DNA of 64,000 bases from Polynucleobacter sphagniphilus (lineage in GTDB: Bacteria > Pseudomonadota > Gammaproteobacteria > Burkholderiales > Burkholderiaceae). Of the stretch, positions 1-64,000 are shown one piece after another. Position 1 is the stretch's first letter, and the number at the start of each line of letters is the position of its first letter. The position numbers were made by a program, and so were the translations under genes. The notes below the pieces were generated by a model. That model worked only from the letters and a program-made list of their open reading frames with translations, had not been told where the DNA came from and did not search any database. Location: assembly GCF_001953355.1 (NCBI RefSeq), contig NZ_MPIY01000006.1:1-64000 (forward strand), written 5' to 3'.

Positions 1-251
1 ATCGGGGCAAATTGGTTTTGGCCCGGCACCATTGCCTGCGGTGGCAGCAAACGCTTTGCTAGCTGCTCTTCAGTCAAAGGTTCAATGGATGCCCAGTCTA
101 ATTGCGCCGCTCTGGCTAGGGCATCGTACTTGGCGACAGCACCCTTGGATAACTCTAAGGCTCTGGCAATCGCGTTTAAGGACAGGCCACATTCAAAACG
201 CAGCCGCAAAACTTCTTTAATTTTTCGCATGGTAATTGCTTTACTGGACAT
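1..251 (-). CDS. istA: IS21-family transposase IstA, N-terminal part (runs off the window edge)
   Basis: Reverse-strand translation from ATG at 251: MSSKAITMRKIKEVLRLRFECGLSLNAIARALELSKGAVAKYDALARAAQLDWASIEPLTEEQLAKRLLPPQAM..., the IstA-type HTH N-terminus. Absent from the ORF track because it is open at the window edge. Confidence 0.85.
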   Translation of the reverse strand, partial: MSSKAITMRKIKEVLRLRFECGLSLNAIARALELSKGAVAKYDALARAAQLDWASIEPLTEEQLAKRLLPPQAMVPGQNQFAP

Positions 252-369
252 GGGGAGCCTAAAAAGCTCAACCATATCGGGTTCATCAAATTACCCTCGA
301 ATACTAAAATCCCCACTTATCTTTGCCTAATATTTAGGCAAAACGCATTTCAGAGGAAGGTGCAAAAGC

Positions 370-457
370 GGTCACGCTGATTCTGAAACAGGTGGTCACG
401 CTCACTCTGAAATGACCGGTCATTTGCCTGAAATGGGTGGTCACGCTGGCCTGAAAT
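370..457. repeat. Four degenerate direct repeats of the IS end (GGTCAcgct-N-CTGAAAT)
   Basis: GGTCACGCTGATTCTGAAAC (370-389), GGTCACGCTCACTCTGAAAT (394-413), GGTCATTTGCCTGAAAT (418-434), GGTCACGCTGGCCTGAAAT (439-457). Confidence 0.85.
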
Positions 458-1124
458 ACGCAAGCAGATATTTGTTTGCGCTAATTTCTGAGAACAGCGT
501 GTCATCTTCAACCGCGATACGCATGAGTTGATAGACTTTTCCGGAGGGTGCTTGTTGAAAAGCACCTTGATGCGCCACCACTTCTTTAGCTTCACCTGAC
601 TGACGCACAAGACGTAAAAAGATTTGGCACGCCTCATGCCACGGCAAAAGTGGCGCTACATAAGATTCTAGTAATTCACGACGCTGATTGCTCGGACTAT
701 TTTTCCAAGCATGGTAGCTCGGTAAATCAATCGGACTGGTTCCACCTGGAATATTTAGGCGAGTACGAATGGCATTGAGCCATTCACTTTCAGTAATCGC
801 CATATTGGGTTTGCCGAGCGATTGATTGATGTTAATTGCTGCCAACTCAATTTCTGATAATGTTTGAGACAGTGCCTCTTGGTCTACTTTTTGAGATGAC
901 TTTAATCCATTGAGCGCATATTTCTGGCGTTCAAATTCTTTAAGGAGCAGGGACTTAATATCGCCCCTTGAGCCGATGTCACCCAAGTCAAACAAAGTAG
1001 CAAGGGCATTGTGATGCAACTCTGGGTCGTCTGATCGCAGAAAGTGATTGAACCGCGCGAACAGATACTCGAGTCGAAGCATGCTTCGGACTAGTTCGTT
1101 AAAGGGGTATTCGTAGACGATCAC
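441..1124 (-). pseudogene. zapD: Cell division protein ZapD, C-terminus truncated by IS insertion
   Basis: ZapD-like (MIVYEYPFNELVRSMLRLEYLFARF...EISANKYLLA) directly downstream of coaE; the last residues and stop (YFRPA*) are encoded by the IS end. Confidence 0.8.
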
Positions 1125-1135
1125 AGTTTTATATT

Positions 1136-1822
1136 TTATGACGAAGTTGGTAAACCCTTCGCACTATCTAGTATTTTTTGGTGAAAAAGATGAACCTGAT
1201 TGCTTAATTCTTCAAAATTGCCATTATTTTGAAGAATCGTATCAGCATGGGATAGACGCTCTTCTCTGGAAACTTGAGCATTTAAGATGCGTACAACTTC
1301 CGGGCGCGTCAAATTGCTGCGCTGCATCACTCTGCTAATTTGTATCTCTTCGGGACAGTCAACTACTACCAAATGGTCAATCAGTTCAAGCCAGGCCTTG
1401 GACTCAATTAATAAAGGAACGACAAAGACGATATATGCGCACCCATCTTTTGCAAGATTCCATGCCTGAGAAATAGTTTCTTCTCGAATGAGGGGGTGGG
1501 TAATGCGCTCCAAAATCTCCCTCGAGTGAGGATCTTCAAAAACCAGAGCACGCATTTTTGCTCTATCCAAAGCACCGTTCGGGTCAATAAAATGTGGGCC
1601 AAATTCCTTTTTAATCAAAGCGATTGCTTTGCCATGAGGGGCTGTAATCTGGTGGGCAATCAGATCGGTATCGACTATGCCAGCTCCTAATTGAGATAGT
1701 AGAGTGCTTACCGTGGTTTTTCCTGAGCCAATACCTCCTGTTAAGCCAATTAATGGCAATTGGCCTTTTAAGGCCTTCAGGTCGGTTGGATTTGCAGGAG
1801 TAACTGGAGGATTTGGGGCCAT
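1136..1822 (-). CDS. coaE: Dephospho-CoA kinase
   Basis: P-loop LIGLTGGIGSGKTTVSTLLSQLGAGIVDTDLIAHQI. Confidence 0.95.
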   Translation of the reverse strand: MAPNPPVTPANPTDLKALKGQLPLIGLTGGIGSGKTTVSTLLSQLGAGIVDTDLIAHQITAPHGKAIALIKKEFGPHFIDPNGALDRAKMRALVFEDPHSREILERITHPLIREETISQAWNLAKDGCAYIVFVVPLLIESKAWLELIDHLVVVDCPEEIQISRVMQRSNLTRPEVVRILNAQVSREERLSHADTILQNNGNFEELSNQVHLFHQKILDSAKGLPTSS

Positions 1823-2262
1823 AACAATTGAATAATGCCAGCAATAGCAAGAAATGGGCCAAAAGGAAATGGCTGGTGATGACTTTGCCTATTCCAGGCT
1901 AACCATACCATCCCCCCAATTAACCCAAAGACGGAGGCGATGAAGAGAATTTGAGGAATTGCCAGCCAGCCAAACCATGCTCCCAGGGCTGCTAACAGCT
2001 TGGCATCCCCCATACCAATGCCATTTCGTTTCTTTATGCAGCGATATAGAAAATTGAGTGCCCATAGGAAAAAATATCCCAATAGAGCGCCACCAATAGC
2101 TGCAATCGGTTTCACAAAGGCCATATTGGTGAAACTGTTAAAAGCAATCCCAGATAAAAGAAGCGGAATGGTAATTGCATCAGGCAAGCGAAATGATTTC
2201 AAGTCTATGTAGGCAAGATACGCCAATATGCAGACCAGAAATACCTGAATTAATACATCCAT
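1777..2262 (-). CDS. pilD: Prepilin peptidase (A24 family), peptidase domain only
   Basis: YIDLKSFRLPDAITIPLLL and GMGDAKLLAALGAWFGW (GxGD aspartyl protease); 161 aa, no N-terminal methylase domain; follows gspF-like gene. Confidence 0.85.
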   Translation of the reverse strand: MDVLIQVFLVCILAYLAYIDLKSFRLPDAITIPLLLSGIAFNSFTNMAFVKPIAAIGGALLGYFFLWALNFLYRCIKKRNGIGMGDAKLLAALGAWFGWLAIPQILFIASVFGLIGGMVWLAWNRQSHHQPFPFGPFLAIAGIIQLLWPQILQLLLQIQPT

Positions 2263-2275
2263 ATTGAAGGCCTCA

Positions 2276-3346
2276 TTAGACTATCTGCCCTAAACTAAAA
2301 ATAGGGAGATATAAGATTATCACTAGGCCACCAATTATTGAGCCCACAAAAATAATTAATAAGGGTTCTAAGCTCTGACTTAAGGTATTTAATTGATTAC
2401 TCAATTGTGCCCCAAGCATCTTGGAGCGTTTGCGCAGCATCTGTGCAAGGGAACCGCTTTCTGCGCCAATTTCAAGGAGATGTAAGGTTTCAATATCAAA
2501 AAGTAGATGTTGCGGGTCTGCGCGTATCAAGGCTTTACCAAAAGGCCACCCGCGTGCTAAATGTTTAAAGATATCCGCGCTAATGTCATGGCTGAGCCAA
2601 TGATTAGATGATTGTGCTGTGATTCTCAATGCATCTGGTAAGGGGAGTCCAGTGTCGAGTAAGTTTCCGAGGGTGCGGCACCAGTAAGTCAGCGTAGCCA
2701 GGCGAAATAGCTTGCCAATTACTGGAATAGAAAAGCTGAGGCGATCACACTGTCTCTGTAATCGATTTGATTTTCTCCAAAATAGAATCAATCCACTCAA
2801 GATAATGAATAGAGTGATCAATAGCTCTATAAAAGTATTTTGAATGAGGCCTGAGATGCCAATTAATGCGCGGGTAGGGGCTGGCAGGTCTGCTTTAAAG
2901 TGCTCAAAAACTTCTTTAAATACAGGCACTACCCAAACTATCATGACAAGCATTAAGAGTAGGGAGCTAGCTAATGTAATGGCAGGATAGCTCAGTGATT
3001 GGATAATCTTTCTGCGTAATTCAATCTGGGATTCTAGTTGTTCGCAAATTGTTTCTAGGGCTAAGGACAGTTGCCCAGATCGCTCGCTAACTTGTATGAG
3101 GTTGATAAATTCAATAGAACATTGAACATCCTGCGTCCTTAGGCAATCAGAGAGGCTATTGCCCTGTTGTAGTTTCTGATGGAGACCATCAATCCATTGA
3201 GACTGCTCCTTGGCAGATGAGCGCGATAGCAGCTTGATGGCGTTTAGAAGTGGCAGGCCAGCTTGTAAGAGTGCCAAAAGCTGTTGTGCAAATTGGAGTT
3301 GATCATGATGGTTTAATTTTTTGGATCGAAAATGAAGAATATTCAA
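2276..3346 (-). CDS. Type II secretion/type IV pilus inner membrane protein, GspF/PilC family
   Basis: Two GspF-like repeats with TM segments; located between gspE- and pilD-like genes. Confidence 0.88.
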   Translation of the reverse strand: MNILHFRSKKLNHHDQLQFAQQLLALLQAGLPLLNAIKLLSRSSAKEQSQWIDGLHQKLQQGNSLSDCLRTQDVQCSIEFINLIQVSERSGQLSLALETICEQLESQIELRRKIIQSLSYPAITLASSLLLMLVMIVWVVPVFKEVFEHFKADLPAPTRALIGISGLIQNTFIELLITLFIILSGLILFWRKSNRLQRQCDRLSFSIPVIGKLFRLATLTYWCRTLGNLLDTGLPLPDALRITAQSSNHWLSHDISADIFKHLARGWPFGKALIRADPQHLLFDIETLHLLEIGAESGSLAQMLRKRSKMLGAQLSNQLNTLSQSLEPLLIIFVGSIIGGLVIILYLPIFSLGQIV

Positions 3347-5703
3347 TGGCAGCTTCCTACCTCAAGCTCGAGCTCGGCTTGATCAATGATGCCTGCTTTG
3401 ACGTAATGCATTCCGGCATCATGCATCTTTAAATAATGTGAGTGTGGATCTTTTAAGGTTTTTAAATTAAGCGCCTCATGCACTCCTAGACGAGAAAAAT
3501 AGCCTGTCCCTTTGCAGATTTTGCAGGGTGTGGTTTTTGGATGAACATGACAGAGGCAACGCTTGCGAATTAATCTTTGGGAACTAATGCATTGTAAGCA
3601 GGAATCCAGCGATTCTGAATGTACCCCTAGGCTGTGAAGTCGTGCAATGGCACCAATTGCATTGCGGGTATGTAAAGTGCTCAGAACAAGATGACCTGTT
3701 TGTGCCGCTTGTATCGCTAGTTCGGCAGTTGCACTATCGCGAATTTCACCAATCATGATGACATCGGGATCTTGTCGTAAGAGGGCGCGAATAATGGTTG
3801 GAAAATCCAAGCCAGCTTTAGGGTGATAGGCTACCTGATTGACTCCGGGCAATCTAATTTCGATAGGATCTTCAACTGAACAAAGATTGCGATGTATTTG
3901 ATTAAGTTCGCTGAGGCAGCTGTAAAGTGTGCGTGTTTTGCCGCTTCCTGTTGGGCCTGTTACTAAGATCAATCCATTGGTCTGATGAATAGCGCTTCTG
4001 AAGAGCTGGAGTTGCTCAGGTAAAAATCCAAGTTGATCAAGTGCCAATTCCTCTACCTTGTTTGGAAGAATGCGAATTACCGCTTTTTCACCATAAAGGG
4101 TCGGGAGTATCGAAACCCTGCAATCAATATCGGGGGCAGAGAAATCATGTCCAATCGAAAGCCGACCATCTTGCGGAAGCCGTTTTTCAGCAATATCTAA
4201 CCGCGCCAACATTTTGATGCGTGTGAGTAAGCGCTCATGAAGATGAATTGAGTAAGATGAGCCCAATACTAATTGGCCATCGATACGAACGCGCACAACT
4301 GTCTCTAAAGTGTGCGCCTCTATATGTATATCAGTTGCCCGAGAGCAAAGTGCGGATGCTGCAATGTCTTGCCAGGCCCGAATAATTAGTGAGTCATCTG
4401 GTGCATAGCTCAATCGAATTTTTTTAGTATTAGGTGTGGGTTGATATAGTTTGACGGTTTTCACGCCATGCTCATCAAATTGAATGATCTCCATGACGAT
4501 GCCAGCGATTCGCATGCTGACATCATGGTCCGGAATAGCCTCTAATTTTTCTAGGATCAGACCATTGAGTGTGCGAGGTCCATCCAATGGAAGGTCTAGA
4601 TTAAGTAGGCGATTTAAGTCGCGCAATGAAGCCCCACCATTTGCTAAATACGTACCATCTGCTAGCCACCGAGGATCATTAGACAGGTTTGAAAAAGAGG
4701 TGGTGAATTCACCAATGAGCTCTTCAACAATATCCTCAAACGTGACTAGACCGAGCACCTCACCATACTCATTCACTACAAGACTTAAGCGTTGCTGATT
4801 GTCTTGAAAAAATTGCATTTGTTGCAATACAGGTGTTCCGCTAGGAATAAAGTAAGGCTCGCTCACTAAAGAGCGAAAGTCTTCATGTTTTAGCTCAGCG
4901 TTTCCAAGTAGGGAAAGGGTTTTCTTAACTGACAAAATACCAATGATGCGCTCAGAATCACCGTCACAGACTGGTAACTTATTGTGATAACAGGTTTCAA
5001 GCTGCTCTACTACTTCATTAATCGGTCGTGAGAGATCGAGTATTTCAATCTTCGATCTTGGGGTCATTACATCGTCTACCGAAATCGTTTCCAAATTAAA
5101 TAGATTGAGCAAAATATTACGGTGATGCGTAGAGACGAAGCGATTGGATTCAAGCACTAAACTTCGTAACTCTTCCTTACTCATTGTTCTGTTTTCGGTG
5201 TTAGCTTGCAGGCCAGATACCTTCATGAGGCCCGACACAAAATTGTTAATAAACCAAAGTAAGGGTTTTAAGAAATAGGTAAGGGGAAGGATCAGCCAAC
5301 CAACATTGGAGGCAATTTTTTCTGGAAATGCAGCGCCAATCACTTTTGGAGTAATTTCACTAAAAATAATAATGAGCAATGCGACAACTAAGGTAGCAAC
5401 GGATAAAACGAGACCGCTATCTCCAAAAACATGAAGCGCGATACCTGTTACTAAAATTGGTAAAACGGTATTGATTAAATTGTTAGAAATTAAAAGGACT
5501 GATAAAAGGGAGTCAATTCTTTTTAATAACCTAGCTGCTAAAGCTGCACCAGCATTGCCGCTATTAGCCATTGCACGTAAGCGATGACGATTGGACGAAA
5601 GCATGCTGGTTTCGGCCATTGAGAAGAAACCTGAAAGTGCCAGCAAAAAAATCACAAGGGCTACCTGTGCTGCAAAGGGCCAATCATGAAAAAACGTATC
5701 CAT
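3343..5703 (-). CDS. Fusion protein: CorB/HlyC-type transporter (DUF21-CBS-CorC_HlyC) + GspE/PilB-type ATPase
   Basis: N-terminal half: GFFSMAETSMLSSNRHRLRAMA, CBS pair, VVNEYGEVLGLVTFEDIVEELIGEF. C-terminal half: SRATDIHIEAH, ILVTGPTGSGKTRTLYSCL, LRQDPDVIMIGEIRDSATAELAIQAAQTGHLVLSTLHT. One uninterrupted frame (ORF track 3343-5736; ATG at 5703 preferred over TTG). Confidence 0.85.
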   Translation of the reverse strand: MDTFFHDWPFAAQVALVIFLLALSGFFSMAETSMLSSNRHRLRAMANSGNAGAALAARLLKRIDSLLSVLLISNNLINTVLPILVTGIALHVFGDSGLVLSVATLVVALLIIIFSEITPKVIGAAFPEKIASNVGWLILPLTYFLKPLLWFINNFVSGLMKVSGLQANTENRTMSKEELRSLVLESNRFVSTHHRNILLNLFNLETISVDDVMTPRSKIEILDLSRPINEVVEQLETCYHNKLPVCDGDSERIIGILSVKKTLSLLGNAELKHEDFRSLVSEPYFIPSGTPVLQQMQFFQDNQQRLSLVVNEYGEVLGLVTFEDIVEELIGEFTTSFSNLSNDPRWLADGTYLANGGASLRDLNRLLNLDLPLDGPRTLNGLILEKLEAIPDHDVSMRIAGIVMEIIQFDEHGVKTVKLYQPTPNTKKIRLSYAPDDSLIIRAWQDIAASALCSRATDIHIEAHTLETVVRVRIDGQLVLGSSYSIHLHERLLTRIKMLARLDIAEKRLPQDGRLSIGHDFSAPDIDCRVSILPTLYGEKAVIRILPNKVEELALDQLGFLPEQLQLFRSAIHQTNGLILVTGPTGSGKTRTLYSCLSELNQIHRNLCSVEDPIEIRLPGVNQVAYHPKAGLDFPTIIRALLRQDPDVIMIGEIRDSATAELAIQAAQTGHLVLSTLHTRNAIGAIARLHSLGVHSESLDSCLQCISSQRLIRKRCLCHVHPKTTPCKICKGTGYFSRLGVHEALNLKTLKDPHSHYLKMHDAGMHYVKAGIIDQAELELEVGSCH

Positions 5704-5821
5704 TCGGAATACCTGCAAAGAATGAGGAAGACTCAATATAGCAAAGCATGATTTCAGAGGCCATATATTTGGCTGAAAAAGGCCTCGTACTTACTCAATA
5801 AAGTGTGTCAGAATCTTCCTC

Positions 5822-6334
5822 ATGAAGCTGCCTATGCGTCATTCTTCGTCAAAATCTGAGCAATATTGTGTTATCAGCGCACCCTTTGGCAGACTTGGAA
5901 TTGCCACGGACATGGTCGATGGTAGTTTGATGATTTCAAGAGTAGATTATTTGCCGGCAGATAAAGCACTCAGTGCACCCCAAAATGCCTTGGCAAAAGA
6001 ATTGGCGCGCCAATGCAAGCTGTATTTTAAAAATCCTGCTCACCAATTTGATGTGCCTTTGAAGCCTAGAGGCACTATTTACCAGCAACAGGTTTGGCAT
6101 TGCATTCGAGATATCCCTTCGGGTAAAACCAGGACTTATGGCGTGCTTGCAGGCGATATACGCAGTGGAGCACGTGCCGTAGGAGGTGCTTGCGGTGCCA
6201 ATCCCTATCCCATCATTACCCCTTGCCATCGCGTAGTCTCTAGTGCTGGCCTTGGTGGGTTTATGAAAGAAGATAGCCCGGGTCTTTATCGCCAAATTAA
6301 GATCTGGCTTTTAAAGCATGAGGGGGCACTTTAA
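5822..6334 (+). CDS. ogt: Methylated-DNA--protein-cysteine S-methyltransferase
   Basis: Active site PCHRVV; IYQQQVWHCIRDIPSGKTRTYGVLA. Confidence 0.92.
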   Translation: MKLPMRHSSSKSEQYCVISAPFGRLGIATDMVDGSLMISRVDYLPADKALSAPQNALAKELARQCKLYFKNPAHQFDVPLKPRGTIYQQQVWHCIRDIPSGKTRTYGVLAGDIRSGARAVGGACGANPYPIITPCHRVVSSAGLGGFMKEDSPGLYRQIKIWLLKHEGAL

Positions 6335-7305
6335 GCGGTGCTGGCTCTTTTTAGGCGTGCTCCTACCAGCCTAAAGAAGAGCTTCATGATGAGGTTGCTG
6401 TTGGCTGCGATGCTGGTAAAGCTATAAAAAGCGAGCACCATTTTTCGAGATAATTTCACTTCTTGAGTTTGTGAAAATGAATCTCTTTTGGTAATGAGAT
6501 TGAGGGTCATCACAGCTAACCCAAAAGCGAGGAAGCAAAAGCGTCTTATGCCAAATTCTGGTTTAGGAATGAGCAATATGTAATTTAGAGACTCTACAAG
6601 CTTTTGATAGGCCACCTGAAGCAGTTCGGACTCACTCATATCGCGGGGCTTCCAAGATACTCCACGTGCTTGGTCTGCTTCTGAGTCCTTCAAGATATTA
6701 GTCATTTGCAGCGCTTGACCAAATGCAATTGCCAACGCTTCTTGACCTTTAATATTTTTCGCAAACTCTGGACAGTAGTTGCTAAAAATAGTCGTGAGCA
6801 ACTCCCCTACAACCCCTGCAACAACATAGCAGTACTTTTCGAACTCATTTAAATCAGACAGGCCATTTTGAGATTGCTTGCTGTGAAAGTGTGACATGCC
6901 TTCTGACATGATCGATACGCATCGAGCTATCGCAAGCTGATCATTAGTAGGGCAAGTATGCAAAATTCTTAAAACAGTTGGCGTATGTGAAATGAGATCA
7001 AGTTCATCTTGATTCGGATAATTTTTGAGCGCTTCCAAGCAAGGACTGACAAAACTAGTAACAGGAATTTTTCCAAGTACGGCATCTAGAAATAACTTGG
7101 AAAGGTGATATTTAGCTTCTGGAGCAAGTTCAGCGGCATCCTCAATGGTGTCAATGACTCTGCATAGCAAATAGGTGTTTCCAACTACCTTCTCAATTGG
7201 TGGCGGTAGCAGTGGGATGGTTAACGCGAAAGTACGCGATACCGAGCCCAAGATGGTCTTTTGATATGCCAGATCGGCAGAGGGGTTTTCATCGTGGTAA
7301 TTCAC
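6331..7305 (-). CDS. Squalene/phytoene synthase family protein
   Basis: SRTFALTIPLLPPP, CRVIDTIEDA, QMTNILKDSEADQARGVSW prenyl-synthase motifs. Confidence 0.88.
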   Translation of the reverse strand: MNYHDENPSADLAYQKTILGSVSRTFALTIPLLPPPIEKVVGNTYLLCRVIDTIEDAAELAPEAKYHLSKLFLDAVLGKIPVTSFVSPCLEALKNYPNQDELDLISHTPTVLRILHTCPTNDQLAIARCVSIMSEGMSHFHSKQSQNGLSDLNEFEKYCYVVAGVVGELLTTIFSNYCPEFAKNIKGQEALAIAFGQALQMTNILKDSEADQARGVSWKPRDMSESELLQVAYQKLVESLNYILLIPKPEFGIRRFCFLAFGLAVMTLNLITKRDSFSQTQEVKLSRKMVLAFYSFTSIAANSNLIMKLFFRLVGARLKRASTA

Positions 7306-7474
7306 TGCTGAATTATGTCAGACCCATTTATTGAAATATTCGACCCTATCCATGGGGATTGTTTTTAGCACCGAATTGGTGAAAACCCGAGGTGCAGTGT
7401 TAATTTGTTGCGATGCAAAAAATTCTCATCTAGTATGGAAGTAATTAACTATTTTTTATTCTTATGGGGTTCTT

Positions 7475-8506
7475 ATGAAAATCTGTGTAATTGGAGGTGG
7501 CGGCGCAATTGGCGGTTACTTAGCAGTCATGCTATCGCGCGCAGGAAATGATGTCACGGTAGTTGCAAGGGGGGCAACGCTTGCGGCAATTAAGGAGCGC
7601 GGTTTAACGCTCATTCACGATGAACATCCAGAGCCATTGGTTGCAAAAGTGAAGGCCGTTGAAAAAATAACTGATGTTGAAACGCCAGATGTTGTTATTT
7701 TGGCCGTAAAGGCCCATCAGGTAGATCCAATTATTCATGATTTGGCAGCGATAGTCGGCCCGGAAACCATTTTGATTCCAATGCAAAATGGCATTCCTTG
7801 GTGGTATTTCCAAAAACTCTCAGGCGAGTATCAAGATCACACTGTTGAGACGGTAGATGCTGGTGGTGTTGCTAAAAAGGCAATTAACCCAGATAACATT
7901 ATTGGTTGCGTAGTTTATCCAGCCACTTTCTCTGAGGCGCCTGGTGTCATTCGCCTGGTCGAAGGTAATCGCTTCCCCTTGGGTGAGTTAAATGGTGAAG
8001 TGACTGAGCGAGTGCAAAAAATGTCAGAAATGATGACCCAGGCAGGTTTCAAGTCACCAGTGCTTGAGGATATTCGTTCCGAGATTTGGCTCAAACTATG
8101 GGGCAATATGACGTTTAATCCAATTAGTGCGCTCACGCATGGAACTTTAGAAGGCATTTGCCAATTTCCCTTAACGCGTGACTTGGCGCGCAATATGATG
8201 GCCGAAGCCCAAGCCATTGCGGGCAAATTAGGTGTGACCTTCCGGGTGGATATTGAGCGACGCATCGCAGGCGCTGAAAAAGTTGGTAAGCATAAAACCT
8301 CCATGCTGCAAGACTTGGAGGCGGGACGCAGTTTGGAGGTCGATGCTCTATTGGGCTCTGTGATTGAGCTAGGTAAGATTACCAATACCCCGACACCTTG
8401 TTTAAATACTGTTTTTGCTTTGACTAAATACCTTGATGAAAATATTCAAGCAACTGGCGGAAGTTTGGCTTTACCGCCGGTAGGTGATTGTTACGCTCTG
8501 AATTAA
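7475..8506 (+). CDS. panE: 2-dehydropantoate 2-reductase family (ApbA/PanE)
   Basis: MKICVIGGGGAIGGYLAVMLSRAGNDVTVVARG Rossmann fold; VKAHQ, MQNGIPWW motifs. Confidence 0.85.
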   Translation: MKICVIGGGGAIGGYLAVMLSRAGNDVTVVARGATLAAIKERGLTLIHDEHPEPLVAKVKAVEKITDVETPDVVILAVKAHQVDPIIHDLAAIVGPETILIPMQNGIPWWYFQKLSGEYQDHTVETVDAGGVAKKAINPDNIIGCVVYPATFSEAPGVIRLVEGNRFPLGELNGEVTERVQKMSEMMTQAGFKSPVLEDIRSEIWLKLWGNMTFNPISALTHGTLEGICQFPLTRDLARNMMAEAQAIAGKLGVTFRVDIERRIAGAEKVGKHKTSMLQDLEAGRSLEVDALLGSVIELGKITNTPTPCLNTVFALTKYLDENIQATGGSLALPPVGDCYALN

Positions 8507-8521
8507 TATTCATTCGGCAAT

Positions 8522-8556
8522 AAAAAAGCCCTCACTGATTGTTGAGGGCTTTTTCT
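8522..8556. terminator. Bidirectional intrinsic terminator
   Basis: AAAAAAGCCCTCA-ctgattgt-TGAGGGCTTTTTC between convergent genes. Confidence 0.85.
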
Positions 8557-8571
8557 TTTTGAAGACTTGCG

Positions 8572-9339
8572 TTACTCAAATCGATTATCTAAACGTCCCA
8601 CACCTTCAATAATGATGCTGACATTGCTGCCGGGTTTCATCGATCCAACGCCAACAGAGGTTCCACATGCAATGATGTCCCCAGGCTCTAGTGGCACATC
8701 TTGGGAGATGAGGCTGACTAGTTTTGCGGGTGGAAAAATCATATCAGCGATCGGATAATTTTGACGCTCTTGATCATTCAAGATCGTTTTAATGTAAAGC
8801 TTGCTTGGATCTACATCAGTCGTGATGTAGGGCCCAAACACACCAAAGGTGTTAAAGCTCTTTGAGCGTGTCCATTGAGCATAGCCTGGATCTCGATTCA
8901 AAATTTCAATCGCAGTAACGTCATTAATGCAGGTGTATCCAAAAATAGCAACAGCAGCAGTCTTCTCATCGACTTCATGGCAGTGCTTGCCAATCACAAT
9001 CCCTAGCTCGCCCTCGTAGACTACTTTTCCTGAATAGGATTTTGGAGTGCGAATCACTTGGTTTGCTGCTAAGAAAGAATTATTACCTTTTAAAAAATAC
9101 AGGGGCTCGGCTGGGACAGCGTGCTCTAACTTGGTAACGAGCGCATAAAAATTATCAACCATGGCAACCATCTTTGATGGAGTACATGGAATATCAATGG
9201 TTACTTCATTTAATTTGAGGAGCTCACCGCTAGCAATCGGCCCATTAAAAAGATCTCCCGTATAAACCGCAATCTGATCTCCTTGGACTTGGCCTAAACC
9301 AGATTTACCTTGGTGTTGAAAGCGTAGCCATTGAGTCAT
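8572..9339 (-). CDS. Fumarylacetoacetate hydrolase family protein
   Basis: YEGELGIVIGKHCHEV, FGYTCINDVTAIE, RSKSFNTFGVFGPYI motifs. Confidence 0.9.
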   Translation of the reverse strand: MTQWLRFQHQGKSGLGQVQGDQIAVYTGDLFNGPIASGELLKLNEVTIDIPCTPSKMVAMVDNFYALVTKLEHAVPAEPLYFLKGNNSFLAANQVIRTPKSYSGKVVYEGELGIVIGKHCHEVDEKTAAVAIFGYTCINDVTAIEILNRDPGYAQWTRSKSFNTFGVFGPYITTDVDPSKLYIKTILNDQERQNYPIADMIFPPAKLVSLISQDVPLEPGDIIACGTSVGVGSMKPGSNVSIIIEGVGRLDNRFE

Positions 9340-9353
9340 CTGTATTTCCTTCT

Positions 9354-10358
9354 TTAAGTTTGTCTTGCTAGCGAGTATTCACACAAGGCATGTAAAGCGC
9401 TTGTAGCCTCATTTTCTGGAAAGTCTTTAATGCATTCGAATGCGAGATCAGCCTCTCGTTTAGCGGCTGCATGGGTGTAATCGAGTGCGCCAGAAGTTTG
9501 AACGGCTTTGAGAATTTGTAAAAAGACATCTTGTGGTAGGTCTTGATTCTGCTCAATCGCAGCGCGTACGAGGAGGCGCTCCTCTGTACTGCCATTTTCT
9601 AAAAGATAAATCAGGGGTAGGGTTGGCTTTCCTTCGCGCAGATCATCGCCTGCATTTTTACCCATTTGCTCAGCATTGGCGGTGTAGTCCAATAAATCAT
9701 CCATTAATTGGAAGGCGGTGCCTATGTGTCTGCCAAAAGCGGCAGCTTGCTCTCGTTGAGCAACATTTGATTTGGCCAGGATGGCTCCAAGTTCGCTCGA
9801 AGCTTCAAATAGCTTGGCAGTTTTATAGCGAATGACTTGTAGGTAGCTCGCTTCATCCACTTCTGGGTCATTCATGTTCAATAACTGCAACACTTCACCC
9901 TCGGCAATCGTATTGGTTGCATCAGAGAGAATTTGCATGACCCTTAAGTCATTTGGGCCGATCATCATCTGAAAGGCGCGGGAGTACAAAAAGTCGCCAA
10001 CTAGAACGCTAGCAGCGTTACCAAAGGCAGCATTTGCGGTCTCTCGACCCCTTCTCAGGGTGGATTCATCCACAACATCATCGTGCAGCAGAGTGGCTGT
10101 GTGGATAAATTCGACCACCGCGGCCAGTTCAAGTGCATGAGGGGTGGGTTGGCCATTGGCTAGTGCTTTAGCGACTAAGAGCAGTAGGGCTGGTCGTATA
10201 CGCTTTCCACCCGCCTGGATGATATATGTAGAGATTTGGTCAATTAAGGCGACCTTAGAGGCCAGTCGCTGGCGAATAACCTCGTCTAAGTCCTTGAAAT
10301 ATAAGGAAATTGGGGCCAAAATCTGACTTAATTGATTGTTTTTGACAGTGCTCGTCAT
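9354..10358 (-). CDS. ispB: Octaprenyl/polyprenyl diphosphate synthase
   Basis: Motifs LLHDDVVDESTLRRG and LMDDLLDY; divergent from rplU. Start set to MTSTVKNN at 10358; the longer ORF overlaps rplU. Confidence 0.93.
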   Translation of the reverse strand: MTSTVKNNQLSQILAPISLYFKDLDEVIRQRLASKVALIDQISTYIIQAGGKRIRPALLLLVAKALANGQPTPHALELAAVVEFIHTATLLHDDVVDESTLRRGRETANAAFGNAASVLVGDFLYSRAFQMMIGPNDLRVMQILSDATNTIAEGEVLQLLNMNDPEVDEASYLQVIRYKTAKLFEASSELGAILAKSNVAQREQAAAFGRHIGTAFQLMDDLLDYTANAEQMGKNAGDDLREGKPTLPLIYLLENGSTEERLLVRAAIEQNQDLPQDVFLQILKAVQTSGALDYTHAAAKREADLAFECIKDFPENEATSALHALCEYSLARQT

Positions 10359-10370
10359 GCAAGATATAAT
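10342..10370 (+). promoter_or_regulatory. Consensus sigma70 promoter for rplU-rpmA
   Basis: TTGACA (10342-10347), 17-bp spacer, TATAAT (10365-10370), ~64 nt upstream of the rplU ATG. Confidence 0.85.
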
Positions 10371-10433
10371 AATGGGCTTAGCTTCTCCAGGGTGGATTAG
10401 CTTAAATGTAGATATTAATTGAGGTTTCAAACC

Positions 10434-10745
10434 ATGTACGCGGTCATAAAAACCGGTGGCAAACAGTATAAAGTTGCTGCAGGCGAAAAATTGAAAATAG
10501 AACAGATACCAGCGGAAATCGGCAGCGAAATCACTCTTGACCAAGTCCTCGCCGTAGGCGAAGGCGCATCACTCAAACTGGGTGATCCATTGGTTAATGG
10601 TGCAGCTGTGATGGCCACTGTCGTCTCCCAGGGACGTCACGATAAAGTGACAATCTTTAAGATGCGCCGTCGCAAGCATTATCAAAAGCACCAAGGCCAT
10701 CGTCAGAATTACACAGAAATTCTGATTAACACGATCAAAGCCTAA
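10434..10745 (+). CDS. rplU: 50S ribosomal protein L21
   Basis: [23 protein letters not shown]...[16 protein letters not shown]. Confidence 0.97.
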
Positions 10746-10760
10746 GAGCAGGAGAGAAAT

Positions 10761-11021
10761 ATGGCACAGAAAAAAGGCGGCGGCTCAACACGAAATGGCC
10801 GCGACTCAGAATCGAAACGCTTAGGCGTTAAGGTATTTGGTGGCGAGCACATTAATGCTGGCAGCATCATTATTCGTCAACGTGGCACACGAGTTCATCC
10901 TGGTGCAAACGTTGGTATTGGTAAGGATCACACTTTGTTTGCTTTAATTGACGGACAAGTGGAATTCGGCGTTAAGGGTGCTTTGAAGAAGGCCCAGGTT
11001 TCAGTTCTGCCGCGTTCATAA
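10761..11021 (+). CDS. rpmA: 50S ribosomal protein L27
   Basis: [29 protein letters not shown]. Confidence 0.97.
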
Positions 11022-11077
11022 GGCGCCTGACTGAGACACGTTTGATTCAGATTTATTCCGAATTTAACCCTTAGGAA

Positions 11078-11108
11078 CAGGCCTCGCTAGTGCGAGGCCT
11101 TTTTTATT
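11078..11108 (+). terminator. Intrinsic terminator after rpmA
   Basis: GGCCTCGC-tagt-GCGAGGCCTTTTTT. Confidence 0.85.
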
Positions 11109-11109
11109 C

Positions 11110-12198
11110 ATGAAATTCATAGACGAAGCTCGTATTGAAGTCATAGCTGGCCAAGGTGGCGCCGGGAGCGCCTCCATGCGTCGCGAAAAGTTTATTGAAT
11201 TCGGTGGCCCTGATGGTGGGGACGGCGGTAAAGGCGGTAGCGTTTGGGCTGTAGCCGATCGCAATATCAATACCTTGGTGGACTATCGTTACGCAAAAAC
11301 ACACACCGCTAAAAACGGTGAGCCTGGACGTGGTGCAGATTGCTATGGCCGTGCGGGTGACGATATTGAACTGCGTATGCCAGTGGGAACCATCATTGCT
11401 GATTATGAAACTGGTGAACCAATTGCGGATTTAACAACCCATGGCGAGCGTCTCTGCTTGGCCCAAGGCGGTGTTGGCGGTTGGGGAAATATTCACTTTA
11501 AGAGTAGTACGAACCGCGCACCACGTCAAAAGACAAATGGTAAGCCGGGGGAAAGACGCAAGCTGAAGTTGGAATTAAAGGTATTGGCCGATGTAGGTTT
11601 ACTAGGCATGCCTAATGCTGGTAAATCTACTTTGATTACTGCGGTCTCTAATGCGCGTCCAAAAATTGCTGATTACCCATTCACCACGTTACATCCCAAT
11701 TTGGGTGTGGTACGAGTTGGTAGTGAGCGCAGCTTCGTAATCGCAGATATTCCAGGTTTGATTGAAGGTGCTGCAGAGGGTGCTGGCTTGGGGCATCGTT
11801 TCTTACGTCATCTTCAGCGCACGGGTGTTCTGTTGCATTTGGTAGATATTGCTCCTTTTGATGAGAATATTGATCCCGTTGCTGATGCAAAAGCGATCGT
11901 CAATGAACTACGTAAGTATGACGAAGCTTTGGTTGAGAAACCACGTTGGTTAGTGCTTAATAAAGTCGATATGATTCCCGAAGAAGATCGCAAAAAAGTG
12001 GTTGCTGACTTTATTAAGAAATTCAAATGGACTGGCCCTGTTTTTGAGATATCTGCTTTGACTGGACTTGGATGTGACAAGCTTTGTTACTCCTTACAGG
12101 ATTACTTGGATTCAGTACGTCGTAATCGCGATGAAGCGGATGAACGTGCTGCAGATCCTCGCTATCAAGATCAAAACGAAGATAAAACCCCAGATTAA
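11110..12198 (+). CDS. obgE: GTPase Obg/CgtA
   Basis: [54 protein letters not shown]. Confidence 0.96.
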
Positions 12199-12218
12199 AT
12201 ACGCATTTGATACGCTCA

Positions 12219-13007
12219 ATGGATATGACTGTACAAAAAGCAAAACGAATCGTTGTGAAGGTGGGCTCTAGCCTGGTAACCAATAATGGTGAGGGCTTGG
12301 ATCATGGTGCCATTGCAATGTGGGCTGAGCAACTGGCCGCGCTCTTACGTTCTGGCCATGAAGTCTTGATGGTGAGTTCAGGAGCTATTGCAGAGGGCAT
12401 GCAGCGCTTGGGTTGGACTAAACGCCCACAAGAAATTCATCAATTACAAGCTGCTGCTGCGGTTGGTCAAATGGGGCTAGTGCAGGTTTATGAAAGTTGT
12501 TTTGCACAATTTAATTTACGTAGTGCCCAGGTCTTATTGACCAATGCAGATCTAGCTCATCCTGAACGCAATGCAAATGCAAAAGCAACTTTAGACACCT
12601 TACTCAAGTTGGGCGTAGTTCCTATCATCAACGAAAACGATACGGTTGTTACTGATGAAATTAAGTTTGGTGATAACGATAGCCTTGCTGCTCTTGTAAG
12701 CAACTTAATTCATGCTGATCTATTAGTCATTCTGACAGATCAGGGTGGTTTATTTACAGCCGATCCGCGTTATGACTCGAGCGCAACCCTATTAAGTGAG
12801 GTGCTTGCTGGAGATCCAGCATTAGAAAAAATGGCCGGCGGCGCAGGTAGCGCGCTTAGTAAAGGGGGCATGCTCACTAAAGTACTGGCTGCTAAGGTAG
12901 CCGCTCTCAGTGGTACCGATACCGTGATCGCTTCTGGTCGTGAGCCCCACGTTTTAACCCGCCTATTAAAGGGCGAAGCAATCGGGACTTATCTGCGTTC
13001 CAAATAA
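12219..13007 (+). CDS. proB: Glutamate 5-kinase, lacking the C-terminal PUA domain
   Basis: [14 protein letters not shown]...MGLVQVYE...NENDTV...[14 protein letters not shown]; ends [11 protein letters not shown] (~262 aa). Confidence 0.93.
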
Positions 13008-13025
13008 AGCCCTCTTCAAGCTGGG

Positions 13026-13589
13026 CTATTGAACCCCGTAGGAATTAGTAGGCTTTACGCCACCCGTAAATCCTTTTGGATTGAGAGATTGCACTATGGC
13101 TTTAGTGCTCTTAACTTGGGTGCTTATATTGCAAAAAGCACCCTGAGCCAGAGCAGCTTGGTAGCGATTGGGATTGTGGTCTTTGATATCCTTCCAGCTA
13201 CTTAAGGTATTTTCTTTCCACTTACCGTTATCGAAATTTCCATATAAACGCCACTGAAATGAGTCGCAGCGAATACCTTCATATTGTGTCTGTTGATTGC
13301 CGTTGGGGCTGGTCATTACAACCGTATAGCGCGTTACGCCATCGGGATCGGCTGAAATAGAGTCAGTATCAATTGCAAACTTAAATACCGCGTTATTAGA
13401 AACATAAAAGGGTACTAGGGTTTCTTGGTTGGGTGGGTTTAAGGGAAGGGTGGTTTCCCCTTCTTTAAAAACCATAGGTGCAAACGGATCTACGCCGCTT
13501 TCCATTGGATCACCTGCGCAAGCCATTAGGCTAATTCCAAGACTTAAAACCAGAGGGTAAAGCGTAATTTGACGTTGTAAGTGTGTCAT
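13026..13589 (-). CDS. CNP1-like family lipoprotein
   Basis: Lipobox-like [59 protein letters not shown] is CNP1-like. Confidence 0.8.
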
Positions 13590-14185
13590 GAAGACTTATT
13601 TTTAGGATTGGTTGCCTTCGAATACTCATCGGCATCGGAGTAGATGGATTGAATTAAGTCTAGTGGGGAACCCCAAGTTAGCTGTTGCATGCGTAATCCA
13701 CGGGTAAGGTAGCGAGCCAATTCAGAAAGGGCTAGCTGATAAACCTCACGCTTGAAGTCAATTACGGCATCAAGTTGGATCCAAAATGGTACCCAGCGCC
13801 AAGCATCAAATTCAGGGTGTTCTGAAGCCCTTAGATGAATATCGCTATCTAAACCGACTAAACGCAGAAGAAACCAAATTTGTTTTTGGCCACGATAAGC
13901 GGCACGGTGAACCCGTGTGCTATGTTGACGGCGCAAATACTCCTCAGGGACATCGTAACGAAGCCAATCCCTGGTCCGTCCAATAATCTGGACATGCTCT
14001 GGCAGTAAGCCAACCTCCTCATGCAATTCGCGATACATGGCCTGCTCAGGGCTTTCGCCATGCTGAATTCCGCCCTGCGGGAACTGCCACGAATGCTGCC
14101 CAACGCGTTTTCCCCAGAAAACCTCGTTATGGCTGTTGAGTAGGACAATGCCGACATTGGCTCTATACCCTTCACGGTCAAGCAT
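13586..14185 (-). CDS. rppH: RNA pyrophosphohydrolase (Nudix)
   Basis: [60 protein letters not shown]. Confidence 0.95.
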
Positions 14186-14233
14186 GATCGTGCCTCAAAT
14201 CCTTTAAAATCAATGATTTGATTATATCCATTC

Positions 14234-15976
14234 ATGAAAGCATCTCAATCATTTCTCGCCACGCTTAAAGAAGCCCCCTCTGACGCTGAGGTGGTTTCGC
14301 ACAAATTGATGGTGCGCGCAGGTCTTATCCGCAAATTGAGCGCGGGTATTTATAACTATTTGCCCTTAGGCTTGAAGTCGATTCGCAAGGTTGAGAATAT
14401 CATCCGCGAAGAAATGAACCGTGCAGGCGCGATTGAATTGTTGATGCCAATGATTCAGCCTGCTGAGTTATGGCAAGAGACGGGCCGCTGGGAAAAAATG
14501 GGGCCTGAGCTACTTCGTATTAAAGACCGTCATGATCGTGACTTTTTAATTCAGCCGACTTCTGAAGAGGTGGTAACCGATTTAGCTCGTAATGAGATTA
14601 AGAGTTACAAGCAATTGCCTGTGAATTTTTATCAAATTCAAACCAAGTTCCGCGATGAGCGCCGCCCACGTTTTGGCATTATGCGTGGGCGCGAATTTAG
14701 TATGAAAGATGCCTACTCTTTTGATCGCGATACCGAGGGGTTAAAGAAGTCCTATCAAATCATGTTTGATGCCTACACTCGTATTTTCAAGAGGATGGGC
14801 TTGAAGTTCCGCGCGGTTACTGCTGATAATGGCGCTATTGGCGGTTCTGGTAGCCAAGAGTTCCATGTGATCGCAGATACTGGCGAAGATGCCATCGTCT
14901 ATTGCCCCAATTCGGATTACGCTGCCAACCTTGAGGCTGCTGAGTCGGTAGCAATCATCGCTACGCGTGCTGATGCAAAAGAGTTAATGCAAAAAGTAGC
15001 TACTCCTGAAAAAACAAATTGCGCGGAGGTGGCGCAGTTCTTAAAGCTGCCTCTACAAAATACCGTCAAATCCTTGTTGTTTGCTGCTGATCAAGACAAT
15101 GGTCCAGCTAAATTATTCATGCTCTTGCTGCGTGGCGATCATGAATTAAATGAAATTAAAGCAAGCAAGATTCCAGGTATGGCGGAGTCTCGTTTTGCTT
15201 CAGAGGCGGAGATTCAGCAAGCATGTAATGCACCTGCCGGCTACCTGGGCCCTGTGGGTGTCAATGCTAATGTGACCGTGATTGCAGATCGCACTGTTGC
15301 CAATATGTCTGATTTTGTATGTGGTGCCAATGATGCTGGCTATCACTTGACTGGTGTGAACTGGGGTCGTGATTTACCTGAGCCTGTAGTGATGGATATC
15401 CGTAATGCAGTAGCGGGAGATCCATCACCCGATGGCAAAGGGGTTGTGGAAATTTGTCGCGGGATTGAAGTAGGCCATGTATTTCAATTGGGCACGCGTT
15501 ACTCAGAGGCGATGGGTTGTACGTATCTGGATCAACAAGGGAAAGCCCAGCCGATGGTGATGGGTTGTTACGGTATTGGTGTTACTCGCTTACTTGGTGC
15601 CGCAATTGAACAAGGGCATGATGAGAAGGGGATTATTTGGCCAATCTCGATGGCCCCGTTTGAAGTGGTTATTTGTCCCATGGGCTACGAGAAGTCAGAG
15701 GCAGTTAAAGCCGCATGTGATCAATTACATGATGATTTGTTAGCCGCTGGTATTGATGTGATTCTGGATGACCGAAATGAGCGTCCCGGTGCAATGTTTG
15801 CAGACTGGGAGTTAATTGGTGCTCCATTCCGCGTGGTGGTTGGTGATCGTGGTTTAGCAGATTCTCAGGTTGAATTTAAAGGGCGCACGGATACTGAGTC
15901 CCAAAATATTCCACTCGGGCAAATTAAAGACAAGGTGATTGCCGCTGTTCAGGCAGCAAAAAACTCAATTCATTAA
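14234..15976 (+). CDS. proS: Prolyl-tRNA synthetase (with editing insertion)
   Basis: [58 protein letters not shown]. Confidence 0.97.
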
Positions 15977-17359
15977 TTATTTTTTGAAGAGTCCGCCAAG
16001 ACCTTTGGCGGCTCCTTTGGCAGCCATTCCTGCCATGGCACGCGCCATTTTTCCGCCTTTGAATTGCTTCATCATGGTTTGCATTTGCTCGAACTGAGTA
16101 AGTAGACGATTGACTTCTTGCACTTGAACGCCAGCGCCGGCAGCAATACGGCGTTTACGACTCGCTTTGAGTAATTCAGGTTTGGCACGTTCACGCGGCG
16201 TCATACTGTCAATAATTCCACGCATACGTTTAGTTTGCTTATCGGCGGCACTTAAATTTGTTTTTGATGCTGCTTGCGCCATATGACTGGGTAATTTCTC
16301 CATCAAGCTAGCCATGCCACCCATTTGCTGCATCTGAGAGAGTTGATCACGAAAGTCGCCAAGATCAAACCCACCTTTAGAAATCTTACTTACAAGCTTT
16401 TCTGCTTTGGCTACATCAACATGTTGCTGCGCTTGTTCAACCAGGGCGAGGATATCACCCATACCCAGAATGCGGTTTGCCATGCGATCCGCATCAAAGA
16501 CTTCAAGCCCATCCATCTTTTCAGCAACACCGATGAATTTAAGTGGTACCCCGGTAATTTGACGAACGGATAATGCTGCACCACCACGTGAATCGCCATC
16601 CAGCTTGGTGAGAATCACCCCAGTCAGTGGAAGTGCCTCATGGAAGGCCTTGGCTGTATTCACAGCATCCTGACCCAACATCGCATCAACCACAAAAAGG
16701 GTTTCAATTGGATTGAGGCTGGCATGCAAGGTTTTAATTTCTTGCATGAGGGCTTCATCAATACCCAAGCGACCAGCAGTATCGACAATGACAACATCAA
16801 AATAATGACGGCGCGCCCAATCTAGGGCAGCTAGCGCAATGTCGTTCGGTTTTTGGCTGGTATCACTCGGAAAAAAATCGGCGCCTACTTGTTTACTGAC
16901 AGTTTGAAGCTGTTCAATTGCAGCAGGGCGATATACGTCACAAGAAACTGTCAGCACCTTCTTTTTCTTTTTCTCTTGCAGCCACTTGGCTAATTTGCCG
17001 ACAGAGGTAGTTTTACCTGCACCCTGTAAGCCGGCCATGAGAATGACTGCCGGAGGTTGGGTTGCTAAATTGAGCTCACCACTTTGCTGGCCATCACCCT
17101 TCATGATATGGGCTAATTCACGCTGAACTACCCCAACAAGAGCTTGGCCAGGACTGAGGCTGCCGACCACTTCCTCACCAAGGGCTTTAAATTTAATTTG
17201 CTCAAGTAGCGTTTTAACTACTGGAAGGGCTACATCCGCCTCCAGTAAGGCTAAGCGAATCTCCCGCAACATGTCGGCAGTGTTGCTTTCGGTGAGGCGG
17301 GCTTGGCCACGCATTGTTTTTACAACGCGAGATAGACGGTCGGTGAGGTTTTCTAGCAT
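15977..17359 (-). CDS. ffh: Signal recognition particle protein
   Basis: MAGLQGAGKTTSVGKLAKWL, DTAGRLGIDEALM, M-domain GGLFKK C-terminus. Confidence 0.97.
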   Translation of the reverse strand: MLENLTDRLSRVVKTMRGQARLTESNTADMLREIRLALLEADVALPVVKTLLEQIKFKALGEEVVGSLSPGQALVGVVQRELAHIMKGDGQQSGELNLATQPPAVILMAGLQGAGKTTSVGKLAKWLQEKKKKKVLTVSCDVYRPAAIEQLQTVSKQVGADFFPSDTSQKPNDIALAALDWARRHYFDVVIVDTAGRLGIDEALMQEIKTLHASLNPIETLFVVDAMLGQDAVNTAKAFHEALPLTGVILTKLDGDSRGGAALSVRQITGVPLKFIGVAEKMDGLEVFDADRMANRILGMGDILALVEQAQQHVDVAKAEKLVSKISKGGFDLGDFRDQLSQMQQMGGMASLMEKLPSHMAQAASKTNLSAADKQTKRMRGIIDSMTPRERAKPELLKASRKRRIAAGAGVQVQEVNRLLTQFEQMQTMMKQFKGGKMARAMAGMAAKGAAKGLGGLFKK

Positions 17360-17379
17360 TTATCGATTAGACTTTCCAG

Positions 17380-18237
17380 ATGGATATTTTAGGTTACTCG
17401 AGTTACGGATGGCTGCCCTGCGCACTTTATTTGCTTCTTTTGGTCATTTTGACCTTAAGAGCAAAGGGTTCGACGGAGTCCAAGCTGTTTTCTGGCTTCA
17501 TCCAGGCTGCAATTTTTGTCATTTTGCTGATTCATGGGGTGCAGTTGCATAACTCCGTGTTTACTGATCAAGGCTTTGTATTTGGCTTTGCGCAAGATTT
17601 ATCTTTGATTGCTTGGGTTGGTTTGGCTTTTTATTGGTTTCAGTCTTGGTTTTTGCCGATTTCCAGCTTGCGTTGGCTGGCCTTAATTTTCGCGATGATT
17701 TGTGCCTTTTTGCCTACCGTATTCCCAGGCGCCTTGATTTCTCCAAAAGCCGTTTCGGATCCCTGGTTTAAGGCTCATTTTATTGTCGCAACGATGGCTG
17801 TTGGTCTACTCAGTTTAGCGGCGATGCATGCCATGTTAATGAGTATTCAAGATCGGGCACTACATCGCCAGTTAGCAATTATTCCAAACAGCCGTCCTGC
17901 CCAATGGCTAGAGGATCTACCCCCCTTGATGACAATGGAAAGTTTGTTATTTAACCTGCTGTACGTGGGCTTTGTGCTCTTAAGTTTGACTGTATTTTCA
18001 GGCTTACTGTTCTCTCAAACCTTGTTTGGTAGACCGTTGGTGTTTGATCATAAAACAGTATTTGCGCTCCTCTCCTGGATTCTCTTTGCCGGGCTCTTAA
18101 TTGCTCGGTGGCGGGTAGGATTGCGTGGCCGTATGGCAGTGCGCTGGGTATTGAGCGCCTATACAGCCTTACTGTTGGCCTATGTTGGCAGTCGATTTGT
18201 CATGGAAGTCATTCTTCAAAAGAGCGTCAACAGTTGA
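17380..18237 (+). CDS. Cytochrome c assembly protein, CcsA/HemX-like
   Basis: Multi-TM protein with WVGLAFYWF and ALLSWILFAGLLIAR; position next to ffh. Confidence 0.82.
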   Translation: MDILGYSSYGWLPCALYLLLLVILTLRAKGSTESKLFSGFIQAAIFVILLIHGVQLHNSVFTDQGFVFGFAQDLSLIAWVGLAFYWFQSWFLPISSLRWLALIFAMICAFLPTVFPGALISPKAVSDPWFKAHFIVATMAVGLLSLAAMHAMLMSIQDRALHRQLAIIPNSRPAQWLEDLPPLMTMESLLFNLLYVGFVLLSLTVFSGLLFSQTLFGRPLVFDHKTVFALLSWILFAGLLIARWRVGLRGRMAVRWVLSAYTALLLAYVGSRFVMEVILQKSVNS

Positions 18238-19034
18238 TTAAGTGGCTTTTGTTGGTCTTTGTTGGGGCTATTTTTTACCGTTGGCTCAAACGCCAAAGGC
18301 AAGCTGCTTTTGATATAAAGAATGCCCCACAAATGAAGATACCGCCTGTCAAACCAATGACACAGTGTCAGTATTGCAAGGTCTATCTCCCGCTGAGTGA
18401 TGCTATTGCGCAGGAGGGCAGGTATTACTGTTCAAATGAGCATGTGCATGGTGTTGATGAGCGGGGTTGGGTTGGTGCTGCCAGTTGGCAGTTCTCGCCT
18501 AATCAGAATGAACGCCCTCAAGACCTTGAGCCAGACTTAGTAGTCATTCACCACATTAGTCTGCCACCTAGTCAGTTTGTAGAGCAAAACTGTACTAAGT
18601 ACATCATTGATTTTTTCCAAAATAAGCTGGATCCGAATTTACACCCATATTTTGTGGAAATTGCCGATCAAAAGGTCTCTAGCCACTTCCTAATATCGCG
18701 CAAGGGCGAACTCATTCAATTTGTCTCTATCTATCAGAGGGCTTGGCATGCGGGGCTCTCTTCATTTCTTGGGCGAGAGCAGTGCAATGACTTTTCGATT
18801 GGGATTGAGTTGGAGGGTGATGGAGATACGCCATTTGAAGTGCTGCAATATCAAGCATTGGCGGCCTTGGTTGGTCAGCTGAGAAAGAAATATCCCTCAA
18901 TCCAATTTGCTGGACATAGTGACATTGCTCCAAATCGAAAAACCGATCCTGGAATTCAGTTTGACTGGGAAAAGTTCCAAAAAAAGACAGGTATTTCTCT
19001 TAAATACTTTCCCTTTGGCTTAGCGAAACGCTAG
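18234..19034 (+). CDS. ampD: Fusion: PP0621-type membrane anchor/Zn-ribbon + AmpD 1,6-anhydro-N-acetylmuramyl-L-alanine amidase
   Basis: TM IKWLLLVFVGAIFYRWLKRQ, CQYCKVYLPLSDAIAQEGRYYCSNEH, then AmpD VVIHHISLPP...WHAG...GHSDIAPNRKTDPG. TTG start at 18234 overlaps the ccsA stop (TTGA). Confidence 0.88.
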   Translation: MIKWLLLVFVGAIFYRWLKRQRQAAFDIKNAPQMKIPPVKPMTQCQYCKVYLPLSDAIAQEGRYYCSNEHVHGVDERGWVGAASWQFSPNQNERPQDLEPDLVVIHHISLPPSQFVEQNCTKYIIDFFQNKLDPNLHPYFVEIADQKVSSHFLISRKGELIQFVSIYQRAWHAGLSSFLGREQCNDFSIGIELEGDGDTPFEVLQYQALAALVGQLRKKYPSIQFAGHSDIAPNRKTDPGIQFDWEKFQKKTGISLKYFPFGLAKR

Positions 19035-19188
19035 TTCAATATTAGTATGTAAGTGCCCGCTTACTTTCTCTCCCTTTGCCTAAAAAGGGGTCAAAATTTC
19101 GCACCAAATTGGACGCAAATTTTCCGAAAATATTAGTAAAAATACTTATAAATAATCGTCAGAAATACCTTACCAAATCGAAAATATT

Positions 19189-19235
19189 TCCCTATACTTA
19201 GTCATCAATGCACTTTGAAGCACTAGATGTAGTGT
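19189..19235 (+). promoter_or_regulatory. Tandem NrdR-box-like sites upstream of nrdA
   Basis: tccCTATACTTAGTCA (19189-19204) and GCACTAGATGTAGTGT (19220-19235), start-to-start spacing 31 bp; box 1 overlaps a TATACT -10-like element. Confidence 0.65.
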
Positions 19236-19307
19236 TTTAGACTCGCAATACCCCATTGTTTTCAAAAGATTTTTTTCACCAAATAACTATATATAAGCAG
19301 GAGAAAC

Positions 19308-22271
19308 ATGACTTACGCTAATCCTCAGGCAGCGGGACAGCCCGCCGGAGCAAATAACCCAGGAATGGGTTCAGTTGAGGGCCTTCATCAGGCCCCATCG
19401 GCTGGTTTTGTTGCAGGGGGGGTTGGGGGTGCTCAAGCTACCCAATTGTCTGATTACAAAATTATTCGCCGCAATGGTTCTGTTGTTGCATTTGAGCCAT
19501 CCAAAATTGCTATTGCAGTCACCAAGGCATTTTTAGCGGTAAATGGAGGTCAAGGTGCCGCTTCTGCGCGTGTACGCGAACAAGTGGAGCAATTAACGCA
19601 TGCGGTAGTGCGCGCTTTGTTGCGTAGCCGCCCTAATGGCGGAACCTTCCATATTGAAGATATTCAGGATCAGGTTGAATTGGCCTTGATGCGTAGTGGT
19701 GAACATAACGTTGCTCGTGCTTATGTCCTTTATCGTGAAAAGCGCAATCAAGAGCGCGCTGCACAGCAAGTGGTTGCTCAGGAATCACAAACTTCCTTGC
19801 AAATGAATGAGCCTGGTATCAAAGTAAGCGATAACGGGGTTGAGAAGTTATTGGATATGGCCGCCTTGCGTACCATCATTCAGGCTGCTTGTGAGGGTTT
19901 GGGTAGTCATATTGAGGCGACCCCAATCATTACCGAAACAATCAAAAATTTATATGATGGCGTACCAATGGCGCAGGTCTATGACTCTGCTATTTTGGCT
20001 TCTCGCACATTGATCGAAAAAGATCCTGCCTATAGCCAGGTAACTGCGCGTATTTTGATGCACGTGATCCGCAAGGAAATCTTGGGTAAAGAGGTATTGC
20101 AAGGTGATATGCAGTCTGAGTACAGCAATTACTTTGCTAAGTACATTAATGAAGGCGTTTCTGCGGAATTACTCGATCCACGCATGCGTGAATACGATTT
20201 ACCAAGACTGGCTGCAGCACTAAACGCTAGCCGTGATTTGCAGTTCAATTACCTTGGTCTACAAACGCTGTATGACCGTTATTTCTTGCACATTGAAGAG
20301 CGTCGCATTGAAATGCCGCAGGCTTTCTTTATGCGCGTGGCGATGGGCTTGGCTTTAAATGAATTGGATCGCGAGCGTCGTGCAATCGAGTTTTATGAAA
20401 TCTTGTCTACATTTGATTTCATGTCCAGCACGCCAACCTTGTTCAACTCAGCGACAACCCGTCCGCAGCTCTCTAGCTGCTACTTAACTACTGTTGCTGA
20501 TGATTTGGATGGTATTTACGAGGCCCTGAAAGAAAACGCCCTGTTATCTAAGTTTGCCGGTGGTCTGGGTAATGATTGGACTAACGTGCGCGCATTAGGT
20601 AGCCATATCAAGGGAACAAATGGCAAATCACAAGGTGTAGTGCCATTCTTGAAAGTGGTTAACGACACTGCTGTTGCGGTAAACCAGGGTGGTAAGCGTA
20701 AGGGTGCAGTATGTGCCTACTTAGAGACATGGCATTTGGATATTGAGGAGTTCTTGGAGTTGCGTAAGAACACTGGCGATGATCGTCGTCGTACGCATGA
20801 TATGAATACCTCTAACTGGATTCCTGATTTGTTTATGAAGCGCGTCATGGAAAACGGTGACTGGACTTTGTTCTCACCATCCAATACCCCTGATCTGCAC
20901 GATAAGTTTGGCAAGGCATTCGAAGAGGCTTATGTTGCCTACGAGCAAAAAGCTGATCGCGGTGAATTAAAGCCATTCCGTCGCATTCCTGCGCAGCAAT
21001 TGTGGCGCAAGATGCTGGGTATGTTGTTTGAAACTGGCCACCCATGGATTACATTTAAAGATCCTTGCAATATTCGTAGCCCACAACAGCATATTGGCGT
21101 AGTGCATTCTTCTAACTTGTGTACTGAGATCACCCTCAATACAAATGACGATGAGATCGCTGTTTGTAACTTGGGCTCTGTGAACTTAACTGCTCATATG
21201 AAGATGGATGCCAATGGAAAATTGGTTTTGGATCACGAGAAGCTCCAAAGAACAGTGCATACCGCAATGCGCATGCTCGATAACGTGATTGATATCAACT
21301 ACTATGCAGTTGCTAAAGCACGCAACTCCAATTTGAAGCACAGGCCAGTGGGCATGGGCATCATGGGCTTCCAGGATTGCTTGCACATGCAACGCATTCC
21401 TTATGCCAGTGAAGAGGCTGTGAAGTTTGCTGATTCTTCAATGGAAGCGGTTTGCTACTACGCTTATGAGGCCTCTAATCAATTGGCTCAAGAGCGCGGT
21501 GTTTACAGCACTTACAAGGGCTCATTGTGGGATCGCGGCATTCTCCCACAGGATTCAGTGGCATTATTGGCTCAAGAGCGCGGTGGTTATCTTGAGGTAG
21601 ATGGTTCTTCAACCATGAACTGGGATGCTTTACGTGCCAATATCAAGCAGTATGGAATGCGCAACTCCAATTGCGTAGCTATTGCACCTACTGCAACGAT
21701 TTCAAATATTATTGGCGTGTCTGCATGTATTGAGCCTACCTTCCAAAACTTGTTTGTTAAATCCAACCTCTCTGGTGAATTTACGGTTGTTAATGAGTAT
21801 TTGGTGCGTGACTTGAAAGAGCGTGGCTTGTGGGATGAAGTCATGATTGCTGACTTGAAATACTTTGACGGTACTTTGTCTAAGATTGACCGCGTACCGC
21901 AAGATTTGCGTGATCTGTACGCCACTGCGTTTGAAGTTGAGCCAACTTGGCTTGTAGAGGCTGCTTCACGTCGTCAAAAGTGGATTGATCAAGCTCAGTC
22001 TCTCAATATCTACATGGCTGGTGCTTCAGGCAAGAAATTGGATGACACTTATAAGTTGGCATGGTTGCGCGGCCTGAAGACAACTTATTACCTGCGTACT
22101 ATGGCCGCAACCCACGTTGAGAAATCTACTGTTGCTAGCGGCCAATTGAATGCAGTTTCTAGCGGTGGCGGCGTGAATGGAACTGATGCTGCTGCGCAAG
22201 AAGCAGATGGCCCGGTTTGTACTATGCGTCCAGGCGATGCTGGTTTTGAAGAATGTGAAGCATGTCAGTAA
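19308..22271 (+). CDS. nrdA: Ribonucleoside-diphosphate reductase subunit alpha (class Ia)
   Basis: ATP-cone IIRRNGSVVAFEPSKIAIAVTKAF; LSSCYLTTVADDLDGIY; RNSNCVAIAPTATISNIIGVSACIEP. Confidence 0.97.
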   Translation: MTYANPQAAGQPAGANNPGMGSVEGLHQAPSAGFVAGGVGGAQATQLSDYKIIRRNGSVVAFEPSKIAIAVTKAFLAVNGGQGAASARVREQVEQLTHAVVRALLRSRPNGGTFHIEDIQDQVELALMRSGEHNVARAYVLYREKRNQERAAQQVVAQESQTSLQMNEPGIKVSDNGVEKLLDMAALRTIIQAACEGLGSHIEATPIITETIKNLYDGVPMAQVYDSAILASRTLIEKDPAYSQVTARILMHVIRKEILGKEVLQGDMQSEYSNYFAKYINEGVSAELLDPRMREYDLPRLAAALNASRDLQFNYLGLQTLYDRYFLHIEERRIEMPQAFFMRVAMGLALNELDRERRAIEFYEILSTFDFMSSTPTLFNSATTRPQLSSCYLTTVADDLDGIYEALKENALLSKFAGGLGNDWTNVRALGSHIKGTNGKSQGVVPFLKVVNDTAVAVNQGGKRKGAVCAYLETWHLDIEEFLELRKNTGDDRRRTHDMNTSNWIPDLFMKRVMENGDWTLFSPSNTPDLHDKFGKAFEEAYVAYEQKADRGELKPFRRIPAQQLWRKMLGMLFETGHPWITFKDPCNIRSPQQHIGVVHSSNLCTEITLNTNDDEIAVCNLGSVNLTAHMKMDANGKLVLDHEKLQRTVHTAMRMLDNVIDINYYAVAKARNSNLKHRPVGMGIMGFQDCLHMQRIPYASEEAVKFADSSMEAVCYYAYEASNQLAQERGVYSTYKGSLWDRGILPQDSVALLAQERGGYLEVDGSSTMNWDALRANIKQYGMRNSNCVAIAPTATISNIIGVSACIEPTFQNLFVKSNLSGEFTVVNEYLVRDLKERGLWDEVMIADLKYFDGTLSKIDRVPQDLRDLYATAFEVEPTWLVEAASRRQKWIDQAQSLNIYMAGASGKKLDDTYKLAWLRGLKTTYYLRTMAATHVEKSTVASGQLNAVSSGGGVNGTDAAAQEADGPVCTMRPGDAGFEECEACQ

Positions 22272-22316
22272 GCAATTTGCTTGCTGATCGGAAATGAAAG
22301 AATTTAGGAGAAAGTG

Positions 22317-23501
22317 ATGTTGAATTGGGAAGAGGAAGTTGCTCCTGCATTAGCTAAAGCAGGTCTTGCACCGCAGCCGGTAGCAGTAGAACCAGCACGT
22401 CCACAACTAGACGAAGTGGCAATGGCACCACAAAATGCTGCACCTGCACCACTGCAGACAGCATCTTTGACTGGTGGCGCAGCACTGCGAGTCAATGCTG
22501 CTGATAAGCGTGTGATAAATGCAAAAACCGACGTTAACCAGTTGGTGCCATTTAAATATAAATGGGCCTGGGAGAAATATTTAGCTGGTTGTGCCAATCA
22601 TTGGATGCCGCAAGAGATCAATATGAATCGCGATATCGCGCTTTGGAAAGATCCAAATGGCCTTACCGAAGATGAGCGCCGCATTATTAAGCGCAACTTG
22701 GGTTTCTTTACTACCGCTGATTCATTAGCGGCAAATAACATCGTTTTGGGCACATATCGCCACATTACAGCTCCCGAATGCCGTCAATATCTATTGCGCC
22801 AAGCATTTGAAGAGGCGATTCATACCCATGCATATCAATATATTGTTGAATCTTTGGGTTTAGATCAAAGCGAAATCTTCAATGCGTATAACGAAGTGGA
22901 GTCTATTCGTGCCAAAGATGAGTTCTTAATTCCGTTTATTGATGTTCTGACGGATCCGAATTTCAAAACAGGCACTTTAGAAAACGATCAAAAATTACTT
23001 CGCTCCATCATTGTTTTTGCTTGCGTGATGGAAGGTTTGTTCTTTTATGTTGGTTTTACGCAAATACTTGCAATGGGTCGTCAAAACAAAATGACGGGCG
23101 CTGCTGAGCAGTATCAATACATCCTTCGCGATGAGTCTATGCACTGTAATTTTGGGATCGATTTGATTAATCAAATCAAGCTGGAGAACCCGCAGTTATG
23201 GACTTCTGCGTTCAAAGACGAGATTAAATCTATCTTCGAAAAAGCAGTGGAATTAGAGTACCGTTATGCCGAAGATACGATGCCTCGTGGGGTGCTCGGA
23301 TTGAACGCTCCGATGTTCAAAGGATACCTAAGATACATTTGTAATCGCAGATGTTTGCAAATAGGACTTGACGCGATGTTCCCAAATGAAGAGAATCCAT
23401 TCCCATGGATGTCAGAAATGATTGATCTGAAAAAAGAACGAAACTTTTTTGAGACACGCGTTATTGAGTATCAAACCGGTGGTGCGCTAAGTTGGGAATA
23501 A
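22317..23501 (+). CDS. nrdB: Ribonucleoside-diphosphate reductase subunit beta
   Basis: [65 protein letters not shown]. Confidence 0.96.
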
Positions 23502-23582
23502 AAAAGTAAAAAGCGCATGACCGGCTAAATAGGAGATTAGACGGTTGGACAGTATTAAGAGTCAGCAAACCAAAGTGAACTT

Positions 23583-23610
23583 CCAAAACCCTTCATTGAA
23601 GGGTATTTGG
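23583..23610 (+). other. Stable RNA hairpin in the nrdB 3' region
   Basis: CCAAAACCCTTC-att-GAAGGGTATTTGG: about 12-bp stem with one bulge. Confidence 0.7.
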
Positions 23611-23640
23611 TCCACTATCTCTATTTTTTCAAGCAAATTC

Positions 23641-23675
23641 AAAAAGCCGTTGCCCTTTGGGGCTTCGGCTTTTTT
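23641..23675 (+). terminator. Intrinsic terminator downstream of nrdB
   Basis: AAAAAGCCGttGCCCtttGGGGCttCGGCTTTTTTT. Confidence 0.75.
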
Positions 23676-23831
23676 TCCAGGATTCATTAGCGTGCAGCAC
23701 CTAGCATCAAGCCGCGCGCCGATGAATGGCTCGCTCGTCGGATCCAATCTGCTGCAAAGCAAAGCGGAAATGAATGGTCGGGTCTTCTTAATCGGTAGTT
23801 TGTACTAATCCTCACGTGAAGGAGCATTACT

Positions 23832-24158
23832 ATGGCAATCGCCAAGAAAAAAGTTGCTGCAAAGAAACCAGCTGCTAAAAAAGTAGCTGCTAAGAAGCCT
23901 GCTGCTAAGAAAGTTGCTGCTAAGAAGCCTGCTGCTAAAAAAGTAGCTGCTAAGAAGCCTGCTGCTAAAAAAGTAGCTGCTAAGAAGCCTGCTGCTAAAA
24001 AAGTAGCTCGTAAAGTAGACAAAAAAAAAGTAAGTAAGCCTGCTGTGAAGAAAGCGGGCTCAGCTGTAAAAAAGTCCGTGGCTAAAAAAGCCGCGCCAAA
24101 GACTAGTTCTTTGAATACCGCTGCTGCTTGGCCCTTCCCAACTGGCACTCGTCCATAA
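23832..24158 (+). CDS. Histone H1-like Lys/Ala-rich nucleoid protein
   Basis: MAIAKKKVAAKKPAAKK..., five VAAKKPAAKK decapeptides, tail SSLNTAAAWPFPTGTRP; SD-like AGGAG upstream. Confidence 0.88.
   Translation: MAIAKKKVAAKKPAAKKVAAKKPAAKKVAAKKPAAKKVAAKKPAAKKVAAKKPAAKKVARKVDKKKVSKPAVKKAGSAVKKSVAKKAAPKTSSLNTAAAWPFPTGTRP
23853..24002 (+). repeat. 30-bp tandem repeat x5 within the H1-like gene
   Basis: Unit ~GTAGCTGCTAAGAAGCCTGCTGCTAAAAAA encoding VAAKKPAAKK; the last copies are near identical. Confidence 0.9.
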
Positions 24159-24186
24159 GCCTTAGCTTATAGACGGGTGAAGTTCA

Positions 24187-24216
24187 AAGGGGTCTCTTTT
24201 GAGACCCCTTTTTTAT
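24187..24216 (+). terminator. Intrinsic terminator
   Basis: AGGGGTCTC-tttt-GAGACCCCTTTTTT. Confidence 0.88.
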
Positions 24217-24236
24217 TGCCCTAAAAGTAAAAATCT

Positions 24237-25196
24237 TTAAAAGGCAAAACCAAACGCAGATTTGAACTGCGCTGCAATCTCATCTTTACTGGGTTGATGA
24301 TTTTGTGGGCCTTGATGGCTAATCTTGATTGAACCCATCAAACTGGCCAGGCGGCCAGTTGTTTCCCAATCCATCGCATTTTCTAGGCCAAAAAGCAGTC
24401 CACCACGAAAGGCATCGCCGCAACCGGTTGGATCGATCAGCTTTTCTGCTGGCACTGATGGGATAGGAATGCATTTATTTTGCGTATAAATATCAGCACC
24501 TTCAGCACCTTTAGTAACAATCAGGGCTTTTACGCGTTCAGCAATCTTATCCAAGCTTAGGCCAGTTCTTTGGGAAAGCATTTCACCTTCGTAGTCATTG
24601 ACTGCAAGGTAGCTGGCAATATCAATGAGTTCGAGTAATTCTGGGCCGTTAAACATCGGCAAACCTTGGCCTGGATCAAAAACAAATGGAATATTTGCTT
24701 CCGCAAGCTGATGGCAATGCTCCCACATGCCTTGACGACCATCTGGGGCAACAATTCCAAAATGAACAGCCCCTTTTTTATTTTGCGTACGCTCTGTCAC
24801 TACCTTGGAAACAAGGTTGAGGTGAGATTCATTCATGGCCCCCGGATGAAATGCAGTAATTTGGTTGTTGACCTGATCGGTTGTGATCATTGCTTGGGCA
24901 GTGAAGGCCTGGGGAATGGTGCGAATATGACTGGCATTGATTTCTAGTCTTTTAAGGTGCTCTAGGTAGGGATCAGCATCGCCACCAACTGTTGCCATGA
25001 TGATGGGGTCACCACCAAGCAGGTTCAAGTTGTAGGCAATATTGCCTGCACAGCCGCCAAACTCACGACGCATAGTTGGCACCAAGAACGCCACATTGAG
25101 CTTGTGAATCTGGTCAGGCAGAATTTGATCAACAAATTTACCCTCAAAGTTCATGATCGTGTCGTATGCAATAGAACCGCAGATTAGGCTTGCCAT
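24237..25196 (-). CDS. PfkB-family carbohydrate/nucleoside kinase
   Basis: GGCAGNIAYNLNLLGGDPIIMATVGGDADPYL; DPTGCGDAFRGGLLFGL. Confidence 0.9.
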   Translation of the reverse strand: MASLICGSIAYDTIMNFEGKFVDQILPDQIHKLNVAFLVPTMRREFGGCAGNIAYNLNLLGGDPIIMATVGGDADPYLEHLKRLEINASHIRTIPQAFTAQAMITTDQVNNQITAFHPGAMNESHLNLVSKVVTERTQNKKGAVHFGIVAPDGRQGMWEHCHQLAEANIPFVFDPGQGLPMFNGPELLELIDIASYLAVNDYEGEMLSQRTGLSLDKIAERVKALIVTKGAEGADIYTQNKCIPIPSVPAEKLIDPTGCGDAFRGGLLFGLENAMDWETTGRLASLMGSIKISHQGPQNHQPSKDEIAAQFKSAFGFAF

Positions 25197-25238
25197 AAAT
25201 TACTTTCTTCTAATAATGATCTGATAGTGGGTGATAGC

Positions 25239-26765
25239 TTAAGGGTAAATCACGCTGACTCGATAGCCTGCAGCATTTTGAGGCAGTGAAATTGGCAGAT
25301 TGATAGAGAGAGCCTCTCCTGCGCGCACGCCGACTTGTGAAAAATCTGGATGAGATTCTTGCCATTCATTTGTAAGCCATTCTTGAGGCGTAAATTGCAT
25401 AGACTCGATCTCATTTTCTTCTGCATCGGTGATCACCAACACCAAATTAGGAGGCAAAACGGGCAATGCAAGTTTATTTTGTAGCTCCACTTGCAGGATT
25501 GAATGATTAGGGCCGCCTTTAAGGCCCTCTCGCGCGTTTTCTGGTGATAGTGTGGCAGAAGTTATTTTCCATGCTGAAAAATCGCTTAGAGGGCGATTCA
25601 CGCACTTTGCTGCCTGACAAATTTTTTCATCTGCGCTGAGTAAAACTGTAAATGCTTTTACAGCAAGTGGATTTGAACTGCCATCGATGTTCGTAGCAAG
25701 TTTCGGTAGTAAGAAATTGCGTGATAGGTGCTCACCAAAAATGATGAGCACTAGCGCGCATAGAACGATCAGAGCTAATTTAAGACTTTTTTTTTGAGCC
25801 GAAGCGAGTGAGTGTGTTTTTGTAGAGTCACTTTGGATTGCTAAAGTGCCATGCAAACAAACCCAACCGTCACTTTCTTTCCAAACCGAGAGTGTTAACC
25901 ACTGGCTATAGGTTGCAATCACCTCTTCAGCTTGTCTGGCAAGAACACCGGATAGAACGATTCTGCCGCCTGGGCGCATTTTGTTGACTAGTGCCGGAGC
26001 AAGTACTTGCAATGGGTTGGCAAGGATATTGGCCATCACAATGTCGTATTTTGTTTCTGCAGCCAACTCTGGAGCACCTTCGGTTGGCAATACAAAGCGA
26101 ATCACGGTGTGATTAATCTCCGCATTACTGCGCGCCGCGACCATAGCTTGGGGATCGATATCGGTTCCTACTACGGGATTGCAGCCAAGTTTTGCTGCTG
26201 CAATCGCTAGAATTCCGGACCCACAGCCGTAATCGAGCAAACTTTGCTTTTCTAGATTGGTATTTTGTTCAAGCCACAATAGGCATAAATGGGTGGTGGG
26301 GTGACTGCCTGTACCAAATGCTAATCCTGGATCGACTGCAAGACAGATTGCATTGGGATCAGTAGGGGTGTCATGCCAAGAGGGGACTACCCAAATACGC
26401 TCGCCAATTTGAATGGGTGCAAACTGACTTTGGGTAAGGCGAACCCAGTCTTGCTCCTCAACTATTTTTTCTTGTGGGGCTGTCAGTGCAAATCCAGCTT
26501 CTTTCAAGGCAATCAGCAATTGCGGAATGAAGTTTTCTGCCCCAGAATCGTCAATATCGGGATTGAATAGCGCTGTGACTGAGGATCGATCCCAGGCCTG
26601 CACTTCTGGTGATAAGCCAGGCTCTCCATAGAGGGGGTTTTCGTCGTAGCCACCTGCAGCATCATCTTCGACGGTGACTGAAAGCGCACCCAATTCAAGT
26701 AATGCATCACCCAGGGGCTCTGCAGTCTCGGCTACTACGGTAAAGATTAACTCACGATAAGACAT
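25239..26765 (-). CDS. prmA: Fusion: ribosomal protein L11 methyltransferase PrmA + TM/DUF3426-like C-terminal domain
   Basis: Prm[60 protein letters not shown]. Then [25 protein letters not shown] and a DUF3426-like domain ending [11 protein letters not shown]. Single frame of 508 aa. Confidence 0.88.
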
Positions 26766-26792
26766 GCAGGGATCTCGGTTAAATAGAAAAGC

Positions 26793-28157
26793 TTATGCTT
26801 TGCCGCGGCTCGCAGCTTGCTCTTCAAGGCGGTGCTCTAAATAATGAATATTGGTGCCACCTTCAATGAAATTAGGGTCAAGCATGAGTTCGCGATGCAG
26901 AGGTACGTTAGTTGTTATGCCGTCAATCACCATTTCTGAGAGTGCAATTTGCATCCGGCGGATTGCTTGTTCGCGTGTATTGCCATAGGAAATCAACTTA
27001 CCAATCATTGAATCGTAGTTCGATGGGACCATATATCCACTGTAAGCATGGGAATCGACACGAATACCAGGGCCACCAGGCATATGCCAGGATTGGATGC
27101 GTCCTGGGCTTGGCGTGAACTTAAATGGATCTTCGGCATTTAAGCGGCATTCAATCGCATGACCGCGAAAGACAATATCTTTTTGGCGATAGGACAACTT
27201 CAGTCCCGCAGCAATACGAATCTGCTCCTGCACAATATCTACGCCAGTGATCATTTCAGTGACTGGGTGCTCAACTTGCACTCGGGTATTCATCTCAATA
27301 AAGAAAAATTCACCGTTTTCATAGAGAAACTCAAAAGTGCCAGCGCCACGATAACCAATTTTTCTGCATGCTTCTGCGCAACGTTCACCAATTTTGGCAA
27401 TTAAGCGGCGATCAATACCAGGCGCAGGCGCTTCTTCGATTACTTTTTGGTGTCGACGTTGCATTGAGCAATCACGCTCTCCTAACCAAATCGCATTGCC
27501 ATGGGTATCAGCCAAAATTTGAATCTCTACATGGCGTGGCTTCTCCAGAAATTTCTCCATATAGACTTCTGGATTGCCAAAAGCACGACCAGCTTCTTCT
27601 TTGGTCATGTTGACCGCATTAATAAGAGCGGCTTCTGTATGAACGACGCGCATCCCGCGACCGCCACCACCTCCAGCAGCCTTAATAATGACTGGGTAGC
27701 CAACGCGTTTTGCCGTAGCAATAATTTCCTTAGGGTTTTCAGGTAAAGCACCTTCGGATCCTGGTACACAAGGCACGCCCGCTTTTATCATGGCGTGTTT
27801 TGCTGAAACCTTGTCGCCCATCAGGCGAATCGATTCGGCTCTGGGACCAATAAAAGCATAGCCAGACTTTTCAACGCGTTCGGCAAAGTCGGCATTCTCA
27901 GAAAGAAATCCATAGCCAGGATGAATGGCTTCTGCATCAGTTACCTCTGCCGCAGAAATAATGGCTGGCATATTCAGGTAGCTTAGGGGAGAGGGTGCTG
28001 GCCCAATACAGACTGCTTCATCAGCTAGCTTGACGTATTTAGCTTCTTTATCGGCAGTTGAATAAACAACAACAGTCTTAATTCCCAACTCGCGACATGC
28101 GCGTTGGATACGGAGAGCAATTTCCCCCCGATTGGCGATCAGAATCTTAGAGAACAT
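26793..28157 (-). CDS. accC: Acetyl-CoA carboxylase biotin carboxylase subunit
   Basis: [39 protein letters not shown]. Confidence 0.97.
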
Positions 28158-28204
28158 ATCGGCTCTGAGTTAGGTAACAGTAGGAAGGATTGCTTAAAGG
28201 AGTT

Positions 28205-28666
28205 TTACGCAATGATGAAAAGCGGTTGGTCGAATTCAACGCCTTGTCCGTTTTCACACAGAATTTGCTTAATCACACCTTCTTTTTCTGCTTCAATTTC
28301 GTTTAGCAACTTCATTGCTTCAATGATGCACAGCGTTTGACCTACTTTGACGCTGTCACCCACTTTGACAAAATCAGGCGATTCCGGGTTTGGTGCCCGG
28401 TAGAAAGTACCAACCATTGGTGAGCGAGCAACGAATCCAGTTTCAGCTGGGGTTTCTGCAATGGGAGCGGCTGCTACTGGAATAGCTGCTACTGGAGCAG
28501 CCTGCATGACTTGGGGTGCAGGGTTGGCATAGACAACTTGCCCAGTAGGGGCGGGTGATCCAGCATTCACAATGCGAACGCGATCTTCACCTTCGTTGAC
28601 TTCCAATTCGGAAATACCAGATTCAGCAACGAGGTCGATCAGGGTTTTGAGTTTTCTAAGATCCAT
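28205..28666 (-). CDS. accB: Acetyl-CoA carboxylase biotin carboxyl carrier protein
   Basis: Biotinylation motif [14 protein letters not shown]. Confidence 0.97.
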
Positions 28667-28702
28667 GGAAATACTTCCTCTCTTTTGATGCTTGATTAAT
28701 CT

Positions 28703-29152
28703 TTATTTTTGCAAACGGGCAATGGCAGCTTGTAATGCCAGCTCGTAGCCAATGGCGCCTAGTCCGCAAATCACCCCAGTAGCAATATCAGATAAGTAAG
28801 AGTGCTTACGGAACTCTTCGCGTTGATGAATATTTGAAAGATGAATTTCGGTAAAAGGAATGGCTACACCTGCTAAGGCATCGCGTAATGCCACACTGGT
28901 ATGAGTAAAGGCACCTGGATTGATGATGATGAAATCAACCCCATCTTGTTTGGCTTTTTGTACTCGGTCGATTAACTGGCCCTCATGATTGCTTTGATAA
29001 GTATCTAGGTCGACAGAATGGGCTTTGGCGATTTCACCTAGCTTTGCGTGAATATCTGCCAAGGTAGTTTTGCCATAAACCTCGGGTTCACGGGTGCCGA
29101 GTAGATTGAGATTTGGTCCTTGAATTACAAGAATTGAAGCTTTTTTCGACAT
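28703..29152 (-). CDS. aroQ: Type II 3-dehydroquinate dehydratase
   Basis: [35 protein letters not shown]. Confidence 0.96.
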
Positions 29153-29272
29153 AGATCGATATTTTTAAATGCAGTTAGGTGTTAATAAGGAAATTACACT
29201 TTTTGCTACAAAGCCGCTTTTCAATCAAAGCAGGTGCTTCAATAATGCATAAAGTATACCTCGCAAGCTCAT

Positions 29273-29311
29273 AAAAACTCCCTGAAAACTGGGGAGTTTT
29301 TATATTTTTGA
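29273..29311. terminator. Intrinsic terminator-like hairpin
   Basis: AAAAACTCCC-tgaaaact-GGGGAGTTTTTAT. Confidence 0.75.
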
Positions 29312-29399
29312 GCGAAGTTAAAGCATTTTGCTGAAAAATATTACCCCTCGTTATCTAGAAGGGGTTTTAAGAAAATTGGTTAAATTGAATTAATTGTTG

Positions 29400-29927
29400 C
29401 TAAAAAGCCGAATTTATTGCCTTTTTAAGGCTATCTTCATCTATCTTACCCAATTTAGTGTCGATCACTTTGCCTTGCGGAGAGACCACAACGGTATAAG
29501 GTAGGGCGGACTGGGTATTGCCAAGCGACTTATAAATACTGCTGGCATTCATTCCACCCATCACAATCGGATAAGAAACTGGTGTCTTTTTAAGAAAATC
29601 ACGTACGTTAGAGGGTGAATCAACGGCGATGCCTACAAATAAGACATTTTTCCCGGAAAATTGCCTTTGCAGCTGATCCAATTGTGGCATTTCTTCAACG
29701 CATGGGGGGCACCAGGAGGCCCAAAAATTGAGAACCAGCACTTTTCCTTCCCATGCGCTGGTATTGATCGCCTTTCCATCAGGTGACTGCCATTCATTAG
29801 TAAATACTGCTTTGACGGCCTCTTCATTTACAGCCCTGTTTTGAGAAAACCAATGCGAGCTAAATGCGCCTGCCATGAGGGCTAAAAAACAAATTCCGAT
29901 GATGGTGATCCATTGTCTGCGGTTCAT
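29400..29927 (-). CDS. TlpA/ResA-like thiol-disulfide oxidoreductase
   Basis: N-terminal TM and VLNFWASWCPPCVEEMPQLDQLQ. Confidence 0.92.
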   Translation of the reverse strand: MNRRQWITIIGICFLALMAGAFSSHWFSQNRAVNEEAVKAVFTNEWQSPDGKAINTSAWEGKVLVLNFWASWCPPCVEEMPQLDQLQRQFSGKNVLFVGIAVDSPSNVRDFLKKTPVSYPIVMGGMNASSIYKSLGNTQSALPYTVVVSPQGKVIDTKLGKIDEDSLKKAINSAF

Positions 29928-29950
29928 AGCGAGTCCTTAGCTAAAATTCG

Positions 29951-31345
29951 ATGATGCATATTCATATCTTGGGCATTTGCGGCACATTCATGGGCGGCAT
30001 TGCCGCAATCGCACGACAAGCCGGTCATCGAGTTACCGGCTGCGATGCGAACGTCTACCCGCCAATGAGCACTCAGCTTGAGTCTCAGGGCATCGAGCTC
30101 ATCGAGGGGTTTTCTCCTGACCAATTATTGCAGTTTGAGACGATGCCTGATTTATTTGTGATTGGGAATGTGGTTTCTCGCGGCAATCCATTGATGGAAG
30201 CTATTCTGAACCAAGGTTTGCCATACACCTCTGGCCCTCAGTGGTTAGGTGAACAAGTTTTATTTGGACGGCACGTCTTAGCAGTTGCGGGTACGCATGG
30301 GAAAACAACCACCTCGGCCATGCTGACCTGGATTTTGGAATTTAATGGTTATCAGCCTGGTTATTTGATTGGGGGCGTTCCTCTCAATTTCACGGTATCA
30401 GCGCGCTTGGGCGAGAGTGAGTACTTTGTTATCGAGGCAGACGAATATGACACCGCCTTTTTTGATAAACGCAGCAAATTTGTTCATTACCGCCCGCGAA
30501 CAGCGCTCTTGAATAACTTGGAATTTGATCATGCCGACATTTTTGCGGACCTCTTGGCAATCGAAACTCAATTTCATCATCTCGTTCGAACTGTACCTGG
30601 TGATGGTTTATTGGTAGTCAACGGTGAGGAGCCTGCCTTGGAGCGAGTCATTGCTCGCGGTGCATGGGCGCCTGTGGAGCGGTTTGGGCAAGCCGCTCAG
30701 AATGAATGGTCTTTGGTATCCCAAGCACATGACGGCTTTAGTGTGTTGCATTTGGGTAAAGAGCTTGCTCAAGTGACATGGGCTCCAGACTCTGGGGTAA
30801 TGGGGCGCCATAACCAACTCAACGCATTGGCTGCAATTGCTGCAGCCAATCATATTGGCATCTCACCAGTCGATAGTGCTAAAGCATTAGCGCAATTTAA
30901 AAATGTAAAGCGACGTCTAGAAACGATTGGCATTCGAAATGACATCACTGTCTATGATGATTTTGCGCATCACCCTACAGCGATTACCACTACGGTAGAT
31001 GGCTTGCGTCGTCGTGTTGGGCAGGCGCGCATCTTGGCCGTACTGGAGCCACGCTCGAACACGATGAAACTCGGTGTGATGAAAGCCCAGTTGCCTGATA
31101 GCTTAAGTATGGCGGACAAAGTATTTGCCTATGGGGCAAATGCAGGAAAAGAGTCCTTGGGTTGGGATCTTACGGAAGTGTTTTCTCCCTTAAATACGGT
31201 GGCGGCTGATAAGGCAAAAGCATTTGATAATTTAGATGCTTTGGTCAATGCGGTTGTTAGTGAGGCCAAGCCAGGCGATCACATCTTGGTGATGAGTAAT
31301 GGCGGATTTGGTGGCGTGCACCAAAAAATATTGAGCGCACTATAA
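29951..31345 (+). CDS. mpl: UDP-N-acetylmuramate:L-alanyl-gamma-D-glutamyl-meso-diaminopimelate ligase
   Basis: MHIHILGICGTFMGGIAAIARQAGHRVTGCDANVYPPMS; AGTHGKTTTSAMLTWILE. Confidence 0.94.
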   Translation: MMHIHILGICGTFMGGIAAIARQAGHRVTGCDANVYPPMSTQLESQGIELIEGFSPDQLLQFETMPDLFVIGNVVSRGNPLMEAILNQGLPYTSGPQWLGEQVLFGRHVLAVAGTHGKTTTSAMLTWILEFNGYQPGYLIGGVPLNFTVSARLGESEYFVIEADEYDTAFFDKRSKFVHYRPRTALLNNLEFDHADIFADLLAIETQFHHLVRTVPGDGLLVVNGEEPALERVIARGAWAPVERFGQAAQNEWSLVSQAHDGFSVLHLGKELAQVTWAPDSGVMGRHNQLNALAAIAAANHIGISPVDSAKALAQFKNVKRRLETIGIRNDITVYDDFAHHPTAITTTVDGLRRRVGQARILAVLEPRSNTMKLGVMKAQLPDSLSMADKVFAYGANAGKESLGWDLTEVFSPLNTVAADKAKAFDNLDALVNAVVSEAKPGDHILVMSNGGFGGVHQKILSAL

Positions 31346-31372
31346 GTCGACTCGCGATATAGAAAGAAAAAG

Positions 31373-32107
31373 ATGGGTAAACGTTTAGAAGATAAAGTGG
31401 CGATTGTTACGGGCTCGGCCAAGGGCATCGGTTTTGCTACAGCACAACGTTTTGCCCAGGAGGGCGCTAAAGTAATCATTGCTGACGTAAATCCTGTGGC
31501 AGTTGAAAATGCTGCTGCACAGATTCCTGGCTCTGAGGGCTATGTGATGAACGTGACTGAGCGTGCCAGCATTCAAGCTGCGGTAGATCAAATCATGCAA
31601 CGCTATGGTCGGATTGATATCTTGATTAATAACGCGGGCATTACACAAGATGCGCGTCTAGTGAAGATGACTGAGGCGCAATTTGATGCAGTCATTGACG
31701 TCAATCTCAAAGGTGTTTTTAACTGCACCCAATTGATTGTGCCGCATATGCTTGAAGCGGGTCAAGGTGCGATTGTGAATGCCTCCAGTGTGGTGGGTAT
31801 CTACGGTAATTTTGGACAAACCAATTACTCGGCAACGAAATTTGGTGTCATTGGCTTTACCAAAACGTGGGCACGTGAATTGGGCCCCAAGGGAATTCGG
31901 GTCAATGCTGTCTGCCCAGGATTTATTTCCACTGAAATGGTCAAAGCCATGCCAGAAAATATCCTAAAAGATATCGAAAAACGAAGTTGGTTAGGACGCT
32001 TGGGTACTCCTGAGGAAATGGCCAATGTGTATTTATTTTTAGCGAGTGATGAAGCAAGCTACGTCAATGGCGTAGCGCTTGAGGCCAGCGGCGGAATCTC
32101 CCTCTAA
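31373..32107 (+). CDS. fabG: 3-oxoacyl-ACP reductase (SDR family)
   Basis: [46 protein letters not shown]. Confidence 0.9.
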
Positions 32108-32109
32108 AT

Positions 32110-34140
32110 ATGCATCTCTTATACGAAGAAGGTGGCGATATCAAAATCGCCACGGTGCAATCTACCTCTGGTGAAGGCGATGCTCAATCATGGCAAGCCA
32201 CGAGTCTGACCGGCAAAAAGATCAAACTGAAAGCCAAAGAAGTGTGGCTTCGATTTGAAAAACCAGAAGCCCAACTGGTAATGGATGAAGCACACTCTTT
32301 ATCCACAGAAATCGATTTGCAGTTTCTGTGGGACTGCGCTCCTGAAGAAGAATTTAGTTTGCTTGAAGTATCACAAGAATATTTTGGTGCTGGCGCGAGT
32401 ATTTCTCAGCAAGCTTCCTTGGCAATTGCACTGCAAGGCGCTCCCGTTTTCTTTCGCCGCAAAGGCAGAGGTCGTTTCCAAAGGGCGCCACTAGAGCAAT
32501 TGCAAGCAGGTTTAGCTGCATTAGAGCGTAAGAAAAAAGAATTAGAGCAACAAACGATTTGGCAAGAAGAGTTGATTGTGGGCATCTTTCCTGAAGACTT
32601 GAAATCTCAGGCGCACCAATTATTGTTTGCTCCAGATAAAAATACTTCAGCCTATAAGGCTTTGAGTGCGGCTTGCACGCAGACCGGAGAAACACCGGCG
32701 CAATTAATGATTCGTTGCAAGGCAATTGCTTCCCCTTTGGACTATCACCAGGGCTTGTTCCTGAAGTCATATTTTCCAAAGGGCGCCCATTACAACCCTG
32801 GTATCACTATTGATCAAGGCGCTTACGCGGCAGCAATACAAGAGCTCCCGATTGCGGAGGTAAGTGCTTTCTCAATCGATGATTCAGGAACTACAGAAAT
32901 TGATGATGCCTTGTCCGTGACCCTATTACCAAACGGAAATCATCAAATTGGTGTGCATATTGCTGCCCCAGGTTTGGTAATTGCAAGGGATGATGTATTG
33001 GATCAGCTAGCACGTCAGAGGATGTCAACGGTCTATTTTCCGGGTGACAAAATCACCATGCTGCCTCCTGCTGTGATAGAACAATTTTCTCTGGATGCGG
33101 GCGCATCTCGGCCATCCCTATCGCTTTATGTCGAGATTAATGGGGAAGGCGGGCTTATTTCCGACTCTTTGCACATGCGCGCTGAAATGGTGCCCATTGC
33201 CGCCAATTTGCGCCTGGAAGATTTGGAGCACCGAGTTACAGATGAGGCTTTAGCTGATGAAGGTGTGGATTTTCCCTATCGTCATGAGCTTGCTATTTTG
33301 TGGAGAGCAGCAAAGTTATTGCATGCAGGGCGCCAAGAGAGACGTCTTGCGAATGGCTTGCGAGCAGAACAATTGGGTGTGATTGATCCCAATGCCTTGG
33401 CTCGAGATTTTCACTTCCAGATTAAAAAAGTAGCTGGAATTGAGCGGGTAGAAATTACTCCCCGTCAGCGTGGCTCGATTTTGGATACGATCGTTTCTGA
33501 ATGGATGATTTATTGCAATAGCGCTGCTGGGCGCTTATTGGCTGAACACGGTCTACCAGGATTGTTTCGTACACAAAAAGGTTGGGGTCCATTGCGTACT
33601 CGGATGCAGACGCAGCCCGGTCCGCACGAAGGCTTGGGTTTGGATTGCTATGCCTGGAGTACCTCTCCCTTAAGGCGCTATGCTGATTTAGTAAATCAAT
33701 GGCAGCTGATTGCTTTAGCTAAACATGGCGTAACGGCCAAGATGGTGGCGCCGTTTGCCCCTAAGGATTCTGCGCTCATGGCTATTGCTGCGGATTTTGA
33801 ATCTTGCTATCAGGCCTATGCAGAGTACCAAGATCGTATGGAGAAATACTGGTGTTTGCGTTGGATTGAGCAAGAGCCTAATGCAAAAACCGTCTATGTA
33901 CGCCACCTTAAAGAGGGTATGTCTAGAGTAGAGCCGATTCCCCTGCATTTACCAATTCCTGAGTTGGCAACCCATCTAAGAATGACGCGCGCGAAAGTGG
34001 TGATCGATAGCATTGATCTCTTGCAGTTGAGTGCTAGCGTGCGCGTATTGGAGCTTGAGTCTATTGAAAAAGTGTCTGAACAAACTCCTGATACCGCAGA
34101 ACCTGTGGAAGCTTCAACTGATGATGCCAATCCCAGCTAA
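32110..34140 (+). CDS. RNase II-type exoribonuclease (RNB domain)
   Basis: FSIDDSGTTEIDDALSVTLLPNGNHQIGVHIAAPG; TSPLRRYADLVNQWQL. Confidence 0.92.
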   Translation: MHLLYEEGGDIKIATVQSTSGEGDAQSWQATSLTGKKIKLKAKEVWLRFEKPEAQLVMDEAHSLSTEIDLQFLWDCAPEEEFSLLEVSQEYFGAGASISQQASLAIALQGAPVFFRRKGRGRFQRAPLEQLQAGLAALERKKKELEQQTIWQEELIVGIFPEDLKSQAHQLLFAPDKNTSAYKALSAACTQTGETPAQLMIRCKAIASPLDYHQGLFLKSYFPKGAHYNPGITIDQGAYAAAIQELPIAEVSAFSIDDSGTTEIDDALSVTLLPNGNHQIGVHIAAPGLVIARDDVLDQLARQRMSTVYFPGDKITMLPPAVIEQFSLDAGASRPSLSLYVEINGEGGLISDSLHMRAEMVPIAANLRLEDLEHRVTDEALADEGVDFPYRHELAILWRAAKLLHAGRQERRLANGLRAEQLGVIDPNALARDFHFQIKKVAGIERVEITPRQRGSILDTIVSEWMIYCNSAAGRLLAEHGLPGLFRTQKGWGPLRTRMQTQPGPHEGLGLDCYAWSTSPLRRYADLVNQWQLIALAKHGVTAKMVAPFAPKDSALMAIAADFESCYQAYAEYQDRMEKYWCLRWIEQEPNAKTVYVRHLKEGMSRVEPIPLHLPIPELATHLRMTRAKVVIDSIDLLQLSASVRVLELESIEKVSEQTPDTAEPVEASTDDANPS

Positions 34141-35029
34141 GCTAGAGCACTCCAATGTAGTAGTGAAGGCGATTGCATTTAAAGACTTCCTTCGTAGTGC
34201 CTGGCAGCAGCATCCCTTGTACTGCGCCTTAGTCGTTTCACTTTTAATTCACATGATTTTTCTATCCTTCCGTTGGGGAATAGGTGAAATTCAAAACAGG
34301 CGTCTCAATACCCCTTTAAGTGTGGTGCTTGTAAATGCAAGTCATCAACAAGCTCCAAAACAAGCAAATAAATTAGCGCAGGCCGATTTACAGGGTGGTG
34401 GTAGCGCTGATGAGCAAGATGCCACGGCATTGCATCGTGCTCGCTTGGGGGCCCAAGCCCGCATTGAGGTTTTGGAGAAGCAGCAAAAACAAATGTTGGC
34501 AAAGCTTGATGCACAACGAGCACGTACTAGTGGCGGCAAGAGTGGCGAAGAGCAGAAACTTAAGACCCAACTGAATTCACTAGAAGCAGAACTTGCAAAA
34601 CGCTTGCAAGCGAATGGACGCCAACCGCGCCGCGTGGTCCTGAGTGGAGCTAGTACAAAAGCGGTTTCTTTTGCTCAATATTTCGATGCAATGCGTCAAA
34701 AGATTGAAGTCTATGGCAGCACCTTTTTTCCACAGGCTAATGGCCGACCTTTATATGGCAGCTTGGTGATTGTGATCAGTGTTGACTCTCAAGGAAGGAT
34801 TACTAGTAATGCAAAAGGGCAAGATGGAGTGAGTATTGGACGTAGCTCAGGTAATCCAGAGCTCGATCGTCAAGCTCTTGCCATTGTGCGGGCCTCTGCC
34901 CCCTTTGGACCATTTCCGCTTGCAATGCGCAATCAGATTGATGTGCTCGATTGGGTTTCCACCTTTGAATTTACTCGCGATAGTGTTGACCACTTAGAGC
35001 TACGCCACCAATCAAATTCTAAAAATTAG
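34121..35029 (+). CDS. TonB-family C-terminal domain protein
   Basis: N-terminal [19 protein letters not shown], coiled middle, C-terminal [15 protein letters not shown]...[20 protein letters not shown]. Confidence 0.85.
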
Positions 35030-35046
35030 CTTATCCTCTAACTAGT

Positions 35047-35952
35047 ATGAACCCACCAAGCCCATCCTCAATTCATATCGATCCTGCCCAATATCCAGGG
35101 GTAGATGTATATGCTGTGGCTGGCAATCCGATCGCTCATAGCAAGTCACCCAGTATTCACCATCGCTTTGCAGAACAAGCAAAGCAAGCAATTCATTACG
35201 GCAGATTAGAACCTGAGCTCAATGCATTTGAGCAGGCGGTGAGTACGTTTTTCTCTGCAGGTGGTAAGGGTATGAATGTCACTGTGCCATTCAAGTTAGA
35301 GGCGTATGCACTTGCTGATGTCTTAACCCCGCGTGCACAACTAGCAGGAGCTGTGAATACCCTTTGGATGTCAGATAGCAAGCTTTATGGAGACAACACC
35401 GATGGCGCTGGTTTAATAAGAGATCTATTAGCACAAGGTATTTCACTGCAGGGCGCAAGAGTGCTGGTATTGGGTGCTGGTGGTGCCACCCGCGGTGTGA
35501 TCGGGCCGCTTTTGGAGCAGTTACCAGCCAGCTTGACGATTGCCAATCGGACTGATCAAAAAGCGCTTGAGTTGGTAAATATGTTTGCGCAGTTGGCAAA
35601 GACTAAAGAGGTCATATTCAGCGCATGCACGCTATCTGATCTTGAGTCTCATACCAAGACGCCTGCGCCGTTCAACCTGGTCATTAATGCCACAGCTTCT
35701 GGGCTTGCTGATCAGTCTCCATTGACTGCAGGTGCGGCCTCTACTATTTTTGTCCCAAGTTCATTTGCCTATGACATGGTCTATGGGAAGATAACCCCCT
35801 TTATGCAGCAGGCGATAGGGCATGGAGCCCGTGTCAGTGATGGCTTGGGTATGCTGGTAGAGCAGGCTGCAGACGCCTTCTTAATTTGGCGAGGAGCAAA
35901 CTTAGCCCATTCAATTGATCCACGTGCAGTACTGGCAGCACTGCGCAGTTAA
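35047..35952 (+). CDS. aroE: Shikimate dehydrogenase
   Basis: [51 protein letters not shown]. Confidence 0.95.
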
Positions 35953-35956
35953 ACCT

Positions 35957-36704
35957 ATGCGCTGGCTCAGTTATTTTCTGAAGTGTGTATTGGGTAGTTT
36001 GCTAGCGATGCAAATCTACTTTGTGATTCAGATTGGCGTATGGAGTACGCTCAATCCAAGTAGCACCGCTTTTCAACGATCCGAGCAATGGCGCTTGTGT
36101 TCTTGGCACCTTTCGTGCCCCATCCAAAAAACTTGGACACCATATAACCGGATCTCAGCAAATGTAAAGCGGGCTATTTTGGTGAGTGAAGACGATATCT
36201 TTTTTCAGCACAAGGGTGTGCGTGTTGAGGATATGCAAAAAGCCTAGGGAAAAAAATAAAGAGCAAGCTCACCAACATGGGAGTCAGTCTAAGATTGCTT
36301 TAAGAGGTGGTTCAACTATCACGCAGCAGTTGGCAAAAAATCTTTTTCTATCCTCAGAGCAAAACTATTTCCGCAAAACGCAAGAATTAATCATTACTGG
36401 CTTATTAGAGCTCATGCTTACAAAGCAGCGTATTTTTGAGATTTACCTAAATTCAGTCGAGTGGGGTGAAGGGGTTTTTGGTATTGGCGCAGCTTCTGTA
36501 CATTACTTTGGCGTCAGCCCAGAAAATCTCAGTAGAGAGCAGGCTGCGATTTTGGCAGCAGCCCTCCCGGCCCCAAAATGCTTTGATAAGACGCAATATT
36601 GTCGCCGGGCCAATTTCAATTTTCCTGCACGGCAAGATTTTATTTTGGAGAACATGGATCGGGTTGTCCTGGCGCCAGTCCCCAAAAAAGCTGCTAGTCG
36701 GTAA
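35957..36704 (+). pseudogene. mtgA: Monofunctional peptidoglycan glycosyltransferase, frameshifted
   Basis: Frame 1 ...[27 protein letters not shown] then another frame EKNKEQ...[61 protein letters not shown]. Removing A36246 restores QKAWEKNKEQ. Confidence 0.88.
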
Positions 36705-37545
36705 TTTTCACTGCAGCCCGAAGTGCATCTCTGGTGCTGATAGCCACCGCTCGAGCGGTGGCTGCAAAGTCTGCGCCTGAACTGGCATACAGAATCGCCC
36801 TAGATGAGTTGATCATCATGCCTGTCCCGGGACGATGAGCGATGCTGCCGGCTTTGACGGTTGCATCAATATCGCCACCTTGAGCACCAATCCCAGGAAT
36901 TAAAAGAGGCATTTCTCCCACAATAGCTCGTACTTTGGCAATTTCATCTGGGAATGTGGCACCCACCACCAGGCTTAATTGACCCGAGCTATTCCATTTT
37001 TCTGCCGCTAAGCGAGCTACATGCAAGTAAAGCGGTTCGCCGCTGGGGGCAATATTTAAAAATTGGAGATCTGATCCACCGGGATTGGAGGTGCGGCACA
37101 ACACAATGACACCTTTACCGGCGTGTTTGAGGTAGGGCTCTACTGAATCAAAACCCATGTAAGGGTTAACGGTTACTGCATCAGCCCCATAACGATCGAA
37201 GGCTTCGAGCGCATAGTGTTCGGCAGTACTGCCGATATCTCCCCGTTTTGAGTCCAGTATGACTGGAATATGAGGATATTTATTTTTAAGGTGCTTGACG
37301 AGTTTTTCTAGCTGGGATTCCGCGCCTTGGGAAGCAAAGTAGGCAAACTGGGGCTTAAAGGCGCAGACTAAATCAGCCGTGGCATCAGCGATCTCTCGGC
37401 AAAACTCAAAAATACCTTCAGATTTCCCCTGAAGCGATGGGGGCAAGCGCTTTGGGTCTGGGTCAAACCCAACACACAGCATACTGCCTTGGGAAGCCCA
37501 TGTGGATTGGAGTTGCTCGTTAAAGGTTTTTGGGTTTGAGTTCAT
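36694..37545 (-). CDS. pyrF: Orotidine 5'-phosphate decarboxylase
   Basis: [47 protein letters not shown]. Confidence 0.95.
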
Positions 37546-37618
37546 TTGATTTGCGCTTAGTTTAATGAAACTACTATCTCTATAGGATAAACTAGCGCAC
37601 ATTCCTTAGGAGTCCACC

Positions 37619-38584
37619 ATGATCAACTTGTTCGTCCTACAAAATGGCCGACTCTCTCAAGAGCAAGTCGAAGATCGCAATGAATTGTTGCAATATTCAA
37701 ATCCGATTTGGATCGACGTGGTTGATCCAGAAGAGGAAGAGCTTGTCTGGATTAAAGAAGCTTTTGGTGTCTTATTGCCTGAATTGGATGATTTGGGCGA
37801 CTTAGAAGCATCAGCCCGCTATTTTGAAGCGGATGACGGTCACTTGCATATTCGCACCGATTTCTTATTGGATGAAGAGGAAACCTCCCGAAATATTCGA
37901 GTGGCTTTTGTATTGACCAAACAAGTCTTATTCTCCATTCACGATGAAGATTTACCCGTTTTCCGTTTGGTGCGTTTACGCGCGCGTTTGCGTCCTGGTT
38001 CTGTGAGTAATGCAAAAGATGTGTTGCTTGATCTGTATTCAACCGATGCTGAATATTCTGCAGATGCCTTGGAAGAGGTTTATGAAAACCTCGAGCTGGC
38101 AGGAAAAAAAGTACTTTCCGATGACATTAATGACTCGGAAGCGGAAGAGGTTTTGGAAACCATTGCTAAAGAAGAAGATACGAATGGTCGTATTCGTCGT
38201 AATGTGATGGATACGCGCCGCGCCTTATCTTTTTTAATGCGCAGTAAATTACTCTCTGATGAGCAACAGGAAGAGGCGCGCCAGATTTTGCGCGACATTG
38301 ATTCTCTTGAAAACCATACTGCTTTTTTGTTCGATAAGATCAACTTCTTGATGGATGCTACGGTAGGTTTTATTAATCTGAACCAAAGTAAGATTATTAA
38401 GATCTTCTCGGTGGTATCGGTTGCCTTGATGCCACCAACTTTATTGGCCAGTATCTGGGGTATGAATTACAAACATATTCCTGAGCTGGATTTAGAGTGG
38501 GGCTATCCATTAGCGCTGGTGTTGATGTTGATCTCGGCGATTATCCCGCTGTGGTACTTCCATCACAAAGGTTGGATGAAATAA
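37619..38584 (+). CDS. corA: Magnesium transporter CorA
   Basis: C-terminal TMs with signature ASIWGMNYKHIPELDLEWGYPLAL. Confidence 0.94.
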   Translation: MINLFVLQNGRLSQEQVEDRNELLQYSNPIWIDVVDPEEEELVWIKEAFGVLLPELDDLGDLEASARYFEADDGHLHIRTDFLLDEEETSRNIRVAFVLTKQVLFSIHDEDLPVFRLVRLRARLRPGSVSNAKDVLLDLYSTDAEYSADALEEVYENLELAGKKVLSDDINDSEAEEVLETIAKEEDTNGRIRRNVMDTRRALSFLMRSKLLSDEQQEEARQILRDIDSLENHTAFLFDKINFLMDATVGFINLNQSKIIKIFSVVSVALMPPTLLASIWGMNYKHIPELDLEWGYPLALVLMLISAIIPLWYFHHKGWMK

Positions 38585-38591
38585 TCCTTGC

Positions 38592-39083
38592 TTATGGATG
38601 GCTGGCAAGTAAGTGAATAAGCTCAGTGAGGGCGTATTCACAAGCTTGCATGCGTACCCTCGAGCGGTCACCCTCAAAGTGCATGGTTTTGTAGGTGGTG
38701 TGTTTTGTATCATCACCCAGCGCCCAAGCAAAGCAGACCGTTCCCACTGGCTTTTCGGGTGAGCCACCAGTGGGGCCAGCGATACCTGTAATAGAAATGG
38801 CGACATTGACCGCAGCATTCTTTCTTGCGCCCTGTGCCATCGAGATTGCCACCGGTTCACTGACTGCGCCAAAGGAGTCAATCATTTCGATTGGTACGCC
38901 CAAGCACTCTACTTTAGCTTGATTGCTATAGGTGATATAAGCGCGCTCAAACCAAGCGCTAGAGCCTGGTAATTCAGTAAGTGCAGCACTTACGAGGCCG
39001 CCAGTACAGGATTCGGCAAGCGCCAAAGTCCAGCCTCGCGCAATCAAGGCATTCGCAACCGCTTGACTCAGGCTTAGATTCAT
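38592..39083 (-). CDS. pncC: Nicotinamide-nucleotide amidohydrolase (CinA C-terminal domain)
   Basis: LALAESCTGGLVSAALTELPGSSAWFERAYITYSNQAK; ITGIAGPTGGSPEKPVGTVCFA. Confidence 0.94.
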   Translation of the reverse strand: MNLSLSQAVANALIARGWTLALAESCTGGLVSAALTELPGSSAWFERAYITYSNQAKVECLGVPIEMIDSFGAVSEPVAISMAQGARKNAAVNVAISITGIAGPTGGSPEKPVGTVCFAWALGDDTKHTTYKTMHFEGDRSRVRMQACEYALTELIHLLASHP

Positions 39084-39659
39084 TTATGAGAATTGTTTTA
39101 GGGTAACTTGAACGAGAGCAAAGGCTATCAGGGTGAAGAAGGCCGCAGCCAAATCATCGACCACGATACCAAAGCCTCGCCACCAGATTTCAAAATGGCT
39201 TGAGGGAGTATCGCTGGTATTCCCTTCGAGGGTTTTGAAATAGCGATCAATCCATCCAATGGGGCCTGGCTTTACCGCATCGAAAAATCGAAAGAGAGCA
39301 AATGCCAATAGCTGCCAGTAAATAGAGCTGGGCGAGATAAGCAGCAAGATCAACCAAAAGCTCACTATTTCATCCCAAACAATGCCACCAAAATCTTTTT
39401 TGCCTAATTCTTCACTCACCTGGCCACAAATCAGACAGCCCAAAACAAGCCCAATGCCAATAATCCACCAGCATTGCCAGCGCTCTAAAAATAGAGTCCC
39501 AATGAGAAATGTTGCCCAAGCCCAAAGACTGCCTGCTGTACCGGGTGCGATTTGACTTAGTCCGCTGCCAAAGCCAAATGCCAGGATTCGGTTGATCTTT
39601 TGGAAGACCCAGCCTAGTGTCGGGGTCGCACTAGTTGTTGTGTTGATATGCAGATTCAT
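39084..39659 (-). CDS. pgpA: Phosphatidylglycerophosphatase A
   Basis: FGFGSGLSQIAPGTAGSLWAW; DFGGIVWDEIVSFWLIL; LFRFFDAVKPGPIGWIDR. Confidence 0.94.
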   Translation of the reverse strand: MNLHINTTTSATPTLGWVFQKINRILAFGFGSGLSQIAPGTAGSLWAWATFLIGTLFLERWQCWWIIGIGLVLGCLICGQVSEELGKKDFGGIVWDEIVSFWLILLLISPSSIYWQLLAFALFRFFDAVKPGPIGWIDRYFKTLEGNTSDTPSSHFEIWWRGFGIVVDDLAAAFFTLIAFALVQVTLKQFS

Positions 39660-40681
39660 GCAAAGTGATCAAAAGATCGCAGCAGACTGGCCGTGGCATC
39701 TTTATCGAGCAGTTGACCAGTAGAGTCTATTAAATCAATGGAGGGCTTGCTATTGCGCATGGCTTTAATAGTACCAATTCGAGCCAGGGGAAGAGATAGT
39801 TCTTGGCTGATTTGATTTAAGCGATCACGCTGCTCTTGCTTGGCTGTAAAACACAATTCATAGTCATCTCCACCACAGGCAGCAAACTGATTCTGGATAG
39901 TTTCACTTTGCTGCAATAGCAGCCCAGATTTAGGTAATTTCCCAAGTAATATTTCCGCATCAACATGAGACTGCTCAAGGATGTGCATCAGATCCCCCAG
40001 TAAGCCATCTGAAATATCAAGCGCGGCGCTCGCAACGCCTTGGAGACTTTGCCCAAGAGTGATACGCGGTTCAGGTTGGTGCATGCGCATTTGAATTGAT
40101 TGGAGGTCGGGCGCAGAGATGGTTAATTCATGACGCAGTGCAGCAAGAGTCAATCTTGCATCACCCAGCGTTCCTGAAACCCAGATGTCATCCTGTACTT
40201 TTGCGCCTGATCTACGAATGGCTTTTTCCTTGGGAATAGAGCCAAATGCAGTGATCGAGATGGTTAGAGGTCCGGCGGTTGTGTCACCCCCAATGAGGGG
40301 GCATGTGTATTTATTGGCGATCTCAAATAGACCTTGGCTAAAGGCCTCTAGCCAGTGCCCATCAGCATGCGGTAGTGCTAACGCTAAAGTGAAACCTAGT
40401 GGCTTTGCGCCCATGGCAGCAAGGTCTGAGAGGTTTACGGCTAAGGCTTTGTATCCTAGGGACCGAGGGTCGACATTCTTGAAAAAATGCCTGCCTTCAA
40501 CCAGCATATCGCTTGTAATCGCCAGCTCTTCGCCCACCGCTTCTTTTAGGATGGCGCAGTCATCACCAATCCCAAGCAGGACTCGTGAACCAGCGTCGGA
40601 TTTGCCCTGGGCAAGCATTGCATCCGACTCCATTTTGAAGTAACGGGCTATGAGTTCGAATTCGCCAAGTTGAGAAGACAT
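39656..40681 (-). CDS. thiL: Thiamine-monophosphate kinase
   Basis: LGEFELIARYF; GIGDDCAIL; NLSDLAAMGAKPLGFTLALALP. Confidence 0.94.
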   Translation of the reverse strand: MSSQLGEFELIARYFKMESDAMLAQGKSDAGSRVLLGIGDDCAILKEAVGEELAITSDMLVEGRHFFKNVDPRSLGYKALAVNLSDLAAMGAKPLGFTLALALPHADGHWLEAFSQGLFEIANKYTCPLIGGDTTAGPLTISITAFGSIPKEKAIRRSGAKVQDDIWVSGTLGDARLTLAALRHELTISAPDLQSIQMRMHQPEPRITLGQSLQGVASAALDISDGLLGDLMHILEQSHVDAEILLGKLPKSGLLLQQSETIQNQFAACGGDDYELCFTAKQEQRDRLNQISQELSLPLARIGTIKAMRNSKPSIDLIDSTGQLLDKDATASLLRSFDHFA

Positions 40682-40765
40682 GCCCCATTTTAGGACTCTT
40701 GGACCTTCGCCACGCGAGAGGACTAGAATAAGAAACTTCACTATGACTTAATAATGAGTTAATCG

Positions 40766-43087
40766 ATGAGCAAAGAACGCAACAAAGAACAAGAAATTGC
40801 CGATTTAAGAGCGGCAGCCCTTCACTATCATGAGTTTCCAGTTCCTGGAAAAATTGAGATTGCCCCCACTAAGCAGTTAACCAATCAACGCGATTTGGCG
40901 CTGGCTTATACCCCTGGGGTAGCTGCTGCTTGCGAAGAGATTGCTAAAGATCCGGCAAATGCGTTTCGATATACCGCTAGAGGAAATTTAGTGGGCGTGA
41001 TCACCAACGGTACTGCCGTACTGGGCCTTGGAAATATTGGCCCGCTGGCAAGTAAGCCGGTGATGGAGGGTAAGGCTGTTCTATTTAAAAAGTTTGCTGG
41101 TATCGACGTATTCGATATTGAGGTTAATGAAACCGATCCCGAGAAGTTGGTTGAGATTATTGCTGCACTTGAACCTACTTTTGGCGGCATTAACCTAGAA
41201 GATATTAAGGCGCCTGACTGCTTCCTAGTTGAACGTAAATTGCAAGCACGGATGAAAATCCCGGTTTTCCATGACGATCAACATGGCACAGCGATCGTGG
41301 TAGCAGCTGCGATTCTGAATGGCTTAAAAGTAGTCGGTAAGAATGTGGGTGACGTGAAACTGGTTACCTCAGGTGCTGGCGCTGCAGCTTTGGCCTGTTT
41401 AGATTTATTGGTTGATTTAGGCATCCAACGTAAAAATATCTGGGTGACTGACTTAGCTGGTATTGCCTACAAGGGTCGTAAAGAATTAATGGATCCTGAA
41501 AAGGAGCCATTCTGCCAAGAGACAGAATTGAGAACGCTGTCTGAAGCAATTGAAGGGGCTGACATTTTCTTGGGCTTATCTGCTGGTGGTGTACTGAAGC
41601 AAGATATGGTGAAGAAAATGGCTGATAAGCCTTTGGTTTATGCATTAGCAAATCCAACACCAGAAATTTTGCCTGAGGAAGTAAAAGCAGTTCGCCCTGA
41701 TGCAGTGATGGCCACTGGTCGTACTGACTATCCCAATCAGGTCAACAACGTTTTATGCTTCCCATTTATCTTCCGCGGTGCCTTAGATGTGGGCGCAACT
41801 ACTATCACTCGTGGCATGGAAGTAGCCGCGGTTAAAGCAGTTGCTGAGCTGGCACAAGCTGAGCAGAGTGAGGTGGTTACCTCAGTCTATGGCATTGAAA
41901 ACCTTTCTTTTGGCCCTGATTATTTAATTCCAAAGCCATTTGATCCGCGTTTAATTACAGCGATTGCTCCAGCAGTTGCAAAAGCGGCGATGGATGATGG
42001 TGTTGCGCAGCGTCCGATTAAAGACTTCGATGCTTACCGCAATCAGCTCCAGCAGTTTGTGTACCACTCAGGTACTTTGATGAAGCCCTTGTTCAGCATT
42101 GCTAAAAATGTACCTGCTAATCAGAAGCGTATTGTGTTCTCCGAAGGTGAAGATGAGCGCGTCTTACGTGCGGTCCAAATCATTATTGATGAGCGTCTTG
42201 CAACACCCATTCTGATTGGTCGCCCTGCTGTCATTGAGTACCGCATCGACAAGTTTGGCTTGCGCATGAAGGCTGGTGAAGACTTTGAGATTGTGAATCC
42301 TGAAAGCGATGCACGTTTCCGTGATTTCTGGCAAACCTACCTTAGCTTGACTGAGCGCAAAGGTGTTTCAGAGGCCTATGCAAAATTAGAAACGCGTCGT
42401 CGTAATAGTTTGATCGGTAGCCTGTTGGTTAAAAAGGGTATGGCAGACGGCATGATTTCGGGAACGATAGGTAATCTTGCTACCCATCTGAAATATATTG
42501 ACGAAGTGATTGGCCATGAACCTGGTGCGAATGTTTACGGTGCGATGTCTGGCTTAATTCTTCCTGGGCGCCAAGTGTTCTTAGTTGATACTCACATCAA
42601 TCTCGATCCAACTGCAGAGCAATTAGCCGAACTTACTTTGATGGCTGCTAGTGAAATGCGGAAATTAGGTATTGTTCCAAAAGTAGCGCTCTTGTCGCAT
42701 TCAAACTTTGGATCAAGCAATGCGCCATCGGCAATCAAAATGCGTGAAGTATTGGCTTTAATTCAGAAAGCAGATCCTGCGCTCGAGATTGATGGCGAAA
42801 TGCATGGTGATAGCGCATTAGATGCAACAATTCGTGCCGGTGCAGTGACTTCATCATCACTGCAAGGCGATGCCAATTTATTGGTGATGCCGAATATGGA
42901 TGCTGCAAATATTTCATACAACTTGCTGAAAACAGCGGCGGGCAATGGCATTGCAATTGGACCACTATTGCTTGGTGTTGCTAAGCCTATTCACATTCTT
43001 ACTCCGGCAGCAACGGTTCGCCGTATTGTGAATGTGACTACTTTGGCGGTTGTAGAGGCGGCTAGCAATGCAAGAGGGGTGTCTTAA
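40766..43087 (+). CDS. maeB: NADP-dependent malic enzyme with phosphotransacetylase-like C-terminal domain
   Basis: [27 protein letters not shown]-terminal PTA-like [16 protein letters not shown]...; 773 aa. Confidence 0.95.
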
Positions 43088-43131
43088 GCAATTTTTTAAA
43101 TGTAAGTTAGTGATAACAAACATTTATTATT

Positions 43132-43156
43132 CTTATATAAATCAAAGGTTTATATA
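43132..43156. repeat. AT-rich perfect inverted repeat upstream of the barstar-like gene
   Basis: TTATATAAA-tcaaagg-TTTATATAA (9-bp arms). Confidence 0.85.
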
Positions 43157-43214
43157 AAATGCACTCTTTTTGGGCTTGATTTGATGGCGTGTTAGGGGTA
43201 ACCTAGCACCCATC

Positions 43215-43835
43215 ATGAATAATCGCTCAGAAAACAACAATACGGTAGGATTTGACGAACATAGCCGCGCTGAAAGTTGGGATAGTAATGATCGTCTTGA
43301 AACCGAATCATCTGCTGCCAACGTGTATGCACAGGGCGGTTTATCTCGTCTACAAACCTATGCAGCAAATCAAGTTTCGGGGAAAAAAGTGACAGCTTCT
43401 TGGCGTGCCGCTTTGGCCGTTCGCGATGCCGGACCGCCTGCTATGTTGCGCAGTGTACGGCCTAATATCGTCCAATCTATTCGTGCTTTCCGTACGCCTG
43501 ATCTGCAGGAAGCGGCTACGGAGCTTGGTCAGCACTTTATTTACGCTAATTGCGCTCATGCACTGACCAAAGGTGAGGTGTTGGAGGCTATTGCCATTGC
43601 CTATACTTTCACCAAGCAGCAAGCGAAAAATTTTGATCCTTTATTGGATGCCTTAACAACCACTATCGATAAATCAGGCCCTCAACCCGGTTTTGTAGTG
43701 GTGTTGGAAGGTTTGCCTTGCACGCAGAAGTTTGACAAAGAGGCTCGTGAGACATTGTTAGATGTGTTCCGTGATGCTGTCGATTTCTGGGCAGAACGTC
43801 GCACACCTTATCGCGTCTTCTACTCGTTCGCCTAA
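43215..43835 (+). CDS. Barstar-family protein with N-terminal extension
   Basis: C-terminal half ALTKGEVLEAIAIAYTFTKQQAKNFDPLLDALTTTI..PGFVVVLEGLPC..FRDAVDFWAERRTPYRVFYSFA is barstar-like. Confidence 0.8.
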   Translation: MNNRSENNNTVGFDEHSRAESWDSNDRLETESSAANVYAQGGLSRLQTYAANQVSGKKVTASWRAALAVRDAGPPAMLRSVRPNIVQSIRAFRTPDLQEAATELGQHFIYANCAHALTKGEVLEAIAIAYTFTKQQAKNFDPLLDALTTTIDKSGPQPGFVVVLEGLPCTQKFDKEARETLLDVFRDAVDFWAERRTPYRVFYSFA

Positions 43836-43841
43836 ATAGAA

Positions 43842-43869
43842 GGCTCTAAGAATTATTTAGAGCTTTTTG
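43842..43869 (+). terminator. Intrinsic terminator of the barstar-like gene (overlaps the rsmE 3' end)
   Basis: GCTCTAA-gaattat-TTAGAGCTTTTT. Confidence 0.75.
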
Positions 43870-44625
43870 TAGTTCTTTCTGTATTTGAGCATCCCAAACG
43901 CTATGTACGGCCGTGATCGCAACGATTCCGGCCGTTTCCGTTCTTAGGACTCGGCTGCCTAGGGAAACAATTTGATACCCAGCACGTTCTGCCAAAGCCT
44001 CTTCTTCTGGAGAGTGACCGCCTTCTGGGCCAATCATTAAAATAATATCTTGCGGTCCATTTTCTAAGAGTACGGAATACATGCTTTGAGTGGCATCTGG
44101 ACTTAAAAGCAGCTTGAGGGATGGCTTTTGGGGCGCCTTAAGATAATCCGCCAAGTTCTGAATGGGCTCAACTTGGGTAAATACCGTTCTGTCGCATTGC
44201 TCGCATGCAGCTTGCACAATCCCAACCCAGTGGAGTAAACGTTTTTGGGCGCGTTCCTGGTCGCTTGAGCGGGTTAATTTGAGTACTGAACGCTCGCATT
44301 GCAAGGGGGCGATTACTTGAGCGCCAGTTTCTACAGCTTTTTCGACTGTCCAGTCCATTTTGTCCCCTCCGGCCAACCCTTGTGCCAAAGTAATCGCGTA
44401 AGGAGACTCCCGATGGGTATCACTGCGAATTTGACTAATCTGCGCCAGACCACTCTTTCCAGTTAAGGAAAGCAGGTGAGCTTGGCCTATTTGCCCTTTT
44501 CCATCGAATATGGGGAAGTTTTCACCCGGTGGAATGCGTCGAACACGCAGATGATGGGCTAGCTCGGGTGTGAGCTCGGTTGGCTTTTCGGATTGCCATG
44601 GGCTGGGAAGATAAAATTGAGGCAT
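43846..44625 (-). CDS. rsmE: 16S rRNA (uracil1498-N3)-methyltransferase
   Basis: MPQFYLPSPWQ...HHLRVRRIPPGENF; ILMIGPEGGHSPEEEALAERAGYQIVSLGSRVLRTETA. Confidence 0.95.
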   Translation of the reverse strand: MPQFYLPSPWQSEKPTELTPELAHHLRVRRIPPGENFPIFDGKGQIGQAHLLSLTGKSGLAQISQIRSDTHRESPYAITLAQGLAGGDKMDWTVEKAVETGAQVIAPLQCERSVLKLTRSSDQERAQKRLLHWVGIVQAACEQCDRTVFTQVEPIQNLADYLKAPQKPSLKLLLSPDATQSMYSVLLENGPQDIILMIGPEGGHSPEEEALAERAGYQIVSLGSRVLRTETAGIVAITAVHSVWDAQIQKELQKALNNS

Positions 44626-44669
44626 TACTGAAATATAGCTAATTTATTTTCCCAGGGACCACTTTTAGA

Positions 44670-46676
44670 ATGTCGAACCTTCAAATACGAATGGCAAATG
44701 CTATTCGCGCCTTATCCATGGATGCAGTGCAGCAGGCTAATTCTGGCCATCCTGGCATGCCAATGGGCATGGCTGATATTGCTGTTGGTCTATGGAATGA
44801 GCACCTACGGCACAATCCAACCGATCCACATTGGATGAACCGTGATCGTTTTGTTTTATCAAACGGACATGGATCGATGTTGCTCTATGCACTTTTACAT
44901 CTGACTGGCTATGACTTGCCAATGAGCGAGTTAAAAAATTTCCGTCAATTGCACAGCAAAACCCCAGGTCATCCAGAGTATGGAATGACGCCTGGCGTAG
45001 AGACAACCACAGGACCATTGGGTCAAGGTATTTCAAACGCGGTTGGAATGGCGCTTGCAGAAAAATTACTTGCTGAAGAATTTAATCGTCCCGGTCACAA
45101 AATCGTAGATCACCATACCTATGTATTTCTAGGAGATGGTTGCTTGATGGAGGGTATCAGTCATGAAGTTTGTTCATTGGCTGGTACGCTGAAGTTAAAT
45201 AAGTTAATTGCACTCTGGGATGACAACGGTATTTCTATTGATGGCAAAGTGGTTTCTTGGTTCAATGAAGATACGCCAAAACGATTCGAGGCTTATGGGT
45301 GGAATGTCATTCGCGCCGTAGATGGCCATGATGCGCAAGCGGTAGCTGCAGCGATTGCACAGGCTAAGAAAAGCGACAAGCCAACACTCATCTGCTGTAA
45401 GACTGCGATTGGTCAAGGCTCGCCTAATATGGCTGGTAGTGATAAGGTGCATGGCTCACCACTGGGCGCTGCTGAAATTGCTGCTACTCGTGTAGCACTG
45501 AACTGGCCCTACGCCCCATTTGAAATTCCAAATGATATATATGCAGCATGGGATTTTAAGAAGCGTGGTCAAGCAGCTGAGCATGAGTGGAATAAACAAT
45601 TCCAAGCGTATAAAACTAAATTTCCAGAGCTGGCTTCTCAATTGCAACGTCGTATGCAAGGTGACTTGTCGAAAGACTTCGCCCCTACCTTAGAAGCCTA
45701 TTTAAAAACTTGCCAAGCAAAGGCAGAAACAATTGCTACTCGCAAAGCAAGTCAAAATGCGATTGAAGCATTGGCACCTGCTTTACCTGAGTTCATGGGC
45801 GGTTCTGCAGACTTAACTGGATCGAATTTAACGAACTGGTCTGCATGTAAACCAGTGCGTGCTGATCAATGGGGAAACCACATTAATTATGGTGTGCGCG
45901 AATTTGGTATGAGCGCCATCATGAATGGTATTGCCCTGCACGGTGGCTACATTCCATTTGGTGGAACTTTCTTAACTTTCTCCGACTATAGTCGCAACGC
46001 CATTCGTATGGCTGCTCTCATGAAGTTGCGTAGCATTTTTGTTTTCACGCATGACTCGATTGGCTTGGGTGAGGACGGACCAACACACCAATCTGTAGAG
46101 CATGTCGCAAGTTTGCGCTTAATTCCAAACTTAATGGTTTGGCGCCCTTGCGACACCACAGAGAGTGCGGTGGCATGGGGGGCAGCGGTGGCCCGTAAGA
46201 ATGGCCCAAGCGCATTGATCTTTAGTCGCCAAAATTGCCCATTCGTTTCTCGTAATGCACAGCAGATTAAAGATATTGCACGCGGCGCTTATGTATTGCG
46301 TGACCCACAGAAGCTCAAGATCAAGGCGGTGATGATTGCTACTGGTTCAGAAATTGCTTTAGCGCTGCACACTGCAGAACGTTTGGAGCAGGAAGGTGTT
46401 GGTATTCGGGTGGTGTCTATGCCTTCGACCACTGTATTTGATCAGCAGGATACTGCATATAAAGCAAAGGTGTTGCCAGCCAATATTCCGCGCATTGCGA
46501 TTGAAGCGGGTGTGACCGATGGTTGGTGGAAGTATGGATGCGCCGCCGTACATGGCGTTGATACTTTTGGTGAATCAGCCCCAGCGCCTGCGCTCTATGA
46601 GTATTTTGGTTTAACCGTGGATCAGATTACTAAGACAGTGAAGCAATGCATTGCTCATGCTGAGGCTAATGAGTAA
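44670..46676 (+). CDS. tkt: Transketolase
   Basis: [64 protein letters not shown]. Confidence 0.97.
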
Positions 46677-46709
46677 ACAACCAATTTGAATATTAGTAAG
46701 GGGAATGGA

Positions 46710-47739
46710 ATGACAATTCGTGTAGCAATTAATGGATATGGACGTATTGGCCGCATGGTTTTGCGTGCCCTGTATGAAGATCAGGTGAACGGCAAGCCAA
46801 GACGTGACATCAAGATTGTTGCGATCAACGCGATGGGCGACATTGATATCAATGCGCATTTAACGCAATATGATTCTGCGCATGGTCGTTTCCCTGCTGA
46901 GGTAAAAGTAGATGGTGATCATATGGTGGTGAACGGCGATCGCATCAAAATGTTCTCCACCCGTAATCCATTGGAGACGCCTTGGGGTGAATTGGGTGTG
47001 GATTTGGTATTAGAGTGTTCTGGAAAATTCACATCTAAAGAAAAAGCCATGGTTCACATTAACCAAGGCGCCAAAAAAAGTACTGATTTCTGCGCCTGGT
47101 GAAAAAGATGTGGACGCTACGATTGTGTATGGCGTAAACCAACATGTCTTAAAGCCAAGCGATATTGTTGTTTCCAACGCAAGTTGTACAACAAATTGTT
47201 TGGCTCCCTTGGTCAAACCATTGTTAGAAAAGATTGGTATTGAGTCTGGTTTGATGACAACCATTCATGCTTTTACCAATGACCAAGTGTTGACTGACGT
47301 TTATCACAAGGATATGCGCCGCGCACGTTCTGCAGTCACCAGCATGATTCCTACTAAAACAGGTGCAGCTAAAGCGGTTGGTTTGGTTTTGCCTGAACTA
47401 GCGGGGCGTTTCGATGGTTTTGCGATGCGCGTACCGGTCATTAATGTTTCGGTCGTTGATTTAACCTTTGCCGCTAGCCGTGCGACCAGTGTGGATGAGG
47501 TCAACACGATCTTGAAGACTGCAAGCGAAGGCGAACTCAAGGGTATTTTGGGCTTTAACACCCTGCCTTTGGTTTCAATTGACTTTAACCATGACCCTCG
47601 CCCAAGTATTTACGATGCCTCACAAACCCGTGTATCAACTGACGGAAAATTAGTCAAAGTATTGGCTTGGTACGATAACGAGTGGGGTTATTCAGTGCAG
47701 ATGCTCAATGCAGCCGAGGCCTTGATGGCTGTAAAGTAA
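46710..47739 (+). pseudogene. gap: Type I glyceraldehyde-3-phosphate dehydrogenase, split by an apparent +1 in an A7 run
   Basis: ORFs 46686-47102 ([21 protein letters not shown]...[15 protein letters not shown]) and 47110-47739 ([33 protein letters not shown]...). Removing one A from 47073-47079 restores [22 protein letters not shown]. Confidence 0.92.
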
Positions 47740-47790
47740 TTAAAAGTATCTAAAATTACTTAAAAGTTGTCAAAATTAAGTAATTATCTG

Positions 47791-47818
47791 AAAAAGACCT
47801 CATTTAGAGGTCTTTTTT
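47791..47818. terminator. Bidirectional intrinsic terminator between gap and fur
   Basis: AAAAAGACCTC-attta-GAGGTCTTTTTT. Confidence 0.88.
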
Positions 47819-47820
47819 CA

Positions 47821-48279
47821 TTAAGTCTTCGATTTATTGGGGCAATTCTTCTTCTGACAGTGCCCATAAAGGGCTAAAGAGTGCTCTTGCAGGGTAAATC
47901 CAAGGTTTTTGGCAATATCTTGCTGCCTTTTTTCAATTGCCTCGTCAACAAACTCTTCAACATGCCCACAATCAAGGCATACAAGATGATCATGGTGTTG
48001 ACCTTCATTGAGCTCATAAATTGCGCGGCTATCACCTTTACTGGATTCAAAATGACTGCGAATGAGTAGGCCAGCCTGCTCAAATTGAGTCAAGACCCGG
48101 TAAACCGTGGCTAAACCAATGTCTTGATCATCTTTTGCTAGCGCTCTAAAGACATCCTCTGCGCTGAAATGTGTGCCCCCGTTCTGGTGAAAAAAATCAA
48201 GAATTTTCATGCGTGGGCCTGTGGCTTTAAGGCCAATATCCCGTAAATCGGCTGGAGTAGGGTTTTGGTTCGTATTCAT
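47821..48279 (-). CDS. fur: Ferric uptake regulator
   Basis: DLRDIGLKATGPRMKILDFF, IGLATVYRVLTQFEQAGL, HHDHLVCLDCGHVEEF. Confidence 0.95.
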   Translation of the reverse strand: MNTNQNPTPADLRDIGLKATGPRMKILDFFHQNGGTHFSAEDVFRALAKDDQDIGLATVYRVLTQFEQAGLLIRSHFESSKGDSRAIYELNEGQHHDHLVCLDCGHVEEFVDEAIEKRQQDIAKNLGFTLQEHSLALYGHCQKKNCPNKSKT

Positions 48280-48322
48280 GGCTTTGCGAGCTAAAATCAA
48301 GGTCTTAATGATACGGCCAGCC

Positions 48323-48973
48323 ATGCAAAATTGCCTTCAACTATTTAATCGACTTTTGACCCCTTGTGCGAAGCACTCGCGCCAAACTGCGCGCCTTGGA
48401 TTCTTGACACTCACCTTGTTGATGGGTCTCGGGATCGGGGGTTGCACTACCAGTGTGGATGAAGTGCAGCGGAACTGGATGAATTCAATTTTTAGGCCTT
48501 ATGTTCCAGACATTGTGCAAGGCAACTTCATCTCCAGTGAGCAGTACTCCAAATTAAAGGTTGGCATGAGTCGCGAGCAAGTTCGTCAGATTTTAGGCAC
48601 ACCTCTGTTGGCGGATTATTTCCATGCAAATCGTTGGGATTATATTTTTGAATATAAACGCGCGCGTCAAGTGATTGGCAAAGAAAGACGCGTAACCGTC
48701 TTTTTTGAGGATGACAAGGTAGTCAAGTTCGATGGCGATGCATTGCCAACTGAAGTGGAAATGGTAGCTGAAATTGATGGCTATGCAAAAACCAAACGTT
48801 CATTCTGGCAAGTAGTTACTGGCACTGGAAAAGGTCCTGAGACGCCTCCATTGCAACAACCAGAACAATTGGTGCCTAGTACAACAGATAATATATCGGC
48901 AGCAGCCTCCGCTTCAACAGCGCCAGCCTCAGAAGCGCCTGCCTCTACTAGCGATCCGCTTACACCTCAGTAA
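48323..48973 (+). CDS. bamE: Outer membrane assembly factor BamE (SmpA/OmlA)
   Basis: Lipobox GLGIGGCTT; PDIVQGNFISSEQYSKLKVGMSREQVRQILGTPLLADYFHANRWDYIF. Confidence 0.93.
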   Translation: MQNCLQLFNRLLTPCAKHSRQTARLGFLTLTLLMGLGIGGCTTSVDEVQRNWMNSIFRPYVPDIVQGNFISSEQYSKLKVGMSREQVRQILGTPLLADYFHANRWDYIFEYKRARQVIGKERRVTVFFEDDKVVKFDGDALPTEVEMVAEIDGYAKTKRSFWQVVTGTGKGPETPPLQQPEQLVPSTTDNISAAASASTAPASEAPASTSDPLTPQ

Positions 48974-49044
48974 TAAAGTAAATCTGTTTATTACTGAGTG
49001 ATGCCAATCAGTCTCAATATCTTAAATAAGAAACGAAGAATCAA

Positions 49045-49848
49045 ATGATGAAGATTGCAATTGCCGGCGCAACAGGGCGCATGGGAAAAATATTGATCGA
49101 GACCGTTTTAAAAACGCCTGATGCCCAATTGGTTGGTGCGCTTGAGCATGCTGCATCAGAATATCTCGGGCAAGATGCGGGTGCATTCTTGGGTCAAACT
49201 ACCGGCATCATTATTTCTGACAATATCGCGCAAGTATTGGAAGGTGCCGAATATCTGATTGATTTCACTCGCCCTGAGGGCACGATGGCTCATTTGGAAG
49301 TAGCTAAAAAAACCGGTACCAAAATGATTATTGGCACCACTGGCTTAACCGCCGAGCAAATTGATAGTCTGAAGATTGCTTCCCAAAGTTTAGCAATCAT
49401 CTTTGCCCCAAATATGAGCATTGGTGTCAACGCCACTTTTAAGTTATTAGAAATTGCCGCAAAGATGTTGAACCAAGGTTACGACATCGAAGTGATTGAG
49501 GCCCATCATCGTCATAAGGTGGATGCCCCGTCTGGTACAGCGCTGAGGATGGGCGAAGTGATTGCTGATGCATTAGGTGAGAAGCTGGCTGATGTGGCGG
49601 TGTATGCGCGTGAAGGCCATACTGGGGAGCGTCGAGCAGGCTCAATTGGTTTTGCTACGATTCGCGGTGGCGATATTGTTGGCGATCACACAGTGCTATT
49701 TGCTGGAGAGGGTGAGCGGATCGAGATTAGTCATAAGTCGTCTAGTCGCCAGTCTTATGCTGAGGGCGCTTTGCGAGCCGCACGTTTCCTTCAAACACAA
49801 AGCTCGGGCTTGTATGACATGCAAGATGTTCTAGGCTTGCGTCAATAA
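49045..49848 (+). CDS. dapB: 4-hydroxy-tetrahydrodipicolinate reductase
   Basis: [38 protein letters not shown]. Confidence 0.96.
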
Positions 49849-49884
49849 TTAGTCAATTAAAAAAGAAGAAAAGAGTTGTATTGA

Positions 49885-52542
<2,658 letters not shown>

Positions 52543-52558
52543 GTTTTTAACTGAAAAT

Positions 52559-53128
52559 ATGAGCGCAAATCAACTCAAGTCAAAGCAGTCAACATTGGGC
52601 ACACACTTTTTGCCTGTGCGCCGAATGATGCTTGGGATGCTTGTTTTGACGCCCGTAAGTGGCTTGCTTGCTTGTGGCTATCGTTTGCGCGGGATGGTCG
52701 ATCTACCCTATAGGGTGATTGCGATTACGGGTTCCCCAACACCGCCCATGCGTAATGATTTACAGCAAGTGATTCTCACTGGAACTGATGCAAAAGTAGC
52801 GATTAATCCAAAAGATGCAGATGTTTTGTTGGAGATTACTAACGAAGTATATGGGCGCGAGATTTTGACTTACAACTCCAGCGGACAAATTTCCGCCTAT
52901 CGCCTAACAATTCGCGTCGGCTTTAGGGCGATTGATACTGCGGGTGCAGACATTCTTCCGGATACAGAAATCTATATCAGTCGTGATATGGACTTTTCAA
53001 ACTCTACCGTGTTAGCTACCGATGCTCAGCAGCAGCAATTCTTAACTTTGATGCGTAAAGATTTGGCCGTCCAGATTTTGCGTCGCTTAGCTGCTTCCTC
53101 TAAATCCCAGCAATCTAAAAGTTTTTAA
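52559..53128 (+). CDS. lptE: LPS assembly lipoprotein LptE
   Basis: Lipobox VSGLLACGYRLRG; position between leuS and holA. Confidence 0.9.
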   Translation: MSANQLKSKQSTLGTHFLPVRRMMLGMLVLTPVSGLLACGYRLRGMVDLPYRVIAITGSPTPPMRNDLQQVILTGTDAKVAINPKDADVLLEITNEVYGREILTYNSSGQISAYRLTIRVGFRAIDTAGADILPDTEIYISRDMDFSNSTVLATDAQQQQFLTLMRKDLAVQILRRLAASSKSQQSKSF

Positions 53129-53146
53129 GAGTGATTGTTTAATCGC

Positions 53147-54208
53147 ATGGTTAAAAGCGATGCCCTGCAAATTCATCTGAAGTCGCTCACTTGTGCAGCT
53201 GCTTTAAAGTCGCTTTATATATTTTCTGGAGATGAGCCTCTACTGATGATGGAGGCAATCGATCAACTACGTGGTCTAGCAAAAAAATTAGGATTTACTG
53301 AGCGCGAAGTGATGCTGCAAGAGCGTGGTTTTGATTGGAGTACGCTATTGAACGCGGGGCAGACCATGTCTTTATTTGGTGATAAGCGCTGGGTTGAGCT
53401 ACGCATTCCTACGGGGAAACCAGGACGGGATGGGGCAGATGCTTTAAAGCATTTTGCCGCCCAAATTGCGTCTCTGTCCACTGGTGCTGATGGGCCAGAA
53501 ACAATCGTTTGTATCATTTTGCCCAAATTGGATGGCAAGACAAAAACATCTGCTTGGTTTACTGCCCTAGATGATGCTGGCATGGCTATACAGATTGATT
53601 CTCTTGATCGTGGCTTATTGTCGCAATGGATTGCTGGACGACTAAAGACGCAAGGTCAGGAAGTAAGTTCTGGGCCAGAGGGTCGACGTGCTTTGGAATT
53701 CATTGCCGATCAAGTAGAGGGTAATTTAATTGCAGCTCACCAAGAAATTTTGAAGTTGGGCTTGCTTTACCCTAAAGGGGTTTTAACTGAAGAACAGATC
53801 CGCGTTGCCATTCTGAAGGTTGCTCGATATAACGTATTTGAGCTGACTGAGGCGATGTTAGCTGGTGACTTGCCGCGCTTAAATCGAATGCTGGATGGGT
53901 TGAAGGGTGAGGGTGAGCCACTTGTTCTTATTCTGTGGAGCGTTACTGAAGAGCTTCGACTACTATCTAAGCTGAAGGTCGCAAGTGATGCCGGCGAATC
54001 AGTTCAGCAATTAATGCGCGCCAATCGGGTGTGGGGCAATAAGGAGCGTCTTTATCCTGCAGCCTTAAAAAGGATTCAGCCACTTAAATTGCGCAGAGCA
54101 ATGCAGGTAGCGGCTGGGTTGGATCGACAAGTAAAGGGCCTTCATGTGCCAGAACTACCGGCTGATCCCTGGGACGGATTACGTTTGGTGGGCAATTTAT
54201 TGCGTTAG
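53147..54208 (+). CDS. holA: DNA polymerase III subunit delta
   Basis: LYIFSGDEPLLMMEAIDQLR; VARYNVFELTEAMLAGD. Confidence 0.94.
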   Translation: MVKSDALQIHLKSLTCAAALKSLYIFSGDEPLLMMEAIDQLRGLAKKLGFTEREVMLQERGFDWSTLLNAGQTMSLFGDKRWVELRIPTGKPGRDGADALKHFAAQIASLSTGADGPETIVCIILPKLDGKTKTSAWFTALDDAGMAIQIDSLDRGLLSQWIAGRLKTQGQEVSSGPEGRRALEFIADQVEGNLIAAHQEILKLGLLYPKGVLTEEQIRVAILKVARYNVFELTEAMLAGDLPRLNRMLDGLKGEGEPLVLILWSVTEELRLLSKLKVASDAGESVQQLMRANRVWGNKERLYPAALKRIQPLKLRRAMQVAAGLDRQVKGLHVPELPADPWDGLRLVGNLLR

Positions 54209-54249
54209 TAGTATTTCCATTTAATACAGAGTAGATATAAAGTCAGAAA

Positions 54250-55527
54250 ATGAGTGCTTCAATTAAAGAAATGATGCAGGAAATAGGGCAAAAAGCACGC
54301 GCTGCTTCGCGCGCTATGGCGCGGGCATCTAGCGAACAAAAGAATCAGGCGTTATTACATATCGCCAAATTAATACGTGAGCAAGCAAGCGAGATTCAAG
54401 TCGTTAATCAGATCGATGTAGATCGCGCCAGGAAAAATGGCCAAGACGCAGCTTTTGTTGATCGCTTAACGATGACACCTAAGACCATCGAAACGATGGC
54501 TTTGGGTTTAGAGCAAATTGTTTCATTAGATGATCCGATCGGCAAAATTTCTGCATTACAAAAACAGGCCTCGGGGATCGAGATAGGACAAATGCGTGTC
54601 CCTTTGGGTGTGATTGGCATTATTTATGAGTCTCGACCAAATGTCACCATTGATGCAGCCTCTCTTTGTTTGAAATCAGGAAATGCTGTCATTTTGCGTG
54701 GTGGCTCTGAAGCCATTGATTCCAATACCTTGCTTGCAAAAATCATTCAAGCAGGTTTAGCTGCCGCTCATTTACCAATGGATGCGGTACAGGTCGTCAG
54801 TACTACAGATCGCAGTGCCGTTGGTGAAATGATCACAATGACCCAATATATCGATGTGATTGTTCCTCGTGGCGGTAAGAGTTTGATTGCCCGCTTGATG
54901 GCTGAAGCTCGCGTGCCAATGATTAAGCATTTGGATGGAATTTGTCATACCTATATCGATGCGGATGCTGATGTCGCAATGGCGGTAAAAGTATGCGATA
55001 ACGCCAAGACGCAGCGCTACGCACCTTGCAATGCAATGGAAACTTTATTGGTTAATCAAAATATTGGTCCAACTGTATTGCCTTTGCTGTGCAAAATTTA
55101 TCAAGATAAAGGTGTCGAGCTCCGTGTAGATACTGCTACACGCAAGACATTAGAGGCTGCTGGATTCTCGGGCTTGGTTGATGCCACGGAGGAGGATTGG
55201 CAGACTGAATACCTCGCGCCTATTTTGTCCATTAAAACGGTAGCCGATATGGATGAGGCGATGAATCATATCGAACGTTATGGCAGCAAGCACACGGATG
55301 CCATTATCACTAACAATCAATCACAAGCGCATCGTTTTTTACGTGAGGTGGATAGTGCGAGTGTGATGGTCAACGCGAGTACCCGTTTTGCAGATGGTTT
55401 TGAATATGGTCTTGGCGCAGAAATTGGTATTTCAAATGACAAGCTACACGCCCGTGGCCCTGTCGGTTTGGATGGACTGACATCTCTCAAATACGTTGTG
55501 ATGGGTCATGGCGAGATCCGCACTTAA
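54250..55527 (+). CDS. proA: Glutamate-5-semialdehyde dehydrogenase
   Basis: [39 protein letters not shown]. Confidence 0.96.
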
Positions 55528-55544
55528 TTTTTTAGGATATCAAT

Positions 55545-55970
55545 ATGGGTAATGCATATTTGTGGGTCAAGACATTTCATATTGTCTTTATTGCCTCTTG
55601 GTTTGCGGGCTTATTTTATCTGCCACGTATTTTTGTAAATTTAGCCGAAGAAAAAAATAGCTTTGCTTATGAGCGCCTCTTAGGAATGGCCGATCGCCTG
55701 TTTCGTTTCATGACTATCTTGGCTGTGCCTGCGGTTTTACTTGGCTTTAGTCTCTGGCTTTATTTTGGCATTGGCGCGGGACAGATATGGATGCACATTA
55801 AGCTAGCCTTTATCATTTTGGTGATTGGTTATCACCATGCTTGCTGGAGTTTGTTGAAAAAATTTCGTCAACAGAAAAATACAAAAACTGGAGTTTGGTA
55901 TCGCTGGTTTAATGAAGTGCCCGTACTGTTGCTCATCATTATTGTTGCTTTGGTAGTGCTCAAGCCTTAA
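55545..55970 (+). CDS. HemJ/CopD-like membrane protein
   Basis: WVKTFHIVFIASWFAGLFYLPRIFVNLAEE; four TM segments, ~141 aa. Confidence 0.82.
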   Translation: MGNAYLWVKTFHIVFIASWFAGLFYLPRIFVNLAEEKNSFAYERLLGMADRLFRFMTILAVPAVLLGFSLWLYFGIGAGQIWMHIKLAFIILVIGYHHACWSLLKKFRQQKNTKTGVWYRWFNEVPVLLLIIIVALVVLKP

Positions 55971-56017
55971 GGGCTTGACTCACCATCCTCTTTCATCCTA
56001 TTTAGATTGCTAGTCTC

Positions 56018-57487
56018 ATGAGATTTTTTGTTGTTTGTCCCGGCGGACTAGAAGTTCCACTTGCTAATGAATTAGCGACGATTGCCGCTCGTCCAGATTC
56101 GAAGGCCTTGGGTATGTGGGTGATTGCGCCTACTCCAACAAGCCCTACTGGTGGTGTTGGTTTGGCTGCGCCCCTCGCTGGGGCAATGGCTCTTAATCTC
56201 CATTCACGTATTGCCAGTCGGGTTTTACTTGAATTGGCCCAAGCGCCATATAGACAAGAAGAAGATTTATACAAATTAGCCAGTGGCTTAGCTTGGGAAG
56301 AGTGGTTTGACTCTAACCAAACCTTGAGAGTCGATGTCACTGCCCATCGCTCACCCTTAAAAAGTCTTAATTTTGCAACGCTGAAGATTAAAGATGCCAT
56401 TGTGGATCGCTTGCGGGATGTGACTGGTGACAGACCAAGCATTGATACAGCATTTCCGGATGTGCGTGTCCAGGCGCATTTAACGGCAACTCATGTCACG
56501 ATCTACTTAGATACTTCTGGTGAAGCCTTATTTAAGCGCGGTTGGCGGGATGAAAAAGGTGATGCTCCTTTAAAAGAAAATTTAGCCGCTGGCATTCTAT
56601 CGATTACCGGTTGGAAGCCATCCCAAACTTTGTTTGATCCAATGTGCGGTAGCGGCACTTTCTTAATTGAAGCAGCCCAAATGGCCTTGGCTATTCCGCC
56701 AGGAGCAATTCGTGCAGGAATGTATGGTGATGATGTCAAACCAAGTCGCCTGGCCTATCGACCACTGGTGACCAGCGCACATGGTTTTGGTTTTCAAAGG
56801 CTCAAGCCCTTTAATACACCAGCTGAGCAAAAGCGCTGGTCAGCCCTTAAAGAGGCATCGCTGGCAGAAGTACTTGAGAAGCGTAAGCAATTCCCAGATG
56901 CCCAATCTTTGGGTATTAGTGGCGGTGATATCAATGAGAGATTGGTTGCGATGTTTAAAGGTAATTGGCAGCGCGCTCAATTACCAGGTTTACCAGTGAC
57001 AAGGCAGATTGATGCTCTAGCGAGCAAGCCACCTGGAAATACTCAGGGTGGTGTCATGTTGCTGAACCCTCCCTATGGTGAGCGTTTGGTGATTAAGGGT
57101 GGTCGCGGTCAGGATCGCGAGAGCGGCAGAGAGTCTGACTACGATCAGGAGGAGCCTGAGGATCGTTTTGCACATAACTTAGAGACGGGCCGCCAGAGTG
57201 CGAAGCGTTCAAGCCGTGAATCGTTGAAGCGTCTTCAGGCAGAAGAGGAGCAAGACCCTAAATTTGTTGAATTTCTAAGACAGTTTGGTCAGCATTTGAA
57301 GGATGCATTTGGTGGTTGGAATGTATTTGTACTGACTGCAGATATGGCTTTACCTGGCCAATTACGCATCAAGGAATCCAAACGCACTCCTTTATTTAAT
57401 GGACCTCTTGAGTGCCGTCTATTTAAATTCGAGATGCATGCAAAACGAGATTTTGTAAATGCCTCTTCTGAGACCAAAGCGTCTTAA
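56018..57487 (+). CDS. THUMP-domain class I SAM-dependent RNA methyltransferase (RlmL N-terminal-like)
   Basis: LFDPMCGSGTFLIEAAQMA; LLNPPYGERL. Confidence 0.9.
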   Translation: MRFFVVCPGGLEVPLANELATIAARPDSKALGMWVIAPTPTSPTGGVGLAAPLAGAMALNLHSRIASRVLLELAQAPYRQEEDLYKLASGLAWEEWFDSNQTLRVDVTAHRSPLKSLNFATLKIKDAIVDRLRDVTGDRPSIDTAFPDVRVQAHLTATHVTIYLDTSGEALFKRGWRDEKGDAPLKENLAAGILSITGWKPSQTLFDPMCGSGTFLIEAAQMALAIPPGAIRAGMYGDDVKPSRLAYRPLVTSAHGFGFQRLKPFNTPAEQKRWSALKEASLAEVLEKRKQFPDAQSLGISGGDINERLVAMFKGNWQRAQLPGLPVTRQIDALASKPPGNTQGGVMLLNPPYGERLVIKGGRGQDRESGRESDYDQEEPEDRFAHNLETGRQSAKRSSRESLKRLQAEEEQDPKFVEFLRQFGQHLKDAFGGWNVFVLTADMALPGQLRIKESKRTPLFNGPLECRLFKFEMHAKRDFVNASSETKAS

Positions 57488-57533
57488 AATCAAATAGAGT
57501 CAAATTAGTTAACAAAGCTATTAGGAATGCACC

Positions 57534-57704
57534 ATGGAATTTAAAACTTATATGTGTCTCATTTGTGGTTGGGTCTACGATGAAGCTGCTGGCTTACCAG
57601 AAGAGGGAATCGCGCCCGGGACCCTTTGGAAAGACGTACCTATCAATTGGACATGTCCAGAATGCGGTGCACGTAAAGAAGATTTTGAAATGATGGCGAT
57701 TTAA
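57534..57704 (+). CDS. Rubredoxin
   Basis: [56 protein letters not shown]; two CxxC motifs; 56 aa, below the ORF track cutoff. Confidence 0.95.
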
Positions 57705-57742
57705 TTTGTCATCGATATCAGTATCAAACTGAGGAAAAGATT

Positions 57743-59035
57743 GTGGGACAAAACGACGTTTTATTTGAGCGAGCACAAAAGACCATTCCGGGTGGCGTGA
57801 ATTCTCCAGTGCGTGCATTTCGTCAAGTTGGCGGAACACCGCGTTTTGTCACCCGCGCAAAAGGCCCTTACTTTTGGGATGCAGAGGATAAGCGCTATAT
57901 AGATTTAATTATGTCCTGGGGCCCCATGATTGTTGGTCATGCCCATCCTGAAGTAGTAGAGGCCGTACAAAGAGCAGCAGAAACCAGTTTTAGTTACGGC
58001 GCGCCTACCGAAGGTGAAATCGAGTTGGCCGAGCGCCTTTGTGAATTAATGCCCAGCGTTGAGCAGGTCCGCATGGTTTCTAGCGGCACTGAGGCAACGA
58101 TGAGTGCCTTGCGTTTAGCCCGTGGTCATACCGGTCGTGATTTGATTATTAAATTTGAGGGCTGTTATCACGGGCATGCTGACAGCTTATTAGTAAAAGC
58201 GGGTTCAGGTTTATTAACTTTTGCTGATTCAACTCAAAATGCGCCCTCTTCTGGTGGCGTGCCACATGATTTAGTAAAGCATACCCTCGTATTGCCGTAT
58301 AACGATGTTGCAGCGCTCGAGGAAGTATTTAAAAATCAGGGCGATCACATTGCAGCAGTCATCTTAGAGCCCATTGCCGGTAATATGAATTTAATTCAGC
58401 CTGCGAGTGAGTTTTTGGGTGCAATGCGCAGTCTGACTGCCAAGCATGGTGCGGTATTGATTTATGACGAAGTCATGACGGGTTTCCGAGTGGCATTAGG
58501 GGGTGCGCAGTCATTGCAGGGTATTACTCCCGATTTAACTTGCCTAGGGAAGGTGATGGGTGGCGGTATGCCCATGGCTGCTTTCGGGGGTAAAAAAGAG
58601 ATTATGTCCAAGCTTGCCCCTTTGGGTAATGTCTATCAGGCAGGTACTTTATCTGGCAATCCAGTCGCCGTTGCATCTGGGCTAAAGACTTTAGAGATTA
58701 TTTCTCGTGCGGGCTTTTATGAATGTCTTACTGCGCAAACCGAAAAACTGATGGCTGGCTTAAAGCAAGCTGCTGATAAAGCACAGATTCCGTTTGCTGT
58801 GGATAGCGTAGGCGGCATGTTTGGCTTTTATTTTGCATCCAAAGTCCCCACCTCTTTTGAGGAAGTGACTAAAACCAATATCGATGCTTTTAAGAAATTC
58901 TTTCATGCAATGTTGGATGAAGGTGTTTACTTGGCACCATCAGCCTATGAAGCTGGATTTACTTCGATTGCCCACGATAACGAAGTAGTAGCAGCAATCA
59001 TTACTGCAGCAGAAAAAGCGTTTAAACGGATGTAA
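57743..59035 (+). CDS. hemL: Glutamate-1-semialdehyde 2,1-aminomutase
   Basis: [51 protein letters not shown] start with GAGGA SD. Confidence 0.96.
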
Positions 59036-59040
59036 GCGGC

Positions 59041-59880
59041 CTACATGCGTAGTGGATGCTTATAGCCAGCCACTTGAATAATCTCTAATTTTTTAGAGTC
59101 TTGATTGGAATCCGGGACTTCCATCGCAGTCAATTTGCCGCCCCATACGCAACCGGTGTCCAGACCAATCACATTGTTTTGTCTTAGGAGTCCTAGTGTT
59201 GACCAGTGGCCAAAATAAATTAGGGTCTCCTCGGTTTTGCGTTTAGGTGCCTTGAACCACGGTACGTAACCTTTAGGACCCTTTTCTAATCCCTGGGCAC
59301 TCTCAAACTCCATTTGTCCGGATGGTGTGCAAAAACGTAAACGTGTGAGTGTGTTGGTAATTACTCTTAAGCGCTCATAGCCCTTAAGAGAATTTGTCCA
59401 TTTATTGGAGGTATTGCCATACATATTGGCCAGAAAGTCTTTATAAGTTTTTTTGCGCAAGACTTTTTCTACTTCATGTGCGTATTCAAGTGTTTGCTCT
59501 AGGCTCCATTGCGGGAGAACGCCGGCATGTACAGCAAGTACTTTGCCGTTGCTAAGGGCCATTGGCCTATTGCGGATCCAATCAATCAGTTCTGCACGAT
59601 CAGGAGCTTTCAGAATGCCATCGACAGTATCGAGCCCCTTGGGTTTGCGTAGACCCGCATCAATGGCTAGCAAATGAAGGTCATGGTTGCCTAAGATGCA
59701 TTCAGCGCGACCACTTTCTTGTAACTTTTTAAGTATGCGCAGCGCTCCCAATGAATCTGGGCCGCGATTAACCAAGTCCCCCAAGAAAATCAAATTTGAT
59801 TTGGCGGGAACTTTTTTAATTAAGGACTTCAGGGAAGGTGCGCATCCCTGCACATCCCCAACAGCATAAATCTTGCTCAT
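59041..59880 (-). CDS. apaH: Symmetrical bis(5'-nucleosyl)-tetraphosphatase
   Basis: KIYAVGDVQGCAPSLKSLIKKV; FLGDLVNRGPDSLGALR; ILGNHDLHLLAIDAG. Confidence 0.95.
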   Translation of the reverse strand: MSKIYAVGDVQGCAPSLKSLIKKVPAKSNLIFLGDLVNRGPDSLGALRILKKLQESGRAECILGNHDLHLLAIDAGLRKPKGLDTVDGILKAPDRAELIDWIRNRPMALSNGKVLAVHAGVLPQWSLEQTLEYAHEVEKVLRKKTYKDFLANMYGNTSNKWTNSLKGYERLRVITNTLTRLRFCTPSGQMEFESAQGLEKGPKGYVPWFKAPKRKTEETLIYFGHWSTLGLLRQNNVIGLDTGCVWGGKLTAMEVPDSNQDSKKLEIIQVAGYKHPLRM

Positions 59881-59925
59881 GTCTTATCTTAAAGGGTAAT
59901 TGCGTAACACTACAAAATTCAATAC

Positions 59926-61401
59926 TTATTCAGGGGTAACTTTTTTGACAACGCTATATCGAACCAAGGTCTTTTTGCGCGCCTCATCATGATCGACAAC
60001 TGGTAAAGGGTAATCTCGTCCCAGTAGTAAGTCGGCTGCCTCAAGCTCAATATGCCCTGAGCGCCATGGCGCATGAATGGATTTTTTTGAAAGCTTGCTT
60101 AACTGAGGTAAATAACGTTTGATGAATTTACCTTCTGGATCAAATTTCTCTGATTGGGTAATGGGGTTAAATATGCGGAAATACGGCTGTGCATCGCAAC
60201 CCGAAGAGGAGGCCCACTGCCATCCACCATTATTTGAAGATAGCTCAAAATCATTGAGATGCTTAGCAAAGTAGGCTTCACCCCAGCGCCAATCGATTCC
60301 CAAATCTTTTGTTAGAAAACTGGCTACCACCATCCGCAGACGATTATGCATATAGCCACTTTGATTGAGTTGATGCATGGCGGCATCTACCAGTGGATAG
60401 CCTGTTTTACCCTCACACCATGCGGTAAATAGTTTTTTAGCGTGAGAGCTGCTTTCCCATTCAATGTTGTCGTAGTCAGGTTTAAAGCTCACACCATCCG
60501 CTAGTCGTGGATGATTAGACAAAATCATGAAATAGAAATCACGCCAAATGAGTTCGCTGAGCCAAATCGTCGCACCCATGCTTCCGGCTAGCATCCGGCG
60601 GTGCGCTTCTCGCACCAACCCTCTAATCGAGAGCATGCCAAAGCGTAAATGAGTTGAGAGATAGCTGACTCCTTTCACTGCGGGGAAGTCTCTACCAATT
60701 TGATAGTGATCAATGCGTGTTAAAAAATCTTCTAGAAGAGCTTGGCCTCCCTCGGGGCTAGGTGGGAGATGGCTTTCAATCCCAGTGGTACAAAAGCCCA
60801 TGGATTCTAGTGAGGGGAGCGGTTTATCTAGCGGTTTTGGGATGGCTGCAAATTGGCCCTTTTTTGGGGTGCAGTCATAGGCGGCCAAATCTTTATCTTG
60901 TAATGTTTTGAGCCAATTATTTTTATACGGCGTGAAAATAGAAAAGACCGTATTCGAGTTAGTGAGAATTTCTTTCTTCTCAAAAATGACTTGATCTTTA
61001 AAAGTCTCAAATTCAATACCGTGCTTTTTTAGTAAGACAGATACAGCCGTATCTCTGGCAATGGCGCTCGGTTCATAGTCATGATTGGTGTAAACGGTTT
61101 GTACTCCCAGTGCTTGCGCAATTTGAGGAATGCAATCAACTGGTTTACCAAATTGCACAATCAGCCCGCCACCTTGCTGTCGCAGTTCAGCATCCAATTG
61201 TTTCAGTCCTTGCCAAATGAAATCAACCCGCCGATCGGGCGTGAGTTCATTGACGCTGTCCTTTTCGATTAAAGGCTCAAGAATTTCCTGATCAAATATA
61301 AATGCCAGCCAAACTGAGCCGCTATTTTTAAGGGCGTGATGCAGGGCTGCCTGGTCATACAGGCGTAAATCGCGACGGAGCCAAACAAGTGCTTTTTGCA
61401 T
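59926..61401 (-). CDS. phrB: Deoxyribodipyrimidine photolyase (cryptochrome/photolyase family)
   Basis: MQKALVWLRRDLRLYDQAAL; CEGKTGYPLVDAAMHQLNQSGYMHNRLRMVVASFLTKDL; start at 61401. Confidence 0.94.
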   Translation of the reverse strand: MQKALVWLRRDLRLYDQAALHHALKNSGSVWLAFIFDQEILEPLIEKDSVNELTPDRRVDFIWQGLKQLDAELRQQGGGLIVQFGKPVDCIPQIAQALGVQTVYTNHDYEPSAIARDTAVSVLLKKHGIEFETFKDQVIFEKKEILTNSNTVFSIFTPYKNNWLKTLQDKDLAAYDCTPKKGQFAAIPKPLDKPLPSLESMGFCTTGIESHLPPSPEGGQALLEDFLTRIDHYQIGRDFPAVKGVSYLSTHLRFGMLSIRGLVREAHRRMLAGSMGATIWLSELIWRDFYFMILSNHPRLADGVSFKPDYDNIEWESSSHAKKLFTAWCEGKTGYPLVDAAMHQLNQSGYMHNRLRMVVASFLTKDLGIDWRWGEAYFAKHLNDFELSSNNGGWQWASSSGCDAQPYFRIFNPITQSEKFDPEGKFIKRYLPQLSKLSKKSIHAPWRSGHIELEAADLLLGRDYPLPVVDHDEARKKTLVRYSVVKKVTPE

Positions 61402-61465
61402 AGCCCCTATATTAGGGCTATTTGAGGGGTCTTGCTTGATGGGCGGGTTAAGATCCCTATTAACA

Positions 61466-62278
61466 ATGGATACGATCTTTTTTATTCTTTCTAAAGTGGT
61501 GCAGTTTGGTATTGAGCCTCTCAATTGGGCTCTCTTATTTATATTGTTATCTGTTCTTTTCCTGGCTCTTAGAAAAACCCATTTAGTTAAACGGTTTTTA
61601 CTACTCGGGCTGATTGATTTGTTGGTAGTGGGTTACCTACCTACTTCTGAGCTCCCCCTCCGTGTTTTAGAAGACCTTGTTCCAAAATCACCTTTAACGA
61701 GTATTGCAGGGGAGCAGATAGGAGCTATTGTTATTTTGGGTGGCGCAGTCGAAGGCGGACTCATAGGTCCCGAGCGTGGCGAGGTATCTCTAGAGGGCTC
61801 TGCGGAGCGAGTCACTAAGGGTTTGGAGTTGATGCGCACACACCCAAACACCCCTTTTATTTATAGTGGTTTTTCGGGCAAGCTCGTACCCAGAGGCATT
61901 TCTGAGGCAGATGCTTTTAGGGCTTTGGTACATGAGCAAGGCTTGGAAGGGCATCCTGGCTATTATGAAAATCAATCACGTAATACCTATGAAAATGTAT
62001 TGTTTATTAAACAAATATTGAAGCAAATCCATGGTGAAAATGAAGCAATCAAGCCTGTGCTCTTGATTACCTCTGCGAGCCATATGTATCGCTCTATTCA
62101 GCTTTTTGAGAAACAAGAGATGGCGGTAATTCCTGTGCCGGTCGATTATCAAACGGGAACCTCTGTTTCCTCGGTTCATTGGGGAGTTTTTGATCTTACC
62201 GAGGGGTCTAGGTTGTGGAATCGACTGCTACACGAGTTAATTGGTTTGGCTGCCTATTGGGTTACCGGAAAACTCTAG
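61466..62278 (+). CDS. YdcF/ElyC-family envelope protein
   Basis: AIVILGGAVEGG, YENQSRNTYENVLFIKQIL, LLITSASHMYRSI. Confidence 0.85.
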   Translation: MDTIFFILSKVVQFGIEPLNWALLFILLSVLFLALRKTHLVKRFLLLGLIDLLVVGYLPTSELPLRVLEDLVPKSPLTSIAGEQIGAIVILGGAVEGGLIGPERGEVSLEGSAERVTKGLELMRTHPNTPFIYSGFSGKLVPRGISEADAFRALVHEQGLEGHPGYYENQSRNTYENVLFIKQILKQIHGENEAIKPVLLITSASHMYRSIQLFEKQEMAVIPVPVDYQTGTSVSSVHWGVFDLTEGSRLWNRLLHELIGLAAYWVTGKL

Positions 62279-62301
62279 ATATTCGGTAAAATATTACCTA
62301 T

Positions 62302-62949
62302 ATGTCTACGGCCAAAAAAGCCTCCCATGAAGCTTCGGACCCCAGGTCTGATTTAGATCCCGCTATTTCTTTTTCGGCCGACCATCTGGCTAATCAATTC
62401 TTAATTGCCATGCCAGGCATGCAAGATCCTAATTTTGCGGGAACTGTGATCTATCTTTTTGAGCACACCGAAAGAGGTGCGATGGGCTTGGTTGTGAATC
62501 GACCCACTGAGGTCAATATGGCAACTCTTTTTGACAAGATTGATCTCAAGCTTGAAATTGCTCCACTTTTAGAGCAACCAGTCTATTTTGGAGGTCCTGT
62601 TCAGGTTGAGCGTGGTTTTGTGCTCCATGCGCCCATGGACAATCCTAGCTATCGATCTTCATTAATTGTGCCTGAAGGTCTGACAATGACGACTTCTAAA
62701 GATGTTCTGGAGGCAGTTGCCGCCGGCACTGGACCAAGTCCATTTTTGATGACTTTGGGCTATTCAGGCTGGGGTGCCGGTCAATTGGAAGAAGAGATTA
62801 GCCTAAATGGCTGGATGAATGTGCCACTATCGCAAGCGCAAATGGTGGAGATTATTTTTAATACCCCTGTAGGTGAACGTTATTCCCGCACTATGAACTA
62901 TCTAGGCTTTGATGTTTCGCATCTCTCAGGAGAGGCTGGGCATGCCTAG
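62302..62949 (+). CDS. YqgE/AlgH family protein
   Basis: LANQFLIAMPGMQDPNFAGTVIYLFEHTERGAMGLVVNRPTEV. Confidence 0.94.
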   Translation: MSTAKKASHEASDPRSDLDPAISFSADHLANQFLIAMPGMQDPNFAGTVIYLFEHTERGAMGLVVNRPTEVNMATLFDKIDLKLEIAPLLEQPVYFGGPVQVERGFVLHAPMDNPSYRSSLIVPEGLTMTTSKDVLEAVAAGTGPSPFLMTLGYSGWGAGQLEEEISLNGWMNVPLSQAQMVEIIFNTPVGERYSRTMNYLGFDVSHLSGEAGHA

Positions 62950-63364
62950 TGGTCAAGGCGTCATGGCCTTTGATTACGGGACTCGCAGAATTGGTGTTGC
63001 GATCGGAAATTCCATCAGTCGGGTTGGCCATCCACTAAAAACGATTTCCCATGCAAATGCGCAAATGCGCTTTCAGGAGATTGAGGACCTGCTTAAGGAG
63101 TGGCAGCCAGATCAGCTGGTGGTTGGTCTTCCAGTCCATCCTGACGGCACTGAACATGAGATGACGCAGAAGGCTAAACGCTTTGGTAATCAATTGCATG
63201 GCCGCTTTCATCTGCCTGTGCAATGGGTGGATGAGCGCTATACCTCTGCAGTTTTAGAGGGTGACGCCAAGATGCAGGACAATCTAGATAGCCATAGTGC
63301 TGCGCTTATTTTGGAGCAGTTTTTTGCTGAGTTGGCGGCTAAACAGAATAAAAGTATTGGATAG
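62942..63364 (+). CDS. ruvX: Holliday junction resolvase-like protein RuvX/YqgF
   Basis: VMAFDYGTRRIGVAIGNSISRVGHPLKTI; VDERYTSAVLE. Confidence 0.94.
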   Translation: MPSGQGVMAFDYGTRRIGVAIGNSISRVGHPLKTISHANAQMRFQEIEDLLKEWQPDQLVVGLPVHPDGTEHEMTQKAKRFGNQLHGRFHLPVQWVDERYTSAVLEGDAKMQDNLDSHSAALILEQFFAELAAKQNKSIG

Positions 63365-63871
63365 ATGATGAATGCAGAATTGCTGTATACCAAATTGCTA
63401 GAAAAACTGCGCCAGCGAGCCCAAAGTGGGCCATTTGAGCTGGTTGGTTTGGCAATGGGTGGCGCTTGGATTGCAGAGCGTTTAGCCGGTGATCTTGGTC
63501 TGGCGCATTATGGCGTCATTAATGTTGCGTTTCATCGTGATGATTATGCTGAGAAAGGCATGACTGCCTTGCGTACCGCAAGCACCATGTCTACGCATCT
63601 GCCATTCGAGGTGAATGGCGCTACTGTCATTCTGATTGATGATGTGCTGCTTACTGGTAGAACGGTGCGCGCTGCATTAAATGAATTATTTGATTTTGGC
63701 AGGCCAGCTGCGGTTGAGTTAATGGTTTTGGCCGACCGTAGCAAGCGCGAGTTGCCAATCAGCACTGACTTTTCTGGTGAAGAAATCCTACTACCTGATA
63801 GACAAATTTTAGTTTTAGAAAAAGACGATGCTGGCAAGTTCAGTTTCCAACTTGAGGAGCGTACAGCATGA
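63365..63871 (+). CDS. pyrR: PyrR pyrimidine regulatory protein/uracil phosphoribosyltransferase
   Basis: [38 protein letters not shown] (PRPP-binding motif). Confidence 0.93.
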
Positions 63872-64000
63872 GTATGGCGGATAAGATGGTCAATCAATTT
63901 AACGCAGCCGGTGAATTAACGCATCTACTGACTCTGGAGGGCTTGCCCAAAGATCAGATCGTGCATATTTTAGATACGGCACAACAATTTGTGAGTGTGA
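63868..64000 (+). CDS. pyrB: Aspartate carbamoyltransferase, N-terminal part (runs off window)
   Basis: Open frame from ATG 63868: [44 protein letters not shown]; downstream of pyrR with ATGA overlap. Confidence 0.88.

Follow-up and report, generated by a model that had tools for sequence, protein, structure and literature searches.

Within a 64,000-nucleotide stretch of the Polynucleobacter sphagniphilus genome (contig NZ_MPIY01000006.1, positions 1 to 64,000, hereafter the window), a single open reading frame joins the ribosomal protein methyltransferase PrmA to a membrane helix and a DUF3426 domain, and a run of nine A's lies at the joint. In Escherichia coli, PrmA is a 31 kDa protein that methylates free ribosomal protein L11 (PMC3347575). 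The question raised by this locus is whether the gene yields only a membrane-tethered enzyme, or whether the run allows a soluble enzyme to be made from it as well. The features referred to in the text are as follows (window coordinates).

25239..26765, minus strand: prmA–DUF3426 fused open reading frame, 508 aa
25845..26759, minus strand: PrmA domain, residues 3–307 (PF06325, 280 bits; TIGR00406, 227 bits)
25785..25844, minus strand: basic and variable linker, residues 308–327 (from comparison of linkers)
25787..25795, minus strand: run of nine A's (nine T's on the plus strand), proposed slippage site (from conservation among fused genes)
25780..25782, minus strand: TAA stop reached with one A added, giving a PrmA of 328 aa with the end AQKKKS
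25775..25777, minus strand: TAG stop reached with one A lost, giving a PrmA of 329 aa with the end AQKKVLN
25725..25784, minus strand: transmembrane helix, about residues 328–347 (from sequence and a predicted helix)
25251..25772, minus strand: DUF3426 match, residues 332–505, predicted periplasmic (PF11906; model pLDDT 90)

Along the 508 residues, a complete PrmA comes first, then a basic linker, a single transmembrane helix and DUF3426. The match to Pfam PF06325 is full-length (280 bits against a cut-off of 22, E = 3e-83), and the score for the prmA equivalog TIGR00406 (227 bits) exceeds its cut-off of 183. After the transmembrane helix, Pfam PF11906 gives 51.4 bits against a gathering score of 27.7. 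The first-pass annotation had proposed an in-frame union of PrmA with a membrane helix and a DUF3426-like domain; the profile searches of the 508-aa frame bear out both the union and the identity of the C-terminal domain. An AlphaFold model of the C-terminal part, built on a 35-sequence alignment, comprises two helices, of which the long N-terminal one is the transmembrane helix, and a beta domain (mean pLDDT 90). The tethered topology is supported. A cysteine pair in the alignment of this part is common to most relatives, outgroups included. A profile search of PDB sequences with the DUF3426 part returned nothing credible. Compared with PDB folds, the model was most similar to the beta-sandwich of the Wzt sugar-binding domain, a weak match (E = 0.002, TM score about 0.35), and assignment of a function from these beta-sandwich matches was dropped because they are too weak.

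PrmA is encoded once in this genome; other matches to its profiles are partial and resemble other methyltransferases. DUF3426 occurs in the fused frame only, and a search of the genome for Zn_ribbon_5 found none. Upstream of the fused frame, in the same direction, lie two genes that we take from their reading frames to be accB and accC. A histone H1-like open reading frame built of repeated AAKKPAAKKV units is found at 23832–24158 on the plus strand.

The fusion is a property of the genus. Among 100 Polynucleobacter genomes with a match, 85 carry the fused gene. Separate genes with no A-run occur in 7, a split at the nine A's in 3 and a broken DUF3426 part in 2; the last 3 are contig-end cuts or marginal matches only. 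Chance readthrough in one strain is ruled out by the 85 genomes. No full-length fused match was found outside the genus among the matches listed from 300 genomes of the family and 399 of the order; listed matches from other genera cover the PrmA part alone. Outgroup genera within the family have, directly after prmA, a separate gene for a protein with an N-terminal CxxC...CxxC zinc ribbon, a transmembrane helix and DUF3426, as the first-pass annotation had stated for Burkholderiales. This second gene is still separate, with its zinc ribbon already gone, in a deep-branching clade of the genus as defined by GTDB (L035–L041); in the remainder of Polynucleobacter the ribbon-less gene is joined to prmA. 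The proposed loss of the ribbon agrees both with its presence in the outgroups and with the lack of Zn_ribbon_5 here. Two records labeled “Acinetobacter phage” (CAKLQH020000004.1 and CAKLQF020000002.1), which resemble bacterial contigs, place prmA beside a gene with an MJ0042 finger domain, and this suggests that the neighbourhood of prmA and a finger gene exists outside Burkholderiales. A literature search, with most subscription journals outside its scope, returned no paper joining PrmA with DUF3426 or PrmA with transcriptional slippage.

Linkers were taken from 110 loci, and 97 distinct fused genomes were counted. The run is exactly nine A's in 84 of these, ten in 1 and seven or fewer in 12. 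At least nine A's are therefore present in 85 of 97 fused genes, versus 9.2 expected when codons for the same peptides were resampled synonymously with the codon usage of the genome. Nothing else in the linker is invariant: the rest of its sequence varies, and the distance of the run from the WVCL motif ranges from 24 to 88 nt. It occupies phase 1 (CAA AAA AAA A) in 76 genomes, phase 2 in 5 and phase 0 in 4 (the ten-A case included), which indicates conservation at the level of DNA and not of a single peptide. Runs of at least nine A's never occur in the PrmA or DUF3426 parts of the same fused genes. In a 417-kb sample of the P. sphagniphilus genome, 369 sampled open reading frames contain 3 runs of at least nine A's, that of the fused frame included. 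A run of nine was noted in a 983-aa frame (L094 11947–14895, oriented coordinates) and one of ten near the end of a 243-aa frame (L101 14233–14961, oriented coordinates). A set of named GTDB records that overlaps with these genomes has nine A's in 65 of 73 cases, and most exceptions belong to one subclade with seven A's followed by G's (A7GGG); six to eight A's followed by G's stand at this place in a subclade with L137, L139, L141, L191, L198, L199 and L202. Note that all these counts are not independent because the genomes share ancestry: there are 10 groups below 85% PrmA identity, 6 of them with nine A's, and 6 changes of state of the run are needed on the tree.

The other two frames close soon after the run. 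In 74 of 85 genes, the stops of both alternative frames end no more than 24 nt from it, where 13.9 would be expected by synonymous resampling, and the stop reached with one additional A ends within 12 nt in 70 of 85 (21.1 expected). In the main phase, the residue specified by the second codon after QKK varies (L, P, V, I, F, S or T), and the T before AA that forms the stop is usually kept despite the changing residue.

We propose that an ancestral prmA and a downstream gene for a transmembrane DUF3426 protein were joined in Polynucleobacter, and that nine A's at the joint were retained to serve as a site of programmed slippage. On this run, RNA polymerase would stutter and produce mRNAs of differing A-length. 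Those with nine A's (or nine plus or minus three) would encode the 508-aa membrane-tethered PrmA–DUF3426, and those with one A more or less would reach an immediate stop and yield a soluble PrmA about 328 aa long. The single-copy gene would in this way supply both a cytoplasmic L11 methyltransferase and a form bound to the membrane, whose DUF3426 domain would be periplasmic. We assign a probability of roughly 0.7 to the reading, made from sequence comparisons, that programmed slippage gives these two products from one gene. Confidences for this reading and for the alternatives below overlap and should not be expected to add up to one. The first-pass annotation had placed L11 methylation at the membrane; the topology supports a tethered form, but the membrane is probably not the sole site, since a soluble PrmA is very likely also made. 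Given a conserved run with the signature of slippage, membrane-only methylation is probably half the story.

Several lineages depart from the rule. Three genomes (L032–L034) show the reverse arrangement, in which the frame following the nine A's stops within 12 nt, such that annotation would show split genes, and one extra A opens a 593-nt frame for the transmembrane DUF3426 part. Between the run and the transmembrane helix, L033 contains no ATG, GTG or TTG, L032 a single GTG and L034 a single TTG; a TTG is also found upstream, inside prmA, in all three. On the tree they fall inside the fused clade, where their sister is L045, a fused genome with ten A's. The reversal and its placement suggest that both free PrmA and PrmA–DUF3426 are retained and that only the default product changes. 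Some lineages are fused without the run of nine (L058–L060, L062–L067 and L130), and in the deep set formed by L062–L067 and L130 there is no run at all; the fusion alone appears to be viable there. Finally, L042 and L043 (genomes G016 and G022) are degraded, with the DUF3426 part broken by stops, the PrmA part intact and, in L042, eight A's in place of nine. The tethered form therefore seems not to be indispensable in these two.

The same two products could also arise if ribosomes, rather than RNA polymerase, slipped by −1 on A_AAA_AAA. This heptamer is present in frame, and the sole tRNA-Lys among the tRNAs found has the anticodon UUU, which is reported to promote frameshifting by the ribosome at E. 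coli dnaX (PMC5009743). A Shine–Dalgarno-like element upstream of the run was found in 0 of 88 genes, and no consistent hairpin was found downstream of it in these genes, where folding is near random (mean z about −0.5). The lack of either stimulator argues for transcriptional slippage. Moreover, a heptamer would not require nine A's, yet the run keeps that length whatever its codon phase. Judged from these sequence features, slippage is more likely transcriptional than ribosomal, and we consider −1 frameshifting unlikely.

A further alternative is that only the fused protein is made, and that the nine A's reflect a Lys-rich peptide, AT-rich codons and shared ancestry. The fused lineages that lack the run and the common descent of all the genomes agree with this view. 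Against it stand the excess of the run over its synonymous expectation, the differing codon phases and the excess of alternative-frame stops, as well as the use of AAA at only about 70% in other Lys columns of the same genes. Amino acid constraint alone is disfavoured as the source of the run by the synonymous shuffling and the three phases, and we regard production of the fused protein alone as distinctly unlikely.

Runs of A's are slippery for DNA polymerase too (PMC3711429), and flips between nine and ten A's and between fused and split genes occur within one clade, as would be expected if replication slippage toggled the DUF3426 part between cells. A locus that switches in this manner should vary in length and be accompanied by out-of-frame strains; the run is exactly nine in 84 of the 97 fused genomes, which makes phase variation very improbable. 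The first-pass annotation had raised the run as a site where an indel might have joined two genes, but it is conserved across the genus and has the hallmarks of programmed slippage. An error of assembly or sequencing as its source is ruled out by its presence in dozens of independent isolates and metagenome-assembled genomes. Internal initiation in the linker, which would also yield a free transmembrane DUF3426 protein, scarcely deserves credence: an in-frame ATG, GTG or TTG is present in 33 of 85 linkers, but with a Shine–Dalgarno-like site at 0 of these 33, and the other 52, the window's own among them, have no such codon.

Programmed slippage at prmA would have close precedents. In Thermus thermophilus dnaX, RNA polymerase slips on nine A's in a single open reading frame, and the short form arises from nearby stops in the other two frames (PMC5009743, PMC1088944). 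As in that tau/gamma system, the prmA run lies within a long frame with both other-frame stops just after it. The two differ in that the choice at prmA would be between a membrane-anchored and a soluble enzyme, that slippage is here predicted from sequence and that the default flips in some lineages. Slippage at tssM1 of Citrobacter rodentium (eleven A's) and tssM3 of Yersinia pseudotuberculosis (nine A's) likewise produces two forms, one long and one short, and recoding can account for either (PMC4256274); the prmA run would do the same. The tssM genes serve type VI secretion and their slippage was demonstrated experimentally, whereas that of prmA is a prediction. Selection against such runs first shows at a length of nine in a large proportion of the bacterial genomes analysed in one study (PMC1088944).

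The two protein parts also have separate counterparts. The PrmA part matches its family over the full length, but unlike E. coli PrmA, which has neither a transmembrane helix nor DUF3426, it is fused to both. In Caulobacter ZitP, the periplasmic DUF3426 domain recruits CpaM for pilus assembly (PMC5182063). The fused protein shares with ZitP and other proteins of the zinc ribbon–transmembrane–DUF3426 type a helix followed by a DUF3426 domain, here predicted to be periplasmic; it lacks their N-terminal CxxC-CxxC ribbon and has PrmA as its cytoplasmic domain instead. The pilus role of ZitP should not be transferred to PrmA–DUF3426 without a test.

We infer that slippage occurs at this site, mostly during transcription, and that the two products are both functionally relevant. 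We give somewhat better than even odds to a broader proposal, in which a genus-wide, programmed site of transcriptional slippage in a single-copy gene of the translation apparatus splits PrmA between the cytosol and the inner membrane, the default flips by lineage with both products retained, and the membrane form links L11 or another substrate to the envelope.

Few conserved cellular roles of transcriptional slippage are known to us from bacteria. In one survey, IS elements formed the largest group of slippage cases (PMC1088944), and others include dnaX and secretion genes. If our reading is true, prmA would provide a genus-wide case of slippage in a conserved ribosome-modification gene, one that sets where an enzyme sits. 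Mutants of E. coli prmA have a normal appearance (PMC3347575). If the proposal holds, a lineage in which PrmA is retained in free as well as tethered form would give direct access to the role of L11 methylation.
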